A program made the translations under genes and the position numbers. From an archaeon (GTDB lineage: Archaea; Thermoproteota; Nitrososphaeria; Nitrososphaerales; Gagatemarchaeaceae), in NCBI GenBank assembly GCA_016432545.1, contig CP066694.1, positions 1,371,206-1,435,205 on the forward strand: a DNA stretch of 64,000 nucleotides. Reading direction: 5' to 3'. Below the pieces are notes generated by a model. That model was not told the DNA's origin, did not search any database, and saw nothing but the letters and a program-made list of their open reading frames with translations. Shown here in pieces: positions 1 to 64,000 of the stretch. Numbering within the stretch: position 1 is the stretch's first letter; the number at the start of each line of letters is the position of its first letter.

Positions 1-374
1 TTGCCTCCGACGTTGATCTTCGTGTCCTTGGTGACGACTGACAATTCGCCTGTCAGCTCCGGATAGAGCGCCTGGAGCGAATAGTACAAGGCATTGCAGG
101 CCGCTCGGGAGGGTTCGCGGATGACGACCTGCCTCTCCCCTCTGCACAGTCTGTACTCGTGAATCGGGACTACCGTGCTCTTTCCTGTGCCAACATCGCC
201 GATGATCACAAAGTGGCCTGAGAAGTCAATCGAATTCAAGATCGAAAGAATGGGAAGCGGGGGCCCAGTTACCTTTCTCCTAACTGGGTGCAGTCCCCTG
301 GTCTCCCCCGAGAAGATCGAAGGATCGACGCGGTCCTGGTCAAGCTCCAATTCTTTCTCCTCCAATCTAGCCAT
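1..374 (-). CDS. DEAH-box (HrpA/RHA-like) helicase, N-terminal part
   Basis: This minus-strand gene runs off the left edge; about 124 codons of its 5' end are present. The start is ATG at 374, preceded by GGAGG only two bases upstream. The translation has a Walker A motif GDVGTGKST near residues 63-71, and about 25 residues later REPSRAACNALY, which matches motif Ia (TQPRRVAA-like) of DEAH/RHA superfamily 2 helicases. Such enzymes use NTP to remodel RNA or RNP. The DEAH box and later motifs lie outside the window, so RNA substrate and full length are unknown. The family call rests on two motifs. Confidence 0.7.
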   Translation of the reverse strand, partial: MARLEEKELELDQDRVDPSIFSGETRGLHPVRRKVTGPPLPILSILNSIDFSGHFVIIGDVGTGKSTVVPIHEYRLCRGERQVVIREPSRAACNALYYSLQALYPELTGELSVVTKDTKINVGG

Positions 375-586
375 CGCCTCCTTTGTTCGCCCCCGTGGGG
401 GCCAAGATAAACAGGCCACGGCAGGTCATCGGAGCAGTCAAGCGACCCACTTTCGTAGGGCGACTTCGCGATGTCGCTGCTCAGGTGCGAGACTGAGGCG
501 CGGTAAAGCCAAGCAAGGCTTCCGATGGATTGTTGTCCTCCCCAGCAGTTCGGCACCCGGATAACAAACGCATTCTCCGAAGAATC

Positions 587-594
587 GTTTTAAG
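587..594 (+). promoter_or_regulatory. TATA-like element upstream of the HprK/PEPCK-like gene
   Basis: GTTTTAAG lies 33-40 bases before the ATG at 627, the spacing expected for a nearly leaderless archaeal transcript. The rest of the 375-626 interval has no convincing gene on either strand and presumably also holds the promoter of the leftward helicase gene. Confidence 0.4.
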
Positions 595-626
595 CGGTCT
601 CGCGCGGCCCCGCTTCAGTCCTTTAG

Positions 627-1820
627 ATGGCGACGACGCAGCTGAACAACTACGTCACGCAGTCCAGGGCGAGGGTGAAGGGCAACAAGGCCACTCCCGC
701 CTCCGAGTTCCTGCCTCTGCTAGCCAGGGTCAAGACGACCCTTCGGAAGTCCGGCTCCAGGTCCCTCAAGGCAAACCTCAACGGGATCGTAGTAGAGCTC
801 ATCACGAACAGCGAGCACCAGGCATCCTTCTGGGCTGAAAACTGGTGGGCAGCCGACCCCTCGGTCCTTCCTCACGCCCAGATCTACTCTGTGACAGGGG
901 TCGAAGGCGTGGAACCGTCGGCCTTCTACTGCCCCGAGCTTCACACAGCCATCTTCGCGAACACCGAATACTATGGCCAGTGCAAGTCCTGGGCTCTCGG
1001 GATGGCCGCCGCCATACTGGAGCGGAACTTCAACACCCTCTCAATCCACGGGGCGACCGCCCTGTACAAGGGGAAGGGCGTCGTGATTATCGCCCCGACC
1101 GGTACGGGCAAGACGACCCACTCCTTCAAGATCTTCCTGAACCAGAGCGGAAAGATATGCGGCGACGACTGGGCGTACATCACTTTCCCCGACGTCCTTC
1201 CTGAGCGGCCGACCTCCCCTCTCGTCGCCAGACAGCCTGAGCGGGCGCTCTACATGCGCTCCGAGTCCCAGAAAGAGCAGGCCTGGTTGCGCGGCGTCTT
1301 CGACAGGTCGATGAACGAGAACGTGACGGTCAGAAAAGAGGACTGCGAGTTCCCCACCGGTGAGGACATGTGCTCGGCGACCAAAGGCAAGTGCGTCTTC
1401 AACGAGGGCATGCAGTGGTGCTACTACTCCTTCGGGAACTCGAGGGTCCTGGTCCAAAGAGACGAAATCCTGGGCCCTGAGAAGGTCGTCGACGAGGTTC
1501 CGGTAAACCTGGTAGTGCTACTGCGGCGAGACGACCACAGCCCGGCCGAGATGCGGCTTGAGCCCTCCCAGGCGATAGACATACTCCAGAAAGGGGAGTA
1601 CATGGTCCTACCTGGTGCCGGTCCGCGCGAAAAGTGGGGCACTATCTCGAACGAACCATGGTACAACCCATACCTGCTGGAGCTCGACAATTCACGCCAG
1701 GCCACGTTCTTCAGACAGATGTTCGAGACCTGGAAGATTCCCTGCATGATCCTCAACACCGGGGTCGAAGGGATAGCGCCCTCAAACCAGAGGATTCTCG
1801 CCGCGCTCGAGTCCGCTTGA
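627..1820 (+). CDS. HprK/PEPCK-like P-loop protein, function unknown
   Basis: The 397-residue protein has a Walker A motif APTGTGKT at about residues 156-163, within GVVIIAPTGTGKTTHS. It is followed by CGDDWAYI near 180, an acidic stretch where HPr kinase and PEP carboxykinase families place a metal-binding Asp pair, and by a beta strand LVVLLRRDD near 300. This order resembles the HprK C-terminal/PEPCK nucleotide-binding fold. The N-terminal 140 residues match nothing I recognise. It could be a small-molecule or protein kinase. Neighbouring genes give no substrate hint. The fold assignment is an inference from motif spacing. Confidence 0.55.
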   Translation: MATTQLNNYVTQSRARVKGNKATPASEFLPLLARVKTTLRKSGSRSLKANLNGIVVELITNSEHQASFWAENWWAADPSVLPHAQIYSVTGVEGVEPSAFYCPELHTAIFANTEYYGQCKSWALGMAAAILERNFNTLSIHGATALYKGKGVVIIAPTGTGKTTHSFKIFLNQSGKICGDDWAYITFPDVLPERPTSPLVARQPERALYMRSESQKEQAWLRGVFDRSMNENVTVRKEDCEFPTGEDMCSATKGKCVFNEGMQWCYYSFGNSRVLVQRDEILGPEKVVDEVPVNLVVLLRRDDHSPAEMRLEPSQAIDILQKGEYMVLPGAGPREKWGTISNEPWYNPYLLELDNSRQATFFRQMFETWKIPCMILNTGVEGIAPSNQRILAALESA

Positions 1821-1848
1821 GCAGACCTGGCGCAAGGGCCGTAAGTTC

Positions 1849-2697
1849 GTGGTGTGTGCCGACTTGATCGGTCTCGCCGAAGCCCTGCTCTTCGCAGTGG
1901 CGGCCGGGCTGATCGGGTCCATACTCGGCCTGGGCGGCGCCATGATCCTCACGCCGGTGCTTGTCTACTTCGGGGTCCCGATAAAGTACGCAATAGCTGC
2001 GAGCATGGTGGCGATCATCGCCACCTCCAGCGGCTCTGCTTCCTCCTACGTTCGCGACGGCCTCTCGAACGTCAGGGCCGCCTTCTTCCTCGAGCTCTTC
2101 ACCTCTGTGGGGGCGATAGTAGGCGCGGTCATAACCACCCTCGTCGCGCCTGCCTCCTTCCTCTACTTCCTCTTCGCGGGCTTCCTCGCGACCTCGTTCT
2201 ATGGACTGACCGGCCGCGTCAGGAGCCCTCCCGCCGGCCCTACGACCCAGGACGCGCTGTCCCAGTCCCTCAGCCTTGAGGGATCCTACCCCGACCGCGC
2301 TTCAGGCCAGGAGGTCCAGTACAAGCTGTCACGGCCGCTCCTGGCGGGGCCGGCAATGTTCGTAGCAGGCCTCGCAGCAGGGATGCTCGGGATCGGCGGA
2401 GGCGCCTTCAAGACAGCCGTCCAGGAGCTGATAATGGGCATGCCTTCCAAGGTCGCCACGGCCACGAGCAACTTCATGATCGGGATGACCGCTCTGGCAG
2501 GGGCCTCGGTGTACTTCTCATCGGGCCTCATCTACCTAGACTTGGCCGCCCCCCTCGCCATAGGGACGACCATCGGGGCCTTCGTCGGAGCGAGGTTCCT
2601 TCCCCGGCTCGAGGACAAGGCATTGCGGGTCCTGTTCCTCGTCGTGCTCGCGGTGTTGATGGTGGAGATGGTCTACAAGGGGCTCTCCCCTGCATGA
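1849..2697 (+). CDS. TauE/SafE family membrane permease
   Basis: This 282-residue polytopic protein has two homologous halves, each opening with a Gly-rich signature (GSILGLGGAMILTP near residue 23 and GMLGIGGGAFKT near 180) followed by a conserved xxAxATS helix. That is the pattern of TauE/SafE (formerly DUF81) transporters, which export sulfite, sulfoacetate or other organic anions. Hydrophobicity suggests about eight membrane segments. It starts at GTG 1849 and ends in a 4-base overlap with the following DUF1634 gene, so the two are co-translated. The substrate cannot be read from sequence. Confidence 0.85.
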   Translation: MVCADLIGLAEALLFAVAAGLIGSILGLGGAMILTPVLVYFGVPIKYAIAASMVAIIATSSGSASSYVRDGLSNVRAAFFLELFTSVGAIVGAVITTLVAPASFLYFLFAGFLATSFYGLTGRVRSPPAGPTTQDALSQSLSLEGSYPDRASGQEVQYKLSRPLLAGPAMFVAGLAAGMLGIGGGAFKTAVQELIMGMPSKVATATSNFMIGMTALAGASVYFSSGLIYLDLAAPLAIGTTIGAFVGARFLPRLEDKALRVLFLVVLAVLMVEMVYKGLSPA

Positions 2698-3068
2698 TCC
2701 ACTCCTCTTCCCTACAGGTTGGTATCGGCTGGATCCTTCGAGTGGGGGTCATAGCGAGCCTTGTCCTCGAGTCCGCGGGCCTTCTCCTGCGCTACGCCCA
2801 GACCGGCGACGCTTCCATCTCACTCACTCCCTACTGGCTGGCGAACAGCGGCAACTTCTTCGCCTTCCTCCAGTCGGCCCTCTCCTCCCTAGGAGGAGGT
2901 CTGACCTCGATTTCACTCATCGAGCTGGGCCTCGCAGTGCTGGTCCTGACCCCTTACGCACGGATGCTCGCCGCGCTCGTCTACTACTCCCTCGAGCGGG
3001 ACCGGAAGTACGTCGCAATCACCTTCACAGTCTTCCTAATCATCAACCTCGGACTCTTCCTGTTGTAG
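2694..3068 (+). CDS. DUF1634 small membrane protein, TauE partner
   Basis: The 124-residue protein has three predicted membrane helices (about 8-30, 75-95 and 103-124) and the layout of DUF1634, including the GLAVLVLTPYARML segment. DUF1634 genes commonly sit beside TauE permeases, as here, where the ATG overlaps the permease stop (ATGA). It is probably an accessory subunit of the exporter. No enzyme motif is visible. Confidence 0.8.
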   Translation: MIHSSSLQVGIGWILRVGVIASLVLESAGLLLRYAQTGDASISLTPYWLANSGNFFAFLQSALSSLGGGLTSISLIELGLAVLVLTPYARMLAALVYYSLERDRKYVAITFTVFLIINLGLFLL

Positions 3069-3108
3069 CAGTGAAACGATTTAGGACGCTCCGAGAAGCG
3101 CTCCTTCA

Positions 3109-3810
3109 GTGAGAACAAGAGTAGTCTTCTTCGACCTTGGCGGGACGCTCCTCGTCATGAGGAGGGACAAGATCTTCTCCCGGGTCCTCTCCGCCTCAGG
3201 ATTTACCGTCCCCCTTGAGTCCGTCCACAGAGCCTACGTGGGAAACGAGCCCTGGTGGCTCTCAAGGTACGGGAACCGCGAACTCACCCCTGATCAGACC
3301 GAGGAAGCCTACCGGGAGAAGGACGCGATGGTCTTCGCCGCACTATTCCCCGAAGAGCGGAAGGAGAAGGCGATAGAAGTCTCCAAGCTCGCACGCTCCA
3401 TGTGGCCCCAACTCGAGAAGGACATCCCGCTCGAACTCTACCCAGATGCAGAGCCAGTCATGGAGGAGCTGGTCAACGACGGATATTCAGTCGGCCTGGT
3501 CTCCAACGCTCCGCCGGACACCTCCAAAGTGGTAGAGTCTCTTGGCTTGGACAGGTACGCCTCGACCGTGGTCATCTCTGGGTTAGTCGGATGCTCGAAG
3601 CCGAGCCCGGAAATCTTCCGGATAGCGTTGCGCCGGGCCGGCTTCTCTCCCGAGGAGGCCGTGCATGTCGGTGACGTCTACGAAGCAGACGTGGTCGGAG
3701 CGCGGAGCGCAGGCATGCTGGGGGTTTTGATAGACCGAGACGATACGCAGTCGGGGCTCGAGTGTCCGAGAATCAGGTCGCTTCTCGACGTCTACAGACA
3801 CCTCGAGTGA
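3109..3810 (+). CDS. HAD-superfamily hydrolase
   Basis: The 233-residue protein shows haloacid dehalogenase motifs in order: motif I FFDLGGTL near residue 7 with the nucleophile Asp, motif II VSNAP near 127, motif III lysine in GCSKPSPEIF near 160, and motif IV HVGDVYEADVVGA near 184. The second motif I position is Gly rather than the usual Asp (DLGGT), a variant seen in several HAD subfamilies but one that alters the general acid. It starts at GTG 3109. The substrate is unknown; a phosphatase of small metabolites is the default expectation. Confidence 0.85.
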   Translation: MRTRVVFFDLGGTLLVMRRDKIFSRVLSASGFTVPLESVHRAYVGNEPWWLSRYGNRELTPDQTEEAYREKDAMVFAALFPEERKEKAIEVSKLARSMWPQLEKDIPLELYPDAEPVMEELVNDGYSVGLVSNAPPDTSKVVESLGLDRYASTVVISGLVGCSKPSPEIFRIALRRAGFSPEEAVHVGDVYEADVVGARSAGMLGVLIDRDDTQSGLECPRIRSLLDVYRHLE

Positions 3811-3824
3811 TGGGTCTAGCGCCC

Positions 3825-4649
3825 TCAAGTCGGAGAGTAGGTTGCGCAGAGGAGCCCGAAGTAGGAGGGAACTTGATACGAGATGAGCTCTCCAACCATC
3901 GGGACCACCGACTGAGCGCCTGCGAGCATCGCCATCTGCCATAGACTGTCCGGCTTGGCCTCCTCTACGAGGCTTGCAGGTATCTTCAACAGATCTCCCA
4001 GTCTGTTCCTTTTTACCAAGTCTACGACCAGAGCGTCGTACTCGGCCGCCCTCTCGCTGAACCCGTAAGGGCCATCCTTGCTGTGCGCATGGGCCTGGTC
4101 TGCGCTCGCGACGAAGGCGACCCTCCCCCTCGACTTCTGGACCACCCTGGCGAGGGCGGCTCCGAACTGGAAGTTGAGCCTCAGAGAGATGCCCCTCGAC
4201 GGCGTGACCACGAGCACTCTCGGCTTTGGCCTCGCACCCCTCATGAAAAACCACAGGGGGATCAAGGTGCCCCAGTCCATCGCAAGGTTGGAGAGAGGAC
4301 CTTCAAGCCCTCCATAGTTGGCACCGACGACCGGGAGACCAGCCCTTTCACCCTCTTCAATCACTTTCAATCCAAGCTCAACGTCGCACTTCGCTTTCAG
4401 CGCGACGCGCGCCTCGCCTTCCCTGACCTCACCCGAAGTGTTCTCTGAGACGACCACCCCGATGTGTTTGAGCAGTCTCAGGTTGTGCGGGCTGGCCAGC
4501 ACGATGGTGCTCGGCCTGGCCCTCTTCATCCTCTCCGCAAGCTCCCGCATTCCCCTGCGGGTCTCCGCGAAGAGCCTCGCCTTGTCTCCCGCCAGAGCCG
4601 GTATGACTTCTCCCCCGTGGGGAGCTATGCATCCATAGACGAGGGTCAT
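3825..4649 (-). CDS. Class III extradiol dioxygenase-like (LigB/Memo fold) protein
   Basis: The 274-residue protein carries family residues of the LigB superfamily: an N-terminal APHGG (candidate metal His near residue 10), SPHN near residue 53, DWGTLIPL near 132, and ADQAHAHSKDGPYGF near 195. The superfamily includes extradiol ring-cleaving dioxygenases, which use Fe(II), and Memo proteins of the AmmeMemoRadiSam set. The DWGTLIPL and DGPYGF segments favour the dioxygenase side. It is the last gene of a minus-strand set after the M20 hydrolase and the metallo-beta-lactamase protein. No aromatic pathway genes are near. Confidence 0.7.
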   Translation of the reverse strand: MTLVYGCIAPHGGEVIPALAGDKARLFAETRRGMRELAERMKRARPSTIVLASPHNLRLLKHIGVVVSENTSGEVREGEARVALKAKCDVELGLKVIEEGERAGLPVVGANYGGLEGPLSNLAMDWGTLIPLWFFMRGARPKPRVLVVTPSRGISLRLNFQFGAALARVVQKSRGRVAFVASADQAHAHSKDGPYGFSERAAEYDALVVDLVKRNRLGDLLKIPASLVEEAKPDSLWQMAMLAGAQSVVPMVGELISYQVPSYFGLLCATYSPT

Positions 4650-4674
4650 GTCTATCGAGTGTCTCTCGTGATAT

Positions 4675-5574
4675 TCAAGGATTCTTTTCGAGATAGTGTA
4701 GTATCCCCATCGCGGACGCCCTGATAGAGACCTGCGCGTACACAGGCAAGGCGGTCCCCTCTTTCGCTGCGACCTCCTCCTCGAGTTCCTTCGCCACCTC
4801 TTCCAGCTCAGCGCCTTGCGAATTCAGCTTCCTCACCTTGCCTACCCACTCCTCCACGAGCCTCCGAGTCTCTCCGATGACCCACGCGGGGTCGTCCCTC
4901 ACCCCGAAGTGGGGCACGAGGAGCTTGACTGGGTTCATTCTCGAGAGGGACTCGAGCGAGGAAGAGAGCCTCGGAGGGTCGAAGCTCGCCGGCGGGGTTG
5001 TGGGGATCAGCGAGCGGAACCCGGGATAGATGATGCCCACCGCGTCCGCGGTCGCCACCAACCCTGTCCCCTCTAACAGCACCGAGACCTGGTGCGGAGC
5101 GTGCCCCGGGGTGTAGACGACCCTCGCCCAGAGCCCCTCGCCGAGGTCTATGCGGCGCTCCTGCCCGACCGAAGTGACCCTCTCCGCGGGGATCGGGTCC
5201 GGGGAACCGTACAGAGCCATGATTGCAGGTCCGAAGACCCTCGTCGCGCTCTCCATCAGCCGGGCAGGGTCTACCAGGTGGGGGACCCCCCGCTCGTGGG
5301 CGACGACCTCCGCCTTGGGCATCGACTTCAACAGCCTCCCGGCCGCGCCCGCATGGTCCAAGTGTACATGGGTGGGGATGAGGTACCTGATCTCCTCCGC
5401 TGCGACACCTGCCTCCTCAAGGCCGGCGAGCACTGCCTGGTACGAAGAAGCGTACCCGCAGTCGATCAGCGTCGGGTTCGGGCCCTTGACGAGGTAAGCT
5501 GCTACTGTGCCCGGGACGCCCAGCGCGTGGGTGTCCAGAAGGTAGACCCTATCGGCGACCCTGGTCGCGTACAA
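4675..5574 (-). CDS. Metallo-beta-lactamase fold hydrolase
   Basis: The 299-residue protein has the signature THVHLDHAG near residues 68-76, a further metal His in YTPGHAPHQV near 155-164 and LVPHFGVRDD near 220. These fit a dinuclear-metal MBL-fold hydrolase of the glyoxalase II-like class. The C-terminal third is a helical extension. The gene lies 9 bases after the M20 amidohydrolase and 25 bases before the LigB-like gene on the same strand, suggesting one operon. The substrate is unknown; a thioester or lactone hydrolase is possible. Confidence 0.8.
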   Translation of the reverse strand: MYATRVADRVYLLDTHALGVPGTVAAYLVKGPNPTLIDCGYASSYQAVLAGLEEAGVAAEEIRYLIPTHVHLDHAGAAGRLLKSMPKAEVVAHERGVPHLVDPARLMESATRVFGPAIMALYGSPDPIPAERVTSVGQERRIDLGEGLWARVVYTPGHAPHQVSVLLEGTGLVATADAVGIIYPGFRSLIPTTPPASFDPPRLSSSLESLSRMNPVKLLVPHFGVRDDPAWVIGETRRLVEEWVGKVRKLNSQGAELEEVAKELEEEVAAKEGTALPVYAQVSIRASAMGILHYLEKNP

Positions 5575-5583
5575 ACCCCGCGC

Positions 5584-6786
5584 CTACGCGGGGCCCTTTG
5601 GGTTCCCGAACTCGTACGCCAGCGTCGCCAGGGAGGCGGTCCCGAGCTTCAAGACGTCCTCGTCGACCTTGAACTTCGAGCTGTGGTTCGGGTAGACGCA
5701 TCCCTTTGCCGGGTTGTCCGTTCCCAGGAAATAGAACGTCCCCGGAGCCTTCTGAAGGAACCTCGAGAAGTCCTCTCCTCCCAGGATCGCTTCTATCTTC
5801 TTGACCTTCGTCCCCGGGATCTTCTTCAGGACGCGGACGGCCAATTCCGTCGCCTTGGGGTCGTTGACGGTGACCGGGTAGGCGTCCTTCTCGAACTCGA
5901 CCTCGGCGGTCGCACCGAACGCTGCCGTCACGCGCTTTGCTACCTCCTCCACCTTCGTCTTTGCCCTCTTCCTCGTAGCCTCGTCGAGGGTCCTGATGGT
6001 GCCGTCGAGGGTGGCCACGTCCGGTATGATGTTCTCCTTGGTCCCGGAGTGCACCGCCCCGATCGAGATGACGAATGGCCTCACCGGGTCGATCATCCTC
6101 GAGGAGACGCCCTGCAGCGCAAGTATGACGTGGGCGGCGACGTAGATCGGGTCGATGGTCTCATGAGGCGCAGAGCCGTGCCCGCCCCTCCCCACGATCT
6201 TCACCCTGAACGTGTCCGGAGCAGCTGCGATCGCCCCCTCCCTGAGCCCGAACTCCCCAGACTTCCTCTCGCTGTCGATGTGCAGCCCGAAGACGAAATC
6301 GACCTTGGGGTCCCTCATCACCCCGTCCTCGATCATCGGCTTCGCCCCTCCGCGCCCTCCGTGTTCCTCGGCCGGCTGGAACATGAACTTGACAGTCCCG
6401 TACAGGTCCTTCCTATGCCCGGCGAGAATCTTCGCCGCTCCGAGCAGCATCGCCACGTGCGTGTCGTGCCCGCATGCGTGCATCACTCCCTTCTCCTTGG
6501 ACCTGAACTCCACGTCAGCAAGCTCCTCGAGCGGGAGCGCATCCATGTCCGCCCTTAGTGCAACGACTCTTCCCTTCTTCCCCCCCTTCAGAATCCCGAG
6601 GACGCCCGTCCCACCGACTCCACGCCTAACCTCTATTCCCATCGAGTCCAGCATCTCGGCGACGAGCTTCGCCGTCTCCTTCTCCTGATATGCCAGCTCC
6701 GGCCTCTGGTGAACGGTCCTCCTCGTCTTGATTATCTCAGGCTCGATCCTCTTCGCGTCCGCGAGGAAGTCCACGGTGGCGCCCAC
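5584..6786 (-). CDS. M20-family metal-dependent amidohydrolase
   Basis: This is a 400-residue zinc aminoacylase/carboxypeptidase of the amidohydrolase branch of M20. Visible motifs are RRTVHQRPEL near the N-terminus, the metal site HACGHDTHVAML near 105, PAEEHGG near 140, and a central dimerisation domain with GRGGHGSAPH. I choose GTG at 6786, because codons further upstream overlap the divergent promoter and look non-coding. The family hydrolyses N-acyl amino acids or related amides. It is the first gene of the three-gene minus-strand set. Confidence 0.85.
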   Translation of the reverse strand: MGATVDFLADAKRIEPEIIKTRRTVHQRPELAYQEKETAKLVAEMLDSMGIEVRRGVGGTGVLGILKGGKKGRVVALRADMDALPLEELADVEFRSKEKGVMHACGHDTHVAMLLGAAKILAGHRKDLYGTVKFMFQPAEEHGGRGGAKPMIEDGVMRDPKVDFVFGLHIDSERKSGEFGLREGAIAAAPDTFRVKIVGRGGHGSAPHETIDPIYVAAHVILALQGVSSRMIDPVRPFVISIGAVHSGTKENIIPDVATLDGTIRTLDEATRKRAKTKVEEVAKRVTAAFGATAEVEFEKDAYPVTVNDPKATELAVRVLKKIPGTKVKKIEAILGGEDFSRFLQKAPGTFYFLGTDNPAKGCVYPNHSSKFKVDEDVLKLGTASLATLAYEFGNPKGPA

Positions 6787-6797
6787 CGACCGTCGCT

Positions 6798-6805
6798 CAT
6801 AAAAG
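6798..6805. promoter_or_regulatory. Divergent promoter element
   Basis: CATAAAAG sits between the divergent M20 hydrolase (start 6786) and DUF429 gene (start 6832). On the plus strand it lies about 30 bases before ATG 6832. On the minus strand the complementary CTTTTATG lies about 12-20 bases before GTG 6786, closer than usual. Confidence 0.4.
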
Positions 6806-6831
6806 CTCTCATTTCCTCGAGTTGAACCGAC

Positions 6832-7452
6832 ATGAGGACCCCCGTCGTAGTGGGACTCGACCTGGCCGGGAGCGAACGGCGCGACACCGGCTTCTGCTCG
6901 ATGGACTCCGCGATGCGATGCACGACGAAGGTCCTTCACTCCGACGGAGAAATCATGGCCTCCACCCTCGCGGCAAGACCGAAGGTCGTGAGCATCGACG
7001 CGCCGCTCTTCCTCCCGAAGGGGCGCCTAAGCCTCGACGTGAAGGGCCCTCCGCATTTCAGGGAGTGCGACAAGGAACTCCTCAGGATGCACATCAAATT
7101 CTTCCCCATATCGCTGGGCCCGATGCGGATGCTGACCAAGCGGGGGATGGCGCTACGGGCCCAACTCGAAGGAGCTGGCCTGGAGGTGGTCGAGAGCTTC
7201 CCGGGGGCCATCCAGGACCTGCTAGGCATGCCGCGCAAGCAGGCGGGCCTTGAGAAGCTGTCGCGGGCGCTGAAGCGATATGGCATCGGGTTCTCCTCTC
7301 GCACTTCGAGGACCCACGACGAGCTAGATGCCGTCACCTCGGCCCTGGTCGGCCTGATGTACCTCAAGGGCGAGTACCGTGCGATCGGCGACCCGGAAGA
7401 GGGTCTGATGATACTGCCCGCGACTGGTTCTGACCGCGAACAAGTCGTATGA
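6832..7452 (+). CDS. DUF429 protein, predicted RNase H-like fold
   Basis: The 206-residue protein begins VVVGLDLAGSERRDTGF, the Asp-bearing first strand of DUF429, then has VSIDAPLFLP near 56 and a C-terminal acidic segment THDELDAVTSALVG near 160. These three acidic clusters are the features that led to prediction of an RNase H-like nuclease fold for this family. The biochemical role is not established. The ATG follows a TATA element at leaderless spacing. Confidence 0.75.
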   Translation: MRTPVVVGLDLAGSERRDTGFCSMDSAMRCTTKVLHSDGEIMASTLAARPKVVSIDAPLFLPKGRLSLDVKGPPHFRECDKELLRMHIKFFPISLGPMRMLTKRGMALRAQLEGAGLEVVESFPGAIQDLLGMPRKQAGLEKLSRALKRYGIGFSSRTSRTHDELDAVTSALVGLMYLKGEYRAIGDPEEGLMILPATGSDREQVV

Positions 7453-7504
7453 ACATCCCTCGATTGGGCTCAACCTTTTAGCCGAACCTTCCCTTCGCTC
7501 CGCT

Positions 7505-8092
7505 ATGGCGCTGTCGGACGCGGCCAAAACCGGCGCCGCGATCTTCGTCGGGGCAGTCCAGTTTGGCATCTTCCTGGTAGTCGCCGAGGCGCTCTACCCG
7601 GAATACAGCGTGTACGGCAACGCAATCAGCGACCTGGGGGCCAACTGTACGGACGGAGTTTGTGTCATACAGCCCTCCTCTTCACTGGTGTTCGAAGCAT
7701 CGGTGATAATTCTCGGCCTGCTCGTAATCACTGGAGCATACTACTTCATGCGGGCCTTCAAGTGGAAGCCCGGCGCAGCAATCGTCGGGATCGCCGGGCT
7801 CGGGGCCGTCGGCGTAGGCCTCTTCCCAGAGACGACTGGGGCGGTCCACGGCATCTTCTCCCTGATCACGTTCCTCTTCGCAGGCCTCTCGGCGCTCGTC
7901 GTCGCACGATTCCAAAGGAAGCCGATGTTCTACTTCTCCATCATCCTTGGATCTCTGACGCTGGTGGCCCTCCTGCTCTACGCAAGCAAGCTCTACCTGG
8001 GCCTCGGTCAGGGCGGAATGGAGCGGATGGTCGCGTACCCCGCCCTCCTCTGGGCCGTCGGGTTCGGCGGCCACCTGATGAACCTGGACTGA
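7505..8092 (+). CDS. DUF998 membrane protein
   Basis: The 195-residue protein has about six hydrophobic helices and the DUF998 signature: a first helix, then YSVYGNAISDLG near residue 37, and a second loop FPETTGAVHGIFS near 113. The role of the family is unknown. The ATG at 7505 is preceded by an AT-rich CCTTTTAGCC about 25 bases upstream. It stands alone between plus- and minus-strand neighbours. Confidence 0.75.
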   Translation: MALSDAAKTGAAIFVGAVQFGIFLVVAEALYPEYSVYGNAISDLGANCTDGVCVIQPSSSLVFEASVIILGLLVITGAYYFMRAFKWKPGAAIVGIAGLGAVGVGLFPETTGAVHGIFSLITFLFAGLSALVVARFQRKPMFYFSIILGSLTLVALLLYASKLYLGLGQGGMERMVAYPALLWAVGFGGHLMNLD

Positions 8093-8111
8093 GCGGCGAG
8101 GGCTCAGGGCT

Positions 8112-8654
8112 CTACGCGCCCGGCGTGGAGTAGGGCGTGACCAGAAGGAACGCCTTGTACGAATGGCTCTTGTTCAGATACTCGACGAGGATGCCTGCCG
8201 ATGGGTCCGTATGCGCCGACGTAGCAGGCGCATAGTTGAGGCCCCCGATGGACTCGGTCGCAATCTCCTGTGCGCCGCCCGGGAACGTCATCCTGAACCT
8301 GATGAAAGCTCCAAGTGCGCTCGAGTTGGAGGTGGTTGTCACTGTCCCGGTCGGACAGACCGAGTCGGTCACAGAACAGAGCGTCTGGAACTTGACCCCC
8401 ACGAACGTAATCGACGTGTTCTTGATGTAGGTGAAGCCCTCCTGCTGGAAGACCATCAGGTCCGAAACCTCTTCTGCAAAGTAGAGCGTCCCCGCGACCT
8501 CGATGTAGAACTGTTTCTCTCCCTGCGTCGAAGTCGTTGGCCCCCGGCCAGGGATCCAAGCCTCCCAATAGTATGCGGCTACGGCCCCGGCTACAAGGAC
8601 TATGACCACGGCGGCGGCCACAAGGTTGTACTTCAAATTGGCAAAGTCGAGCAT
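8112..8654 (-). CDS. Membrane-anchored extracellular protein, unknown
   Basis: The 180-residue protein has an N-terminal anchor (about residues 13-33, after a short positively charged start) followed by a Thr/Ser-rich linker and a beta-rich domain containing two Cys about six residues apart (LCSVTDSVC), which could form a disulfide outside the cell. N-glycosylation sequons occur several times. No family is recognised. The N-terminal YNLVAAA motif recurs in the membrane protein at 16605-16940. Confidence 0.6.
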   Translation of the reverse strand: MLDFANLKYNLVAAAVVIVLVAGAVAAYYWEAWIPGRGPTTSTQGEKQFYIEVAGTLYFAEEVSDLMVFQQEGFTYIKNTSITFVGVKFQTLCSVTDSVCPTGTVTTTSNSSALGAFIRFRMTFPGGAQEIATESIGGLNYAPATSAHTDPSAGILVEYLNKSHSYKAFLLVTPYSTPGA

Positions 8655-8769
8655 GCTGGCGCTTTTAACGGTGTGGTTTCACCTGCATTAGAGTTGCGGC
8701 AAACGCGCATCTTGTGACGCTCCTCCGAATGTTCGACGAGTAGCCCTACCCTCCCTGCGCAAACGAGAG

Positions 8770-8887
8770 TGCGGGGGGTGGGATTCGAACCCACGGACCC
8801 CTAAGGGATAGGATTTCTTAGGAACTGCGCTTAAGTCCCACGCGTCCAATGCTCAGAGCATATTTGACCAGGCTCTGCAACCCCCGC
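8770..8887 (-). tRNA. tRNA-Leu(UAA), probably with two introns
   Basis: On the minus strand the acceptor arms GCGGGGG and CCCCCGC pair, the T arm GTGGG-TTCGAAT-CCCAC is perfect, and a class II variable arm TCCC-TTA-GGGG is present. The anticodon stem TGGGA/TCCTA frames loop CTTAAG...A, giving anticodon UAA. The gene is 118 bases against about 85 for a mature leucine tRNA. About 15 extra bases sit after position 37, the canonical intron site, and about 18 lie between the D arm and the anticodon stem, where ATGC-TCTGA-GCAT can fold as a hairpin. Exact splice sites are inferred. No other gene lies in 8655-8978. Confidence 0.85.
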
Positions 8888-8978
8888 GGGAACTGGGACC
8901 ACCCATCTCAACAAAAGCATTTCGACAGCTATCTCCTGTATCGCTCTGGATGAGTGTCTCTTGTCTATCCACCAATGG

Positions 8979-10667
8979 CTATGCGACTGCGTTCAACAGC
9001 GCTCTGAGGCTCCCTGTGTTCATTACGTCCTTCGCTTCGACCCATCCCCTCCTCGCAGTCAACACGCCGTACGCGACGTTGTCCAGCTCTCCGACTGAGT
9101 GGGCGTCCGAGTCTATGACTAGGGGGACTCCCGCCTCGACTGCCCTCCTGGCCCACACCTCGTCGAGGTCCAGCCTCTCAGGCTGCCCGTCCACCTCCAG
9201 CCACTTCCCGTTCTCCTTCGCGGTCTTGATCACCTTCTCTAGGTCGAGAGGGTTGCCCTCCCTCCTTCCGATCAGCCGGTTTGTCGGGTGGCACATGAAA
9301 TTCACCTCCGGATTCGAGAGCGCCCTCACCGCCCTCTCGGTGAGCTTCTCCCCGCTCTGCCTGAAGTTCTGATGGAGGGAAGCGCCCACCACGTCGAACT
9401 CCTCCAAGAACTTCCGCTCAAAGTCCAGGCTTCCGTCGCTCTTGATCTCCACCTCGACCGCCTTCAGGACCCTGAAAGGAGACAGCTCATCGTTCAGTTT
9501 CTCGATCTCCTTCCACTCCCTCCTGAACCTCTCCTCTGAGAGCCCGTTCGCGACCCTGACCGAGACCGAGTGATCAGTAATCGCCGCGTACTCATACCCC
9601 CTTTCCTTCGCCCCCCTTGCCATCTCCTCAAGGCTCGCGGACCCGTCGCTCCAGGTCGTGTGCATCTGCAGGTCTCCCCTGAGCTCCTCGTGCTTCACGA
9701 GCCTCGGGAGGTTCTTTTCTCTCGCGGCGTCGATTTCACCTCTGTCTTCCCTCAACTCGGGCGGGACAAACTCGAGCCCCAGCTTCTGATAGACCTCCTC
9801 CTCGGTCCTGCCAGCGAGCTTCTCCCCCTTCTTCCCATACAGCCCGTACTCGTTCAACTTCCAACCCTTCCCGACCGCCAGGCTCCTCAGGGCGATGTTG
9901 TGGTCCTTCGACCCTGTGAAGTAGAGCAGTGCGGCACCGAACTCACCTGTCCCGAAGACCCTGACGTCCACCTGGACGCCGCCCTCGAGCTTCACACTAG
10001 CCCTCCTTCCGCCGCTCTCCAGGACCTGAGCGACTCCTGGGCACTTCACGAGCGCGGCGATGGCCTTCTTGTCCGTGGCTAGCAGGTCAAGGTCTCCTAC
10101 CGTGCTCTTCCCTCTCCTCAGGCTCCCGGCCATCCCGACCTCGATCCCGAGCGCACCGAAGTACGACTTCATCTTCTGAAAGACTCCCTCCGCCTCGGGC
10201 AGGAGCAGTTTCTTCTCGAAGCTCTTGAACCGGCTAATCCCGACTAGGATCGAGTCCCTGACGGAGGGGCCGAACTCGCCGTCCAGCCTGCCGTCCTTGA
10301 GCGCCGCCTCGAGCTCGGCCACGCTTTTGATCCCGAGGTCATGGGAGAGTTTGTACGCCGTTCTCGGCCCGACCCCCTGGATCTTCATGAGGGCCGGGAC
10401 GCCCGGGGGCGTCTTCTCGGAGAGCTGCTCCAGCAACCTCACCTTGCCGGTGGTCAGATATTCATCAGTCTTCCTCGCTATACCTTCCCCGACATACTTG
10501 ACCTCCTCCAGGCGCTTGTCCCTCCAGACCGCCTCGATGTCCTCCTCCAGGTTCCTGATGCTTGTCGCCGCCCTTCTGTAGGCGATCACCTTGAACCTGT
10601 CCTCCCCGTTGGCTTCGACCAGCTCAGCGAGCCTGTCGAGGAGCTCCGCGACGTCCTGATTCCTCAA
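8979..10667 (-). CDS. polX: Family X DNA polymerase with PHP domain
   Basis: At 562 residues this is full length for bacterial/archaeal PolX. It starts with the 8-kDa helical domain (DRFKVIAYRRAA), has two helix-hairpin-helix segments (VKYVGEGIARK and KIQGVGPRTAY), the nucleotidyltransferase palm with GSLRRGKSTVGDLDLL, and a C-terminal PHP phosphoesterase domain beginning GDLQMHTTWSDGS and including ITDHS and IDSDAHS. Such enzymes fill short gaps in base excision repair, and the PHP domain gives 3'-5' exonuclease or phosphatase activity. The ATG at 10667 fits the family N-terminus. Confidence 0.95.
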   Translation of the reverse strand: MRNQDVAELLDRLAELVEANGEDRFKVIAYRRAATSIRNLEEDIEAVWRDKRLEEVKYVGEGIARKTDEYLTTGKVRLLEQLSEKTPPGVPALMKIQGVGPRTAYKLSHDLGIKSVAELEAALKDGRLDGEFGPSVRDSILVGISRFKSFEKKLLLPEAEGVFQKMKSYFGALGIEVGMAGSLRRGKSTVGDLDLLATDKKAIAALVKCPGVAQVLESGGRRASVKLEGGVQVDVRVFGTGEFGAALLYFTGSKDHNIALRSLAVGKGWKLNEYGLYGKKGEKLAGRTEEEVYQKLGLEFVPPELREDRGEIDAAREKNLPRLVKHEELRGDLQMHTTWSDGSASLEEMARGAKERGYEYAAITDHSVSVRVANGLSEERFRREWKEIEKLNDELSPFRVLKAVEVEIKSDGSLDFERKFLEEFDVVGASLHQNFRQSGEKLTERAVRALSNPEVNFMCHPTNRLIGRREGNPLDLEKVIKTAKENGKWLEVDGQPERLDLDEVWARRAVEAGVPLVIDSDAHSVGELDNVAYGVLTARRGWVEAKDVMNTGSLRALLNAVA

Positions 10668-10744
10668 GCATCATCCCTTGAAGCTCTGACAGTCTTAAAG
10701 CCCAACACGCCGCAAGTCGGTCTGGCCTCCCTGGTGGTGGGTGA

Positions 10745-11842
10745 CTAGCTCCACCAGCCGAATTCTTTGGGCGTGTCAGTGATCGCCACGCCATCTCCAC
10801 CTTCGACGAGAACGTCATCCTCGATCCTCACCCCCAGCTTCCCTCTGATGTACGCGCCTGGCTCGACAGTGAAGCACATCCCTTCTCCAAGCTTCTCCTT
10901 CCCTCCCTCAACAATGTACGGGGCCTCGTGCACCTCCAGGCCCAGGCCGTGGCCCGTCCTGTGGATGAAGTACCGCCCCAGTCCCGCCTTCTCGAGTGTC
11001 CCCCTCGCGGCCCCGTCGACGGCCCCGACCCTTGTCCCCGCACCCGCTTTCTTGATGCCCTTCTCCTCCGCCTCCAGGACCCTCTCGTAGACCCTCTCGA
11101 CCTCCGGCGCCTTCCCTACGCAAATCGTCCTCGTGATGTCGGCGTAGTACCCCTCGAAGGTCGCCCCCACGTCGAAGATCACCCCTTCGCCCTTCCTCAC
11201 CTTCCTCGAGGACGGCAGCGAATGGGGGTCTGCAGCCCTCGGCCCCGACTGGACCAGCATCGCGTCTACCTTCGTCGCGCCATGTTCGTAGATCAGCTCC
11301 GTCGCCGACTTCCCAACCTCAATCTCCGACCTGCCCTCCCTTAGGATGCCTGGAAACTCTTCGAAGGAGTCGCTCAGGATCCTCCCTGCCTTCTTCAGGA
11401 GCCTGACCTCTTCTGGGTCTTTGACCTCCCGGAGGCCCTGCAGGATCGGCTCCGCATCCTCGAACTTCGTTCTCGTCCTCTTCATCACCTTGCTCAGGAA
11501 CAGGAACGGGACCTTCCCCTCGACCCCCCACTTTCCCTTCATCTCGACATCTGCGAGAGCCTTTCCGATGGCCCCGGCCGATCCCTGTGAATCGGTCCAG
11601 GAGTGTATCTTCATTGGCATCTCGCAGTCCCTGTAGGGCCCTGCCTCCAGCTCTGGGGCTATCAGCCTCGCCTCGCCCTCCGAGGGCACGAGCAGCATGA
11701 ACGGCCTTTCCAGAAGGAGCGAGTCGACCCCGGTGAAGTACCTCAGATTCGGGCCTGGGACGACCACGACCCCGTCGAGCCCGGACCTCTCTAATTCAGC
11801 CCTTAGCCTCGAGGCTCTCGAACCGCTCATGCTCTTGTTCAT
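10745..11842 (-). CDS. Xaa-Pro peptidase (M24B)
   Basis: The 365-residue protein has the creatinase-like N-terminal domain and the pita-bread catalytic domain. All five metal ligands of M24 are visible: Asp in VIFDVGATFEG, Asp in YADITRT, His in HRTGHGLGLEVHE, Glu in FTVEPGAY and Glu in RIEDDVLV. It cleaves peptides or dipeptides next to proline. It is divergently transcribed from a proline dehydrogenase gene 59 bases away, which suggests use of peptide-derived proline. Confidence 0.9.
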   Translation of the reverse strand: MNKSMSGSRASRLRAELERSGLDGVVVVPGPNLRYFTGVDSLLLERPFMLLVPSEGEARLIAPELEAGPYRDCEMPMKIHSWTDSQGSAGAIGKALADVEMKGKWGVEGKVPFLFLSKVMKRTRTKFEDAEPILQGLREVKDPEEVRLLKKAGRILSDSFEEFPGILREGRSEIEVGKSATELIYEHGATKVDAMLVQSGPRAADPHSLPSSRKVRKGEGVIFDVGATFEGYYADITRTICVGKAPEVERVYERVLEAEEKGIKKAGAGTRVGAVDGAARGTLEKAGLGRYFIHRTGHGLGLEVHEAPYIVEGGKEKLGEGMCFTVEPGAYIRGKLGVRIEDDVLVEGGDGVAITDTPKEFGWWS

Positions 11843-11901
11843 CTCGCGCCTCCCGGTCGGGACATACCGTTAAAATCCTCTTCCCGAGGCGGAAAACCGA
11901 C

Positions 11902-12747
11902 TTGGGACTGAAGGAGCTAGTACTCCTGAGGCTGGCCAGACGCTGGATTTCAGGGGTCGACTTCGAGTCGGCGATCAAGGACGCCAAGAAGGCAAACTCC
12001 CGGGGCCTAGGCGTGATTGTCAATTTTCTAGGCGAAGAGATCAAGGACCCCTCGACCGCCGACCTCCACGCGGCCGAGTACGCGAGACTCCAGGACGCCA
12101 TGGCAGCGGAAGGGATCAAGGGCGCCCCTTCTGTGAAGCTGACCCAGCTTGGCCTGCTCTCCGGCGAAGCTCAAGCCTCGGCCCGCCTCGAGAGGCTCAT
12201 CCAGAACTCCGAGCGCCATGGGCAGTGGCTCTGGATGGACATGGAAGGGTCTCCCTTCACCGACCAGACCATCTCGGTCTACCTCCGGGCGCTCGAGGCG
12301 CACAAGAACCTCGGGGTCGCCCTCCAGGCCTACATGAGGCGCAGTCCCGACGACCTCAAGGCCCTCCTGGACAAGGGCGGAAAGGTACGACTGGTCAAAG
12401 GGGCCTACAGAGAGGACTCTTCCAAGGTGTACAAGACGAGGGCTGAGGTCCGAGAGAACTACCGCAAGCTCATGTCCGAGCTCTTCGAACGGGGACAGAG
12501 CTTCGCAATCGGGACCCACGACTCAGTGCTGATCAACGAAGCCAGGAGACTGGCAGACTCGAGCCACGCGGACTTCGAGTTCGAGATGCTAAAGGGCATA
12601 CGAGACGAGCTGAAGGGCGAGCTGGTCAGGTCGGGCTACAAGGTCTCCGAGTACCTCCCCTACGGAGACCAATGGTACGCCTACTCGAAGCGCCGGATGT
12701 CGGAGCACCCGAGCAACATCTGGCTCCTCCTCAGGTCCCTGGTCTGA
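11902..12747 (+). CDS. Proline dehydrogenase
   Basis: The 281-residue protein is a monofunctional FAD-dependent proline dehydrogenase (TIM barrel). Family motifs are VNFLGEE near 41, WLWMDMEGS near 110, KVRLVKGAYRE near 160, GTHD near 205 and the C-terminal YLPYGDQWYAYSKRRM, whose tyrosine and paired arginines bind proline. It oxidises proline to pyrroline-5-carboxylate. It starts at TTG 11902, with GTTAAAATCC about 30 bases upstream. No pyrroline-5-carboxylate dehydrogenase is in the window. Confidence 0.88.
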   Translation: MGLKELVLLRLARRWISGVDFESAIKDAKKANSRGLGVIVNFLGEEIKDPSTADLHAAEYARLQDAMAAEGIKGAPSVKLTQLGLLSGEAQASARLERLIQNSERHGQWLWMDMEGSPFTDQTISVYLRALEAHKNLGVALQAYMRRSPDDLKALLDKGGKVRLVKGAYREDSSKVYKTRAEVRENYRKLMSELFERGQSFAIGTHDSVLINEARRLADSSHADFEFEMLKGIRDELKGELVRSGYKVSEYLPYGDQWYAYSKRRMSEHPSNIWLLLRSLV

Positions 12748-12848
12748 CCGCCCTGTGGGTAGCCGGCCTTGATTAACGGCTCAACTACAATAGACCCCGC
12801 TCGCAAAATACCGTTAGGGCACAAATTCATTTCAAGAGGTCAATAAAA

Positions 12849-13025
12849 ATGACCGATTACCAAAAGGGCCAGATCTGGGGTGCCCTGCGCAAGGCCTGGA
12901 AGGGATACAGGATCGCGAAGGTCCAGGGCGACAATGCCCGAATGAAGGAATACGCGACCCGCATCAAGACCCTCCAGGGACAGCTTGGCGTTCCTCAGGC
13001 TAGCTTTCCGAACATAGGATTGTAG
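12849..13025 (+). CDS. Small basic protein, 58 residues, unknown
   Basis: An ATG at 12849 opens a 58-residue frame beginning MTDYQKGQIWGALRKAW. It is Lys/Arg/Gln-rich, probably helical, and has no membrane segment or Cys. Support for a real gene comes from an isolated position with an AT-rich upstream region, a normal third-position GC bias, and a strong hairpin terminator whose stem begins in its stop codon. No family is recognised; a nucleic-acid-binding role is possible only as a guess. Confidence 0.65.
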   Translation: MTDYQKGQIWGALRKAWKGYRIAKVQGDNARMKEYATRIKTLQGQLGVPQASFPNIGL

Positions 13026-13052
13026 AGGAGCACCGCTCCTCTATCCCTTTTT
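13023..13052. terminator. Hairpin plus T-run terminator
   Basis: A perfect 9-bp stem TAGAGGAGC/GCTCCTCTA with a 3-base loop is followed by CCC and five T residues. It starts in the stop codon of the 58-residue gene and ends at the stop of the convergent ArsR-like gene. Confidence 0.75.
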
Positions 13053-13719
13053 ACTCCGAGGCCCCGAGGTCCTTCTCTATCTCTTCCAGGATGCTGCCGA
13101 CGACCTGCTGCTGCAGGCCCAGCGATGCCGACATGTCGCCGATTCCGTCTCTCTGCTCCCTCATCAGATACCTCAGGACCCTCTTCCTGTCCGAACTGGC
13201 CAGCGTAGTAGTCAGCTTCGCTGCCTCCTTGAGCGCGAGAGCCCTCAAGTAAAGTAGGACCGCCCTCTCCTCCTCCATCTCCGTGAGCTTCCTGTCGACT
13301 TCGGCCACGACCCTCGTCAGGGGCCTCAGCCTCGAAGCCTCGTCAGGATAGCGGAACGCATCGCTCGCCTGAGCCATCAGCTGCGCGTGCTCCTCGTGCT
13401 CGTCCACGCCGGGGACGGCTCCGAAAGAGAAGACTCTCGCCCTGAACAGGTTGGGCGCGAGGTCTATCGTGACTGAGAGGCTCTTCCTGAGCATGTACTC
13501 CTTCCTCTGCGGCCCGCGGGGACTGTCCTCCAGGAGAGTGCTGACCAGGCCCGCCTCCTCCATGTTCCCGAGGTGCTTCGCAACGAGCTGCTGACTGATC
13601 GCCAGCTCCTTCGACAGCTGGAGCTGATAGTTGGGCCTCTGGCTCAGCCTGGCGATGATCCTCCTTCTTACCGGATTCTCTACTGTACCCAGGACGGAGT
13701 CAAGCTCTGACTGGCTCAT
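13051..13719 (-). CDS. ArsR-like winged-helix transcription regulator
   Basis: The 222-residue protein has an N-terminal winged helix (about residues 10-80) with NPVRRRIIARL, a recognition-helix region ISQQLVAKHLGNMEEAGLV and a basic wing including GPQRKEYML. The rest is a helical domain of unknown type, possibly for dimerisation, with a coiled-coil-prone stretch near 130-155. The gene is divergent from gamma-glutamyltransferase. Its own upstream region has a TATA box and an inverted repeat, so self-regulation is plausible. Confidence 0.8.
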   Translation of the reverse strand: MSQSELDSVLGTVENPVRRRIIARLSQRPNYQLQLSKELAISQQLVAKHLGNMEEAGLVSTLLEDSPRGPQRKEYMLRKSLSVTIDLAPNLFRARVFSFGAVPGVDEHEEHAQLMAQASDAFRYPDEASRLRPLTRVVAEVDRKLTEMEEERAVLLYLRALALKEAAKLTTTLASSDRKRVLRYLMREQRDGIGDMSASLGLQQQVVGSILEEIEKDLGASE

Positions 13720-13743
13720 TCTTGGTTCACTTGAGACCGAAAA

Positions 13744-13767
13744 GAAGTCGATTCTTCTATAAATAGA
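13744..13767 (-). promoter_or_regulatory. TATA box and inverted repeat before the ArsR-like gene
   Basis: CTATTTATAG on the minus strand (13758-13767) lies about 40 bases before the ATG at 13719. Just downstream is a 5-bp inverted repeat, AGAAG-6-CTTCT (13744-13759), which overlaps the TATA edge and could be an operator. The element may also serve the divergent gene. Confidence 0.4.
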
Positions 13768-13839
13768 TTCCCGAGATGATACAATCTCGCCCGCGTCTCG
13801 ACCTATCCTTCATATCCCCCATGAGCGCGGAGCCTCGCA

Positions 13840-15348
13840 ATGGCCTTCGGCAAGGTCGCGGTCGCTCCGCATGCGGCGGTCGCAAGCGAACAACCCCTGG
13901 CGACCTTGGCTGGGTACGACGTCCTCCGCGCGGGCGGGAACGCTTTCGACGCCGCGGTGGCCACCAGCTTCTCCCTCGCCGTTACCTTCCACCCCGCAGG
14001 CGGCCTGGGCGGAGACTTCTTCGCGATGGCGTACGAAGCCAAGGCAGGCAAGATCCACTGCCTCAACTCCAGCGGCTGGTCGCCGTCGGGCCTGACTCTC
14101 GACCTCGTCCGCGCGAAGGGAGGCGGCCAGGTCCCCCAGTTCGGGCCTCTGACCTGCTCAATCCCTGCCTTCGTCGCCGGCGTCCACGAGATGCACCGGA
14201 AGCTCGGCCGCTCGGAATTCAAGGGTCTCCTCTCCGCCCCGACCGACTACGCCCTCAAGGGCTTCCCCGCCGGAGAAGGAATCTGCAGGTCGGTCGCCGG
14301 AGCCTACCTAGAGCTCTCCCCTCAGGCGAGGGCGGTCTTCGCCCCCTCCGGCTCTCCCCCCACGCCCGGGGAGTGGATCAGGCAGGAGGAGCTCGGGAAG
14401 GTCCTCTCCTCGGTCGCAGAGCGGGGCCCCGACGGCTTCTACTCCGGTCCCGCCGCTGACGCGATACGTTCCATCCTCGAGTCGCTCGGGGTCCCGACGG
14501 ATGCCTCTGACTTTACGGAGTTCGAGCCCGAATGGGTCTCTCCTCTGACTCTGGACTACAGGGGAACGAAGGTCTACGAGCACCCTCCGAACAGCATGGG
14601 GGCCACTTCTCTCCTGATCCTCAAGCTCCTCTCGGAGTCTGAGATGCCTGCCTCGGGGGCCCTTTCTAGCAGGCGCATAGAGCTCACCATGGAGGCTGCC
14701 CTCGCGGCCTATGGGCGCAGGGACGAAATGCTCGGAGACCCTCGGTCGGGCGAGATCGACATGGCGGGGTTCATGGCAGGAAGGGCCTCCTCCGAGATTC
14801 CCGGGAGCAGGATCAGGTCTGGCGACACGACCGCGTTCTCCGTCGCGGACGCAGAAGGGAACATAGTCTCAGGGATTCAGAGCCTCTTCAACCACTTCGG
14901 CTCCAGGGTCTTCGTGCCCGAGTGCGGGGTCATGCTCAACAACAGGGGCTCAGGCTTCAGGACATCGGGCCCCAACGCTGTTGCACCCAGAAAGCGGGCC
15001 CTGAACACGCTCTCCTCAGTCATCCTGGAGAAGGACGCCACGCCCTTCCTCTCGATCGGCACCTCGGGCGGGGACTGGAGGCCGATGCAGCACGCACTCT
15101 TCGTCACGAACGCTGTGGACTACTCCATGTCGGCCGACGCCAACGTCGTCCATCCGCGCTTCCTCTGGGGAGGTGGGCGCTCCCTCATCGTAGAGGAAGG
15201 GTACGAGCTCCCAGAAGCCGGGAAGTTCGACATAAACCCCCAGCCACACCCAGGAAGGACAGGCGTCTGCCAGGCCATTGAAGTAAGGGCCAGGTTCCGG
15301 AAGGCAGTCTGCGACGTCAGGGGTGACGGCGTACCCGCTGGCTTCTGA
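13840..15348 (+). CDS. ggt: Gamma-glutamyltransferase
   Basis: The 502-residue protein is a member of the Ntn-hydrolase gamma-glutamyltransferase family. It has the large-subunit start VASEQPLATLAGYDVLRAGGN and GGLGGDFF near 50. The autoprocessing site is in SGDTTAFSVADAEGN near residue 330, where the threonine becomes the N-terminal nucleophile of the small subunit. Further on are VMLNNRGSGF and SIGTSGGDWRPMQ. It transfers or hydrolyses gamma-glutamyl groups. No secretion signal is seen, so it is probably cytoplasmic. Confidence 0.9.
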   Translation: MAFGKVAVAPHAAVASEQPLATLAGYDVLRAGGNAFDAAVATSFSLAVTFHPAGGLGGDFFAMAYEAKAGKIHCLNSSGWSPSGLTLDLVRAKGGGQVPQFGPLTCSIPAFVAGVHEMHRKLGRSEFKGLLSAPTDYALKGFPAGEGICRSVAGAYLELSPQARAVFAPSGSPPTPGEWIRQEELGKVLSSVAERGPDGFYSGPAADAIRSILESLGVPTDASDFTEFEPEWVSPLTLDYRGTKVYEHPPNSMGATSLLILKLLSESEMPASGALSSRRIELTMEAALAAYGRRDEMLGDPRSGEIDMAGFMAGRASSEIPGSRIRSGDTTAFSVADAEGNIVSGIQSLFNHFGSRVFVPECGVMLNNRGSGFRTSGPNAVAPRKRALNTLSSVILEKDATPFLSIGTSGGDWRPMQHALFVTNAVDYSMSADANVVHPRFLWGGGRSLIVEEGYELPEAGKFDINPQPHPGRTGVCQAIEVRARFRKAVCDVRGDGVPAGF

Positions 15349-15394
15349 GACACGGCGAAAAACAGGGGCGGAGGGCCCAGAGGGCCCTTCTGTG

Positions 15395-16285
15395 CTAGGT
15401 TGTGGTAGTCGTCGTTGTGGAGTTTGTGGACGAAGTCGCCGTCGACGTGGAGTTGGTCACCGACGTGGTCGAAGTGACCACGGTGGTGGAATTCGTGGTC
15501 GCCAGGCTCGTCACCGCCGAGGACGTGGAGCTCACCGTGTGCGTCACCACAGTGACGTGGAGGACTGGGGAGAGAACCGGCACCTTGCCATTGCTGATGT
15601 GGATGCCGCTCGGGACCAGGTCGAACTTCAGATCCGTGCTCCCGTTCGGGGAGATTGTGAAGTGGACTGGAACCATCAACTTCCCGTTCGCGACCACCTT
15701 GAGCACGCTCGAGTTGCCGCTCGTCCAGAATGCCTCAGCGCCCGAGACGTTCAAGATGATCCCCACGACTTCGCCAGCCGGGGCGTTTACAGTGCCGAGC
15801 AGGATCCCGTCCCCATGGAGCGAAGTGACGTTCACATTGGTCCCCACGCTGGGCGGGACTACGAAGGTGAACCTGTTCTCCGTCCCGCTCTGAGTCGAAT
15901 TGGACGAGGCCGTGCTCGATGTCGAGTTTGTAACGGTAGTAGAGGTCGATGTCACGTTCGTACTGGTCGATGTGCTAGAGACAGTGGTAACGGTCGTCGA
16001 GGTCGTGGTTGTCGAGTCGGTCTGATTCTCGCCGGTCGCGTACTTCAGTATCACGCTTGTGACGTTGATCAGCAGGTACCTTAGGGTCGCGTTCGAGTGC
16101 GGAGTGTCGGCCAGGTAGAACCTGAGGGAGCCCGTTCCTGGGCTTCCGAGCGAGGTTGTGCTAGAAGTTCCTCCCGGAGTAGTCGAGCCGCCGTTGATTG
16201 TAGGAAGGTAGACAGTGTAGGTGTATGCCGACAACCCGAGGGTCGCAAGCAGAACCACCACTGAAATCGTAACCGCCTTGTTCAT
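15395..16285 (-). CDS. DUF4382-like surface protein with Ser/Thr-rich tracts
   Basis: The 296-residue protein begins with a signal/anchor segment (about 4-25), then a DUF4382-like beta domain containing RFYLADTPHSNATLRYLLI near 55 and FDLVPSGIHI near 225. Two long Ser/Thr/Asn tracts, at about 95-145 and 250-296, look like heavily glycosylated stalks. The protein ends in a Thr run with no C-terminal membrane anchor or sorting signal. It is probably displayed on the cell surface through its N-terminus. Ligand and role are unknown. Confidence 0.65.
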   Translation of the reverse strand: MNKAVTISVVVLLATLGLSAYTYTVYLPTINGGSTTPGGTSSTTSLGSPGTGSLRFYLADTPHSNATLRYLLINVTSVILKYATGENQTDSTTTTSTTVTTVSSTSTSTNVTSTSTTVTNSTSSTASSNSTQSGTENRFTFVVPPSVGTNVNVTSLHGDGILLGTVNAPAGEVVGIILNVSGAEAFWTSGNSSVLKVVANGKLMVPVHFTISPNGSTDLKFDLVPSGIHISNGKVPVLSPVLHVTVVTHTVSSTSSAVTSLATTNSTTVVTSTTSVTNSTSTATSSTNSTTTTTTT

Positions 16286-16379
16286 CCCGCCTATTCCCAG
16301 GGCATTGGAGTTAAGACAACACTATTGAACGGGCGTTTCAGCCCCGCCTAGCAATCTTAACCCTCCCAAAGCCCCGTTC

Positions 16380-16535
16380 CTAGACCGGTTTGATCTTCGA
16401 AACCAGCTCTGCCTCGGTCTGGACCACTTCGGGGTGGTGCTGCTTCAGGTGCATGGTCACATGGAGCTTGACGTCTTCCATGCCTTGAGGGGAGAAGATC
16501 GTCCAGCCACAAGGACAAGAGGTCATGTGGGCCAT
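16380..16535 (-). CDS. Small CPCGW / His-rich protein, putative metal binder
   Basis: The 51-residue protein contains SCPCGW near residue 6 and, about 15-25 residues later, HVTMHLKQHHPE. The Cys-x-Cys and His cluster spacing resembles DUF1059-type or zinc-ribbon-like small proteins and suggests metal binding. Start is ATG 16535; TATTAAG lies about 28 bases upstream. Its function is unknown. Confidence 0.55.
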   Translation of the reverse strand: MAHMTSCPCGWTIFSPQGMEDVKLHVTMHLKQHHPEVVQTEAELVSKIKPV

Positions 16536-16604
16536 TGGATCGGGAGTTCGGACCGCGTCATATTAAGCCGAGGGGGTCCGTCCGGGTGAAGGAGGTGTAC
16601 CTCC

Positions 16605-16940
16605 CTACGAGGACACGATCAGCGTCGTTGCGCTGGTCCACAGTAGGAGCGTGCCTAGAATGACGAGGAACGCAGCAATCAGTGTCAGACGCTTCTTCCC
16701 GCCTTCGCCCCTCTTGATCAGCGCGATTACAGACACTATCAGGGCGAACTCGAGGGTCAGCAGTTCGAGCTCAAGGAGAGTCTTCAGCCAGACGCTTTGC
16801 AGTACCAGGGACGTGGTCCCGAGCGTCGTGAGCAGCGTCAGCATCGTGGCTGCCGCAGTCGCCAACGCAGCCGCGACGAGATTGTAATTAGCCTCGTGCG
16901 AAGTGAGCTCGGCCTCGGAAGAGGCTTCGGATTTGGTCAA
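16605..16940 (-). CDS. Small polytopic membrane protein, unknown
   Basis: The frame is open much further upstream, but the hydrophobic protein begins near residue TTG 16940 (MTKSEASSEAELTSHEAN), giving 111 residues with three to four membrane helices. Upstream codons have shadow-like composition and overlap the methyltransferase. Its first helix shares the YNLVAAA motif with the protein at 8112-8654. A 6-bp hairpin GGAGGT-GT-ACCTCC lies just after the stop, at 16592-16605. No family is recognised. Confidence 0.5.
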   Translation of the reverse strand: MTKSEASSEAELTSHEANYNLVAAALATAAATMLTLLTTLGTTSLVLQSVWLKTLLELELLTLEFALIVSVIALIKRGEGGKKRLTLIAAFLVILGTLLLWTSATTLIVSS

Positions 16941-17035
16941 CGTCGAGTCCCATCCCCTCTGACTGTCAATAATAAGCGGGCTCTCGCGCGGCGCCTGACA
17001 TCTCTTCAGACTGAGTGCCTCCCTCAGGGCCTTAC

Positions 17036-17515
17036 TTACATGACGTAGAGGTAGATGGGGTGCGACTTCTTCCACCCTTTGGGCGTTACTTCGATTTCGC
17101 GTGCGGGAGTCCAACCTGGAATCTGGTAGTCGAAATTCACAATCCTGGCCCCGGGCCTGAGTTCCTTCAAGAACTTCGGCGCCATCAAGTTCAGGATGTA
17201 GCTGGACAGGTAAAGCGCGAGGACATCCGCCTTCCTCAAGCTCACCTTCTTGAAGTTCCTGCGAGATATCGTGACTCGGTCGGAGAGTCCCAACTCCCTC
17301 GCCCTCCTTCTGCATTCTTCCACCAGGCGCTTCCGCGTCTCAACTCCGACCACCTTGGCTCGAAAGTCTCTGGCCGCCGTGATCACCATCCTGCCGTCGC
17401 CCGACCCCAGGTCGAACACCACCTCGTCAGGCTTCACGGACGCAAGGGCGAGCATCTTCGGTATGATGTCCTGAGGGGTTGGGATGTACGGCTCGGTGTA
17501 GTTCAACCAGAACAA
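17036..17515 (-). CDS. Class I SAM-dependent methyltransferase
   Basis: The 159-residue protein has the family opening YIPTPQDIIPKML, motif I VVFDLGSGDGR near residue 33, motif II around VGVETRKRL, and a later NFDYQIPGW strand. This resembles the PTP-start class I methyltransferases often annotated as lysine or RNA methyltransferase-like. A longer open frame would overlap the tRNA-Arg gene, so TTG 17515 is chosen; CTTATCTAAG lies about 25 bases upstream. The substrate is unknown. Confidence 0.75.
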   Translation of the reverse strand: MFWLNYTEPYIPTPQDIIPKMLALASVKPDEVVFDLGSGDGRMVITAARDFRAKVVGVETRKRLVEECRRRARELGLSDRVTISRRNFKKVSLRKADVLALYLSSYILNLMAPKFLKELRPGARIVNFDYQIPGWTPAREIEVTPKGWKKSHPIYLYVM

Positions 17516-17574
17516 GGAGCGCCTCTGCCTTAGATAAGGTTCAGTATGGAAGGACGACGCTTCAGATGCTTCAG

Positions 17575-17680
17575 CGGGCCCGGTGGGATTTGAACCCACG
17601 GCCTACAGCTCTCGCCCGAGGAGCTAGGAGGCTGCCGCGCTGTCCGTATTCCGCTCCGGATGGATCTGCGCTACGGGCCC
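17575..17680 (-). tRNA. tRNA-Arg(CCU), probably with two introns
   Basis: On the minus strand the acceptor GGGCCCG/CGGGCCC and T arm GTGGG-TTCAAAT-CCCAC are perfect, and D stem GCGC/GCGC encloses a 27-base loop, far above the normal 8-11. The anticodon stem GCAGC/GCTGT frames CTCCTA-intron-A, giving anticodon CCU. About 14 bases (GCTCCTCGGGCGAG) sit at the canonical 37/38 site and about 17 extra bases in the D loop. Total length is 106 against about 74 mature. Intron borders need folding of the bulge-helix-bulge motifs. Confidence 0.88.
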
Positions 17681-17722
17681 AGCCTAGGCCCGCCGGGAGG
17701 GGGAATAATACCTATCCTCGAA

Positions 17723-18175
17723 TCACTCGACGAGGTCAAACTCCACCTCAACCTCTCCCTTCGCGTTCCTGTACCTCGCAGCGCCCAATCGCACCCGTCC
17801 CACCGCAGCTGTGCTGTCCACATGCTTCTCGTTGCAGCAGTTGACGTTCCAGTCAGGAATCCTCACCAGTCTCAACATCGTGATCCCCTCGGGCACCGGG
17901 AATTCGTCATAGATCTGCTCCCCAAAGTGCATCTGCGCCTCTTCCCTCTCCATCTCGAACTCAACGACCTCGACCCCCTCGTCCACCTTCCTGTTGGCCG
18001 CCTCCTCCACCCTCTCCATCTCCTCGGGGCTCGGCTTCCTGTCGAACCTGACCGTCAGCCTGCCGTGACTCCCCGAGACGTACACCGAAGTGGTCAGGGT
18101 CGCCCCCAAGACCTTCTGGACCGCGCCCTTCACTACGTGCAGGGCAGTGTGCGTCCTCTCCTCTTCCGAGCTCAA
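17723..18175 (-). CDS. AlaX-like tRNA-editing domain protein
   Basis: The 150-residue free-standing second additional domain of alanyl/threonyl-tRNA synthetases shows HTALHV near residue 9 and CNEKHV near 112, the paired H-x3-H and C-x3-H zinc ligands, plus NRKVDEGVEV and VGRVRLGAAR. Such proteins hydrolyse mischarged tRNA-Ala (Ser/Gly) or related. TTG 18175 begins directly after the stop of the flavoprotein gene, so the two are probably co-transcribed. Confidence 0.82.
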   Translation of the reverse strand: MSSEEERTHTALHVVKGAVQKVLGATLTTSVYVSGSHGRLTVRFDRKPSPEEMERVEEAANRKVDEGVEVVEFEMEREEAQMHFGEQIYDEFPVPEGITMLRLVRIPDWNVNCCNEKHVDSTAAVGRVRLGAARYRNAKGEVEVEFDLVE

Positions 18176-19186
18176 CTACAGCCTCGTCGCGATCTTGAAG
18201 AAGTCCGAGAGGCGGGTCTCCAGGCCGTATCTCCTCTCGTTCCCTCTCATGTACAGGAAGATGGAGAGCAGAGTCGGCCACATCGACATCAGGCTGAACC
18301 TGTCCTCGACCTTCGCCCTGATGAACCTGTACACTTTCGAGTAGACCTCGAACTTCTCCAGGACTGCCCTCCTGTATTCCTCCCTGTTCCCGAGGTGCTC
18401 CACAAACAGGTTGACGCACTGCATGCTCGGGATGATCCCTTCCCCCAGCATCGGATAGACCGTCCCTATGCTCTCTCCTACTCCTATCGCCTTCCCGTCA
18501 AAGAAGGGCTCGCAATACTTCGGAGGCGTAACCCTGACCGGCCTCCCTATCTTTCTGACCACCTCGCACTTGTACTTCCTCACGAACTCGTCCAGCTCGC
18601 CCCTGTACCTCCCCCTGAGGTCCCCCGCCCCCACGTGCGCCGTCCCGTCACCCAACGGAAAAAACCACCAGTAGCCAGAAAGCCCGGGGTACGGCTTGAT
18701 CACAAAGTCGTCGTACGGCAGCTCCTTTGACTTGACTTGGTACTCGAGCGACGGTATCACCAGGTCGTCCTCGACCTTCGGCAGCAGGGCCCTCTGGAGC
18801 CCGGTCGCGTCCACCACCATGTCGAAGCCGTCGAACCTCTCACCCACTCCCTTGACCTGTTCACCCCAGTGGACCTCCTTCCCCTCGAGCATGTCGTGCG
18901 TCAGCCTGTGCTTGTCGTACGTGACCAGTCCCTTGAGCTTGATCTCCAACTCCTCGTCCCCCAAGTCCACGCGCATCTTCGTCCCCCTGTGCAGGACGTA
19001 GTCTCCGAAGTTGAACCCCGCCTCTTTGACCAAGTCGGAGATGAACGGCTCGCTGGTCCCCCAGGCGCAGACTGTGTACCAGTTCTTCTGAGCCCTCATC
19101 TCGAAGGCCTCCACCTTGTGCTCGGCCGGCATCCTGTTGAGCAAGTAAGCCCCGGCTACGCCCGTTCCGACGACCGCGACTTTCAT
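18176..19186 (-). CDS. Geranylgeranyl-reductase-family FAD protein
   Basis: The 336-residue protein starts with a Rossmann dinucleotide site VVGTGVAGAYLL, has the second FAD strand VVDATGLQRAL near 120 and a third motif GEGIIPSMQ near 255, and follows the layout of geranylgeranyl-reductase-family flavoproteins with a central substrate cavity (SGYWWFFPLGDGTAHVGAG near 165). In archaea the family saturates isoprenoid chains of membrane lipids. This copy is shorter than typical and could act on a different polyprenyl substrate. It is followed directly by the AlaX-like gene. Confidence 0.75.
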   Translation of the reverse strand: MKVAVVGTGVAGAYLLNRMPAEHKVEAFEMRAQKNWYTVCAWGTSEPFISDLVKEAGFNFGDYVLHRGTKMRVDLGDEELEIKLKGLVTYDKHRLTHDMLEGKEVHWGEQVKGVGERFDGFDMVVDATGLQRALLPKVEDDLVIPSLEYQVKSKELPYDDFVIKPYPGLSGYWWFFPLGDGTAHVGAGDLRGRYRGELDEFVRKYKCEVVRKIGRPVRVTPPKYCEPFFDGKAIGVGESIGTVYPMLGEGIIPSMQCVNLFVEHLGNREEYRRAVLEKFEVYSKVYRFIRAKVEDRFSLMSMWPTLLSIFLYMRGNERRYGLETRLSDFFKIATRL

Positions 19187-19259
19187 TCTGAGCGGAGCCT
19201 CTCTCAGGAGTATGTATGTCTATTTCGCGGTGAGCTCTCGTCTCAAGTCACGAACCAAC

Positions 19260-19269
19260 CTAAATAAAC
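19260..19269 (+). promoter_or_regulatory. TATA box of citrate synthase
   Basis: CTAAATAAAC is centred 27 bases before ATG 19292. This leaderless spacing supports translation of the N-terminal extension rather than a start at the internal Met 31. Confidence 0.6.
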
Positions 19270-19291
19270 TGAGTATACCAGGGTTACCGAG

Positions 19292-20512
19292 ATGTCCAAG
19301 GTGGTCAAAGTCTCCGAGGAGACCCATTCGAAGCTCGCCAGCATGGCAAAGTGGGGCGAGTCGATGGACCAGGTCATCCACCGCATGACCCTCCAGACAA
19401 AGGGCCTCGAGGACGTGGTCGCCGGACAGAGCTCCATCTGCTTCATCGACGGGCAGGAGGGGCGCCTCCTCTACAGGGGATTCGACATCGAGGACCTCGC
19501 CGGTCGCTCGAACTACGAAGAGACCGCCTACCTCCTGTGGAACGGACACCTTCCCACCTCGCCTGAGCTGCGGACCTTCACTTCCGAGCTTTCATCCAAG
19601 CGTCCTATCCCGAGGGAGGTCTCCCAGATCCTCACCACGCTTCCGCGGAACTGCGACGCAATGGACGCCCTGCGCGTCGGGGTCGCCGCCTTGGGGATAT
19701 TCGACGACCCGATGTACACCCAGCACGAGCGCGCGATGTCCATCGCTTCAAAGGTCGGAACGGTCGTCGCTGCAATCCACCGCCACAAGCACGACCAGGA
19801 CATCATACCTCCCCGCGACGACCTGAGCTTCTCCTCGAACTTCCTCTACATGGTCACCGGCGAGGAGCCGAGCGCGGCCGACGCCCGCCTGATGGATGTC
19901 CTCCTGATCCTCCACGCTGACCACGAGCTGAACGCCTCAACCTTCACCGCACGCGTCATCGCCTCCACCCTCTCCGACGTCTACTCGGCCGTAACCGGGG
20001 CCGTCGGGGCTCTCAAGGGTCCCCTCCACGGCGGGGCCAACGAGAAGGTCGTCGAGATGACAGCTGAAATCGGGACCCCCGACAAGGCAGAGGCGTACGT
20101 CTCCTCCAAGCTCGGGTCCAAGCAGAAGATCACCGGCTTTGGGCACCGGGTCTACAAGACGATGGACCCCCGCGCGAAGATCCTGAAGGACATGGCGCAC
20201 AGGTTCACGAAGACCGAGAAGGAGAAGGAGGCCCTCCAGATCCTTGAGAAGGTCGAGTCGATGATGAAGGCCGAAAAGCACCTTTACCCCAACGTCGACC
20301 TGTACTCTGGGCTGGCGCTCAACCACATCGGAGTCCCCTCCTACCTCTTCACCCCCGTCTTCGCCGTCGGCAGGGCCCCCGGGTGGCTCGCGCACGTCCT
20401 CGAACAGTACGCCGACAATCGTATCATCCGCCCCAGGGCCGAGTACATCGGTCCCCCGCGCTCGAGATATGTCCCAATCGATAAGCGGACCGCAGCGGAG
20501 GCCAAGCATTGA
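19292..20512 (+). CDS. gltA: Citrate synthase with N-terminal RHH-like extension
   Basis: The 406-residue protein contains a complete archaeal-type citrate synthase from about residue 36 (KGLEDVVAG, YRGFDIEDLA, catalytic His in LHGGANEKV and GFGHRVYK). It condenses oxaloacetate and acetyl-CoA. Residues 1-32 (VVKVSEETHSKLASMAKWGESMDQVIHRM) instead look like the ribbon-helix-helix unit of VapB-type antitoxins: strand, helix, turn, helix. The TATA position supports start at 19292. The gene overlaps a CBS-domain gene by four bases, which may give adenylate-linked regulation. Confidence 0.93.
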   Translation: MSKVVKVSEETHSKLASMAKWGESMDQVIHRMTLQTKGLEDVVAGQSSICFIDGQEGRLLYRGFDIEDLAGRSNYEETAYLLWNGHLPTSPELRTFTSELSSKRPIPREVSQILTTLPRNCDAMDALRVGVAALGIFDDPMYTQHERAMSIASKVGTVVAAIHRHKHDQDIIPPRDDLSFSSNFLYMVTGEEPSAADARLMDVLLILHADHELNASTFTARVIASTLSDVYSAVTGAVGALKGPLHGGANEKVVEMTAEIGTPDKAEAYVSSKLGSKQKITGFGHRVYKTMDPRAKILKDMAHRFTKTEKEKEALQILEKVESMMKAEKHLYPNVDLYSGLALNHIGVPSYLFTPVFAVGRAPGWLAHVLEQYADNRIIRPRAEYIGPPRSRYVPIDKRTAAEAKH

Positions 20513-20934
20513 GGGTCGAGGCTCTCATCCGCAGGAGCCCCGTCACGATCAGCGCGAGCGCGACCATCCGCCAGGCCGCCGAAGTCTTCGCCCGGGAGAA
20601 GATCGGACTTCTCGTGGTCGCCTCCACCGTAAGCCCGGTCAAGGCCGAGGCTGTGATCTCTGAGCGCGACGTGGTCCGCGCGGTCGCCAAAGGGACCCCG
20701 TTGTCCGCCCAGCTCGAAGGGATCTCCACGAAGAAGCTCGTAAGCGTCAAGCGCTCCGACCAGCCCTCTAAGGCGGTGCGGCTCATGATGGAGATGGGCA
20801 TCCGCCACCTGGTAGTCGAGAACGACGACGGGACACTGTTCGGGGTGCTCTCCATCCGAGACTTCTTCCGCGAAAACAAACTCCTCCAGGCCTTTCTGAA
20901 GGACGAGGCCGAGGAGGTCCACGGCATAGACTAG
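20509..20934 (+). CDS. CBS-pair protein
   Basis: The 141-residue protein is two CBS domains: the first around VTISASATIRQAAEVF, the second around KAVRLMMEMGIRHLVVE with GVLSIRDFF. CBS pairs bind adenosine nucleotides or SAM and regulate partner enzymes. It starts at TTG 20509, overlapping the citrate synthase stop, so the two are translationally coupled. A regulatory partnership with citrate synthase is an inference from that. Confidence 0.88.
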   Translation: MRVEALIRRSPVTISASATIRQAAEVFAREKIGLLVVASTVSPVKAEAVISERDVVRAVAKGTPLSAQLEGISTKKLVSVKRSDQPSKAVRLMMEMGIRHLVVENDDGTLFGVLSIRDFFRENKLLQAFLKDEAEEVHGID

Positions 20935-21005
20935 TCGGGCCGACCTTTTCATCCGGAAATCATCACCAATCTTAAATAGCGTGAGACGCTCGCTTTTTTC
21001 CAGAG

Positions 21006-21377
21006 ATGCCTCTCTTCGGGGACATCGGCACCGTCTTCCTGATGGGCCTAGTAGGAGTCGTGTTCACCCTCCCTGTAGTCCTCCTGCCTCGCCTCTTCGC
21101 CCCCCGCCGCCCCAATCCGATCAAGAACGCTCCCTTCGAGTGCGGCCAGGTCCCGGTCGGAGCCGGCAAGATGCACTACATGATGCAATACTACGCCTAC
21201 CTCCTGATCTTCATAGTCTTCGACGTCCTCTCGATGTTCCTCTACGCCTGGGCCGCAGCCTACAAGCCCCTCGCCCTCGGCCTCACCTCGAGCTGGCTCG
21301 TTACGCTCTTCATTGGAATGCTCTTCGTCCCCATGGGCTTCGCCCTTGTGCTGGCGGGGAGGCGCGAGCTTTGGTAG
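21006..21377 (+). CDS. nuoA: Complex I subunit A
   Basis: The 123-residue protein has three membrane helices and the NuoA/ND3 signature NPIKNAPFECGQVPVG, including the loop cysteine, and a conserved FIVFDVLSMFLYAWA helix. It is a proton-pumping NADH- or ferredoxin-type quinone oxidoreductase subunit. The ATG at 21006 follows a TATA-like CTTAAATAGCG about 30 bases upstream, making it the first gene of the nuoABCD run. Confidence 0.92.
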   Translation: MPLFGDIGTVFLMGLVGVVFTLPVVLLPRLFAPRRPNPIKNAPFECGQVPVGAGKMHYMMQYYAYLLIFIVFDVLSMFLYAWAAAYKPLALGLTSSWLVTLFIGMLFVPMGFALVLAGRRELW

Positions 21378-23104
21378 AAAAGTCCGGGTCCTTCCAGGCT
21401 CTGGTCGGGAAGGTCAACGACATTCTCCAGTACTCAGTCGGCGACCCGATGCGCTACCTCGCCAACTGGGGCAGGCTCTATTCGCTGTGGCCCGTACACC
21501 TTGAAACGGCCTGTTGCTCGGTTGAGGTAGGAGCTGCAGCGGGTTCGCGCTTCGATTTCGAGCGCTTCGGGGCTCTCGAGGCATTCGGGTCCCTGCGCCA
21601 GTGCGACCTCCTGATCGTCATGGGTACGGTCACCCGCAAGCTCGCCCCGAGGCTCAAATTGATTTACGATCAGATGGCCGAACCTAAGTGGGTGATAGCG
21701 ATGGGAGCATGCCTCCGCGGCGACTCTCTGGTGTACACTACGGACGGGCCCAGGAGGATAGACGAAATCAGAGCGGGCGAGTCTGTCTACTCCTACGACG
21801 AAGCGTCGAGGCGCCCAGCACTTTCGAAGGTACTCGCAACCAAACTAAACGGGGTCAAGGACGTCTTCCGACTCCGGGCGGGTTCGTACGAGGTCGCCGC
21901 AACCGCAGACCATCAATTCGCAGTCTACGCCAAAACTGTTAGCAGAAAGTGGATCTCTCACACTCAAGCCGCTTTGTTGACGGAAGAAGGTTTCACCCTG
22001 GCTGAATCTGCCGCATTGTTCGGGGTCTCTACCGAGACTCTGGCCCGCTGGAGAAGCAATCCCCCCAAGGAGTTTGGCATGGACCTGATCTGGAAGTCAT
22101 TGAGCGAGATTCAAGAGGGCGACCTAGTTGCAACCTTCTCTGAGCCGGTCCAGCCGGCAACGCTCCCGATAGGCTACGTCCACTCTGGAAAGCTCCGAAA
22201 TGCTGTAACCCTTCCTACTTCAATGAACGACGATTTGGCTTGGCTCACTGGGGTCTATCTAGGAGACGGGTGGAACACGGGCAGTAGGGTGGGCTACTCC
22301 GTACTCCCGCGAGACAAGATCAGGCAGGCACTGGAAGAGACCATCCAGAGGACCTTCGGTCTCGCTCCGTCGAAGTGGAAGCAGGTCTCCATCGAGTCCG
22401 CCGCCGTCAGCGGGATGATGACCCAGTCTCTGAATCTGCACGGTGATGTATACTCGAAGCGCATACCCTCCTGGGTCTTTGTGGCACCGATGAGCCAGGT
22501 GCTAAGCGTGATTGCCGGAATGGTCGAGTCCGATGGCAACCAGAGTCCTTACGGCTTCGCGCAGGTCAGCTCGGCAAATGAGCAAATGATGCGCGACCTA
22601 GTGGAACTCTGCCACTATCGGGGGATACACGTGGGCGGTATTTTCGTGAAGCACAAAGAGAACGTGCTCGAGGGGAGGCTACTAAAGTCCACCGAGTACA
22701 TCGTAAGTTTCCCCAAGAGTGTAGTTTCCACCCTTCCACTCCGGACGCGCACAGTACCCGTAACTAAGACTAGAGAATACGATGGAAAGTCGCACCTTAA
22801 GACGAACCACGAGGGAATCGGCCTAAGCAGGGTCACATCGGTCTTTCCGCGAGGCAAGGAGCCTGTGTACGACATCGAAGTTCAAGGGAACCACAACTTC
22901 TTCGCCAACGGACAGCTGGTCCACAACTGCGCCATCACAGGCGGGCTTTACTTCGACTCTTACAACGTCCTCCGAGGCATCGACGACGTGATCCCAGTCG
23001 ACGTCTACATCCCCGGATGTCCGCCGCGCGCCGAGGCACTCCTCCAAGGGATAGTCCTCCTCCAGGAGAAGATCCGCAGACTTCCGACCCTAAGCGGCAC
23101 GTGA
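21371..23104 (+). CDS. nuoB: Complex I subunit B, intein-containing precursor
   Basis: Of 577 residues, 171 are NuoB: 1-113 and 520-577. The N extein has the tandem cysteines HLETACCSVEV (48-49), and the C extein resumes CAITGGLYFDSYNVL and later YIPGCPPRAEALLQG. Known NuoB has ACAI in place of A-intein-CAI. The four N2 cluster ligands are expected at C48, C49, C520 and C550. The insertion precedes C520, so that ligand is also the +1 splicing nucleophile. TTG 21371 overlaps the nuoA stop, the alignment-supported start. Without splicing the cluster cannot form. Confidence 0.93.
   Translation: MVEKSGSFQALVGKVNDILQYSVGDPMRYLANWGRLYSLWPVHLETACCSVEVGAAAGSRFDFERFGALEAFGSLRQCDLLIVMGTVTRKLAPRLKLIYDQMAEPKWVIAMGACLRGDSLVYTTDGPRRIDEIRAGESVYSYDEASRRPALSKVLATKLNGVKDVFRLRAGSYEVAATADHQFAVYAKTVSRKWISHTQAALLTEEGFTLAESAALFGVSTETLARWRSNPPKEFGMDLIWKSLSEIQEGDLVATFSEPVQPATLPIGYVHSGKLRNAVTLPTSMNDDLAWLTGVYLGDGWNTGSRVGYSVLPRDKIRQALEETIQRTFGLAPSKWKQVSIESAAVSGMMTQSLNLHGDVYSKRIPSWVFVAPMSQVLSVIAGMVESDGNQSPYGFAQVSSANEQMMRDLVELCHYRGIHVGGIFVKHKENVLEGRLLKSTEYIVSFPKSVVSTLPLRTRTVPVTKTREYDGKSHLKTNHEGIGLSRVTSVFPRGKEPVYDIEVQGNHNFFANGQLVHNCAITGGLYFDSYNVLRGIDDVIPVDVYIPGCPPRAEALLQGIVLLQEKIRRLPTLSGT
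21710..22927 (+). other. Intein (406 residues) with LAGLIDADG endonuclease
   Basis: The intein begins at Cys in GA/CLRGDSLVYT (block A). Block B is EVAATADHQFAVY near 61-73, with T65 and H68. Endonuclease motifs are LTGVYLGDG (179-187) and SVIAGMVESDG (266-276). Block F/G is near 385-406, ending LVHN before extein Cys. A helix-turn-helix-like segment, TLAESAALFGVSTETLARW, lies at about 96-114, between block B and the endonuclease. The DNA is visibly less GC-rich than the exteins, suggesting recent transfer. Excision and endonuclease activity are inferred from motif integrity. Confidence 0.92.
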
Positions 23105-23111
23105 CCCTGAC

Positions 23112-23684
23112 TTGAGTCAGGCGAAGCCTACCCCGGCACCCGCTGCCAGCCCCGGTGCTCCGGCTCCCTCCGCCCCAGCCAAGGCCCCGACGCCGATGCC
23201 CCCGGCCCCGCCCAAGCCCGAGCCAGTGCGTGCCAAGGACCTGGCCTCAAAGATTGTCGCAAAGTTCCCGGCCACAAAGGTCGACTGGATGAGGGAGCGA
23301 CGCCTCAAAGTCACTACGACTTCGGACAAGATCAAGGAACTCTCCCTTTTCGCCCGCGATTCCCTCGGCTTCGACCACATCAGCACAGTCAGCGGTGTCG
23401 ACTGGATCGGAAAGAACGAGCTCGAAGTGGTCTACTTCGTCGGCTCCCTCCAGGTCGGCTGGACGGACTTCGTCCTCTGCCTCGCCGAGCGAATCCCACG
23501 CGACAACCCCGTCGTCCCCACCCTCATCGACATCTGGGTCGGCGTAGACTACAACGAGAGAGAGACGCACGAGATGTTCGGGATAAACTTCCAAGGGCAC
23601 CCCAACCAGTCGCACCTGTTCCTCCCCGAGGACTGGAACGACCTACCTCCTCTTCGCAAGGACTATATCTCGCCGGGGCGATGA
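23112..23684 (+). CDS. nuoC: Complex I subunit C
   Basis: The 190-residue protein has an Ala/Pro-rich first 40 residues, likely disordered, then NuoC (30-kDa subunit) features: FDHISTVSGVDWIG, NPVVPTLIDIWVGVDYNERETHEMFGI and the ending WNDLPPLRKDY. It forms the peripheral arm with NuoB and NuoD. It starts at TTG 23112, seven bases after nuoB. Confidence 0.93.
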   Translation: MSQAKPTPAPAASPGAPAPSAPAKAPTPMPPAPPKPEPVRAKDLASKIVAKFPATKVDWMRERRLKVTTTSDKIKELSLFARDSLGFDHISTVSGVDWIGKNELEVVYFVGSLQVGWTDFVLCLAERIPRDNPVVPTLIDIWVGVDYNERETHEMFGINFQGHPNQSHLFLPEDWNDLPPLRKDYISPGR

Positions 23685-23685
23685 A

Positions 23686-24804
23686 TTGACAGTCGAAACA
23701 GAGTACGTCCCCGACCCCGACCGAATCATGGCCGTGTCGCTGGGCCCCCAACACCCAGGCGCAGGCCACTTCCGAATCAAGCTCTGGCTGGATGGCGACT
23801 ATCTGGTCAGGTCCGAGCCCGACCCAGGATACGTCCACCGGGGAGAGGAGAAGATGGGCGAATACAGGAACTACATACAGAACATCCCGCACCTGGAGCG
23901 CCCGGTAATCCTCGACAGCTCCAACATCCTCCTACCATACTCCCTGGGCGTGGACGAGCTCATGAACAACAACGTCCCTGTGCGTGCGCAGTACCTACGG
24001 GTCATAATGTCCGAGGCCAACCGCATCATCTCCCACATGTACTTTCTCGGGATCATGGGGATCTTCGTCGGCCACTCGACCATGATCGAATGGGCGATGG
24101 GAGACCGGGACTTTTGGATCGACTTTGCGGAGCGCATCGGGGGTGCCAGGGTCACCTTCGCCTACATCATCCCCGGCGGGGTAAGGAACGACATGCCGTC
24201 CTTCGCGGTGGACAAGGGCCTCCAGACCTGCGACTGGTTCGACAAGCGTATGGACGAGTACGAGAAGATCTTCCTGAACAACCCCATCTTCAAGCAGCGC
24301 TCGGAGGGCATCGGGGTCCTCTCCCCCGCCGATGCGACCGCTCTCGGCGCGACGGGCACAGTCCTCAGGGCCTCGGGCATCAGGCACGACCTCCGCCGGG
24401 ACGAACCGTACTGCGTCTACCCCGAGCTGGACTTTGAGATACCCACCCTCAAGTCAGGCGACTCTTGGGCCCGCGCCTACGTGGCTCTTCTCGAGATGCG
24501 CGAGTCGGTCAAGATAATCCGCCAGGCGCTCAAGAAGATCCCGCCGGGCCCGGTCCGCCTCAAGCTGGGCCCGCAGCCCCGCGTCCCGGCGGGAGAAGTG
24601 TACTCGCGCACCGAGGCAGCGCGCGGAGAGATGAGCTACCACCTCATCAGCGATGGGACCCCCAGGCCGTACAGGCTGAAGATTTCCACCCCGAGTCTCA
24701 AGAACCTGAGGGTGCTCCCGCACGTGCTGAAGAATGCGCACGTGGCGGACATACCTGTCATCTATTGGGGCCTCAATCTTTGGCCCGTCGAATTTGACCG
24801 ATGA
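23686..24804 (+). CDS. nuoD: Complex I subunit D
   Basis: The 372-residue protein is the 49-kDa NuoD subunit: LGPQHPGAGHFRIKL near 20, RSEPDPGYVHRGEEKM, and the C-terminal YRLKISTPSLKNL/ WPVEFDR. The HP of GPQHPGAGH and the C-terminal helix form the quinone pocket with NuoB. It starts at TTG 23686. The cluster ends here: nuoH, I, J, K, L, M and N do not follow, so they must be elsewhere. Confidence 0.93.
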   Translation: MTVETEYVPDPDRIMAVSLGPQHPGAGHFRIKLWLDGDYLVRSEPDPGYVHRGEEKMGEYRNYIQNIPHLERPVILDSSNILLPYSLGVDELMNNNVPVRAQYLRVIMSEANRIISHMYFLGIMGIFVGHSTMIEWAMGDRDFWIDFAERIGGARVTFAYIIPGGVRNDMPSFAVDKGLQTCDWFDKRMDEYEKIFLNNPIFKQRSEGIGVLSPADATALGATGTVLRASGIRHDLRRDEPYCVYPELDFEIPTLKSGDSWARAYVALLEMRESVKIIRQALKKIPPGPVRLKLGPQPRVPAGEVYSRTEAARGEMSYHLISDGTPRPYRLKISTPSLKNLRVLPHVLKNAHVADIPVIYWGLNLWPVEFDR

Positions 24805-24823
24805 GGTTGGCAGGCTGTAAGGC

Positions 24824-25357
24824 CTAGTCTATGGCGCCTGAGGCAAGACCAATCAAGAGCAGCACAATCGAGATCTCTGACACGAGCAAGGCCTTTGTCC
24901 GCGTCAAGCCCACTCTGAAGAAGGCCCTCGTGCTTGGTCTGGAAACGTACAGCCCTATCAGCCCACCCGCCAGGAGCACCGGGGCTACGACCAGCTCCTT
25001 AGCCAACAAGTGTGGTGCCCGGTACAGTCCTTGGAAGGCCCAGTTCCAGAAGAACAGGCTTTCGAAGAAGACTACTACAGGGGTCAGGATGACAGCGAGA
25101 GCCAAGCCCCTGGCCGCGCCTCTCACTGTCCATCGGGCTATTACGAAAAACATCAGTCCAAACAGGACCGAGAGTGCGCCGAAGACGGGGAACAACACTG
25201 CGCCACCCGTACACGTCATGCACGGTGCGAAGAACAACAATGCCCACCAGAACAGATAGAGCCCTGAAATCACGTTGACTCCAGCGAGGACCTCAGCTGC
25301 CGTAGGCCGATGTAATCTAAGCGTTCGCAATGGAGCCGCGCCCGCCCACCTCGCCAT
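24824..25357 (-). CDS. Polytopic membrane protein, unknown
   Basis: The 177-residue protein has an N-terminal basic stretch and about five membrane helices, with a CMTC pair in the first extramembrane turn (FFAPCMTCTGGA near 43-54). No family is recognised. It lies convergent to nuoD on the opposite strand with a 19-base gap, and shares nothing else with complex I. Confidence 0.65.
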   Translation of the reverse strand: MARWAGAAPLRTLRLHRPTAAEVLAGVNVISGLYLFWWALLFFAPCMTCTGGAVLFPVFGALSVLFGLMFFVIARWTVRGAARGLALAVILTPVVVFFESLFFWNWAFQGLYRAPHLLAKELVVAPVLLAGGLIGLYVSRPSTRAFFRVGLTRTKALLVSEISIVLLLIGLASGAID

Positions 25358-25406
25358 GGAGGTCGGTCATGCTCAGCCTTAAATTCAAAGGCTCCAATGG
25401 AGAGAC

Positions 25407-25778
25407 GTGCCGTCCTCCGACGAGGAGATGCTCGCCGAGCTCAAGAAGATCCGCGAGCTTCTGACTCCCGCGCCAGGTCCCGCAGCCGCAAAGGGCCTGT
25501 CAGCCGAGTTCAAGGCCTTCCTAGAACAGTACAAAGTCCTCGGGCTGGCCGTCGCCTTCATCCTGGGCATCTACCTGGGCAACCTGGTCAAGGCCCTGGT
25601 GACCGACCTGGTCCTCCCAATCGTGGCGCTCGCCCTCCCGCCTGGCACTGACATCAACACCTACATGGTCGGGCCCTTCGGAGTGGGGGACTTCGCCAAC
25701 AACGTACTCACCTTCATCATCGTGGCCCTCGTGATCTTCATCATAGTGAAGATCGCCAAGAGATACAAGATCGGCTGA
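25407..25778 (+). CDS. mscL: MscL-like mechanosensitive channel
   Basis: The 123-residue protein has two membrane helices, at about 40-65 and 85-113. The first, GLAVAFILGIYLGNLVKALV, matches the pore helix of large-conductance mechanosensitive channels, followed by DLVLPIVALALPPG and a second helix ending in a charged cytoplasmic tail. An N-terminal ~38-residue helical extension precedes the pore. It would release solutes on hypo-osmotic shock. The start is GTG/ATG-type at 25407. Confidence 0.8.
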   Translation: MPSSDEEMLAELKKIRELLTPAPGPAAAKGLSAEFKAFLEQYKVLGLAVAFILGIYLGNLVKALVTDLVLPIVALALPPGTDINTYMVGPFGVGDFANNVLTFIIVALVIFIIVKIAKRYKIG

Positions 25779-25852
25779 GCCCGGGCACTCTTCCCGCTCA
25801 TGATAGTGTAAATCATTGAGCAGACAGTCAAAGGTTCTTGGTACGGGAGAGT

Positions 25853-26530
25853 ATGTCCTTCTCCCCCTACATCATGTTGGATATCACGTTGAGCAGCAAG
25901 TTCGAGAAGGGATGGAAGGCTCAGGAGAAGGAGTCCTTCGGAAAGCAGGTCCGCGAGACAGTTCGCGGCCCGCAGCCGATGCGTCCCCAGATCCAGAAGG
26001 CCACCCAGCAACTCACTGGGGAGGTAAACCGACTGGACCAGGCGATGAACCGGCTCAAGCAGAGGGAGAACTCCATCTTCAAGAAGACGGTGACCGCCGT
26101 CCAGGCTCACGACCAAGAGTCCAGCAAGGCGTACTCCAACGAGCTCGCCGAAGTCCGCAAGATGCAGAAGATAGTCACGCAGTCCAAGATCGCCCTAGAG
26201 CAGATCACCACGAGGCTGCAGACTGTCACCGACATCGGGGACTTCGCGGCTACGATCGCCCCGGCCATCGGGGTGATCAAGAACGTCCGCGCGACTCTCG
26301 GCGAAGCGATGCCTGACGCGCAGGGTGCCCTCGGAGAGATCGGCGCCACGCTCAACTCGATCATGGTGGACGTCGGCCAGATAACTGGCATGAACTTCTA
26401 CCAGGCCGAGAACAGCGAGGAAGCCAACAAGATCCTCTCGGAGGCAGCGGCCATCGCCGAGAAGAGGATGAGCGAATCTCTACCAGAGGTTCCCAACTCC
26501 ACGAGCGAGTCCATCTTCACAAGCGAATAG
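25853..26530 (+). CDS. cdvB: CdvB-like ESCRT-III (Snf7) protein
   Basis: The 225-residue protein is mainly helical: a basic N-terminal helical region (VRGPQPMRPQIQKATQQLTG), a long coiled coil to about 135, and an acidic C-terminal part with a helix of MIM-like character near the end. That is the Snf7/CdvB pattern for archaeal membrane remodelling and cell division. I use ATG 25853 with GGGAG upstream instead of TTG 25838, which would add five residues. cdvA and cdvC are not adjacent. Confidence 0.82.
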   Translation: MSFSPYIMLDITLSSKFEKGWKAQEKESFGKQVRETVRGPQPMRPQIQKATQQLTGEVNRLDQAMNRLKQRENSIFKKTVTAVQAHDQESSKAYSNELAEVRKMQKIVTQSKIALEQITTRLQTVTDIGDFAATIAPAIGVIKNVRATLGEAMPDAQGALGEIGATLNSIMVDVGQITGMNFYQAENSEEANKILSEAAAIAEKRMSESLPEVPNSTSESIFTSE

Positions 26531-26551
26531 ACGAAAAGTCGAGGCTGTTCG

Positions 26552-26582
26552 GCCCAGGCCGGGCGGCCTTCTTTCTGTTTTC
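26552..26582 (+). terminator. Likely terminator of cdvB
   Basis: A short GC hairpin GCCC-AGGCC-GGGC is followed by GGCC and a T-rich run at 26569-26582, between the cdvB stop and the convergent TrmB gene. The stem is only 4 bp, so the T-tract may matter more. Confidence 0.4.
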
Positions 26583-27281
26583 TCAGGCCTCAGACGAAGT
26601 GCTCCACAGGAGCTCGAGGAACTGCCCGAAGTGCTGCGCCACAGTGGGGCTGTCAATCCACCCGCACGCTGAGTAATCCGGGAGCGCTATCATCGCCGCC
26701 TTCTCGTCCACCAGTAGGTCCATCGCGACCAGGTTGCCGGTCCTCACCTCGGCCCCGGGTGGAAGGATCCCCGTGGCACCTTCGTCTCCGACGACCCTGA
26801 CCTCGACCCCTCTCCCCATCGCCGCCTCGAGTAGCTGGAGCAGCTTCGCGTCCTCCAGCCCCATGGTCGGGGCGACCAGCACCACGCTCTTCCTGGCTCC
26901 CATCAGCAGCTCGTAGACCTTGCCCAGGACCTTCTCCCTCCCCCTCAGGGTGTAGACGAGCTCAGCCTCAGCGGCAGGCTCGGGGCTGTACACTTTCTCC
27001 AGGGCCTCGAAGGTCTCGTCCAGTTTGGCCCTGACGGCTGACCTCACCGTCGCCGGACGCCTCGCCCTGTACGTAATCGGCTTGCTAGTGACCATGTCCA
27101 CCCAGCCCTTCTCCGCCAGCGCCTTGAGCGCCTCGTACGCGCTCGGGTAGGGGACCTTGGCCTCCCTCCCGACCCTCCTAGGGTCCGAGGGACCCATCGA
27201 GGCAAGGGTGACGTAGCACTTCGCCTCGTAACCTGTCAGGCCCATCGCCCGAAGGTCCTCGACCATCCCTCTCTTGTCCAC
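26583..27281 (-). CDS. TrmB-family transcription regulator
   Basis: The 232-residue protein has the TrmB winged-helix N-terminus (LRAMGLTGYEAKCYVTLASMG then VPYPSAYEALKALAEKGWV) and a C-terminal effector domain of the TrmB/PLD-like type (ARKSVVLVAPTM, GVEVRVVGDEG). TrmB proteins sense sugars or other metabolites. It is divergent from the geranylgeranyl-reductase gene, 52 bases away, which makes that gene a plausible target. Confidence 0.85.
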   Translation of the reverse strand: MDKRGMVEDLRAMGLTGYEAKCYVTLASMGPSDPRRVGREAKVPYPSAYEALKALAEKGWVDMVTSKPITYRARRPATVRSAVRAKLDETFEALEKVYSPEPAAEAELVYTLRGREKVLGKVYELLMGARKSVVLVAPTMGLEDAKLLQLLEAAMGRGVEVRVVGDEGATGILPPGAEVRTGNLVAMDLLVDEKAAMIALPDYSACGWIDSPTVAQHFGQFLELLWSTSSEA

Positions 27282-27301
27282 GGTGACCGCACGGCAAAGC
27301 T

Positions 27302-27310
27302 CTTATATAG
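27302..27310 (+). promoter_or_regulatory. TATA box of the second geranylgeranyl-reductase gene
   Basis: CTTATATAG is about 25-32 bases before ATG 27334, fitting a leaderless transcript; TrmB start 27281 lies on the other side. Confidence 0.65.
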
Positions 27311-27333
27311 GATTTTAGTAGCGTTCCGCACTA

Positions 27334-28809
27334 ATGATTTCCAAGCCCGACTACGACGTAATCATAGCCGGGGGAGGCATGGCGGGCCTGATCACAGCCG
27401 CCTCGATCGGCTACCACTCCAAGGGCAAGGCAAGCGTCCTCGTGATTGACAGGAACACGGAGGATGAGCCTGGAAAGAAGACAGTCAATGGCTGGACCTG
27501 CGGGGACGCGACCAGCAAGAGGTCGCTCGACTACCTGGCCGACCACATCGGGATCAAGTATGGCTCCCCCGAGCTCGAGCACCCGGTCAGCGGGGTCTAT
27601 GTCTACTCCCCAGACAGGAAGTCCAAGGTCCTCTTCGAAGGCGAAGGTTACCTCTTCAACAGGAAGGTTGCCCCGCGCAGGCAGGTAGCGGACGCGAAGA
27701 AGTTCGGGACCCAGTTCATGTACGGCGCCACCGCCGAGCGCCTGCTCTCTGACGACGGCTGGGTCACGGGCGTGACAGGGCGGAAGGCGGACCGCTCCGC
27801 ATTCAAGCTGACCGCGAAGGTAGTCGTAGACGCGACAGGCTCCTCCTCAGTCCTGAGGCGCTTCCTCCCGATTGAATCGAACATCGAGAAGGAGATCGAC
27901 GGGGACGACGTGGTAGGGACCGGGCGGTACATCCTCGACTTCGACCCGGCGAAGCAGGACCCCGCATTCTTCGCGCCCGACTACTGCATCATCCACCTCG
28001 ACCAGTTCTTGGCGCCCGCCGGTTACGCGTGGGTCTTCCCCAAGGGGAAGACCAAGGTGAACATCGGGCTCGGTATCTCGCAGTCCGGCCTCGCGCGCAG
28101 GAACAGGCGTTTCGGGCTCAACGACAACCTCCAGACCCTGATCGACCAGTACGTGGCCGAGAACCCGGTCATCAAGGGGGCCAGGCAGCCAGAGGGCGAC
28201 TTGGACTCGGGCAACACGAAGGGGAACTGGCAGGTCCCCGTCAGGAGGCACAACGACTCCATGGTGGCCAACGGGCTCGCCCTCGTGGGCGACTCCGCCT
28301 GGATGCCGAGGCCCATAGACGCCGGAGGGATCAGCCCCTCGATCTACGGCGGGACCATACTCGGGAAAGTAGTCGCCGAGGCGATCGAGGCAGGGGACAC
28401 CTCGGAGGGCTCGCTGTGGAAGTACAACGTGGAGTACATGAACACCCACGGATACCCGATGGCCTCCTTCGAAGTCCTCAGGAGGTACCTCCAGACGGTG
28501 ACCAACGACCAGATCAACTATGGAATGAAGCACTTCCTGTCAGAGGAGGACGTCGCCTCGATCACTGAGAGGAAGCACCCTGAGTTCAACAGGGCCCGCT
28601 TCATGAACCCGGCGATGTGGTTCAGGGTCCTCGGGCAGTTCTCGCTCGCCAGGGGCCTCAGGTACACTGTGACCAAGAGCGCGGCCCTCGTGGAAATCAA
28701 TCTCGCATACCCAGAGGGCCCGGCCGGCTTCGCCCAGTGGAAGGCAAGGCTTGGGGTCGAGCTCGCAGAGACGGTCGAGAAGTTCAAGCCCCTCGACCTC
28801 GCCAACTAG
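27334..28809 (+). CDS. Geranylgeranyl reductase-type FAD oxidoreductase
   Basis: The 491-residue protein has the FAD-binding VIIAGGGMAGLITAA start, a Cys-containing segment GWTCGDATSK near 53, a second FAD motif VVVDATGSSSVLRR near 168, and PAGYAWVFPKGKTKVNIGLG and GDSAWMPRPIDAGGISPS near 320, all family features of digeranylgeranylglycerophospholipid reductase-like proteins. Such enzymes saturate isoprenoid chains. It is longer than the copy at 18176. A TATA box and the divergent TrmB regulator suggest control. Confidence 0.88.
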   Translation: MISKPDYDVIIAGGGMAGLITAASIGYHSKGKASVLVIDRNTEDEPGKKTVNGWTCGDATSKRSLDYLADHIGIKYGSPELEHPVSGVYVYSPDRKSKVLFEGEGYLFNRKVAPRRQVADAKKFGTQFMYGATAERLLSDDGWVTGVTGRKADRSAFKLTAKVVVDATGSSSVLRRFLPIESNIEKEIDGDDVVGTGRYILDFDPAKQDPAFFAPDYCIIHLDQFLAPAGYAWVFPKGKTKVNIGLGISQSGLARRNRRFGLNDNLQTLIDQYVAENPVIKGARQPEGDLDSGNTKGNWQVPVRRHNDSMVANGLALVGDSAWMPRPIDAGGISPSIYGGTILGKVVAEAIEAGDTSEGSLWKYNVEYMNTHGYPMASFEVLRRYLQTVTNDQINYGMKHFLSEEDVASITERKHPEFNRARFMNPAMWFRVLGQFSLARGLRYTVTKSAALVEINLAYPEGPAGFAQWKARLGVELAETVEKFKPLDLAN

Positions 28810-28837
28810 AAATAGTCCGGGGGGTCGGGCAGGGCCC

Positions 28838-30499
28838 GTGCCTGGAGACCAGCTGGACTCTCAGATCCTAGACTTTGTCAAGGAGGTCTCACCTTCGGGC
28901 GCCTACCTGATGGGGTTCAACGACTATGCGGGCAAGTTTTTCGTCCCGTCCGACGCCAACCTCGGCGCTGCGATCCGGAAGTGCAAGCGCCTGAGGTCCA
29001 AGGCGAAGACCGAGATTCAGAGAAAGGTCCTCGATTCCATTGAGACCAACCTCCGCTTCGACGAGCCCCAGCCCGTCCTTGACGAGATCGTGAGTGCAAT
29101 CTTCGCGCACCTGGTAAAGGAGGGGATCAACGACGAGCACATGGCGCCGCTGCTCGACCTGCAGATGAAGGCCGTGGAAGTCTCAATGAAGCGCTACTCG
29201 AAGAAGAAAGTGACCGCCGCTGTCAAGGCGCTCGCCCTCTACAGGCTGGATGGGCTGCTTGACATACTCAACACGGTAAAGGGAGAGACCAAGAGCCCGC
29301 GCGTCCGCGCCGCGTGCGACGCTCTCAAGGCGAGGGTCTCTGATTATGTAGAGCTCTTCAAGCTCGAAGGCTTCGGGAAAGGAGAGTTCGCCAACGTCGA
29401 GAAGGTCTTCAGGAGGGAGGGCTTCGACCTCGGGAGGCAGAAGTTCTACCCTGACGCGCTGAAGAAGGGGTACGACTACCACGAGAGCCCGGAAGAGCTC
29501 GAGAAGAAGGCCATAGGATGGCTGGACGAGGAGCTCCCCAAGTTCAGGCGCGTCTCCGAGAGGCTCGCAAAGAAGTTCGGCTGCAGACCAGTCCCCGAGG
29601 AGGTTGAGGAGAGGATCAACGGGAGGATGAAGTTGGACCCGAAGAAGCTGGTGAGGACGACGCTCGACATGAGGAAGGTCGTCCAGCGCATGGTCAACGA
29701 GGACGTGACAGGGATCAACCCGAAGTACAACACGAAGGTCGTTGAGACCCCGTCGTATCTCACGGGGACGATCCCGACGGGCGCGGCGCAGTTCTTCGAC
29801 ACCTTCACGAAGCGCCCCTTCCAGTACTTCTTCCAGACGACGGACCCCAAGAGGGACCCCGACCGCTCGGTCGCGGCCCTGATCGACCTGCTGGTGCACG
29901 AGGAGTACGGGCACTGCGTCCACCACTCGAACAGCGCAGTCGGGTTCGTGGGCAAGGTCCCCCTGCTGCAGATGATGCCAGCCGTGCAGACCGGGGCACC
30001 GATAACCGAGGGCCTTTCTTTCAACAGGGAGATCGAGTTCTTCGAGGCGTCCAAGGCCCTAGAGACGAAGGAGCGCCTCACCCCGGCCGAGAAGGCGTAC
30101 GCGAAGCTGATGGAGAGGTACGGGGGCCTCAAGCAGGTCAACCTCGAGTTCGAGTTCATGACCCGCAGGTGGAGGATCACGAGGTTCCTGAGGGTCGTGG
30201 GCGACGTCAGGGTCAACACCGGCAAGCAGGGCCTGCTCGAGTTCGTGGACTGGGCCCACAAGTACACGGGCCTCCCCCGGAGCAGCGTCTACTTCCAACT
30301 CTTCCCCGCGCACGAGGGCCTCTTCCCAGGGTACGCGACGTGCTATGCGGTGGTGGGCCAGGAGATCAGGGCGATGGAGAGGAAGATCAAAGACCAGAGG
30401 AAGAGGGTGAAGTTCTCCACTTACCTCTGCAGCATCGGGTTCCCGCCCCGGAGCATTTACAGGAAGATGCTCCAGGAATACGCGGCGAAGCTGAGGTAG
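28838..30499 (+). CDS. Putative zinc metallopeptidase, HExxxH type
   Basis: The 553-residue soluble protein has an alpha-helical N-terminal half and the motif LLVHEEYGHCVHHS with His354, Glu355 and His359. An acidic helix follows with EGLSFNREIEFFE near 395. The HExxxH spacing differs from standard HExxH but resembles the DUF885-type zinc peptidases. Metal binding and peptidase activity are inference. The start is GTG 28838; frames upstream overlap the preceding gene. It lies 28 bases after the flavoprotein gene and so is likely in its operon. Confidence 0.6.
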   Translation: MPGDQLDSQILDFVKEVSPSGAYLMGFNDYAGKFFVPSDANLGAAIRKCKRLRSKAKTEIQRKVLDSIETNLRFDEPQPVLDEIVSAIFAHLVKEGINDEHMAPLLDLQMKAVEVSMKRYSKKKVTAAVKALALYRLDGLLDILNTVKGETKSPRVRAACDALKARVSDYVELFKLEGFGKGEFANVEKVFRREGFDLGRQKFYPDALKKGYDYHESPEELEKKAIGWLDEELPKFRRVSERLAKKFGCRPVPEEVEERINGRMKLDPKKLVRTTLDMRKVVQRMVNEDVTGINPKYNTKVVETPSYLTGTIPTGAAQFFDTFTKRPFQYFFQTTDPKRDPDRSVAALIDLLVHEEYGHCVHHSNSAVGFVGKVPLLQMMPAVQTGAPITEGLSFNREIEFFEASKALETKERLTPAEKAYAKLMERYGGLKQVNLEFEFMTRRWRITRFLRVVGDVRVNTGKQGLLEFVDWAHKYTGLPRSSVYFQLFPAHEGLFPGYATCYAVVGQEIRAMERKIKDQRKRVKFSTYLCSIGFPPRSIYRKMLQEYAAKLR

Positions 30500-30505
30500 G
30501 TTCGC

Positions 30506-30904
30506 ATGGCTCTCTTCGACGGGAAGTCCGAGGCATTCCTCAGGGAAGCGCACTTCGCGAAGCTGGCGACGGTCATGAAGGATGGGTCGCCCCACGTGAC
30601 CCCCATCTGGTACGCCTACGAGGCGGGGAAGCTGATGGTCAATACGACCACCGACCGCGTGAAGTACTACAACATCAAACGCGACCCGAGGGTCTGCATC
30701 CTCGTGGACAACGGCTATCAGTACCTGATGGTCTTCGGGAAGGCGAGGGTCGCGAAGGAGAGGGACGCCATGAAGGACATCGAGGCGCTCGCAGTAAGGT
30801 ACAGAGGCGAGGAGGCCGGGAGGAAGTCGGCCAGGGACAGGTACTGGAAGATGGACCGCGTCTCCATCGAGATCGAGCCCGAGAGGGTCGTCTCCGGGCT
30901 CTAG
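30506..30904 (+). CDS. Pyridoxamine phosphate oxidase-like / F420-dependent flavin-fold protein
   Basis: The 132-residue split-barrel protein has HFAKLATVMKDGSPHVTPIWY, YNIKRDPRVCILVDN and a C-terminal WKMDRVSIEIEPERV. This fits the PNPOx-like family that includes F420-dependent oxidoreductases (Rv1155-like). It follows the metallopeptidase gene by six bases on the same strand. The cofactor (FMN or F420) cannot be fixed from sequence. Confidence 0.8.
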   Translation: MALFDGKSEAFLREAHFAKLATVMKDGSPHVTPIWYAYEAGKLMVNTTTDRVKYYNIKRDPRVCILVDNGYQYLMVFGKARVAKERDAMKDIEALAVRYRGEEAGRKSARDRYWKMDRVSIEIEPERVVSGL

Positions 30905-30907
30905 GAA

Positions 30908-31492
30908 CTACTTCATCGCTCTGAAGAAGAGGTCTGTCACGAAGCGTCGGTAGGTCTCACGGTCGGAGCGTTTCGAGAAGTGGATGTGTTGGAAGATCAC
31001 CCTGTTGAGCATCCCGAGCAGGCAGTCAGCCGCGAGGCGCGGGTCAGCCTTCCTGAAGAGGCCCTCGTCGACGCATCTTCGGATCAAAGCCTCCGCCACC
31101 TCTCCTACCCTGTCGAGGTCCTCGCTCGCCCGGCGGGCGCTCGCCTTGTCGAGGCTCGCAGAGTCGCGGAGGTAGAAGCCGGCGTCGAAGGCCCTCTCTG
31201 GGAAGGAGGAGAGGTAGACGCCGATGAAGGAGTCGAGTCCCTTCCTTGGATCTTTCGCTTTCGATGTCGAGGAGAGCTCGGCGATGAAGTTGGCCATTGA
31301 GATCCTCTTCCTGGCCGCAGCCTCGAAGAGCCCCTTCTTGCTCCCGAAGTAATAGTAGATCGCTGGCGCCGTGGTCCCTGTCGCGCGGCAGATGTCTCTG
31401 ATCGAGACGTTGGAGAAGCCCTTCTCCGCGAAGAGCTTCGAAGCAGACTCGAGGATCCTGTCAGAAGTCGCAGTGTGCTCTTGGGCCTGCAC
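30908..31492 (-). CDS. TetR-family transcription regulator
   Basis: The 194-residue protein has the canonical TetR N-terminal three-helix DNA-binding domain: ASKLFAEKGFSNVSIRDICRATG, then APAIYYYFGSKKGLFEA. The C-terminal helical domain binds an unknown ligand. It is convergent with the preceding PNPOx-like gene. The start is GTG or ATG around 31492, preceded by a TATA-like AAATACGAAAAG region. The cyclase gene at 31521 lies on the same strand upstream of it, reading the same way. Confidence 0.88.
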   Translation of the reverse strand: MQAQEHTATSDRILESASKLFAEKGFSNVSIRDICRATGTTAPAIYYYFGSKKGLFEAAARKRISMANFIAELSSTSKAKDPRKGLDSFIGVYLSSFPERAFDAGFYLRDSASLDKASARRASEDLDRVGEVAEALIRRCVDEGLFRKADPRLAADCLLGMLNRVIFQHIHFSKRSDRETYRRFVTDLFFRAMK

Positions 31493-31520
31493 TCTTAGCC
31501 AGAAGGGCGACTTTTCGTAT

Positions 31521-34214
31521 TTAACGATTGGCGGGGGTCCCGGGGAAGCGCATTTTCTCGATCAGTGACCTGAACTCTCCGTCGGACTTCAGCCAGTCGA
31601 ACCGCGGCTCGACGTTGGACCACACCAGCCAGCTGGACCTCTCCTCGAAGGCTCCCTTCATCCACTTCAGGACCTCTTCCCGGTCATGGAAGCCGTTGTA
31701 GACTACAGCAATCCAGTACGAGGGCACATACTTCTCCTTGGACCGGTCCTCGAGCCTCCTCAGGATCGCCAGCGCCTCTTCTTTCCTCCCTGCCGAGGCA
31801 AGGCCGTGCCCGAGCATCGCGAGGGCGAGGGTGCTCTCCCCCGAGAGGCGGACGGCAGTCTGGAGCTCAGAAATCGCCTCCGGAAACATCCCCTTCTGCA
31901 GGTAAGGCCTCCCAAACCACAGGTGCGTCTGCATGAAGTCAGGGTCCAGCTCGGCTGCCCGGCCATACTGTTCGATGGCGCGGTCGTACTGCCTGGAGAG
32001 ATACAGAACGTGCCCCACTCCCGTGCTGATGGCAAGGGAGAGGGGGTCCAGCTCTTGAGCCTTCGCGATTTCAGACAGGGCCTCGTCGAAGCGCCCCAGG
32101 GCCTTGAGGAGGTCTGCGAAGTAGTGGTGGGCGGGCGCGTAGCTCGGGTTCAACCTGATCGCCTGGCGAAAGGCTTCTTCGGCTCCCTGCCAATCCCAAT
32201 CGTACTGGAACTTGACGAGCCCCAGTGAGGACTGGGCCTCGGCCAGGCCCGGGTCGAGCACGAGTGCCTTCGCTATCGCCTCGCGCGCCTTGGGGTACGC
32301 CTCCTTCGGAGGGACCAGCTCCAGGAGCGCCAGGGCAGCGTACGAGTCCGCGAGTCCGGTGTAGGCCTTCGCGTACCCAGGGTCGACGGCCAGCGCCCTT
32401 TCGAAGAATTCGACCGCCTTGTTCAGCGACTCGAGGGTCCTGCGGTTCCACATCTGCCTCCCCCTGAGGTAGTCGGTGTAGGCCTCCGGGTCGACCGGCC
32501 TGGCCTGGCCCTCCCCCGCCTGGGGTGAGACCTGGGCCCTAAGCGCAGAGGCGACCTTGCCGGCGATGTCCCCCTGGATGACCAGGACGTCTGCAAGCTC
32601 TCTGTCGTATTCCTCCGCCCACTTCGGCTCCTCGGTTGTCGCGTCCACGAGCTGGACGGAGACCCTGATCCTGTTCCCCGACTTCCTGACGCTGCCCTCG
32701 AGGATGCTCCCCACTCGGAGGTCCTTCCCAATCTCTCCGGCCGTCTTGTCGGAACCCTTGTACTTCATCACAGAGGTCCTCGCGATGACCCTCAGTCCCG
32801 GGGTCCTCGAGACAGCGGAGATCAGCTCCTCCGTCATGCCGTCCGCGAAGTACTCGTCAGTGTGGTCGGCGCCGAAGTTCGAGAATGGCAGGACCGCGAC
32901 CCTGTCCTTGGAGGGTGCCTGGTCAGGGCGCGCGGAGGCGGGTGGGGCCATCCCGCGCTCGTAGACAGAGTAAACCTGGACCGGGGCCAGGACGTTCTTC
33001 AGGTCGGGGGTCCCCAGGGACTCGAAGGAATATTCGACCTTGTTGAAGACGCTCTCCTTCACCTGCGCGGTCACGCAGACCCCTCCCGGCGTAGCGAGGG
33101 ACTCGATCCTCGATGCGACGTTGACTGCGTCCCCTATCAGGTCGGAGCCGTCGTGGACCACGTCGCCCAAGTGTATCCCGACCCTGGCCTGGAGCCTGTT
33201 TCCGACACCTCTGATGGCCCTCTGCATCTCCATGCCGCATCTGACCGCCTCCAAGGCGCTCGAGAACTCGACCAGGAAACCGTCCCCGGTCGTCTTGACC
33301 TCCCTCCCGTTGAACCTGAGGAACTCCTTCCGCATCAGCTCCCTCTGCGTCCTCAGCAGTTCTATCGCTCCGGCCTCGTCCTCCTGGCTCATCTTGGTGA
33401 AACCGACCGTGTCAGTGAACATTATCGCCGCCAGAGACCTCCGTGCCTCGGGCTTAGCGACCTCCGCGGAGGGCATGTGTGCCTCGATCGCGACCTCTCC
33501 CGTGTCTAGCAATCGGAGCCTTCTCCAGGCCGAATCGTGCGGCGCGCCTCTCATCGCCCTGACCCTCATCCACTGGGTCAGCCCTTCCGTCGAGTCTTCG
33601 GCCTTGAACTCGAAGATGCCGTCGCAGAACGACTCGAACTGCTTGTAGAACGAGTCAGAGAAGGCACCCCGGAGTACGGAGTGGAAGGCGGCCATCTCCT
33701 TTCTCCTAGCATAGGGGACGGTCTGGGTCCTGAAGTGAGAAACCACCTTTGCCTCGCCGTTGAACTGCACCAAGATCGAGGTGTCGTCGTCGACGTGGAA
33801 GCGGCGCTTGTCGACTTCTGGGACCTCCAAGGCAGCCCCCTCGATGTCTGACTTGGTCCACTCGTCCAGGTCGACGGTGAGCAGGTCCACCGGGAGGCGA
33901 CCCGCACCTCCCATCTTCTCAGGCTGGCCGATCCCCGTTTGGACCGTGTAGCTGTCAACGATCCTGAAGGCGTCCTGCTCCTCGAGCGCGTTGGCGTCTA
34001 TGCCGAGGTTCGCAAGGCCGGCCCTCACGTCGCGGGGGATGTGGGTGAACGTATGGTAGTCTGCCTTGGAGCCCTTCCTCAGCGCCTGGGCGCAGAGGGT
34101 AAGCGACGCTTCGAACCACAGAGAGTGAGGCTCGAACTCGACTAGATAGTTGGCCCCGTAGTTGAGCCCCTTGGGCAAAAGGTCTTCGAACAGGGGGAGG
34201 CTAATTCCCGGCAA
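31521..34214 (-). CDS. Nucleotidyl cyclase with degenerate KaiC-like, TolB-like and TPR domains
   Basis: The 897-residue protein has four parts: residues 1-245 with KaiC/RecA-like fold features (IVDSYTV; MRVRAMRGAPHDSAW) but no Walker A (EFEPHSL where one is expected); a class III nucleotidyl cyclase at about 258-430 with metal Asp268 (MFTDTVGF) and Asp311 (KTTGDGFLVEF); a FlgO/TolB-like domain near 465-580 (LEGSVRKSGNRIRVSVQL); and tandem TPRs near 590-860. TTG 34214 follows GATAAATTATCC at leaderless spacing. Cyclic nucleotide product and ligand are unknown. Confidence 0.88.
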   Translation of the reverse strand: MPGISLPLFEDLLPKGLNYGANYLVEFEPHSLWFEASLTLCAQALRKGSKADYHTFTHIPRDVRAGLANLGIDANALEEQDAFRIVDSYTVQTGIGQPEKMGGAGRLPVDLLTVDLDEWTKSDIEGAALEVPEVDKRRFHVDDDTSILVQFNGEAKVVSHFRTQTVPYARRKEMAAFHSVLRGAFSDSFYKQFESFCDGIFEFKAEDSTEGLTQWMRVRAMRGAPHDSAWRRLRLLDTGEVAIEAHMPSAEVAKPEARRSLAAIMFTDTVGFTKMSQEDEAGAIELLRTQRELMRKEFLRFNGREVKTTGDGFLVEFSSALEAVRCGMEMQRAIRGVGNRLQARVGIHLGDVVHDGSDLIGDAVNVASRIESLATPGGVCVTAQVKESVFNKVEYSFESLGTPDLKNVLAPVQVYSVYERGMAPPASARPDQAPSKDRVAVLPFSNFGADHTDEYFADGMTEELISAVSRTPGLRVIARTSVMKYKGSDKTAGEIGKDLRVGSILEGSVRKSGNRIRVSVQLVDATTEEPKWAEEYDRELADVLVIQGDIAGKVASALRAQVSPQAGEGQARPVDPEAYTDYLRGRQMWNRRTLESLNKAVEFFERALAVDPGYAKAYTGLADSYAALALLELVPPKEAYPKAREAIAKALVLDPGLAEAQSSLGLVKFQYDWDWQGAEEAFRQAIRLNPSYAPAHHYFADLLKALGRFDEALSEIAKAQELDPLSLAISTGVGHVLYLSRQYDRAIEQYGRAAELDPDFMQTHLWFGRPYLQKGMFPEAISELQTAVRLSGESTLALAMLGHGLASAGRKEEALAILRRLEDRSKEKYVPSYWIAVVYNGFHDREEVLKWMKGAFEERSSWLVWSNVEPRFDWLKSDGEFRSLIEKMRFPGTPANR

Positions 34215-34273
34215 GGCTGCCTAGCGTGGGGTCGGGATAATTTATCCGATTCTCTTTCAGACCGCTCGACTGA

Positions 34274-35944
34274 CTAGTCGAAATCGCCGCCGCCGTCACC
34301 GCCCATCCCTCCGCCTCCCGGCGGACCGGACGGTGCCTTGGACTTCCCTGCTGCGATGACGTCGTCGATGCGAAGTATCATCGATGCGGCCTCAGTGGCC
34401 GACCTGATGACCTGGATCTTGACGGCCAGGGGCTCGAAAATCTGGCGCTGGTACATGTCCTTGACCTTCCCGTCGATCGCCTCTATCCCGAACCACTTTC
34501 CGTTCTCGGTCGCGTGCTTCGCCCGGAAGTCGACCTGAGCGTCGATGGGGTCCATGCCAGCGTTGAGGGCAAGCGCGATTGGGATTGACTCCAGGGCCTC
34601 TGCGAACTTCTGCGCGGCGAGCTGCTCCCTGCCTGAAAGCTTCTCGGCCCACTTCAGGACCTGGTAGGCGGCTTCGGCTTCTGCTGCGCCGCCGCCCGCG
34701 ACCACCGCTGGCCGCTCGATGACGTCCTTTGTGACCATCAGCGCGTCGTGGAGCGACCTCTCGCCCTCGTCTACTATCCGCTGCGTCCCTCCCCTGATCA
34801 GAATCGTGACTGCCTTCGGGTTCTTGCAGCCCTCGACAAAGACCCATCTGTCCTCCTCGATCTTCCTCTCCTCGACGAGCGCCGCGTACCCGAGGTCGCT
34901 CTCTGAGAGGTCCTCGAAGTTGTTGACTATCCGTGCGCCGGTGGCCTTCGCGAGCTTCGTCATGTCGCTCTCCTTCGCGCGCCTGACTGCGAGAATTCCT
35001 GCCTTTGCGAGGTAGTGCTGCGCGATGTCGTCGATCCCCTTCTGGCACACCACGACCGTGCCGCCGACCTCGGACACCTTGTCCGCCATGTCTTTCAGCA
35101 TCTTGGTCTCCTCGTCTAGGAACTTCTTCATCATCGACGGGTCGTTGATGTTCAGCTTCGCGTCGAACTCTGTCTTCTCGATCTCGAATGGGGCGCTGAC
35201 GAGCGCGATCTTCGCCTTCTCGACCCGCTTGGGCATGCCGCTGTGTACAACCTCTTTGTCGAGGACTATCCCCTGGATCAGCTTGGTGTCCTTCAGCGAG
35301 CCTCCGGGCTTCTTCTCTACCTTGACGTTGTCGATGTCGACCTTGTATCCCTTTTCGGCTTTCTCGGCGACCGCCAGTACTGCGTCGACCACGAGCCCTC
35401 CGAGCTCCTCCGCCTCTCTTGAAACGAGCTTCGTCTGCATGCTGGTCCTGGCGACCTTGACGAGCCACTCCCTGCTGTTGGGCGAAATCTTCTCAGCAAT
35501 TTCCTCCAGCGCCTCCATCGCCTTCTTCGAGGCCTTCGAGTAACCGTCTACTATCACTGTGGGGTGGACGTCCTTGTCGAGAAGCTCCTCGGCCTTCTCC
35601 AAAAGGGCTCCCGCGAGGACGACCGCGGAGGTAGTGCCGTCACCGACCTCGTTGTCGGTCGTCTTCGAAACTTCCACCAACATCTTGGCTGCGGGGTGCT
35701 GGACGTCGATTTCCTTCAGCATCGTTGCGCCGTCGTTTGTTATCGTAACGTCTCCCAGCGAGTCGACCAGCATCTTGTCCATTCCTCGCGGGCCTATGGA
35801 TGTCTTCACGATCTCGGCGATTAGCTTTGCCGCTGCGATGTTGTTCTTCTGCGCTTCCCTGCCCCTGTTCTGGCTGGAACCTTCCTTTAGGATGAGGACC
35901 GGCTGGCCGGACGAGGTCATGGCTGGAATGGCTGTTGCGGACAT
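34274..35944 (-). CDS. ths: Thermosome subunit (group II chaperonin)
   Basis: The 556-residue protein has chaperonin ATPase motifs IGPRGMDKM near 50, NDGATML near 70, [12 protein letters not shown] near 100 and a C-terminal Gly/Met/Asp tail ([13 protein letters not shown]). It refolds proteins in a hexadecameric double ring, with an ATP-driven built-in lid. It sits alone, with a strong TATA region and an inverted repeat between the TATA box and ATG 35944. Confidence 0.97.
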
Positions 35945-35959
35945 TATCTCAGTGGGTAT

Positions 35960-35990
35960 ACAACCCGAAGTTGTGTATATAAATTTTCCA
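35960..35990 (-). promoter_or_regulatory. Thermosome promoter with inverted repeat
   Basis: On the minus strand TTTATATAC (35977-35985) with an upstream GGAAAA BRE-like run forms a strong TATA element. An inverted repeat ACAAC-TTCGG-GTTGT (35960-35974) lies between it and ATG 35944, over the expected transcription start. It could bind a stress repressor. Confidence 0.6.
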
Positions 35991-36025
35991 GTGGGAAAAA
36001 GGACTCTGCTTCCTCTGCGCAGGAT

Positions 36026-36304
36026 TCAACTTACCGCTTCCTTTGGGGGGATAGGCCTTCTGAATGAACTGACGAAGATTGCGAAGGAGAAGACAGCGCA
36101 TAGACCAAGAACGAGTGCCACTACCCCGAGTCCTTCTACGGGGAGACAGGATGATACTGGAAAAGTAGGATGAGGAGGGATGAGAGGGAACGGGGCACAG
36201 GTAGACAGGGCATAGGCTATCCATGTGAGATTGGAGAAGATGACCGCTCCAAGGCCAGACATTAGTTTGACGAACAACCGACTCAATTCGCGCCTTCCTC
36301 CCAT
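36026..36304 (-). CDS. Small two-helix membrane protein, unknown
   Basis: The 92-residue frame has helices at about 15-35 and 57-80 and a Pro-rich loop in between. It starts 32 bases after the pterin dehydratase gene on the same strand, which supports co-transcription. Codon bias is weaker than in neighbouring genes, and an alternative frame overlaps, so the call is moderate. Confidence 0.5.
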
Positions 36305-36336
36305 TCAACGAGCGAGGCTTTCAGCAGTTCGAGCCC

Positions 36337-36636
36337 TCACTCGAGGAGTCCGCCAGGCCTTTCCTTGTCTATCTCGGCCGCCAATTTGAGGTCCCGTGAT
36401 GTGACCCCTCCCTCCGAGTGGGTCTGAAGCGAAAGCGTCACGTTCGTGTACCTCACCGAAATGTCCGGATGGTGGTCCAGTCGCTCTGCGACTTTCGAGA
36501 CTTGGCTGATGAAGGAGATTCCGTCCATGAACTTCTTGAATGAGAATCGCCTTACGATGAAGTCCCCCTCGAGCCGCCACCCGTCGAGAGAACTCAACCC
36601 CTTCTGGACTTCGTCTGTGGTCAGAATCCTAGGCAA
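36337..36636 (-). CDS. Pterin-4a-carbinolamine dehydratase
   Basis: The 99-residue protein has the family core SKVAERLDHHPDISVRY near 45-61, with the HH catalytic pair, then VTLSLQTHSEGGVTSRDLKLA. It dehydrates 4a-hydroxytetrahydrobiopterin or a related pterin; in organisms without aromatic hydroxylases it has been linked to molybdopterin-related steps, but no such genes are nearby. It starts at TTG 36636. Confidence 0.9.
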   Translation of the reverse strand: MPRILTTDEVQKGLSSLDGWRLEGDFIVRRFSFKKFMDGISFISQVSKVAERLDHHPDISVRYTNVTLSLQTHSEGGVTSRDLKLAAEIDKERPGGLLE

Positions 36637-36689
36637 TGAGCCCGTTTCTCCTCAAGTTGCTATTTAGTTTAGTGAACCAACTAGCTCTT

Positions 36690-37064
36690 TTGACTCGCTT
36701 CGTTAACGCGTCCCAGCGCCAGTCACAACCGAACTTGCAAGGGTTGCAAGGAAGGAAGCTCTTGACCGCCTCCACCGGCTCCGTCACCCGGCTTATTGAG
36801 GCGCGCGCCGAGGTGGGAAAGAACACGAGCGACGCGACGGCCCAGCACCATATGCGAAAGCTCACCAAGCCAGGCTCGCTGGCGAGTGGGATGAAGAAGG
36901 CAGGCATAGCACTTATCGCGACGCCCGATCCGATTACAGGGATCATTGGAGTCCCCCTCCTGGCCTCCTCGTACGTGATGAAGAAACGCGAACCGACCAC
37001 CCTCGGGAACCTGGCGGAGGAGACCAGACGAGTCCTTCGCGAGATGCAGTCCTTGAGGCTTTAA
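36690..37064 (+). CDS. Small conserved-looking protein, unknown
   Basis: The 124-residue protein (from TTG 36690) has a basic N-terminus, a segment SLASGMKKAGIALIATPDP and a short hydrophobic stretch ITGIIGVPLLASSYVM near 78, then a charged C-terminal helix. It may be peripheral to the membrane. The frame is open to ATG 36636, which would give 142 residues, but TATTTAGTTTAG at 36661-36672 implies transcription starts near 36690. No family is recognised. Confidence 0.5.
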   Translation: MTRFVNASQRQSQPNLQGLQGRKLLTASTGSVTRLIEARAEVGKNTSDATAQHHMRKLTKPGSLASGMKKAGIALIATPDPITGIIGVPLLASSYVMKKREPTTLGNLAEETRRVLREMQSLRL

Positions 37065-37093
37065 GTATCTGAATCAGCCGCAATTACAGCCCG

Positions 37094-37381
37094 ATGGAAC
37101 TGAAACCATCGAAGGGGCTCAAGGTGGTCGTGAACGCTCAGCGCGAAGCCATCTTCGGCGACGAGTCACTCTCCATCCAGGCCATCAAGATCAAGGACGG
37201 GAACAAGTTCGGCGAGATGACAGGGCAGACCCTTGCGGGATTCTGCGAGATAGACATGAAGGGTCTTGACGGGCGTAAGCACTGGTACCCCATCGGAGAC
37301 CTAGTGGGGGAGCACGGGGAGACAATAGTCGAAGAGGAGATGCCGGTCGAGCTGGAAGAAGACGGAGAGGGATCAGAGTAG
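37094..37381 (+). CDS. Small acidic protein, unknown
   Basis: The 95-residue protein is probably mostly beta, with IKIKDGNKFGEM and GFCEIDMKGLDGRKHWYPI, and ends in an acidic tail EELPVELEEDGEG-like. No domain is recognised. It ends 3 bases before the next small gene on the same strand, so the two likely work together. Confidence 0.6.
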   Translation: MELKPSKGLKVVVNAQREAIFGDESLSIQAIKIKDGNKFGEMTGQTLAGFCEIDMKGLDGRKHWYPIGDLVGEHGETIVEEEMPVELEEDGEGSE

Positions 37382-37383
37382 AA

Positions 37384-37716
37384 TTGTCGGGAGCCTCCAA
37401 GGGCGAGCTCCTCTTCGTAGTAGACGTTTCGCGCTTCACCCGCGCTGGGTTCTCCAGCACGGCCACTTACAAGGGGAAGAGGCTTGACCTCCACTTCGAC
37501 GACCAGGACGAGGGCATCTTCCTGACCAGCGAGATGGCCAAGAAGCTGGCCGTGCGCAAGGGTTCCAAAGTTTCGGTCCTGCTTCAGGACGACGTCAACG
37601 AGCAGGTCGTGGCCAAGGTCGCGGGCGTCGGGGCCTCCTTCAGGGTCTCGCTGGCGAAGGTCTACTACGCGATAGGCAAGGAAGGCGGCGCAGTGATGAA
37701 GGTCTCGAAAGCCTAG
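37384..37716 (+). CDS. Small beta-rich protein, unknown
   Basis: The 110-residue protein (TTG 37384) starts MSGASKGELLFVVDVSRF and is probably an all-beta fold with a short helix, FLTSEMAKKLAVRKGSKV, reminiscent of AbrB- or beta-barrel-type small proteins. It contains no catalytic motif. It is directly downstream of the 95-residue acidic protein and convergent with the nucleotidyltransferase-like gene, overlapping its stop by four bases. Confidence 0.55.
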   Translation: MSGASKGELLFVVDVSRFTRAGFSSTATYKGKRLDLHFDDQDEGIFLTSEMAKKLAVRKGSKVSVLLQDDVNEQVVAKVAGVGASFRVSLAKVYYAIGKEGGAVMKVSKA

Positions 37717-38477
37717 GAGAGCATCGCGTCCCCGTCACTTTCCGGCAGGTCGTACCACTTCGCCTTCTCGCCGATGGTGGCCCTCATCCTCCACGCGAGC
37801 GACTTTGGCCTATCCTCGACCATCGAAATCAGGCGCTCTACCCTCGGCCCGATGACCCCCTTGTCGTCCGGGGCCAGTGAATCCAGCCGCGAACGGAGCT
37901 CCAGTAGGCTCTTCCTGAACGTTGTGTAGATACCCCAGTCCCTCGAGCACAGGTCTGCGATCTCGTCCCCCCTGATCCCGCTCCCGCCCGATGCGACGTC
38001 GAAGTCATTGAACGCGCAACACAGGTCCAGGTACTCCTTGTCGGTCTTCTCGACGACCTGCAGCTTGGTCATGATCAGTTGTGTGATTGGTAGAGTGTAA
38101 GTCCCGGCCAATATGCTCTCCTTGAAGTTGAACTTATGACACATCACGAACTCGTCAAGGAAGAGGTCGACCCTCCGCCTGTTGTGGAGGTCGTAGTAGA
38201 TGAGCCTCTGGCCCATGTTGAGCTTGTTGAAGACCTCCCTGGGCTTGTAACCAAGCGTTTCCATGGTTTTCACGATCCCCCTGGAGTCCTGCCTCTTTCC
38301 CATCAGGTCGATGTCCTTGTTCTCCCTGAAGTACCTTCCCTTGCTGGCGCTGGGGCAGAGCCTCTTGAAGGCGAGCCCGCCCAGGAGCCTGAGGCGGACA
38401 CCTCGAGCCTCGGCGGCGTCTATGATCTGGGTGGCCGCCTCGAGTCCGTCCGCCGGGGGCGCCACCACTGTCTCCAA
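37713..38477 (-). CDS. Nucleotidyltransferase-fold protein (AbiEii/DUF-type)
   Basis: The 254-residue protein has LRLLGGLAFKRL near 30 and NKDIDLMGK near 53, the GG...DxD pattern of nucleotidyltransferase-fold proteins, then RRVDLFLDEF near 100 with another Asp pair. This resembles AbiEii-like or aminoglycoside nucleotidyltransferase-like proteins. No antitoxin (AbiEi) is adjacent. It starts at TTG 38477 with TTAAAATC at leaderless distance. It faces the NurA-HerA pair across 136 bases. Confidence 0.6.
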   Translation of the reverse strand: METVVAPPADGLEAATQIIDAAEARGVRLRLLGGLAFKRLCPSASKGRYFRENKDIDLMGKRQDSRGIVKTMETLGYKPREVFNKLNMGQRLIYYDLHNRRRVDLFLDEFVMCHKFNFKESILAGTYTLPITQLIMTKLQVVEKTDKEYLDLCCAFNDFDVASGGSGIRGDEIADLCSRDWGIYTTFRKSLLELRSRLDSLAPDDKGVIGPRVERLISMVEDRPKSLAWRMRATIGEKAKWYDLPESDGDAMLS

Positions 38478-38613
38478 GGCTGACTTCGCGGGACTCTTCC
38501 GATTTTAACTTGCTCGTCTTAGGAAGGAGGCGGACGCAGGTTCCGCACTTTCACTTTCACCCAGAAGTGGCCAGAACCCTGCGGCGCGCTTCAAGGTTTA
38601 AAGTCGCACAAGG

Positions 38614-40446
38614 GTGAGCGGCGTCCCGTTGTCCGGACCCGAAGGAGGCTACGAATCCAGGACAGTGGCAGATGTGCAGGCTTCGACGCGGTTCCTCCTC
38701 GAGTCCTTCAAGGCAAAGATCGCCGCCCTCAAGGAGTGCGGGCCAGAGATACAGGGGATCCTCAGGTTCGGGGTCGACCCCTCGGCGGCGAGGACCACGG
38801 CGCAGAGATTCTTCGGGTCCGACTCTGTCAGATACATGGCAGTTGACGGGACCGAGGACGTCGACCAGCACCTTGACCTGATTGTCTTCTACGTCGGCGC
38901 GTTCGCCTACACCGGCGAGCTGAAGTTCGCTCCAGAAGGGGTCTTGGCCGGCGAGCCAATCCCAGAGGACGAGAGCCTCTCCGTGTCGGCCGCGATCCCG
39001 CTGTCAGAGGAAGACGCCGCCCAAGTCTTCGGCCAGAGGAGGGAGTCGGGGGTCGAAGTTGACCCCAGGCGCCTCCCCGGCTCGATAATGCACCTGGCCG
39101 AGTACTACCTCGCCTATCGTGCCATGACCGCCGCCGTAGGGGCTCGGGTCGTGCTCCTCGACAGAAGCCTGGCAGGCGACCTCGCGCACCTTGTCTGGAG
39201 CACCAAGGACCTGGTCTCTAGTCGACTGTGCATCTTGGAGGGAGTCAAGACGAAGTGGGGAACTGTGACCAACTTCGACCTCGAGCTTGTCCGACTGCTT
39301 CTTCCCGAAAAAAGCCTCCAAGCACCTTCCCCGCGGAGTCACCTGCTGAAACTCGCCGCAGTCCAGGTGTTGATGGGAGGGGAAGAGATGAGCGCCGAAG
39401 AGCTGGTCAGCCGCCTCGGGGCGAAGCCCGGGCGCGCCAAGGGCCTGGAAGAGGACCTCCGAAGATACGAAGAAGTGTACGGAGTCGCCCACGAGACGTC
39501 CGGCAGGTTCCTGCTTGAGCCTGGCGTCAAGGACCACTGGGAAAGAGTGCTAGAGGCGACCCTCACAGTATGCGAACACGTCTTCAGGCCTGAGGGAGGC
39601 CACCCTCTGAGGTTCAAGGGAGGCAGAAGCGAGGTCTGGGTGACCGCAGACGACCTAGACTACATGGTCCTGGTCCTCTGCAGCGCAGTCGCGAGGCTCG
39701 CCTGGGCGCGCAAGATCCTGCCCATCGGGCTCGTCAAGGACTCCAACGCCTTCGAGCTAATCAAGGCCGGCGTCCCGATCTTGGAGGCGGCGGGACTCTA
39801 CAAGACCAAGCGCAAGTTCCCCAACTTCAACAGCGACAAGATGCTGCTCCAGACGAACAGCGTGGTCAACGCCGAGGAGGTCCCGACGCCCTGGCACACC
39901 GTCGAGATCGACGCCGCCTTCAGGACGATGGCCCCCGTCCCTGATGGCCCCGTCCCACCCGGCGCAGCGCGGGTCAACGGCGCGTACAGGAACTTGATCT
40001 ATCCCGAACGCCTATTCGTAAAGTCCTACATCCAGCTCTGGGCGAGCGAGAAATCTCCAGAAGTGAGAAGCCACGTCTTCGCGTTCGACCGGCCAGCCTT
40101 CGCTGAATTCGACCACTGGGACGAGGTGCTGATCGTGAACAGGGACGGCCCGGTCGATGAAGAGATCCGGCCCATCCTTCACTTCAACCGGGGCTCTGAG
40201 ATGACCAACATGGCGATGTCAATCCTGTTCGAGATGGGCCGGGAGGTCATACCCGAAGCCCTAGGGCACAACTACCCTCTCTTTCTCGCCGACAAGAAGG
40301 CGAAGACAGTCCTCGCCGAGGCCAAGAAGGCCTACCTTGGGGCAGTGGAGGTGGAGCTGGCGAAGTCGGACCTCGACCAGCAGGTGCTCTTTTCGCGGAG
40401 GTTCCGGGACTACCGGAGCATGGTCGAGGGCCAGAGGAAGGTGTAG
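38614..40446 (+). CDS. nurA: NurA-like nuclease, large variant
   Basis: The 610-residue protein has the NurA catalytic start YMAVDGTEDV near residue 74, with the first metal Asp, and the C-terminal metal-ligand region LHFNRGSEMTNMAMSILFEMG near 525. Typical archaeal NurA is 300-450 residues; this one has about 150-200 extra central residues. NurA is a 5'-3' exonuclease working with HerA. The start is GTG 38614, or possibly TTG 38629 given the TTTAAAG at 38597. It directly precedes herA by two bases. Confidence 0.75.
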   Translation: MSGVPLSGPEGGYESRTVADVQASTRFLLESFKAKIAALKECGPEIQGILRFGVDPSAARTTAQRFFGSDSVRYMAVDGTEDVDQHLDLIVFYVGAFAYTGELKFAPEGVLAGEPIPEDESLSVSAAIPLSEEDAAQVFGQRRESGVEVDPRRLPGSIMHLAEYYLAYRAMTAAVGARVVLLDRSLAGDLAHLVWSTKDLVSSRLCILEGVKTKWGTVTNFDLELVRLLLPEKSLQAPSPRSHLLKLAAVQVLMGGEEMSAEELVSRLGAKPGRAKGLEEDLRRYEEVYGVAHETSGRFLLEPGVKDHWERVLEATLTVCEHVFRPEGGHPLRFKGGRSEVWVTADDLDYMVLVLCSAVARLAWARKILPIGLVKDSNAFELIKAGVPILEAAGLYKTKRKFPNFNSDKMLLQTNSVVNAEEVPTPWHTVEIDAAFRTMAPVPDGPVPPGAARVNGAYRNLIYPERLFVKSYIQLWASEKSPEVRSHVFAFDRPAFAEFDHWDEVLIVNRDGPVDEEIRPILHFNRGSEMTNMAMSILFEMGREVIPEALGHNYPLFLADKKAKTVLAEAKKAYLGAVEVELAKSDLDQQVLFSRRFRDYRSMVEGQRKV

Positions 40447-40448
40447 GC

Positions 40449-42266
40449 ATGGAGCCATTCGACGACATCGGCGGGGAGTTCAAGGCGAGCCTCAGGCAGA
40501 TAGTCACGACGACGCGCCAGACCGTGGAGGGGAGTTCCACAGTGACATTCAGAACAGCACTGGTCGAGTGCGCCTATTCCCCGCGGGTCATCAAGGCGCT
40601 CGCCACTGGCCAACTCGTCGCGATTCCCAACGTCCAGGCGCTTGGGGGCAACGGCGCCTATTCGCTCTACGAGATAGCTGACGTCTACCCCATGCACTAC
40701 TCGATGCTCACCCTCGACAGGTCGCAGCCCGCGGCTATCAGGAGGGAGTTCATGGACCTGATCCAGAAAGAGTGGGAGAAGGGCTCCAAGAGCACCTGGA
40801 TCGAGGTCGTGGCCGCGCCCATAGGATACGTCATGAAGGTCGACGGGAAGGAGGCGAACTACGAAAGGCGCGCCCAGGCTCCCCTAACCGGAAGTCCCGT
40901 CAAGCTCCTCAGCAAGGAAGCGATCCAGAAGCTCGTCTGCTACATGCCCCCGAAGGGAGACGGCGACTATGTCTTCGGCGAGCTCCTCGGGTTCGCGGAG
41001 GACACGATCCCGTTCTCGGTCAACCTCGAGAGCCTCGTCCACTACATGGTCGGCGTCTTCGCCTTCACGGGCTCCGGGAAGAGCAACCTGACCGCGATGG
41101 TGGTCAGGAAGGCCCTCCGCGTCATGCCCGACCTCAAGGTGGTGATCTTCGACGTCTCCGCAGAGTACGGAGTCCACATCCTCGACGTCCTGAACGAAGT
41201 CCCAAGCAAGGTGATCTTCACCGACCCCTTCAAGGGGACGAAGGACCTACCCCTCGAGTACCTCAAGAGGCACGCGAGCCCGGAGTCCTTCACCGGGAAG
41301 GAGGCCGTTCTCGTCAAGAAGATCTCAGAGCTCTTCCGCGACGGCAAGGTCGAGTTCGTCCAGAGCAGCCTCGCCGGTGAAGAGGAAGTCGCCAGGTTCA
41401 GCACCTACGAAGGCCTCATCGAAGTGCTCTCGAATACTCTCAACGATAAATACGGGACGGTACAGCAGAAGATTCTCGTACCTCAGGTCGTCGAGACCAT
41501 CAAGCAGTTCCTGAGGAAGAACGAACTCGAAGTCGAGACGAGGTTCGACTCCAGGACGAGGGACCTGATCGCCAAGATCCAGCCGCTCCTCGCGGACCTC
41601 GACAACCGCTCGTCGCTCAAGAAGACCTTCGACAGCCTCGGGACCGTCGTGGACGCTATGCCGGAGGCGGAAGAGGAGCCGGAGGGCTACACCTGGAACA
41701 AACTAGTGGACGATGTCCTCTCGGTGGAGAAGGGTTCACCCAGGGTCTTCGTCATCAACCTCCCCGAAGCGGAGGACGCGCGCCTCGAGACTGCGAACGT
41801 CATCACCCAGGTCTTCAGGAGGAGGAAGAGGAGCTTCACCCTGTCCCCGAGGGTCCTCTTCATCGTGGACGAGGCCCAGGAGTTCATCCCTCAGAACGCG
41901 CGGAAGGAGGACGGGACAGACCAGTCCAGCAGGGCCTTGGAGAGGCTATTGAGGCACGGGAGGAAGTACCACCTGAACTGCTGGATCAGCACTCAAAGGG
42001 TCGCCCACCTCAACACCAACGCCCTCCAGCAGCTGCACAGCTACTTCGTTTCGACGATGCCCAGGCCCTACGACAGGCAGCTGATCTCCGACACCTTCGC
42101 CATCGACGACGCCTTCATGGACAGGACGCTTGCCTTCCAGAACGGGGACTGGCTCCTTACCAGTTTCAAAGCGACGGCCACCCAGAACATCCCCGTCTTC
42201 TTCCACGCCCAGAACAACGAAGACGTGCTCGACGAGTACCTCGGCGAAAAGAAGGAACCTCAGTAG
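40449..42266 (+). CDS. herA: HerA-like ATPase / bipolar DNA helicase
   Basis: The 605-residue protein has a HAS-barrel N-terminus, Walker A FTGSGKSN near 205-212, Walker B RVLFIVDEAQEFIP near 470, and HerA-type motifs LLRHGRKYHLNCWISTQR. HerA forms hexamers and with NurA resects DNA ends. The gene follows nurA by two bases, and overlaps the convergent DMT-transporter gene at its 3' end by seven bases. Confidence 0.9.
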   Translation: MEPFDDIGGEFKASLRQIVTTTRQTVEGSSTVTFRTALVECAYSPRVIKALATGQLVAIPNVQALGGNGAYSLYEIADVYPMHYSMLTLDRSQPAAIRREFMDLIQKEWEKGSKSTWIEVVAAPIGYVMKVDGKEANYERRAQAPLTGSPVKLLSKEAIQKLVCYMPPKGDGDYVFGELLGFAEDTIPFSVNLESLVHYMVGVFAFTGSGKSNLTAMVVRKALRVMPDLKVVIFDVSAEYGVHILDVLNEVPSKVIFTDPFKGTKDLPLEYLKRHASPESFTGKEAVLVKKISELFRDGKVEFVQSSLAGEEEVARFSTYEGLIEVLSNTLNDKYGTVQQKILVPQVVETIKQFLRKNELEVETRFDSRTRDLIAKIQPLLADLDNRSSLKKTFDSLGTVVDAMPEAEEEPEGYTWNKLVDDVLSVEKGSPRVFVINLPEAEDARLETANVITQVFRRRKRSFTLSPRVLFIVDEAQEFIPQNARKEDGTDQSSRALERLLRHGRKYHLNCWISTQRVAHLNTNALQQLHSYFVSTMPRPYDRQLISDTFAIDDAFMDRTLAFQNGDWLLTSFKATATQNIPVFFHAQNNEDVLDEYLGEKKEPQ

Positions 42267-43099
42267 ACGACAGCCAGGACTAAGGCCGCGACGATGAGGG
42301 CTCCGCCGGCAAAGTCTCTCGGGGAGGGCGACTCCTTCCCCATCACCTTGGAGAGGGCCTGGGTCAGCGCAGGAGAGAGGCTTGTCAGGATCACGGTCAG
42401 GGCTACTCCAAGTGCCGCGATCGAGTAGACGAAGATCAACGAGCCCACCACCAGGTCGCTGATGATTATCAGGCCCATCAAGCCAATTTCACGGGGAACA
42501 AGGCCCCTCGGCCACTTGCGGGCCCTCCCAGTCGCAATCACTGCGAGAGCCAGCGCGGCAGCGGCTGCCGCGTTCCTGCTGAAAGCCACCACGACCGGGT
42601 CCCCGCCCGATGTGGTCGCAACGCGCACCAGGTCCTGTCCGGCCGTCCATGCGAGCGCTGCCCCCAGGGCGAAGGCGATGCCCTTGGCCCTCGGCTTGCC
42701 CTCCCCTCCCCTCGAGAGGAAAAAGACGCCCACTATCACCATGCCCGCTGCCAAGAAGTTGGAACCAGGGACTGCCTCCCCGACGAGGCCTGCGGTGAGC
42801 TGGACCAGGAGGACGTACGTGTAGACGACGGGAGCCGCGACCGAGGCCCCCGTCTCCCGAATCGAGAGCAGGAAGAGGCTGTCCCCGCAGCCCAGAGTGA
42901 TTACCCCCCCGAGGAGAGCCGGGAGAAGGCCCGGTCCGAACCCGACCAGAAGTGCGGGTACGAACAGAACGGCGGCTGCGGTCGAGGTTCGGACGAGGTT
43001 CAGGTTAAGGAAGCCGAACTTCTCGAGGAAGGTCCGATAATAGATCGGGCTGAAGGCCCAGATGACCGCAGCCACAAGCGCGTAGACAGGGCTGAACAA
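42260..43099 (-). CDS. EamA/DMT-superfamily transporter
   Basis: The 279-residue protein has ten hydrophobic helices in two five-helix halves, with the EamA-type features FSPIYYRTFLEKFG at the first helix and VYTYVLLVQLTAGLVGEAV near 95. The family exports or imports small metabolites. Its substrate is unknown. It is convergent with herA. Confidence 0.8.
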   Translation of the reverse strand: MFSPVYALVAAVIWAFSPIYYRTFLEKFGFLNLNLVRTSTAAAVLFVPALLVGFGPGLLPALLGGVITLGCGDSLFLLSIRETGASVAAPVVYTYVLLVQLTAGLVGEAVPGSNFLAAGMVIVGVFFLSRGGEGKPRAKGIAFALGAALAWTAGQDLVRVATTSGGDPVVVAFSRNAAAAAALALAVIATGRARKWPRGLVPREIGLMGLIIISDLVVGSLIFVYSIAALGVALTVILTSLSPALTQALSKVMGKESPSPRDFAGGALIVAALVLAVVY

Positions 43100-43157
43100 G
43101 CGACTCGGGCCTTCTCTATTCAGGGCGCAAGGTTCCAGACCTCACACGGCGGCAGTC

Positions 43158-43592
43158 CTATCGCGCTCCTTTGCGCTGGTGCTCGGTCCTCATGCAACTG
43201 TCCATCACATAGTCTATCCCGGCTACTGAGAGGATTCCCTTTGCTTCTTCGTTCTCGAGCCCGAGCTGGCCCCAGAATACGAGGGGCTTACCGGCCCTGG
43301 CTTTCATCGCGACGACCTGCCTCGCAACCTCGGGGAACTCCTCTGACGGCCTGAAGACGTCCACAACTTCTACGGTTCGCGCGACTTCTTCGGGGATGTC
43401 CTTGAGCGAAGGGTACACCCTGACCCCGTGGATGGCGTCCGCGGTCGGATTGATGGGAATGACCGTGAAACCGTGGGCCAGAAGGTATTCCGGAACGGTG
43501 TAGGCGTCCTTCTCCGGGTTCTTGGAGGCTCCGACCACGGCGACGACGCGGGGCTTTCCGATTATCTCCTGAGGGTCCACCGTGGACTTCAC
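43158..43592 (-). CDS. CoA-binding Rossmann protein
   Basis: The 144-residue protein is a stand-alone CoA-binding domain (CoA_binding_2): PRVVAVVGASKNPEKDAY near 14, GFTVIPINPTAD near 41, VYPSLKDIPEEV, and VVDVFRPSEEFPEVA near 75. The C-terminal segment holds a Cys (MDSCMRTEH). It probably binds acyl-CoA or CoA as a regulator. Confidence 0.85.
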   Translation of the reverse strand: MKSTVDPQEIIGKPRVVAVVGASKNPEKDAYTVPEYLLAHGFTVIPINPTADAIHGVRVYPSLKDIPEEVARTVEVVDVFRPSEEFPEVARQVVAMKARAGKPLVFWGQLGLENEEAKGILSVAGIDYVMDSCMRTEHQRKGAR

Positions 43593-43702
43593 TGTTCAGG
43601 AGCGGGAGACCCACGTTATTATCGCTTGCAAGTACCTTCGGAAGAGCCCGGGCCATCCGTGGCGAAACGCTCTATAACCTCCGCCCCGGCGAGCACAGCG
43701 AG

Positions 43703-43870
43703 ATGTTCCCGCATCTTGCCACCAACGTCCCGCCCGCGACTGCCGACGTCCTCTCCTGGACGATGCTAGTGGTAGTAGCAGTCTTCCTCCTGTCTGGACC
43801 CTCGATCGTCTACTACTACTGGAAGCGGCTCAAGAAGGAAGGCGCCAGATCCCAACCCGCCCAAGCCTAG
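43703..43870 (+). CDS. Small single-span membrane protein
   Basis: A 55-residue frame from ATG 43703 has one helix at about 19-41 (WTMLVVVAVFLLSG) followed by YYYWKRLKKEG, a basic cytoplasmic tail. A TATA box TCTATAAC at 43671-43678 is at leaderless distance, supporting the gene. No family is recognised. Confidence 0.6.
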   Translation: MFPHLATNVPPATADVLSWTMLVVVAVFLLSGPSIVYYYWKRLKKEGARSQPAQA

Positions 43871-43922
43871 CACTCCTCATCCGGCAAAGCCCTTATCTCG
43901 ACACTTCCTCACAAGAGCAGCC

Positions 43923-44357
43923 TTGGCCCGGGAGGACAGGGAGAGGGTCGACTTCGGCCTTAGGGGCAAGACCCTCAAGGTCTACCTATACCTCCTAAGG
44001 TACGGAAAGGCGGTCGGGGTCCGCGAGATCCAGAAGGAGCTCGGCTTCTCCAGCCCGTCCGTCGCCTTCCACCACCTCAGCAAGCTCCTAGAGCTGGGGG
44101 TAGTCGAGAAGGACCAGTACGACAGGTACGTCCTCGCCCGGAAGGTGGACTCGGGCATCCTCCACTCCTTCGTAAGCATCGCAGGGCTGACCCTTCCCAG
44201 GCTCGGGTTCTACGCCGCCTTCTTTACCACCATCGCCGTGGCCTACTTCATCCTCAACAAGGCCTCTCTTGACCTCTATGCCCTGGTAGGCACAGTAGGA
44301 GGCGCCGGCGTCTTCTGGTACGAAGCCTGGAGAGTCTGGCGCAGGAAGCCGTTCTGA
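43923..44357 (+). CDS. Membrane-anchored winged-helix regulator
   Basis: The 144-residue protein has an N-terminal winged helix (LKVYLYLLRYGKAVGVREIQ, then SPSVAFHHLSKLLELGV) followed by two membrane helices (about 92-113 and 118-136). The DNA-binding domain faces the cytoplasm, with the membrane part as sensor. It starts at TTG 43923. It is followed by a Ser/Thr-rich surface protein gene, a likely partner or target. Confidence 0.75.
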   Translation: MAREDRERVDFGLRGKTLKVYLYLLRYGKAVGVREIQKELGFSSPSVAFHHLSKLLELGVVEKDQYDRYVLARKVDSGILHSFVSIAGLTLPRLGFYAAFFTTIAVAYFILNKASLDLYALVGTVGGAGVFWYEAWRVWRRKPF

Positions 44358-44387
44358 AAGCTAGAACTATCTACGCGCGCCCTAGAG

Positions 44388-44834
44388 ATGAATGCCATGG
44401 AAGGAAAGAGGTTCGGGGCAGGACTTGTCGGGGGGCTCTTACTGGGTGCCCTGGTCGTCTATTCCGCCTCCTTTGGACCCACGGCGCCCGCATTCAGCGC
44501 CCTCAATCAGCAGGTGGCGGACAAGGGGAGCCAGTCCTACACCACCACCTCGGAGACCTCCACCACCTACTCCAACGGCACCTCTGGGAGCGTCCCAGTT
44601 TCCAGCGGGACCACGACTACAACGACAGCCTCCCAAGCGAACCCGGGCGGCACCTTCGGGCCTGTTTCCGGTGCAGTCCCTGCGCTGGCCTCGAGGGTCG
44701 ACAACATCCCCAAGCAGTCGCCTCTCACTGACGCTCTTGTGCTTCTGCCTCTCCTCCTGGCAGTCACTATCGGGGCCGTGCTATACAGGGCATCGAAGTC
44801 TAATGACGAGCCTGAAGAGACCGAAGCGAAATAG
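44388..44834 (+). CDS. Ser/Thr-rich membrane protein with N- and C-terminal helices
   Basis: The 148-residue protein has an N-terminal helix (about 11-28), a 70-residue Ser/Thr/Gly extracellular stretch and a C-terminal helix (about 113-132) with an acidic tail SNDEPEETEAK. It resembles small cell-surface proteins whose linker is glycosylated. It is probably co-transcribed with the membrane winged-helix gene 30 bases upstream. Its role is unknown. Confidence 0.6.
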   Translation: MNAMEGKRFGAGLVGGLLLGALVVYSASFGPTAPAFSALNQQVADKGSQSYTTTSETSTTYSNGTSGSVPVSSGTTTTTTASQANPGGTFGPVSGAVPALASRVDNIPKQSPLTDALVLLPLLLAVTIGAVLYRASKSNDEPEETEAK

Positions 44835-44838
44835 GAAC

Positions 44839-45165
44839 CTACTTCGGGACCACGAACTCTCTGCTGTTGGGCTCCTTGCCTGCCCACCTCTCCGACCAAG
44901 TCGCAAGGTCGCAGAGGATGTTGTAGACTTCGTGCCCCTTGACAGTGAGTGAGTACTCGACTTTGGGCGGGGTCTCCGGGTGGACCTTCCGCTGGACTAC
45001 TCCGAACTTCTCCAGCTGAGAGAGCCTCTCCGCGAGCGAAGTGGCGCTGATCCCCTGTATCCTTCTCTTCAGCTCGTTGAACCTTGCAGGCTCCCCGAGC
45101 CCCAGTGCGTGAACCGTCGGCAAGGTCCATGTCCTCGTGATCTCGTTCCACGTTGCGTGGACCAC
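44839..45165 (-). CDS. HxlR-type transcription regulator
   Basis: The 108-residue frame has HxlR features RFNELKRRIQGISATSLAERLSQLEKFGVV and PPKVEYSLTVKGHEV. The start is uncertain. The frame is open upstream to a stop at about 45228, with a family-like Cys (DSCK) just before GTG 45165, yet no ATG, GTG or TTG lies in that stretch. A CTG or ATT start may be used. It is divergent from the PNPOx-like gene, and palindromes lie between. Confidence 0.82.
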   Translation of the reverse strand: MVHATWNEITRTWTLPTVHALGLGEPARFNELKRRIQGISATSLAERLSQLEKFGVVQRKVHPETPPKVEYSLTVKGHEVYNILCDLATWSERWAGKEPNSREFVVPK

Positions 45166-45223
45166 CTTGCAAGAGTCAAGTGTCTGCTGGTCAATCTGGA
45201 CTGACTTGCTCAGGTCTGGTTCA

Positions 45224-45259
45224 CCTACTTAGTAGGGTATTACTACCAGTATTATAAAG
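45224..45259. promoter_or_regulatory. Tandem palindromes and TATA box, likely HxlR operator
   Basis: CCTACTTAGTAGG (45224-45236) and GGTATTACTACC (45236-45247) are near-palindromic and adjoin ATTATAAAG (45251-45259), the TATA box for ATG 45281. They lie between the HxlR gene and the gene it faces, as expected for HxlR binding sites. Confidence 0.6.
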
Positions 45260-45280
45260 ATGCCTCGCAGGCGGATTGAC

Positions 45281-45664
45281 ATGTATTCCAGAAGGGAGAA
45301 CGCCTCTCCTCGGCCTTCGCAGTTCTCCGAAGAGGAGGCCGATTTCCTTGCAGAGAATTTCATCGGCAGGCTCGCGACCGCCTCAAGCTCCGGGCAGCCG
45401 CACGTCGTCCCGGTGACCTACACCTTCGACGGGGAGTCGATCCACTTCGGGGGATGGGACCTTGCGTCGACCCTGAAGTACAGGAACTTGGCGTCGAACC
45501 CGGCCGTCGCCTTCGTCGTCGACGAAGTCACATCGGTCAAGCCCTGGAGGGTAAAGGGCGTCGAGGTGCGGGGCGTGGCCCAGGCCTACGTCGCCGAAGG
45601 AGGCCGGACGATGGTGAAGATAAGTCCAAAAGCAGTCAGGAGTTGGGGAGTCTATCGAAGATGA
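45281..45664 (+). CDS. PNPOx-like split-barrel flavin/F420 protein
   Basis: The 127-residue protein has FSEEEADFLAENFIGRLATA, HVVPVTYTFDGES and YRNLASNPAVAFVVD, the layout of PNPOx-like and F420-dependent split-barrel proteins. ATG 45281 is about 26 bases after the TATA box, so the in-frame ATG at 45260 is not used. The stop overlaps the htrA start (ATGA). It is probably controlled by the adjacent HxlR regulator. Confidence 0.82.
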   Translation: MYSRRENASPRPSQFSEEEADFLAENFIGRLATASSSGQPHVVPVTYTFDGESIHFGGWDLASTLKYRNLASNPAVAFVVDEVTSVKPWRVKGVEVRGVAQAYVAEGGRTMVKISPKAVRSWGVYRR

Positions 45665-46635
45665 CGACCCCCGAAGGATTCGAGGACCGCGTTACGAAGG
45701 CAGTGGAGAAGGTGGGAGAGAGCATAGTGGTCGTGAGCGGCGTTCACCTCGAGCGGAGATTCTACGGCGTCGTTCCCACTGAGGGGCAGGGCTCGGGCAT
45801 AGTCATCGACGGAAAGGGCCTCATCGTCACGAACAACCATGTCATAGCGGGCGCGAGCCAGGTCCACGTCGGGCTCAAGGACGGGCGCTCCTTCGTCGGC
45901 CAGGTGGTCGGGTCCGACGAGGCCACAGACGTCGCAGTGATCAGGCTGGAGAGTGAGGACCTGCCCGCTGCCGAGCTGGCCGACTCCGAGTCCCTCAAAG
46001 TTGGGCAGTTCGTCCTCGCGATCGGAAACGCGCTCGCTCTCCCGGGTGGGCCCACCGTCTCCCTGGGCGTCCTAAGCGCAAAGGGCCGCCCGTTGCCAGG
46101 CTCGGACTTCATCTTCGAAGGGCTCCTCCAGACCGACGCGGCCGTCAACCCGGGGAACAGCGGAGGGCCTCTTGCGGACTTGGACGGCAGGGTCATCGGG
46201 ATGACCACGATGATGATCCCCTTCGCGCAGGGCATGGGCTTCGCCATTCCGATCAACACGGTGAAGAAGGTGGCGCAGGAGATAATGGAGAAAGGGCGCG
46301 TAACGAGGAGGTGGATCGGCATCTCCGGGGTCGACCTCACCCCACCGATTGCGAGGAGGTACGGCATCAGGGACGACACAGGCTTCCTCGTCGCTGACGT
46401 CACGCCGGGCGGGCCGGCGAGCCTGGCGGGGGTAAGGTCGGGAGACGTAATCACGGGCGCGGGGGGCTCAGAAGTGAACCACACGAAGGACCTTCTGTTC
46501 GCCCTTTCCAAGGTCCCTGACGGAGGCGCAATCAACCTGCAGGTCTTCAGGGCAGGGACGGCAGGAAGTCTGACGGTCCGACCCGTCGAGGGCCAGAAGA
46601 TCAGACGCCCAGACGACCGACAGGCCTACCGATAG
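45661..46635 (+). CDS. HtrA/DegP-like serine protease with PDZ domain
   Basis: The 324-residue protein has the trypsin-like triad His in VTNNHVI, Asp in ATDVAVIRLE and Ser in NPGNSGGPL, and one C-terminal PDZ domain (from about 220, with VTPGGPASLAGVRSGD). No signal peptide or membrane helix is visible, so it appears cytoplasmic, unlike most HtrA. It starts at ATG 45661 inside the preceding stop. It would degrade misfolded or oxidised proteins. Confidence 0.88.
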   Translation: MTTPEGFEDRVTKAVEKVGESIVVVSGVHLERRFYGVVPTEGQGSGIVIDGKGLIVTNNHVIAGASQVHVGLKDGRSFVGQVVGSDEATDVAVIRLESEDLPAAELADSESLKVGQFVLAIGNALALPGGPTVSLGVLSAKGRPLPGSDFIFEGLLQTDAAVNPGNSGGPLADLDGRVIGMTTMMIPFAQGMGFAIPINTVKKVAQEIMEKGRVTRRWIGISGVDLTPPIARRYGIRDDTGFLVADVTPGGPASLAGVRSGDVITGAGGSEVNHTKDLLFALSKVPDGGAINLQVFRAGTAGSLTVRPVEGQKIRRPDDRQAYR

Positions 46636-46674
46636 GCGCCAAGAATTAAGTAATCAACTCGCCCGGCCCGGACT

Positions 46675-47424
46675 GTGCGCCCCAGTACTCAGGCCGCGGT
46701 GCTCTGCGGGGGGCGGGGCGAGAGACTGAGGCCCCTGACCGACTACTTCCAGAAGGTGATGATCCCGATAGGCCCGAAGAAGCTCCCCCTCCTGACCTAC
46801 ATCATCCGCCTGATCTCGCACCACGGAATCGACCGCGTGGCCCTGCTGACGGGCTATCGCTCGCATGACATCCGGGACTACTTCGGCGGCGGCTCCCAGT
46901 ACAAGGTCCGCCTGACCTATTCAGAAGACCGCAAAGGCGAGAAGGGCAGCCTGAACGCTCTTGCCAACGCGCTCAAGGGAGGCGCGATAACCGGATGCGA
47001 CGAGCTCCTTGTCTACTACGGGGACGTCCTCACTGACCTCGACATCGGCGCCCTCCTCAAGACTCACAGGACGAAAGCCGCGGACGCGACACTGGTGCTC
47101 GCAAGGGGGTACAGCCTCCCCGTCGGGACCGCCGACGTCGGCAAGGGAGGCGTCGTCTCCGCAGTCAGGGAGAAGCCGAAGCTAGACCTCAGCGTGACGA
47201 TGGGCTCGATGGTACTGGGCCGCAAGGCGATGACGATCGCGAGGAAAGTTGCAGGGAATGACAGGACGGACCTGATGACCCACTTCATGCCCGCACTGCT
47301 CGAAAGGGACTGCAAGGTCGCGGCCTACTACACTAAGCGGGAGTGGTACGATGTCGGAACCGTATCAAATTTCGAGAAACTCAACGCCGAACTCGGGCGC
47401 CACCCTCTGAGCTACTTGGTCTGA
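46675..47424 (+). CDS. NDP-sugar pyrophosphorylase-like nucleotidyltransferase
   Basis: The 249-residue protein starts at GTG 46675 with the signature AAVLCGGRGERLRPLTDYFQK, followed by LLVYYGDVLTDLD near 105, with the metal Asp pair. It is the catalytic domain of the glucose-1-phosphate thymidylyl/mannose-1-phosphate guanylyltransferase family without a C-terminal beta-helix. It makes nucleotide sugars for glycosylation or exopolysaccharide. Confidence 0.88.
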   Translation: MRPSTQAAVLCGGRGERLRPLTDYFQKVMIPIGPKKLPLLTYIIRLISHHGIDRVALLTGYRSHDIRDYFGGGSQYKVRLTYSEDRKGEKGSLNALANALKGGAITGCDELLVYYGDVLTDLDIGALLKTHRTKAADATLVLARGYSLPVGTADVGKGGVVSAVREKPKLDLSVTMGSMVLGRKAMTIARKVAGNDRTDLMTHFMPALLERDCKVAAYYTKREWYDVGTVSNFEKLNAELGRHPLSYLV

Positions 47425-47777
47425 CCAGCGACCCTTTCCTCGATATCCCTCTCCTTCGCACGGGCTCCACCAATCTCCTTCCTCATCCTCGACGAGAACC
47501 TGTAGTCGCGAAGCCCCACGTAAAGCCAGAGGAGCGCCAGCACGAGAACGAAGACCTCCGTGACCCGCAGGACCGGGTTGGTCAGGTCTACCAACACCGC
47601 CGTGGTCCCTTCTATCGGAGCCAGCAGCTGCGAACTGTAGGCAAGGGCGAGGAGTATCGACACCGCGATGGTCAGCGCGGAGAGGGTCCGCATCCTGTTC
47701 GCCCCACTTTCGATGTGGGCGACGAGCTCCTGGTGGGCCTCGAGTATGGCTGCTTCTCTGACCTTCTCCGCTTCCAT
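47412..47777 (-). CDS. Two-helix membrane protein, unknown
   Basis: The 121-residue protein has a helical N-terminus, a helix at about 30-52, another at 68-90, and a charged helical C-terminus SSRMRKEIGGARAKERDIEERV. It is on the same strand as and just downstream of a winged-helix gene, so the two may form a membrane-sensor pair. The 3' end overlaps the sugar nucleotidyltransferase by 13 bases. Confidence 0.6.
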   Translation of the reverse strand: MEAEKVREAAILEAHQELVAHIESGANRMRTLSALTIAVSILLALAYSSQLLAPIEGTTAVLVDLTNPVLRVTEVFVLVLALLWLYVGLRDYRFSSRMRKEIGGARAKERDIEERVAGQTK

Positions 47778-47826
47778 GCCTTCAATGACTCAGCCGCAGA
47801 TAAAAGACGTGCTGACCTAAGGTCAG

Positions 47827-48081
47827 TTACAGCGGCAGCCGACGCCAGACCTCCAGCCAGGCGCCGTAAACCTTGTACCCTTCTTCTGTTATGGACAGGA
47901 CCTCCTGTCCCTCGACTAGTCGGGACCTGATGAGGCCCCTCTCTAGCAGGGGCTTCGTGAAAGTCGCGAGCCTCCCGTAGTTGAGGTTGCACGCCTGAGC
48001 CAGCCTCGTCGGTCCGCGTTCCCCCTCGTGCAGGGTCGCGAGCAGTTCCATGTAGATCAGAATCGGCTCGCGCCTCCTCAT
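47827..48081 (-). CDS. Small winged-helix protein
   Basis: The 84-residue protein is a single winged helix: IYMELLATLHEGERGPTRLAQACNL-type start, then RLATFTKPLLERGLI and wing SRLVEGQEVLSITEEGYKV. It fits archaeal winged-helix regulators of the DUF4364/PadR-like small class. Its partner may be the membrane protein 49 bases downstream. Confidence 0.75.
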   Translation of the reverse strand: MRRREPILIYMELLATLHEGERGPTRLAQACNLNYGRLATFTKPLLERGLIRSRLVEGQEVLSITEEGYKVYGAWLEVWRRLPL

Positions 48082-48136
48082 CCGCTTCAGGTGTGACGAA
48101 GTTCGAGATATAAGATGAGCCGAAGTTCAGCGTGCG

Positions 48137-48355
48137 CTAGGTGCCGGACATCGGAGGGGTCCATCCCCACCTCGGTCCCCTCATCCGCCCCTTGCCCGAA
48201 AGCAGCGCGACCCCGACGACTATCAGGACGATTCCGATCAGGAGCGCGATGGCCTCCAAGACGAAGATGATGATGCTGATCAGGACGCTCACCAGGAGTA
48301 TGATGATCGCAGCTCCGACCACCACCATCGCCGCCCCCAGGATCCGCCCTTTCAT
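48137..48355 (-). CDS. Small two-helix membrane protein
   Basis: The 72-residue protein has two near-continuous hydrophobic helices (about 5-30 and 35-52) and a basic tail GKGRMRGPRWGW. It stands alone, with TATA-like AAATATCAAAC upstream of ATG 48355. No family is recognised. Confidence 0.55.
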   Translation of the reverse strand: MKGRILGAAMVVVGAAIIILLVSVLISIIIFVLEAIALLIGIVLIVVGVALLSGKGRMRGPRWGWTPPMSGT

Positions 48356-48454
48356 GCCACCATGACTTCGGGTTTGATATTTATCCTTGAGAGGATGGCG
48401 TCCTCACAAGGCGCGCCCCTCTAATACCCGCGAGTCTCTGCTCAGGGGCGACAG

Positions 48455-49390
48455 ATGCTCTCCATCAAGAACTGCGGGATAATGCTCGAGCCGCAGATGG
48501 GCATGACGATGCTGGAAGTCGTCTCGACAGCGAGGCTCGTCGAGAGGCTGGGCTTCGGCTACCTTTTCAGGTCCGACCACCTTCTACCCACTGACAACCG
48601 CAGAGGGGTCGACTCCCCTGAATGCTGGACGAGCCTGGGGGCCCTCGCGGCCTCGACGACCGACCTTCGCTTCGGCCCGATGGTGACTCCCATTGGCTTC
48701 AGGAACCCCGCCCTGCTTGCGAGAATGGCATGCACCCTCCACTCCTTCTCCGGCGGGAGGCTCCAACTCGCGGTCGGGGCCGGCTGGTACGAATCTGAGT
48801 ACAGGGCGCACGGCTACCCGTTCCCGCCGTTCAAGGAGAGGATGAGCCAGTTCGACGAGGCCTTTTCGGTCATATCCTCGCTTGTGCGCGAAGGGAGGGC
48901 CGACTTCGACGGTTCCTATTTCTCAGCCCACACCGACTGCCTCCCGCGGCCAGACGGCAAGGTGAACGTCATCATCGGGGGCAGGTCCAAACCCCTTGCA
49001 GCCATGGCGGCCCGGAGGGCGGACGAGTGGAACGTGTTCCTATCTCCCCCTGAGACATATTCGCTGCTCAAGGCGACCTTCGACTCGGCCCTCGACGGCA
49101 GAAGTGTCGTAGTGTCCGAAACTGGTCCGTTCATGTTGGGAAGGGACCCTGGTCAGCTCGAGTCGTTCGCGAGGATGCAGGCATCCTGGCTGAAGTCCGA
49201 GGCATCCCCTCAGGAGACCCTCAGCCGGCTGAAAGCAAGGGATGCCCCGGTCGGAAGCCCTGAGGAATTCCTGGAAAAGGTCGGGAGGAAGGTCGACGCG
49301 GGAATCGAGCGGTTCTACTTCCAACTGCTCGCGCCGGAGAACACCGCCATGCTCGAACTGCTCGCGGAGACTCTCAAGGGAGGCGTCTAG
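48455..49390 (+). CDS. LLM-class F420-dependent oxidoreductase-like protein
   Basis: The 311-residue TIM-barrel protein is luciferase-like: ARLVERLGFGYLFRSDHLL near 28, RFGPMVTPIGFRNPALLARM near 75, GRLQLAVGAGWYESEY near 100 and VIIGGRSKPLAAMAARRADEW near 170. These are typical of LLM-class F420-dependent enzymes. The substrate is unknown. It is followed 69 bases later by the arginase-family gene. Confidence 0.88.
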   Translation: MLSIKNCGIMLEPQMGMTMLEVVSTARLVERLGFGYLFRSDHLLPTDNRRGVDSPECWTSLGALAASTTDLRFGPMVTPIGFRNPALLARMACTLHSFSGGRLQLAVGAGWYESEYRAHGYPFPPFKERMSQFDEAFSVISSLVREGRADFDGSYFSAHTDCLPRPDGKVNVIIGGRSKPLAAMAARRADEWNVFLSPPETYSLLKATFDSALDGRSVVVSETGPFMLGRDPGQLESFARMQASWLKSEASPQETLSRLKARDAPVGSPEEFLEKVGRKVDAGIERFYFQLLAPENTAMLELLAETLKGGV

Positions 49391-49459
49391 GGAGTGGGGG
49401 AGCGGAAGAGGCCGCCCGCCAAAGCCAGGTACATCGGGAGGAGACCCTCCGACCGCGGC

Positions 49460-50356
49460 ATGAAGATTGGAGTCATAGGGGCGCCTGTCGACCTCGGGCA
49501 GGAGAGGAGAGGAGTGGACATGGGCCCCAGCGTAATCCGCATCGCAAGGCTCCAAGAGCGCCTCGAGGACCTCGGGCACAAGGTGGAGGACTTTGGCAAC
49601 ATCCCTGCGGCAGACATGTCGATCGCGAGGCTGGGGGACAAGAAGGCGAGGTACCTGGACGACGTCGTCAGGGAGTGCAAGCTCATCGCCGTCAAGGTGG
49701 CCGAAAGCCTCAGGCAGGGATACTTCCCGCTCGTCCTGGGGGGCGACCAGAGCACCTCCATCGGGACCGCTGCGGGGCTCGCTTCCCAGGGGACGAAGAG
49801 GGGGGTGATCTGGCTCGACGCCCACGGCGACTTCAACACTCCTGCCACGACCCCCAGCGGGAACATACACGGGATGGCACTCGCGGCCGTCCTCGGATAC
49901 GGGCACCCGAAGCTCGCCAGGCTGGGAGGCGTCTTCCCCAAGGCTCTCGAAGCGAACACCGTACTCATCGGTGGCCGCAGCTTCGACCCCGAAGAGGCGA
50001 AGGCGATCTCCGCGTCCAAGATGACAGTCTTCACGATGCGCGAGATCGACGAGCTGGGGATGAAGCGAGTGATCGAGGAGGCGATCAAGGTCGCGGGGAG
50101 AGGTGTAGACCAGGTGCACGTCAGCTTCGACGTCGACGCCATCGATCCACGAGAGGCACCAGGGACCGGAACGCCGGTGCGGGGTGGCCTGACCTACAGA
50201 GAGGCTCACCTCGCGATGGAGATGCTCTACGACTGGGGGAAGGTCACTTCAGCCGAGTTCGTGGAGGTCAATCCGGTCCTCGACACGTCGAACCACACCG
50301 CAGAGGTCGCCGTAGAGCTGATCCTCTCACTATTCGGAAAGAAGATCATAGCGTAG
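49460..50356 (+). CDS. rocF: Arginase-family ureohydrolase with substituted metal ligand
   Basis: The 298-residue protein starts MKIGVIGAPVDLGQERRGVD at ATG 49460; GTG 49394 would add 22 unsupported residues. Ureohydrolase motifs DAHGDFNT near 122 and SFDVDAIDP near 222 give four metal acidic/His ligands. The first motif, usually GGDHS, is GGDQS, with Gln97 in place of a conserved Mn-ligand His. The arginase branch is favoured by overall layout. Activity is therefore in doubt: it may use one metal or a different amidino substrate. Confidence 0.78.
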   Translation: MKIGVIGAPVDLGQERRGVDMGPSVIRIARLQERLEDLGHKVEDFGNIPAADMSIARLGDKKARYLDDVVRECKLIAVKVAESLRQGYFPLVLGGDQSTSIGTAAGLASQGTKRGVIWLDAHGDFNTPATTPSGNIHGMALAAVLGYGHPKLARLGGVFPKALEANTVLIGGRSFDPEEAKAISASKMTVFTMREIDELGMKRVIEEAIKVAGRGVDQVHVSFDVDAIDPREAPGTGTPVRGGLTYREAHLAMEMLYDWGKVTSAEFVEVNPVLDTSNHTAEVAVELILSLFGKKIIA

Positions 50357-50423
50357 CGGACTGACCCCAGGTCCGGACCGAAGGTGCGCAACCGCCTTAA
50401 TTCCTCGCTCCTCCCTCTGCGGC

Positions 50424-51635
50424 ATGTCATCTCCTCCGGGCCTCTGGCTCGGCCACTCCCCTTCAGGTGGCCGCGCCGGCCTAGAGTGTCCTCCGGGCAC
50501 TAGGCTCGCCCTCCTCGGCCCTCGCTCCGGAGACATGGCCGGGCTCCTCGCCATGGCGGCCAAGGAGGCCGGGAAGGAAGTAGTCGTTCTCGACCTCGGA
50601 GGCTCCCTCGCCAACACGATGTCGGGGTATTTCGACACCTACGACTACCGGACCTTCCTCTACGACTCCGTGCGCCTGGCCGAGCCCGGCCCTTGGCACG
50701 CCCAGCTCATAGCCGCAGCGTACGCAGCGGCACTGGACCTCTCAGTCGAGGAGGAGGCGATAATAGAATCGACTCTTCAAGCGGTCGCTTCGCAGGGCGA
50801 CCTGGCAAGTCCGGTCTCCATCTACGACATCATGGGCAAGGTAGAGGGGTTCAGGGGCTTTTATGTCGACAAGCTCAAGGGGCGCATAGGGTCCCTTCGC
50901 CTCTTCGATGCCGTTGACGACAGGGTCATCGGAAGCCTCCTGCACTCCTCGGCCCTCATTGACTTTCAGAGGGCCCCCTACCCGCTCGCCGCAGAGCTGG
51001 GCGCTGCCCTCTTCCTCGCGAAGCTCCTCGCTGTTTCCAGGGAGGAAGGCGGACGTGGCCTCCTGATCCTGGTCACCGAGGCCCATCGGCTCTTCCGAGC
51101 CAATCCTCGCCCCTCCGTCAGGCAGAGGCTCATGCTGGAGCTCCTCTCAAGCGGCGTAGGCCTAGCTGTATCGAGCGAACTCCCCCTAACGCTTGACAGG
51201 CAGCTCTTGGACGCTTGCTACATTCGCGTACACTCGAGCGAGTCCTGGCACTCGAAGTCGGCGACCGCTACTGTCCTCGTGGGCTCAGTCGTCATCGAAG
51301 ACCTCAGGTCTAGGAAGGCGAGCGTCTTCTATCCGAGGCGCCTGGTCACCAAGACTTCCGAGTACGTGTCAGGCCGGGCCTCGAGGAGCGCGGACACCGG
51401 ACTCACCCAGACGGTGTTGGAAGAGGTGGGCAGGTACCCCCTCTCCACCAGGGACTCTGTCGTACAGTTCCTTGCGCCCGAGTTCCTGCCCGCGGACGTA
51501 GGTTCCGAAATCGACCGCCTCGAGGCCCGCGGATGCCTGCTCCTTGAGCCCAAGGAGTCGGGCTCTGGCCCGAAGGTCTTTGCCTTCACCCTGACGGAGA
51601 AGGGGAATGGACTCCTAGAGGAGCTGAGGAAATAA
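50424..51635 (+). CDS. Degenerate HerA/FtsK-like protein
   Basis: The 403-residue protein has RecA-type HerA layout: a beta strand then GPRSGDMA (32-39), lacking the Walker A GK[ST]; LLILVTEAHRLFR near 213-225, where HerA has VDEA[QH], so the Walker B Asp is Thr217; and a tail fold GVGLAVSSELPLTLDRQLLDACYIRVH. A C-terminal winged helix (about 350-400) follows. It probably does not hydrolyse ATP. It is the first of three one-base-overlapping genes; TTAATT lies upstream at leaderless spacing. Confidence 0.68.
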   Translation: MSSPPGLWLGHSPSGGRAGLECPPGTRLALLGPRSGDMAGLLAMAAKEAGKEVVVLDLGGSLANTMSGYFDTYDYRTFLYDSVRLAEPGPWHAQLIAAAYAAALDLSVEEEAIIESTLQAVASQGDLASPVSIYDIMGKVEGFRGFYVDKLKGRIGSLRLFDAVDDRVIGSLLHSSALIDFQRAPYPLAAELGAALFLAKLLAVSREEGGRGLLILVTEAHRLFRANPRPSVRQRLMLELLSSGVGLAVSSELPLTLDRQLLDACYIRVHSSESWHSKSATATVLVGSVVIEDLRSRKASVFYPRRLVTKTSEYVSGRASRSADTGLTQTVLEEVGRYPLSTRDSVVQFLAPEFLPADVGSEIDRLEARGCLLLEPKESGSGPKVFAFTLTEKGNGLLEELRK

Positions 51636-52636
51636 TGGAGAAGATTCCCACTCTCTGCAAGGCTGTCGACGACCTCCTCGAGGGAGGCCTGCCGACCGGG
51701 ACCATCACCCAAGTCTTCGGAGAGAAGGCTTTGGGCAAGAGCATCTTTTCCTACCAGGTCGCTTGCTCCACTGTCGGCTCGGGCCGCAGCGCGGTCATCC
51801 TCGACACCGAGAAGTCATACTTGAGCTACCTCCTGCCATATCGCAAGGAGGGAATGGCCAAGCGCTTCGGGAAGGAGCTGGGAACCTTCGACCTGAAGCT
51901 GGAGAGAGTCGCGAAGCAGACTGGGAAGAGAAAAGGCGCTTCGAGAGGCGAGCTGATCACCGCAGTCTCATCCGCCCTCGACCGCATGGGCATCGCCTAT
52001 TCCGACTCCCACCTCGGCTCCATAGCCGACATCCTGTCGCCATCCTTCGCGGTCGATGTCCCCAATCAAGGCCCGGCTGTCTTCCTCCTCCAGACACCTG
52101 AGGTTGTAGACCTGCTGAACCTGCACGGCGTCGACGCGGTCAAGGAGGTGTCACCGGGCGGCAGGGTCGAGCTCAGGCTGAGGCAGACCCCAACGTACGA
52201 GTCGGTCCTGCACTCCCTCATCCAGCAGACGGGGGCCAAGCTGCTGGTCTACGACTCGATCTCCGCTCCCTTCAAGTCCTCCTTCCCCAGCACGCAGGAC
52301 CTTCCAGCGAGGAGCGCGGGCATGGCCATGCTCCTCTCGCACGCCCAGCGTCTCTGCGTCGAGTTTGACATTGCCGTCCTCGTGGTAAGCCACGTCTCCA
52401 TAGACCCGATCAAGGCATGGAACAGGAGGCCCTACGGCGGGGTAATACTGGGGCACGAAGCGAAGTTCTCTCTCGAGCTCACGAAGAGCGGGGCGAAGAG
52501 GAACGGGGAGGCTGAGTCGGAGAACGAGGACGAAAAGACCGAGCACGGTCGTGCCTTCTGGGTGGCCCGCCACCCTGCGATGCAGGAGTACTCGAAGTTC
52601 GGCTATGCGAACATAGACGAGGAAGGGTTTCACTGA
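51635..52636 (+). CDS. RecA/RadB-like ATPase with internal insert
   Basis: The 333-residue protein has a RadA/RadB-like core: GGLPTGTITQVFGEKALGKS with Walker A GEKALGKS (29-36), a strand AVILDTEKSY, and a Walker B-type strand KLLVYDSISAPF near 208-219, followed by VLVVSHVSIDP. About 100 residues inserted between these (roughly 80-185) are not found in RadB. It lacks the RadA HhH N-terminus. The ATG at 51635 overlaps the preceding stop by one base. Confidence 0.75.
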   Translation: MEKIPTLCKAVDDLLEGGLPTGTITQVFGEKALGKSIFSYQVACSTVGSGRSAVILDTEKSYLSYLLPYRKEGMAKRFGKELGTFDLKLERVAKQTGKRKGASRGELITAVSSALDRMGIAYSDSHLGSIADILSPSFAVDVPNQGPAVFLLQTPEVVDLLNLHGVDAVKEVSPGGRVELRLRQTPTYESVLHSLIQQTGAKLLVYDSISAPFKSSFPSTQDLPARSAGMAMLLSHAQRLCVEFDIAVLVVSHVSIDPIKAWNRRPYGGVILGHEAKFSLELTKSGAKRNGEAESENEDEKTEHGRAFWVARHPAMQEYSKFGYANIDEEGFH

Positions 52637-53637
52637 TGGGGTGGGGGAAGAGGGCCCTTCTCCTTGTCCTGGGGCTAGCGTCCTTCGGGTTCGGCCTCTG
52701 GCCCGTCGGCGCGATTTGCTTCCTTCTTGGGTTCCTGCCGGCGGTCAATCGGGGGAGCAACCCGACAGGTCGTGGACGAGCGGTCGTCCCTTTGTCGAGA
52801 GGGACGCTAGGAATCGCATTCGGTCTCCTTGGTCTCGCGTCGCTCGCCTCCGGAGGGGCCTTCTCGGTCCTGGTCTTCTTCTCCCTTGCCGCTCTTTTGC
52901 TCCTGGGGCCTCTCCTCGGCCTCGGACGGGGGCTTTGGAACTACGCCGAGGTTCCAGGGTCCATCCTGTGCCGGTCCGCCTGGTGCCCCTTGCTCTGGTG
53001 CGCGCTCGCCGAGCTCAAGCCCGCCACCGACCCTCTCGCAAGGTCTCTCTCGAGCTTTCGAGGAGTGATGATCTTCCTCCCTGGGCGCTCCTTCGCGGTC
53101 GCGAGGGTGCCCGCGCTCGGTCGGAGGTCCGCCGAACAGAAGGCCCTCGCTTCCTTGAGGAACACCGCGGCGTCGCTCAGGGGAAGGGCCTTCCTCCTCC
53201 CTCTTGACTCGGGGCAGTTGAAGAATGACTTCTCGCGGCCCCTCGAGAGGTTGGTCGGCGCGAAGTCGCCTCTGGCCCAACGCGGGGACATGATCGTCTT
53301 GGACGCTGAGCGGGGCCTCATCGTAAAGACGGGAGAGTTCGGAGCCACCGACCGGGAGGTCCGCGGCTTGGTGATCCCAACCGCGCAATCAAAGAGCGCC
53401 GCGGGCCACCTGACCTGGGAGGTCCTGGAAGTACTGGCCAAGAGGGGGATGTTGGCAGGCCCTGACGAGGCGTCCGGGTTCCTGGAGTCGTTCAGTGCGG
53501 CCAAGGGCGAGCCCTTCGGAGAGCGCCTGGGCTCGCTTTCTGTGAAAGGCCCGTCGCTCCGCCTCGAGAGCCTCGGAGGGGCGAAGGTGGAGCTCAGCCG
53601 TCCACAGGCGAGGGCCCTTGCGGCAATCTACGGTTAG
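52636..53637 (+). CDS. Membrane protein, last gene of the cassette
   Basis: The 333-residue protein has four membrane helices in its first 110 residues (LLLVLGLASFGFGLWPVG; AICFLLGFLPAV; GIAFGLLGLASLASGG; VLVFFSLAALLLLGPLLG) and a cytoplasmic C-terminal domain of about 200 residues with no recognised fold. ATG 52636 overlaps the stop of the RecA-like gene by one base. It may tether the preceding two proteins to the membrane. Confidence 0.65.
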   Translation: MGWGKRALLLVLGLASFGFGLWPVGAICFLLGFLPAVNRGSNPTGRGRAVVPLSRGTLGIAFGLLGLASLASGGAFSVLVFFSLAALLLLGPLLGLGRGLWNYAEVPGSILCRSAWCPLLWCALAELKPATDPLARSLSSFRGVMIFLPGRSFAVARVPALGRRSAEQKALASLRNTAASLRGRAFLLPLDSGQLKNDFSRPLERLVGAKSPLAQRGDMIVLDAERGLIVKTGEFGATDREVRGLVIPTAQSKSAAGHLTWEVLEVLAKRGMLAGPDEASGFLESFSAAKGEPFGERLGSLSVKGPSLRLESLGGAKVELSRPQARALAAIYG

Positions 53638-53638
53638 G

Positions 53639-54207
53639 TCAGTCCAGTCTCAGTTTCTCGGCCCACTCGGCGAGCGCCACCATGAGCTTTGCCAGCTGCT
53701 TCCTCATCGTCTCGTCCGTGAGCTTCATGTCCTTGTCGAACGCCTGAGACGCCCTCGAGACATAGACCTGGGGTTGATTGACCGGGTGCATGTTGAGGTC
53801 GACCATGATGTGCCTCAGATGAAGCTGGCCTCTTGCTCCGCCCCTCGGCCCTGACGAGGCGCTGACCATGGCCGCCGGCTTCCCTTCCCACGAGTTGTCC
53901 CCGTCGGGCCTGTTCCCCCACTCGATCGCGTTCTTGAGAAGGGCCGGACCGAGTAGTTGAACTCCGGGGTAGCGAAGAGGACCGCGTCCGAGTCGCGGAT
54001 CTTCTGCTTGAATGCCACGACGTTCTCGGGCATGTCCTTCTCCAGGTCGGAATTGTAGATCGGGAATCCGGTGATGTCGAGCACTTCCAGCGACACTCCC
54101 TCCGGCAGGAACTCCTTCGCTGCGGCCAGTAGGGCGGTGTTGTAGGACCCTTTCCTCGAGCTCCCAGACATCCCGACGACCTTGATGGTCCGCCCCTGCA
54201 CCGACAA
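53639..54207 (-). pseudogene. NADPH-dependent FMN reductase, frameshifted
   Basis: The first 86 or so codons from ATG 54207 read as a flavodoxin-like FMN reductase (VVGMSGSSRKGSYNTALL; FATPEFNYSV). The frame then breaks near 53945-53951. From there another frame continues with the expected LLKNAIEWGNRPDGDNSW, GKPAAMVSASSG and a helical C-terminus ending at 53639. One base missing in TCGGTCCGG accounts for it. Either a recent pseudogene or a sequencing or assembly indel in a GC-rich run. Confidence 0.8.
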
Positions 54208-54233
54208 CTTCTCGCCGCGACGAGGGCCTGCTT

Positions 54234-55985
54234 ATGAAACAATCTGAGCCTGCTTTGAACCCCGATAGGTGTAAATACGGAGAATCGTGCGCCGGCCAGA
54301 AGTTGAACAGCACTGGGTCTAACGCACCCCAATTCTCCCGAAGGTCCCTGATACTCATCGTGGCAGGCCTGCTGACCGGGCTCCTGCTCGGCGCCCTCGA
54401 CCAGACGATCGTGGCGACTGCCGCGCCGAGGATAATCGTGGACCTGAACGGGCTCACCCTGTATGCGTGGGTCTTCAGCGCCTATATCCTCACCCAGACG
54501 GTCTCGATGCCCATCTTCGGGAAGCTCTCGGACCTCTACGGCCGCAGGAAGTTCCTGATGCTTGGTCTTCTGATCTTCATGGGAGGGTCCGCGCTCTCGG
54601 GAGCCGCCCAGGACATCAACCAGCTGATCATCTTCAGGGCTATACAGGGAATCGGGAGCGGGGCCTTCTTCCCAATCGCGATCGCCGTGGCGGGCGCCGT
54701 CTTCCCCCCGGCGCAGAGGGGCCGGATTCAGGGAGTCTTCGCCAGCGTCTTCGGAATGTCGGCCGTCCTCGGGCCTACGGCCGGGTCTTACATCGTGCAG
54801 ACCCTCAGCTGGAGATGGATCTTCTACGTCAACCTGCCCCTCGGCGTGCTCTCGATCGCATTCCTTGCCCTTGCCCTCAAGGAGTCAAGGGACTCGACCG
54901 CCAAGCCGGTGGTCGACTGGCTGGGGGTCACCAGCCTGACGGCGTGGATTACCTTCTTCATGCTGGGATTCCTGAGCGGCGGAACCAGCTTCGGGTGGTA
55001 CTCGTGGCAAGAAGTCGCGCTCTTCGGGTCGGCGATATTCTTCTTCGCGCTCTTCATGATAGTCGAGCGGAGGGCGCTGGAGCCCATCGTACCCCTGGGC
55101 CTCTTCAAGATCCGTACCATCTCGGCGGCTACCTCCGTCGCATTCCTGACGGGGGTCTCGATGTACGCCGTCATCAGCTACGTCCCTCTCTTCGTCCAGG
55201 CCGGCCTAGGAGGCACGATCGACGACGGGCGCAACGTCCTCTACGCGTTCATGATCCCCCTCGTCATAGGCGCCGTCTTCGCAGGACAGCTGAGCACGCG
55301 CTCCGCGGGATACCGACAGGTACTCTCGGTGGGCCTCGTGGTCCTCTGCGCGGGACTCTTCCTCCTCACTTCGATCAACTCCTCATCGAGCTTCACTCAG
55401 GTGATGGAGGACGGGGCAGTGATGGGACTGGGCCTCGGCACGACCTTTCCGGTCGTAATACTCGCTGTGCAGTACTCCGTCCCCCGCAGGCAGATCGGGA
55501 TAGCCTCCTCGCTGGCCCAGTTCACGAGGAACCTCGGGGGCACCATCGGCCTCTCCATCCTCGGGGCCCTCCAGGCCAACGCCTTCGGGGCGCGGCTTAC
55601 GACAGTCATCCAGCAGATACCTTCCCAGTACCAACACCAGGCCGCCGCCTTCTTCGGCGACCCAAACGCGGTGGGAAGGGTCCTGGCTTCGTCCACAGAG
55701 CTCCAAAAGGCGGAGACCGCCTTCCCGCAGGTGCCCTGGGCGACCATAGTCCCTGAGCTGAGGTCCGCCTTCGCCCTCTCGGTCACCCCGATCTTCTGGG
55801 TGAGCCTCGGCTTCGCGGTGGTCGCGGTCGTCGCAGGGGTCCTGGTGAAAGGGTCGTTCAGAGAGCAGGTCGCAGCGCGGGACGCAATAATGGCCGGCGA
55901 AGCAAGGCCAGAGATGAAGCCGCCTCCAATCCCGATAACCGAGCAGTCACCCGGGGCCCAGAAACAGGCCCAACGGCCCACTTGA
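54234..55985 (+). CDS. MFS multidrug exporter, DHA2 (14-helix) type
   Basis: The 583-residue protein has 14 predicted helices, with signature ALDQTIVATAAPRI in helix 1, LSDLYGRRKFLM in the first cytoplasmic loop and GPTAGSYIVQTLSWRWIFYVNLPLG near 180 (motif C region of DHA2 drug:H+ antiporters). The C-terminal tail is Pro-rich. It is divergent from the frameshifted FMN reductase gene. Drug substrates cannot be deduced. Confidence 0.9.
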   Translation: MKQSEPALNPDRCKYGESCAGQKLNSTGSNAPQFSRRSLILIVAGLLTGLLLGALDQTIVATAAPRIIVDLNGLTLYAWVFSAYILTQTVSMPIFGKLSDLYGRRKFLMLGLLIFMGGSALSGAAQDINQLIIFRAIQGIGSGAFFPIAIAVAGAVFPPAQRGRIQGVFASVFGMSAVLGPTAGSYIVQTLSWRWIFYVNLPLGVLSIAFLALALKESRDSTAKPVVDWLGVTSLTAWITFFMLGFLSGGTSFGWYSWQEVALFGSAIFFFALFMIVERRALEPIVPLGLFKIRTISAATSVAFLTGVSMYAVISYVPLFVQAGLGGTIDDGRNVLYAFMIPLVIGAVFAGQLSTRSAGYRQVLSVGLVVLCAGLFLLTSINSSSSFTQVMEDGAVMGLGLGTTFPVVILAVQYSVPRRQIGIASSLAQFTRNLGGTIGLSILGALQANAFGARLTTVIQQIPSQYQHQAAAFFGDPNAVGRVLASSTELQKAETAFPQVPWATIVPELRSAFALSVTPIFWVSLGFAVVAVVAGVLVKGSFREQVAARDAIMAGEARPEMKPPPIPITEQSPGAQKQAQRPT

Positions 55986-56041
55986 GACGGAAACCTTCTT
56001 AACCCAAAAGCCGACGGGTCGAAACGAAAGCTGAAGCATTC

Positions 56042-58234
56042 ATGCCGAAGTTCAAGACGACCGCAGAGGCACTCAAAATAGTCCACAACAAGGAGCAGAT
56101 CCGCAACCTCGGGATCATAGCCCACGTGGACCACGGCAAGACTACGACCTCGGACTCGCTGCTCGCCGCCTGCGGGATGCTCTCCCCCTCCGTGGCTGGC
56201 CAGGCCCTGGCACTGGACTACATGGAGCTCGAGCAGCAGCGACAGATGACTATCAAGGCCGCCAATGTCACGCTCTACTACGAGCAGGAGGGGAAGGCGT
56301 ACGTCATCAACCTGATCGACACGCCCGGCCACATCGACTTCACGGGCAAGGTCACGAGGAGCCTCAGGGCCGTCGACGGGGCCATAGTGGTGATCGACGC
56401 GGTCGAAGGGATCATGACGCAGACGGACACAGTCCTGAGGCAGGCACTCGAGGAGCGCGTCCGCCCGGTCGTGTACATCAACAAGATTGACCGCCTGATC
56501 AAGGAGCTCAGGCTCTCCCCCGAGAAGATGCAAGAGTGGCTCTTCAACATCATCAAAGAGTTCAACCGCCTCATCGAGACTTACGCTGAGCCGGAGTACA
56601 AGCAGAAGTGGAAGGTCTCCATACAGGACGGCCAGGTAGCGTTCGGGTCCTCGAAGGACAGGTGGGGCATCAACTCCGACATCGCGAAGGCAGCGGGGAT
56701 GGGCTTCAAGGACATCATCAATGCCTACTCGGAGATGTCCCCCGAGACCCTCGGCAAGAAGCTGCCGCTCCACGAGGCACTCCTGGGAATGGTAGTCAAG
56801 CACCACCCGCCGCCACACGTCGCCCAAGCGTACAGGATCCCCAAGATCTGGGCCCAGGGCGACCTCAACAGCGAAGTCGGCAAGGCCCTAATCGCGTGCG
56901 ACGACAACGGCCCCACTGTGATGATGGTCACCAACGTCGTGGTCGACCCGGCAGCAGGGCTGGTCGCGACCGGGCGCCTCTTTTCGGGAATCGTATCGAA
57001 CGGGGACACCGTGTACCTCCTCAACTCGAAGCGCGAAGGCAAGATCCAGTCCGTCCAGTTATTCATGGGATTCCAGCGCGAGATCGTGGACTCCCTGCCT
57101 GCAGGGAACATCCCGGCATTGCTCGGCCTCGACATCAGGTCGGGCGAGACTATAGCGAACCAGAAAGGCGTCGCGACCTTCGAGTCGATCCACTACGTGA
57201 GCGAGCCGGTTGTCACCGTGGCCGTGGAGGCGAAGTACCCGCGCGACCTCCCCAAGCTCGTCGAGGTGATGCGCAGGCTCAACATCGAGGACCCGAACCT
57301 CGTGGTCACGATCAACCAGGAGTCGGGCGAGACCCTGATGTCTGGGATGGGAGTCTTGCACCTCGAGATAGCGACGACCATGATCCAGCAGGCCGGCCTC
57401 GAGATAATCACCTCTCCCCCGATCATCAACTACAGGGAGACGATCAGGTCCCGCGCGGGCCCGATCATGTCTCGCTCTCCCAACAGGCACAACAAGATCT
57501 TCGTGGAGGTGGAGCCCCTCGAGCCGCAGGTGATCGAATTGATCAGGAACGGGTCGATCAGCGAGAACGTCGAGAAGAAGACAGTAATCAAGGTCCTGAG
57601 AGACCAAGGATGGGACCCCGACCAGGCCCGGAACTTCCAGGCGGTGGACGAGCGAGGTAACCTCATGACCGAGGTGACCAAGGGTGTGCAGTTCCTCCAG
57701 GAGTCGATGGACTCGATCAGGGCGGGCTTCGATGACATCATGAAGAACGGGCCGCTTGCATACGAGTTCACAAGGGGGGTCAAGGTCGTCCTGACCAACT
57801 TCGTCCCCCACGAGGACGCTGCCCACCGCACGTACGCGCAGCTGATGCCCGCCTCCAGGCGTGCGATCCTGGGCAGCATGCTCTCTGCCAACCCCACCCT
57901 GCTCGAGCCGATCCTCGGCATCGAGGTCAAGGGGCCCTCCGACCTGATCGGGGCTGTCACCGGCGTGATCAGCTCGAAGAGAGGGAAGCTCGTCAAGATA
58001 GACCAGAGGGAGGTAATGACAGTCGTGGAAGGCGAGATCCCGGCCTCCGAGACCTTCGACCTCAGCGAGAAGATGCGCGGTGCGACCGCAGGAAAGGCGG
58101 TCTGGAACACCCACTTCAAGACGTGGCAGGCGGTGCCCCAGAACATGCTGTGGGGCTTGGTCACGGAGATCAGGAAGCGCAAGGGGCTCCCTCCGGACCC
58201 GCCGAAGGCCGAAGAGTTCATCGACAGGGAGTAG
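56042..58234 (+). CDS. fusA: Elongation factor 2
   Basis: The 730-residue GTPase has motifs AHVDHGKTT, DTPGHIDF and NKIDR in order, and all five EF-2 domains. It translocates tRNA-mRNA on the archaeal ribosome. In domain IV the diphthamide region reads HEDAAHRTYAQ with His595, where most archaeal EF-2 have HRGPAQ; the modifiable His is retained. The ATG at 56042 fits; CTTCTTAACCC is a weak TATA element. Confidence 0.96.
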   Translation: MPKFKTTAEALKIVHNKEQIRNLGIIAHVDHGKTTTSDSLLAACGMLSPSVAGQALALDYMELEQQRQMTIKAANVTLYYEQEGKAYVINLIDTPGHIDFTGKVTRSLRAVDGAIVVIDAVEGIMTQTDTVLRQALEERVRPVVYINKIDRLIKELRLSPEKMQEWLFNIIKEFNRLIETYAEPEYKQKWKVSIQDGQVAFGSSKDRWGINSDIAKAAGMGFKDIINAYSEMSPETLGKKLPLHEALLGMVVKHHPPPHVAQAYRIPKIWAQGDLNSEVGKALIACDDNGPTVMMVTNVVVDPAAGLVATGRLFSGIVSNGDTVYLLNSKREGKIQSVQLFMGFQREIVDSLPAGNIPALLGLDIRSGETIANQKGVATFESIHYVSEPVVTVAVEAKYPRDLPKLVEVMRRLNIEDPNLVVTINQESGETLMSGMGVLHLEIATTMIQQAGLEIITSPPIINYRETIRSRAGPIMSRSPNRHNKIFVEVEPLEPQVIELIRNGSISENVEKKTVIKVLRDQGWDPDQARNFQAVDERGNLMTEVTKGVQFLQESMDSIRAGFDDIMKNGPLAYEFTRGVKVVLTNFVPHEDAAHRTYAQLMPASRRAILGSMLSANPTLLEPILGIEVKGPSDLIGAVTGVISSKRGKLVKIDQREVMTVVEGEIPASETFDLSEKMRGATAGKAVWNTHFKTWQAVPQNMLWGLVTEIRKRKGLPPDPPKAEEFIDRE

Positions 58235-58261
58235 GCCTCCTCCTTGCTCTAGGAGCGAGCG

Positions 58262-58924
58262 TTGTCCAAGCCTGCGGGGCCCTCAGCCGGAGAGGAAGAT
58301 GTAGAGTACAAGCGAAACGTCAGGACCATGTCTCTCGTGCTCGCGGCGATCGTGCTGACGATCTTCGCCGCCTTGTTCATCCCTCCCTACCTGAACCCCC
58401 AGGATACCGCCCAATCAAGGACTTCCTCGGTCGACTCCCCACTTGGGTTTGAGATGACACTTGCCATCAACTCGACGACTGTCTCCAGGACAGGCGGAGT
58501 GACCATCACGGCTTGGATCAACAGCACATCCAACCAGATCCTGAACCTGACGGTTGCGAACACATGGCAGGGGTTTGAAGGACAGCTCGTAAGGCCCACC
58601 TGCGCTCAGGGATGGCCCTTTGGCATCGGCGTGATGCGCGGTCACTACACCCTGGAGGACTTCAAAAAGGAGTCGCTGCTCCCCTTTCGAACGCCCAGCC
58701 AAACATGCTTTGCATGGGTCGTGCCTGAGTACTTCCTGATCTCCCCCCATGGCTCGCGTGCCATAGCGGTCGGAGCGAACTCAAGCCAGACATGGGGCCT
58801 CCAGACGAGCAACCCTTTCTCGCCTGGGTCCGCCGACCAGCCGAGCTTCGTGCCGGGCACCTACACTGTGGTAGCTGAAGACGAATGGGGAGACGTGACC
58901 TTCGTCTACTTCACAGTCAGCTGA
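58262..58924 (+). CDS. Membrane-anchored extracellular protein, unknown
   Basis: The 220-residue protein has an N-terminal cytoplasmic tail, one helix at about 24-44, then an extracellular beta-rich domain with several N-glycosylation sequons and two Cys (CAQGW; TCFAW) that could pair. It ends TVVAEDEWGDVTFVYFTV, reminiscent of an Ig/CARDB-like strand. It follows EF-2 but has no evident link to translation. Start is TTG 58262. Confidence 0.6.
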   Translation: MSKPAGPSAGEEDVEYKRNVRTMSLVLAAIVLTIFAALFIPPYLNPQDTAQSRTSSVDSPLGFEMTLAINSTTVSRTGGVTITAWINSTSNQILNLTVANTWQGFEGQLVRPTCAQGWPFGIGVMRGHYTLEDFKKESLLPFRTPSQTCFAWVVPEYFLISPHGSRAIAVGANSSQTWGLQTSNPFSPGSADQPSFVPGTYTVVAEDEWGDVTFVYFTVS

Positions 58925-58964
58925 CGGCTGCGACTTTACAAGCGAGCGCCGCTCCTGCGCCCCT

Positions 58965-59495
58965 GTGAAGGTGCCGCCGGAGCTGGTCCACAGGCTCTTC
59001 TACCCTCAGGTCCCTGTGGTCTTCGCAGCCTCCCACCAGGGGAGGGTCTCGGGAATGGCCGTCGTCTCGTACCTAGCCGCAGCCTCAAAGCCCCCCACCG
59101 TCATGGTCTCCTGTGCGGAGCGAAGTTACACTCTGCGCCTCGCTTTGAAGTCCCATGCGTTTTCTCTTTCCGTCCTGGACCGGAGTCACCGGGAGTCGGT
59201 CGAGGCGCTGGCGGCCCACAGCGGCTCCAAGGTCCGGGACAAGCTCGCTTCCGCGGGGCTCGGGCACTCGCCCGGGAGGAAAGTGAAAGCGCCTGTCATC
59301 AAGGAGGCAGCTGCGACCCTCGAGTGCAAGGTTGTCGACTCGATCAATATTGGAGATCATGCGGTGGTGGTTGGGCGGATTGTCTCTTCGAACGCGGGGA
59401 ATGCCTTCGCCTCTAGTTGGGATTACACGAAGTACAGCCCTCTCTTGTACGCTGGCTGGATGAGTGGCTTGACCTCCTACGACGGACCTTTCTGA
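58965..59495 (+). CDS. Flavin reductase-like split-barrel protein
   Basis: The 176-residue protein, from GTG 58965, has FMN-binding features ASHQGRVSGMAVVSYL near 25-40, PPTVMVSC and RLALKSHAFSLSVLD, and the C-terminal DHAVVVGRIVS. It fits the flavin reductase-like, FMN-binding split barrel family. It is convergent with npdG, overlapping by 19 bases. Confidence 0.85.
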   Translation: MKVPPELVHRLFYPQVPVVFAASHQGRVSGMAVVSYLAAASKPPTVMVSCAERSYTLRLALKSHAFSLSVLDRSHRESVEALAAHSGSKVRDKLASAGLGHSPGRKVKAPVIKEAAATLECKVVDSINIGDHAVVVGRIVSSNAGNAFASSWDYTKYSPLLYAGWMSGLTSYDGPF

Positions 59496-60118
59496 TCTCT
59501 CTGAGAAACGAACTTGGTCGAGAGGCTGCCCGTGTCGTTGTACCTCGCCAAGTTGAGGATCAGGGGCGTGACCCTCTCGACCGTCTGCGCCTCAGAGAGC
59601 GGGCCCGCGTAGAGTGGCCTGAGGCCTGGTATGCTTCTGACCAGCTGGGCGGCAGCCTGGAAGGTCTCCATCGAGTCCGCTGCAATGAGAACGTCGAGTT
59701 CGGCGGCCCGGGCGCTCTTGAAGAATCCCGCTGTCACGTTGTTGAACGCAGTCGCTACTTTGCTCCTTGGGAGCCTCTTGGCAAGGGCTTCCGCTGCCGA
59801 GCCTGACTTGAGTCCATAGACGAGCCTGTCACCTTCCAGCTTGATTGGGTTGACGATCGAGATGACGAGCTTCCCCGAAAGCGGCCCTGCCAGGTGGTCC
59901 ACGGAGTCGATGGCAGAGAAAGGAATCGCGATTATGGCCACGTCGGCCTCCTTGGCGGCTGTGGTGTAGTCAGTCCCCCTGGCTCCCTTGATTCCTGCCG
60001 CTGCTGCGTTGGCCTTCGCAGGGTCCCTCGACCCGATCAGGACCTCATGGCTCTTCGCCAGCTGTGTCCCCAAGCCGATGCCCATCTTACCGGTCCCCCC
60101 GATTATCGCGACCTTCAC
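59477..60118 (-). CDS. npdG: F420H2:NADP oxidoreductase
   Basis: The 213-residue protein starts VAIIGGTGKMGIGLGTQLA, a Rossmann dinucleotide site, with GSRDPAKA near 30 for NADP selectivity, SIVNPIKLEG and FNNVTAGFF further on, all of the NpdG family. It exchanges reducing equivalents between F420 and NADP. It overlaps the preceding nuclease gene by four bases, so it is translationally coupled to that run. Confidence 0.88.
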   Translation of the reverse strand: MKVAIIGGTGKMGIGLGTQLAKSHEVLIGSRDPAKANAAAAGIKGARGTDYTTAAKEADVAIIAIPFSAIDSVDHLAGPLSGKLVISIVNPIKLEGDRLVYGLKSGSAAEALAKRLPRSKVATAFNNVTAGFFKSARAAELDVLIAADSMETFQAAAQLVRSIPGLRPLYAGPLSEAQTVERVTPLILNLARYNDTGSLSTKFVSQRDQKGPS

Positions 60119-60804
60119 TCTTCCAGCTTCGTCTGGTCGCGAATCGACGCAGGGCTCTTTGTAAACTTCGCGTCAAGGGCCTCCTTGATCTTCTCCGCCC
60201 TCTTCCATCCTATGCCCTGCGTCATCGCGAGCTCGCCCGGCGTCAGGCTCATTATCTTCCTGGGCGTCCCGTACTTAGAGAGTAGCCTCTCCGCCAGCCT
60301 CCTCCCAACTCCTGGAAGCGAGGACACGAGATAGACCTGCTGCATGTGGAGGCTCTTGCCCTTTGGTGAGAGCTCCGGCGGCATCGTCGCGAGCGGCTTG
60401 GCCCTCGCATGCACCAGCAGCTCGGAGATGGCGGCAGCCGTCTCCTTTGGGTTGGCGGTGTACAGAAGCCTGAGCCCGTAGGCGAGGGTGACGTTTGCAA
60501 TGGCGCCATAGAACGACTTCACGTTCTTGACCAGGCCCTCGACCTCCGTGGAGTCGCCTTCGACGAGGAGGAAGGGCTTCGCGTAGGCCGCCGAGATCCT
60601 GGCCGCCTGGGAGAAGATCCGCGAGTCGTAGACCGAGGAGACCAGGTCCCTCACCGACTTTCGCTCCACGGCGATCTCAGGGTTGAGCACGTAATCGGCG
60701 ACTGGGAGCTGGCTGAAGTAGACCCTTACGTTCAGCTTCGACAGCTCTTCAGGGACGCCGCTCGCCTTCTCCCTCTCGTCCGCCACGACCCTCGCCGGTA
60801 TCAT
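60115..60804 (-). CDS. ERCC4-type (XPF/Hef-like) nuclease
   Basis: The 229-residue protein starts at ATG 60804 with VVADEREKASGVP, has the catalytic motif AVERKSVRDLVSS near 48-60 (ERKxxxD) and two helix-hairpin-helix segments (SLPGVGRRLAERLL near 160, MTQGIGWKRAEKI near 195). It is a stand-alone nuclease of the XPF family without helicase, cutting branched or flapped DNA. It overlaps ecfT upstream by four bases. Confidence 0.9.
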   Translation of the reverse strand: MIPARVVADEREKASGVPEELSKLNVRVYFSQLPVADYVLNPEIAVERKSVRDLVSSVYDSRIFSQAARISAAYAKPFLLVEGDSTEVEGLVKNVKSFYGAIANVTLAYGLRLLYTANPKETAAAISELLVHARAKPLATMPPELSPKGKSLHMQQVYLVSSLPGVGRRLAERLLSKYGTPRKIMSLTPGELAMTQGIGWKRAEKIKEALDAKFTKSPASIRDQTKLEE

Positions 60805-61547
60805 GCGAGCTCGGCAGGCAGGACAAAATAAAAGGAGTAGGCGGTCAGGATGAAGAGCACCACCGCGGCCAGGGCGACGAACCTGTCCCTCCAGCTCGTC
60901 CTGTACTCGACCAGGGAGGTGGGCCTCGCGACGGCCCCGTAGCCCCTTGACTCCATCGCCTCGGCCAGCTCTCCGCTCCTGATCACAGAGTTGACCACGA
61001 GGGGGATGAGAATCGGGACCATGTTCCTCGCCCGCCTCAGGATGTTCCCCTTCTCCAGCTCGAGTCCCCTGGACTTCTGCGCGTCCATGATCTGAAGGGT
61101 GTCGAGCATCATGACCGGGATGAACCTGACGGCAGTCACGAAGGCGAAGACAACGTCCCTGGGGAGCCTGAACGTCTTCATCACCTGCTCGAGCTCGTCT
61201 GGCGATGTCGTGAGGAAGAAGAGGCTCGTCGAGGCAACGATGGCCACGAACCTCAGTGCATAGAGCTCTGAGGTCGCAAAGTTCCTCGAGACGAAGAGGT
61301 TGATGAGGAAGATGAAGGCCGAAAAGGTCGCGGTGAGGGCCATCGTCCTCGCAATCCTCCTGAGGATCGACGCGACCACCGAGAGAGCGACCATGAACAG
61401 GATCACGAGGCCCAGCTCGTAGAGGTACTTCGCGAGCAGGGTCGTAGTAAAGAGCAGGGCCGAGATGAGCAGCTTCACCCGGGGGTCGAGGCGGTGGTAG
61501 ACCGAGGTCCCCCTCCTGAACACGAACCCCCCGCTGAGCCACATCAT
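60801..61547 (-). CDS. ecfT: ECF transporter T component
   Basis: The 248-residue protein has about five membrane helices; start ATG 61547 directly after the ATPase gene, with TSVYHRLDPRVKLL, the T-component entry, and the coupling helix motifs DAQKSRGLELEKGN near 160 and AMESRGYGAVARPT near 210. It links the S component to the ATPases. The stop overlaps the nuclease gene. Confidence 0.88.
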   Translation of the reverse strand: MMWLSGGFVFRRGTSVYHRLDPRVKLLISALLFTTTLLAKYLYELGLVILFMVALSVVASILRRIARTMALTATFSAFIFLINLFVSRNFATSELYALRFVAIVASTSLFFLTTSPDELEQVMKTFRLPRDVVFAFVTAVRFIPVMMLDTLQIMDAQKSRGLELEKGNILRRARNMVPILIPLVVNSVIRSGELAEAMESRGYGAVARPTSLVEYRTSWRDRFVALAAVVLFILTAYSFYFVLPAELA

Positions 61548-61548
61548 C

Positions 61549-62355
61549 CTAGCGTCGACCTCCCTCCCATCTTCGAACGTCCAGGGGGTCCACGAAGGGA
61601 ATTCCCGGCCCGCCCGCGAGTTCCTCGAAGAGCGCAACGAGCTGCGGCTGGACGACCCGGGCTGAATCCAACAGCTCCTTCTGGAGCATCACGGCCTTCG
61701 CGGGTCCGTCGGCTACGACCCTCCCTCTCTTCATTACTACGACCCTCGGCTGCATCGGCCAGAGGAACTCGATGTCGTGCGAGACCACGATCACGGTCTT
61801 CCCCGCCGAACTGAGCATTCGTATCGTGCCGGCGAGCTTCTCCTTCTGAATCGCGTCCTGTCCGACAGTTGGCTCGTCCAGGATCACGACCTCCGGGTCC
61901 CAAGCAAGGATGCAGGCGAGGGTCAGCCGCTTCTTCTCCCCGCCGCTGAGCACAAGGGGAGACACGTTCCTGTACTGCTCGAGACCGAAGAGGCCGAGCC
62001 CGCGAGTAATCCTCTTTTCGACCGACCCCTGCGGGAAACCGAAGTTCTGGAGGGCGAAGGCCATCTCCTTCTCTACCGTCTCTGAGAAGAGCTGGTGGTC
62101 CGGATTCTGGAAGGCGACCCCGACTTTCCTTGAGAGCTGAGCCGTGCTCTGCTCCCGCGTGTCCCTCCCGTCGACCAGGACCGAGCCTTCTGTCGGCTTC
62201 AGGAGACCGGTCACGTGCTTGACCAAGGTGGTCTTGCCTGCCCCGTTCTCCCCCACGATGGCGACGGTCTCGCCCGGGCTTACTGCCAGGCTCACCGAGT
62301 CCAGGGCCTTCACCCCGTTCTGATGTATGAACGTCACCCCTCTGAACTCGATCAC
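61549..62355 (-). CDS. ecfA: ECF transporter ATPase 2
   Basis: The 268-residue ABC ATPase has Walker A GENGAGKTT, signature LSGGEKKRL, Walker B VVILDEPTVGQD and the switch His in VVSHDIEFLW. It pairs with the next ATPase. ATG 62355 overlaps the other ATPase stop by four bases; one base separates its stop from ecfT. Confidence 0.92.
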   Translation of the reverse strand: MIEFRGVTFIHQNGVKALDSVSLAVSPGETVAIVGENGAGKTTLVKHVTGLLKPTEGSVLVDGRDTREQSTAQLSRKVGVAFQNPDHQLFSETVEKEMAFALQNFGFPQGSVEKRITRGLGLFGLEQYRNVSPLVLSGGEKKRLTLACILAWDPEVVILDEPTVGQDAIQKEKLAGTIRMLSSAGKTVIVVSHDIEFLWPMQPRVVVMKRGRVVADGPAKAVMLQKELLDSARVVQPQLVALFEELAGGPGIPFVDPLDVRRWEGGRR

Positions 62356-63197
62356 TTCCGCGCACTCTCCAACGCCCGAGCGAGCTCACGGGCGCCCAGT
62401 GGCCTTTCCCCCAGCTGGACGCCGTCGGCCCTCAGCATCCTCTGCACCTCGACGAGAGCGGGGACGGACACCCCGTACTTCTCCGACTCCCCGCCCAAGA
62501 GGACTTCGCCCGGGCTCCCTTCCATGACCTTGGCCCCCTCGCTCATCACGACCACCCTGTCTGCGACCCCGACCAGGAGTTCGAGCCTGTGCTCCACGAC
62601 AAGGAAAGAAGTCCCCACCTCCCTCCTCAGGCTCGCAACGAGCCCCACGAGCTCACCTGCCGTCTTTGGGTCGAGCAGCGACGTCGGCTCGTCGAGGATC
62701 ACGAGCCTCGGCCTCATGGCGAGGACCCCGGCCAGCGCCACCCTCTGCTTCTGCCCGTCGGAGAGCTCGTAGGGGGCCCTCTGAGCGATGTCCTCTATCC
62801 CCAGGAGACCCAGCGCCTCGTCAACCCGCTCTCTCATCTCCGGCCTGCCTACGCCGAGGTTCTCGAGCCCGAAGGCCACGTCCCTCTCGACCGTGAACAT
62901 GAATATCTGGTTCTCAGGGTTCTGAAAGAGGAAACCGACCGTCTGCGCCAGGTCCTTCATCGAGGCGTCGCGGACCGGGGTCCCCCCGACCCTCACGTCT
63001 CCCTTGTACTCCCCCGAGTACATGTGGGGTATCAGGCCGTTGACCGCCCTGAGCAGCGTCGACTTGCCGCAGCCCGAGGGGCCAGCGAGGACGACGATCT
63101 CCCCCTCCCGGACCTTGAGGTCGAACCCCGCGACAGCAGCTCTCGGCGCGTCGGCGTACCTGAAGCTCAGACCTTCTATCTCGAGCAATTCCCCCAA
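62352..63197 (-). CDS. ecfA: ECF transporter ATPase 1
   Basis: The 281-residue ABC ATPase has Walker A GPSGCGKST, signature LSDGQKQRV (Asp in place of the usual second Gly-region Gly), Walker B LVILDEPTSLLD and switch region VVEHRLE. It is part of the four-gene transporter run between the S component and ATPase 2. Confidence 0.92.
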   Translation of the reverse strand: MGELLEIEGLSFRYADAPRAAVAGFDLKVREGEIVVLAGPSGCGKSTLLRAVNGLIPHMYSGEYKGDVRVGGTPVRDASMKDLAQTVGFLFQNPENQIFMFTVERDVAFGLENLGVGRPEMRERVDEALGLLGIEDIAQRAPYELSDGQKQRVALAGVLAMRPRLVILDEPTSLLDPKTAGELVGLVASLRREVGTSFLVVEHRLELLVGVADRVVVMSEGAKVMEGSPGEVLLGGESEKYGVSVPALVEVQRMLRADGVQLGERPLGARELARALESARK

Positions 63198-63224
63198 GGT
63201 GATCTCCCCAACTGCGGCCAGGGC

Positions 63225-63791
63225 TCAGCCCGGGCGAACGGATGGATACCTTGACTCGACGGCCCTCAGGACGCTGAAGGCGACGGGGACCGTGTAGAGG
63301 ACGACCGTGAAGTTGAAGATGCCGATGAAAACGAGGAGGCCTGGAACTAGACTCGGGTCCACAGAAAACCCCACTGGGTACGGCTGAGGAAGGGCTGCCC
63401 AGTTCACCGCCGTCATCACTCCCGTCCTCAACACGGCTCCGGCGGCAGTCGCGAGCACGACGAGGACCGGCGTCCCCCACCTGGCCCGCTTCGCAAGCCT
63501 TACCGCTGCAAGAACGCCCAAGAACATCGAGACTTGGGCAACCAGGTTGTAGATCGGCCCGGTCGGGAGCGCCCCCGGGTTGAGGGCCTCGAGGCCTATC
63601 GCGTTCAGGCTCGCTACGCTGACCCCTCCAAGGAAGCCGAGCATCAGCATCGCAGTCAGGACAGGGATCTCCCATACGCCGTACAGTAGGAAGGGCTCGT
63701 ATGGGGCAGGGACAGTAACCCCGTTCAGGACCACGGCTATAGCCGCGAAGAGGGCGATCAGGGCTAGCTTCTGCGACCCTCGGAGAGTCAT
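63225..63791 (-). CDS. ECF transporter S component, probably riboflavin
   Basis: The 188-residue protein from ATG 63791 has five to six helices (LALIALFAAIAVVLNG; YGVWEIPVLTAMLMLGFLGG; PIYNLVAQVSMFLGVLAAV; further on VPGLLVFIGIFNFTVVLYTV), the layout of S components. Substrate is not read from motifs. A riboflavin role is inferred because a riboflavin kinase gene is divergent and shares its promoter region. Confidence 0.78.
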   Translation of the reverse strand: MTLRGSQKLALIALFAAIAVVLNGVTVPAPYEPFLLYGVWEIPVLTAMLMLGFLGGVSVASLNAIGLEALNPGALPTGPIYNLVAQVSMFLGVLAAVRLAKRARWGTPVLVVLATAAGAVLRTGVMTAVNWAALPQPYPVGFSVDPSLVPGLLVFIGIFNFTVVLYTVPVAFSVLRAVESRYPSVRPG

Positions 63792-63813
63792 CGGAGCCTC
63801 GGTGGGAGGTACG

Positions 63814-63824
63814 TTTATAATATT
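63814..63824. promoter_or_regulatory. Shared divergent promoter: ECF S component / riboflavin kinase
   Basis: TTTATAATATT is about 25-32 bases before TTG 63847 on the plus strand, and reads TATTATAAAC on the minus strand about 25-35 bases before ATG 63791. Confidence 0.6.
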
Positions 63825-63846
63825 TTGGTAGCTACAAGCCCAGTTG

Positions 63847-64000
63847 TTGAATGCCCGCCAGAACTCCGCCGACCTCCCGACACTCGCGGAGTTGGCAAAG
63901 CTCGGCGCAGCCCGAGGCGGGGTGGTCGTCTCCTCTGCGGCCCTCGGCAAGGCCATGGGCGTCACGCAGCAGGCAGCGTCAAGGCGCCTCGTCATCCTGG
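63847..64000 (+). CDS. ribK: CTP-dependent riboflavin kinase, N-terminal part
   Basis: The gene runs off the right edge; 51 codons from TTG 63847 are present. They encode LAELAKLGAARGGVVVSS then GKAMGVTQQAASRRL, the winged-helix N-terminus of archaeal DUF120-type riboflavin kinases. The catalytic domain lies outside the window. These enzymes make FMN with CTP and some also regulate transcription. It is divergent from an ECF transporter. Confidence 0.78.
   Translation, partial: MNARQNSADLPTLAELAKLGAARGGVVVSSAALGKAMGVTQQAASRRLVIL

Follow-up and report, generated by a model that had tools for sequence, protein, structure and literature searches.

Three adjacent genes in the genome of a soil thaumarchaeon of the Gagatemarchaeaceae, assembled as a single contig of 1,504,237 bases (~1.5 Mb), raise the question of whether a degenerate HerA-type protein, a RadA-superfamily ATPase and a membrane protein form one machine, and what such a machine would act on. 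The genes, designated A, B and C (Table 1), lie in a 64,000-nucleotide stretch of that contig, referred to here as the window. A preliminary description of the window had noted that three plus-strand genes overlap by exactly one base each; the ORF coordinates and the letters at the junctions, TAATG between A and B and TGATG between B and C, agree with this. Upstream of A, the block GTGCGCAACCGCCTTAATT matches a conserved GTGCGTCAGYGCCTTAAG block of relatives in an alignment of the spacers and is a putative promoter of A. Downstream of the trio, an NADPH-dependent FMN reductase gene (window 53639-54457, minus strand) seems to be split over two frames (53815-54207 and the 53639-54457 frame) by what seems to be a frameshift or sequence error; the corresponding ORF at locus L093 is about 200 aa long.

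Table 1. Coordinates of the trio, of its neighbouring features and of related ATPase genes in other loci (positions without a locus prefix are those of the window).
Feature	Position	Strand	Description
Gene A	50424..51635	+	403 aa; pseudo-HerA/VirB4-fold protein
Gene B	51635..52636	+	333 aa; RadA/RadB/Rad51-superfamily ATPase
Gene C	52636..53637	+	333 aa; membrane protein with cytoplasmic alpha/beta domain
Promoter-like block 5' of A	50385..50405	+	GTGCGCAACCGCCTTAATT; ~20 bases before ATG
Gene W	47827..48081	-	84 aa; HTH_45 winged helix
Gene T2	47412..47777	-	121 aa; small two-TM protein
Genes between W and A	48137-48355; 48455-50356	-; +	Small hydrophobic protein, luciferase-like monooxygenase, arginase-family gene; arrangement unlike most relatives
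~900-aa protein	L175:4731-7433	-	C-type four-TM N-terminus and VirB4/HerA-type ATPase; some Gagatemarchaeaceae
~900-aa protein	L176:3038-5725	-	As above
~900-aa protein	L181:2533-5322	-	As above
Intact HerA-like ATPase	L179:3219-4952	-	
Intact HerA-like ATPase	L180:3979-5775	+	

Direct sequence searches with the product of gene A gave no match above threshold in Pfam, NCBIfam or the PDB, so that comparison of folds was needed. The AlphaFold model (pLDDT 88) has 105 PDB matches at E ≤ 0.001 with HerA first, and its best Foldseek matches are HerA (4d2i, E 1.4e-9), VirB4 (4ag5, E 6.6e-8) and TrwB (1e9s, E 1.1e-7), all of which are translocating ring ATPases. These matches are decisive for a HerA/VirB4/TrwB-type fold in the predicted structure, and the HerA/FtsK layout first proposed from the letters alone is upheld by them. 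HerA and A align in the same order from the P-loop strand to Walker B, and a profile comparison to an intact HerA-like ATPase runs colinearly along 215 columns at a modest score (prob 61, E 8e-5). In the HMM alignment, the P-loop strand and helix are kept, whereas the loop is shorter, the GKS/T is gone and Walker B is degraded. In the P-loop region of A, LLGPRSGDMAG stands in place of the ILGMTGSGKST of an intact HerA-like family member, and at Walker B LILVTEAHRLF stands in place of the LTLVEEAHRLL of intact proteins; the second acidic residue is kept in the window, and the region reads VTGAHRLF in many relatives. No GxxxxGK[ST] Walker A motif is present in A of the window, in any aligned member of the family or in the A-like gene of other orders. 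Alignment with intact HerA-like proteins thus confirms the reported loss of the Walker A lysine and the Walker B aspartate. A C-terminal winged helix, recognised earlier, is located at about residues 325-402; both the model and weak TcaR/PadR profile matches support it. In sequence, A matches CedD weakly (E 0.003; 16 bits against a curated cut-off of 600). Pairs with measurable divergence give dN/dS values of 0.03-0.48 in A, B and C, as expected of purifying selection. These low values argue that A is not decaying, and the protein shows itself in its sequence to be a pseudo-ATPase kept under selection, an example of such within the FtsK-HerA superfamily.

Gene B encodes a protein with a Pfam Rad51 domain (63.6 bits against a gathering score of 22, E 2.1e-17), which places it in the RadA superfamily, and it scores well below the NCBIfam equivalog cut-offs for RadA (73.8 bits, cut-off 259) and RadB (63.9 bits, cut-off 172.4). 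The host genome encodes both a RadA and a RadB-like protein elsewhere, B being the third member of the superfamily, and the possibility that B is the organism's own RadA or RadB was rejected. The Walker A sequence GEKALGKS is present as reported; its lysine K35, the catalytic E59 and the Walker B D207 are invariant across 19 divergent B members, as are R77, E179, K214, R226, H253, G268-G269 and R312. By their motifs, only B among the three proteins keeps a complete ATPase site, and it is predicted to hydrolyse ATP, in keeping with the earlier suggestion of a single ATPase: the motifs of A are lost and C is a membrane protein. Between the Walker A lysine and the Walker B aspartate lie 172 residues in B, compared to 89 in the host RadA and 83 in the RadB-like protein. 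The insert of some 100 residues described previously is therefore real, but this spacing brings its size nearer to 85 residues, situated between E59 and D207. The GRG signature of RadA loop L1 is not kept, while the loop lengths match by eye. Weak matches to ArlH are also found (E 1e-4 to 3e-10); B is closer to RadA/RadB than to ArlH/KaiC.

The model of C (pLDDT 85) consists of four TM helices (residues 3-18, 22-38, 53-72 and 75-90) and a cytoplasmic alpha/beta domain. The four helices of the preliminary description are reproduced by this model, on which the count rests, a simple hydropathy scan giving fewer than four separate peaks. Neither profile nor fold comparison of C with the PDB yields a match at E ≤ 0.001, consistent with a cytoplasmic domain that had been called unique; the best fold match, chain A of the ESX-3 translocon (6umm_A, E 2.7e-3, TM 0.26), is below significance. 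The first 100 residues of C are homologous to the N-terminus of ~900-aa VirB4/HerA-type ATPases of the same family (prob 97.9, E 5e-13). Because the TM domain of C is fused to a HerA/VirB4-type ATPase in these relatives, A and C are linked, and no other sequence evidence speaks as strongly for C belonging with a HerA-type partner. The cytoplasmic domain of C has no match in the N-domain of the ~900-aa protein (prob 0.4), and an equivalence of C with the whole N-terminal half of VirB4 was dropped, as the TM domain alone is shared. One further copy of the ~900-aa protein, at locus L177, has 395 aa and looks like an internal deletion that removed the ATPase core. The intact HerA-like protein of L179 reaches 180 bits with the CedD model, against a cut-off of 600, a hint that Gagatemarchaeaceae may have a Ced-like system.

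The order of the three genes is conserved. Among loci retrieved from named genomes with gene B as the query, A adjoins B in all 35, C is present in all 33 of these whose contig extends to it, and the one-base overlaps recur in most family loci; adjacency of this kind is far beyond chance. Had the trio been missing from related genomes the preliminary description would have failed, and the gene-neighbourhood search found it throughout the family instead. In a comparison of 61 genomes, B occurs in 30, A in 32 and C in 28, all within Gagatemarchaeaceae, and none of the three was found in the 24 genomes of other families of the order. The named carriers of B are Thaumarchaeota/Nitrososphaerales MAGs and include SubAcS15-57, SubAcS15-15 and palsa_1368, which belong to Gagatemarchaeaceae (group I.1c) (PMC10640624). 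The trio is near-universal in the family and usually single copy; the family genomes without it are mostly incomplete, and one that is 96% complete (G003) appears to have truly lost it. A single MAG (G023; loci L099, L100 and L146) holds three to four copies, one with stop codons, and is probably mixed given its 6% contamination. Of the three, B is under the strongest selective constraint and is the best conserved, with 53-82% identity within the family, and A (24-60%) and C (28-41%) diverge fast.

Profile searches also recover B, at 145 bits or more, in four families of other orders of the class (f18, f19, f20 and f24), with no B found in family f10, whose many small complete genomes suggest that it is made up of ammonia oxidisers. 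In f18 and f20, B is immediately flanked by a match to the A profile on its 5' side and by a gene for a TM protein on its 3' side. The third gene of f24 matches C (hhalign prob 79, E 1.6e-5), and the f18 protein matches C weakly (E 0.003), with a C-terminal motif that looks common by eye. In f19, B is preceded by a 388-419 aa protein that has a full-length profile match to A (370 columns, prob 96, E 2.9e-9) and no P-loop. B is followed there by a ~120-aa protein containing several TM segments, then by a soluble one, an arrangement reminiscent of a split C. The soluble protein has no detectable sequence relation to the cytoplasmic domain of C, leaving its identification as a split-off C domain unsupported. 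The order of A, B and a membrane gene is kept across orders in different chromosomal settings while the flanking genes vary, and in f18 and f19 the surrounding housekeeping genes offer no clue to function. In phylum samples of 398 and 210 genomes, the only full-length match is the window itself, the others being partial at 54-58 bits and clearly separated in score from true members. Genomes of the carrying families seem to be rare or missing in these samples, which therefore inform on outside classes, not on frequency inside. The trio as first described is therefore a real conserved unit, but an incomplete one, since two more genes accompany it in the family and other orders carry it as well.

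The two additional genes are W and T2. T2 is found near the trio in 21 of 21 neighbourhoods by neighbour clustering and adjoins W in all examined family loci reaching that far; a targeted search places W beside T2 in all 20 relatives' neighbourhoods and in 34 of the 35 of the named set, the exception being a short contig. In most family loci W is divergent from A at a distance of 75-203 bases, whereas the window and its nearest relatives have other genes separating the two. At locus L138 (7375-7635, plus strand) W is inverted with respect to other family loci and has the same direction as A. The W-A spacers of one group carry ACAAsTTGT palindromes every 13 bp, and those of another carry 9-10-bp inverted repeats of different sequence, this second type having the form ACCTAAGAT-N4-ATCTTAGGT and similar. 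Such lineage-specific operator-like palindromes occur in the spacers of L119, L121, L129, L136, L139, L140 and L144, and inverted repeats exceed those of shuffled sequences (p ≤ 0.005) in 9 of 22 W-A spacers; the window lacks a palindromic operator-like repeat. W is probably a local regulator, and in Gagatemarchaeaceae W, perhaps with T2, probably controls both transcription units by means of the palindromes between them.

Tentatively, and with slightly less belief than doubt, we favour a reading in which A, B and C form one membrane-tethered complex with B as its sole ATP-driven subunit, most likely handling DNA at the membrane. Gene order, folds and fusion give good inferential support to the physical complex and to B as its engine, and action on DNA appears likely. 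C would anchor the complex through its four membrane helices; A, no longer binding ATP, would be a structural adaptor that docks on the membrane domain of C and presents its winged helix; and B, a paralogue of RadA that keeps its ATPase site and has a lineage-specific insert, would be the engine assembling on A and C. The complex may receive, tether or move DNA at the cytoplasmic face of the membrane, possibly passing incoming DNA to recombination. Against this reading stand the loss of the GRG signature in B, the fast divergence of A and C, the f19 soluble protein with no detectable relation to C, the uninformative f18 and f19 neighbours and, in the window, the missing palindromic operator and the genes inserted between W and A. 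Nor did the neighbourhood of the trio yield any recognised gene for a nuclease, a relaxase, a pilin, NurA or a channel.

The lack of any recognised DNA-processing gene nearby would suit a membrane ATPase machine that works on protein, comparable to ArlH of the archaellum or EccC/EccE of ESX secretion, B then powering the assembly or the export of some component of the surface or envelope. ArlH and other RecA-superfamily ATPases do act in protein machines, and both the matches of B to ArlH and the best fold match of C, weak as they are, point in this direction; however, the greater proximity of B to RadA/RadB, the winged helix on A, and the failure to recognise a pilin, secreted substrate or prepilin peptidase nearby make a protein substrate unlikely. 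More doubtful still is a complex that tethers the chromosome, or the replication or segregation apparatus, to the membrane, B loading on DNA in an ATP-dependent manner while A and C serve as anchor. A core-like distribution in the family, usually in single copy and under strong constraint, is what a tether would predict, as is the union of a winged helix, a RadA-like ATPase and a membrane anchor, but no segregation gene was recognised nearby, and the absence of the trio from ammonia-oxidising families and its apparent loss in the near-complete G003 imply that it is not essential to chromosome upkeep in the class. That the genes are co-transcribed and functionally separate, with B mediating recombination in the manner of RadB, A regulating through DNA binding and C being a membrane protein unrelated to them, is highly improbable: one-base overlaps indicate probable cotranscription and not binding, yet the gene order persists across orders while the flanks change, and proteins exist in which a HerA-type ATPase carries the membrane domain of C. 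A mobile-element or defence cassette, which the frequency of HerA-fold and RecA-fold proteins in defence and conjugation systems and the interruption of the unit by other genes in the window's clade might suggest, is scarcely credible and was rejected on distribution and family scans, as the trio is near-universal in the family and not patchy, no relatives were found in viral contigs, none of the five proteins (A, B, C, W and T2) has a PADLOC match, and PHROGs gave none save a generic recombinase for B.

Returning to the favoured membrane complex handling DNA, a bolder form of it, which is speculative and rather unlikely as a whole, would be an undescribed membrane DNA machine in which a paralogue of the RadA-family recombinase drives a HerA/VirB4-type ring component that no longer has an ATPase of its own, coupling DNA passage at the membrane directly to recombination; it would have been present early in Nitrososphaeria and be missing from the ammonia oxidisers. 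Most of what is known of DNA import and membrane-DNA coupling in archaea comes from the Ced and Ted systems of Crenarchaeota. A machine for either purpose that joined a dead HerA fold, a membrane anchor and a live RadA paralogue would be of a new design, and would account for the third RadA-like protein in these genomes. The trio also constitutes a defined gene set for testing in a class dominated by uncultured archaea.

Among known systems, the HerA-NurA translocase offers the closest fold to A, the core being the same as in Sulfolobus HerA, but A lacks the P-loop and Walker B residues, carries a winged helix, and has a RadA paralogue and a membrane protein for partners in place of NurA, Mre11 or Rad50. 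None of nurA, mre11 and rad50 was recognised among the recurring neighbours of the 21 family loci and the far loci, part of these neighbours having been scanned against family models. ESX/T7SS translocons pair membrane proteins with an FtsK/HerA-type ATPase; C resembles the ESX-3 chain at a sub-threshold level, and other ESX components were not seen. B shares with RadA, RadB and Rad51 the core, Walker A, catalytic glutamate, Walker B and the GG motif after loop L2, but is without the N-terminal HhH domain, in addition to its insert, altered L1 and low equivalog scores, and the trio fails the tested defining features of HerA, RadA and RadB at the level of sequence. A also resembles VirB4 in structure and, weakly in sequence, the Ced import ATPases CedB/CedD through CedD. 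In CedD the TM domain, N-domain and HerA-type ATPase are joined in one protein (PMC11868833), whereas here the TM domain and the HerA-fold domain are divided between C and A. Ced also comprises a linked CedA channel with the small CedA1/A2 proteins and active CedB/CedD; T2, a small two-TM protein, may or may not correspond to CedA1/A2. In further contrast to Ced, no CedA-type channel or pilin was recognised nearby, the HerA-fold protein is predicted from its motifs to be inactive, and the RadA paralogue would supply the ATPase. No curated family names A or C, and no account of the combination turned up in searches of open-access papers, in line with the earlier remark that no described system of this form was known; within that literature, what is new is apparently the combination of these genes as a system, built on folds of A and B that are already known.
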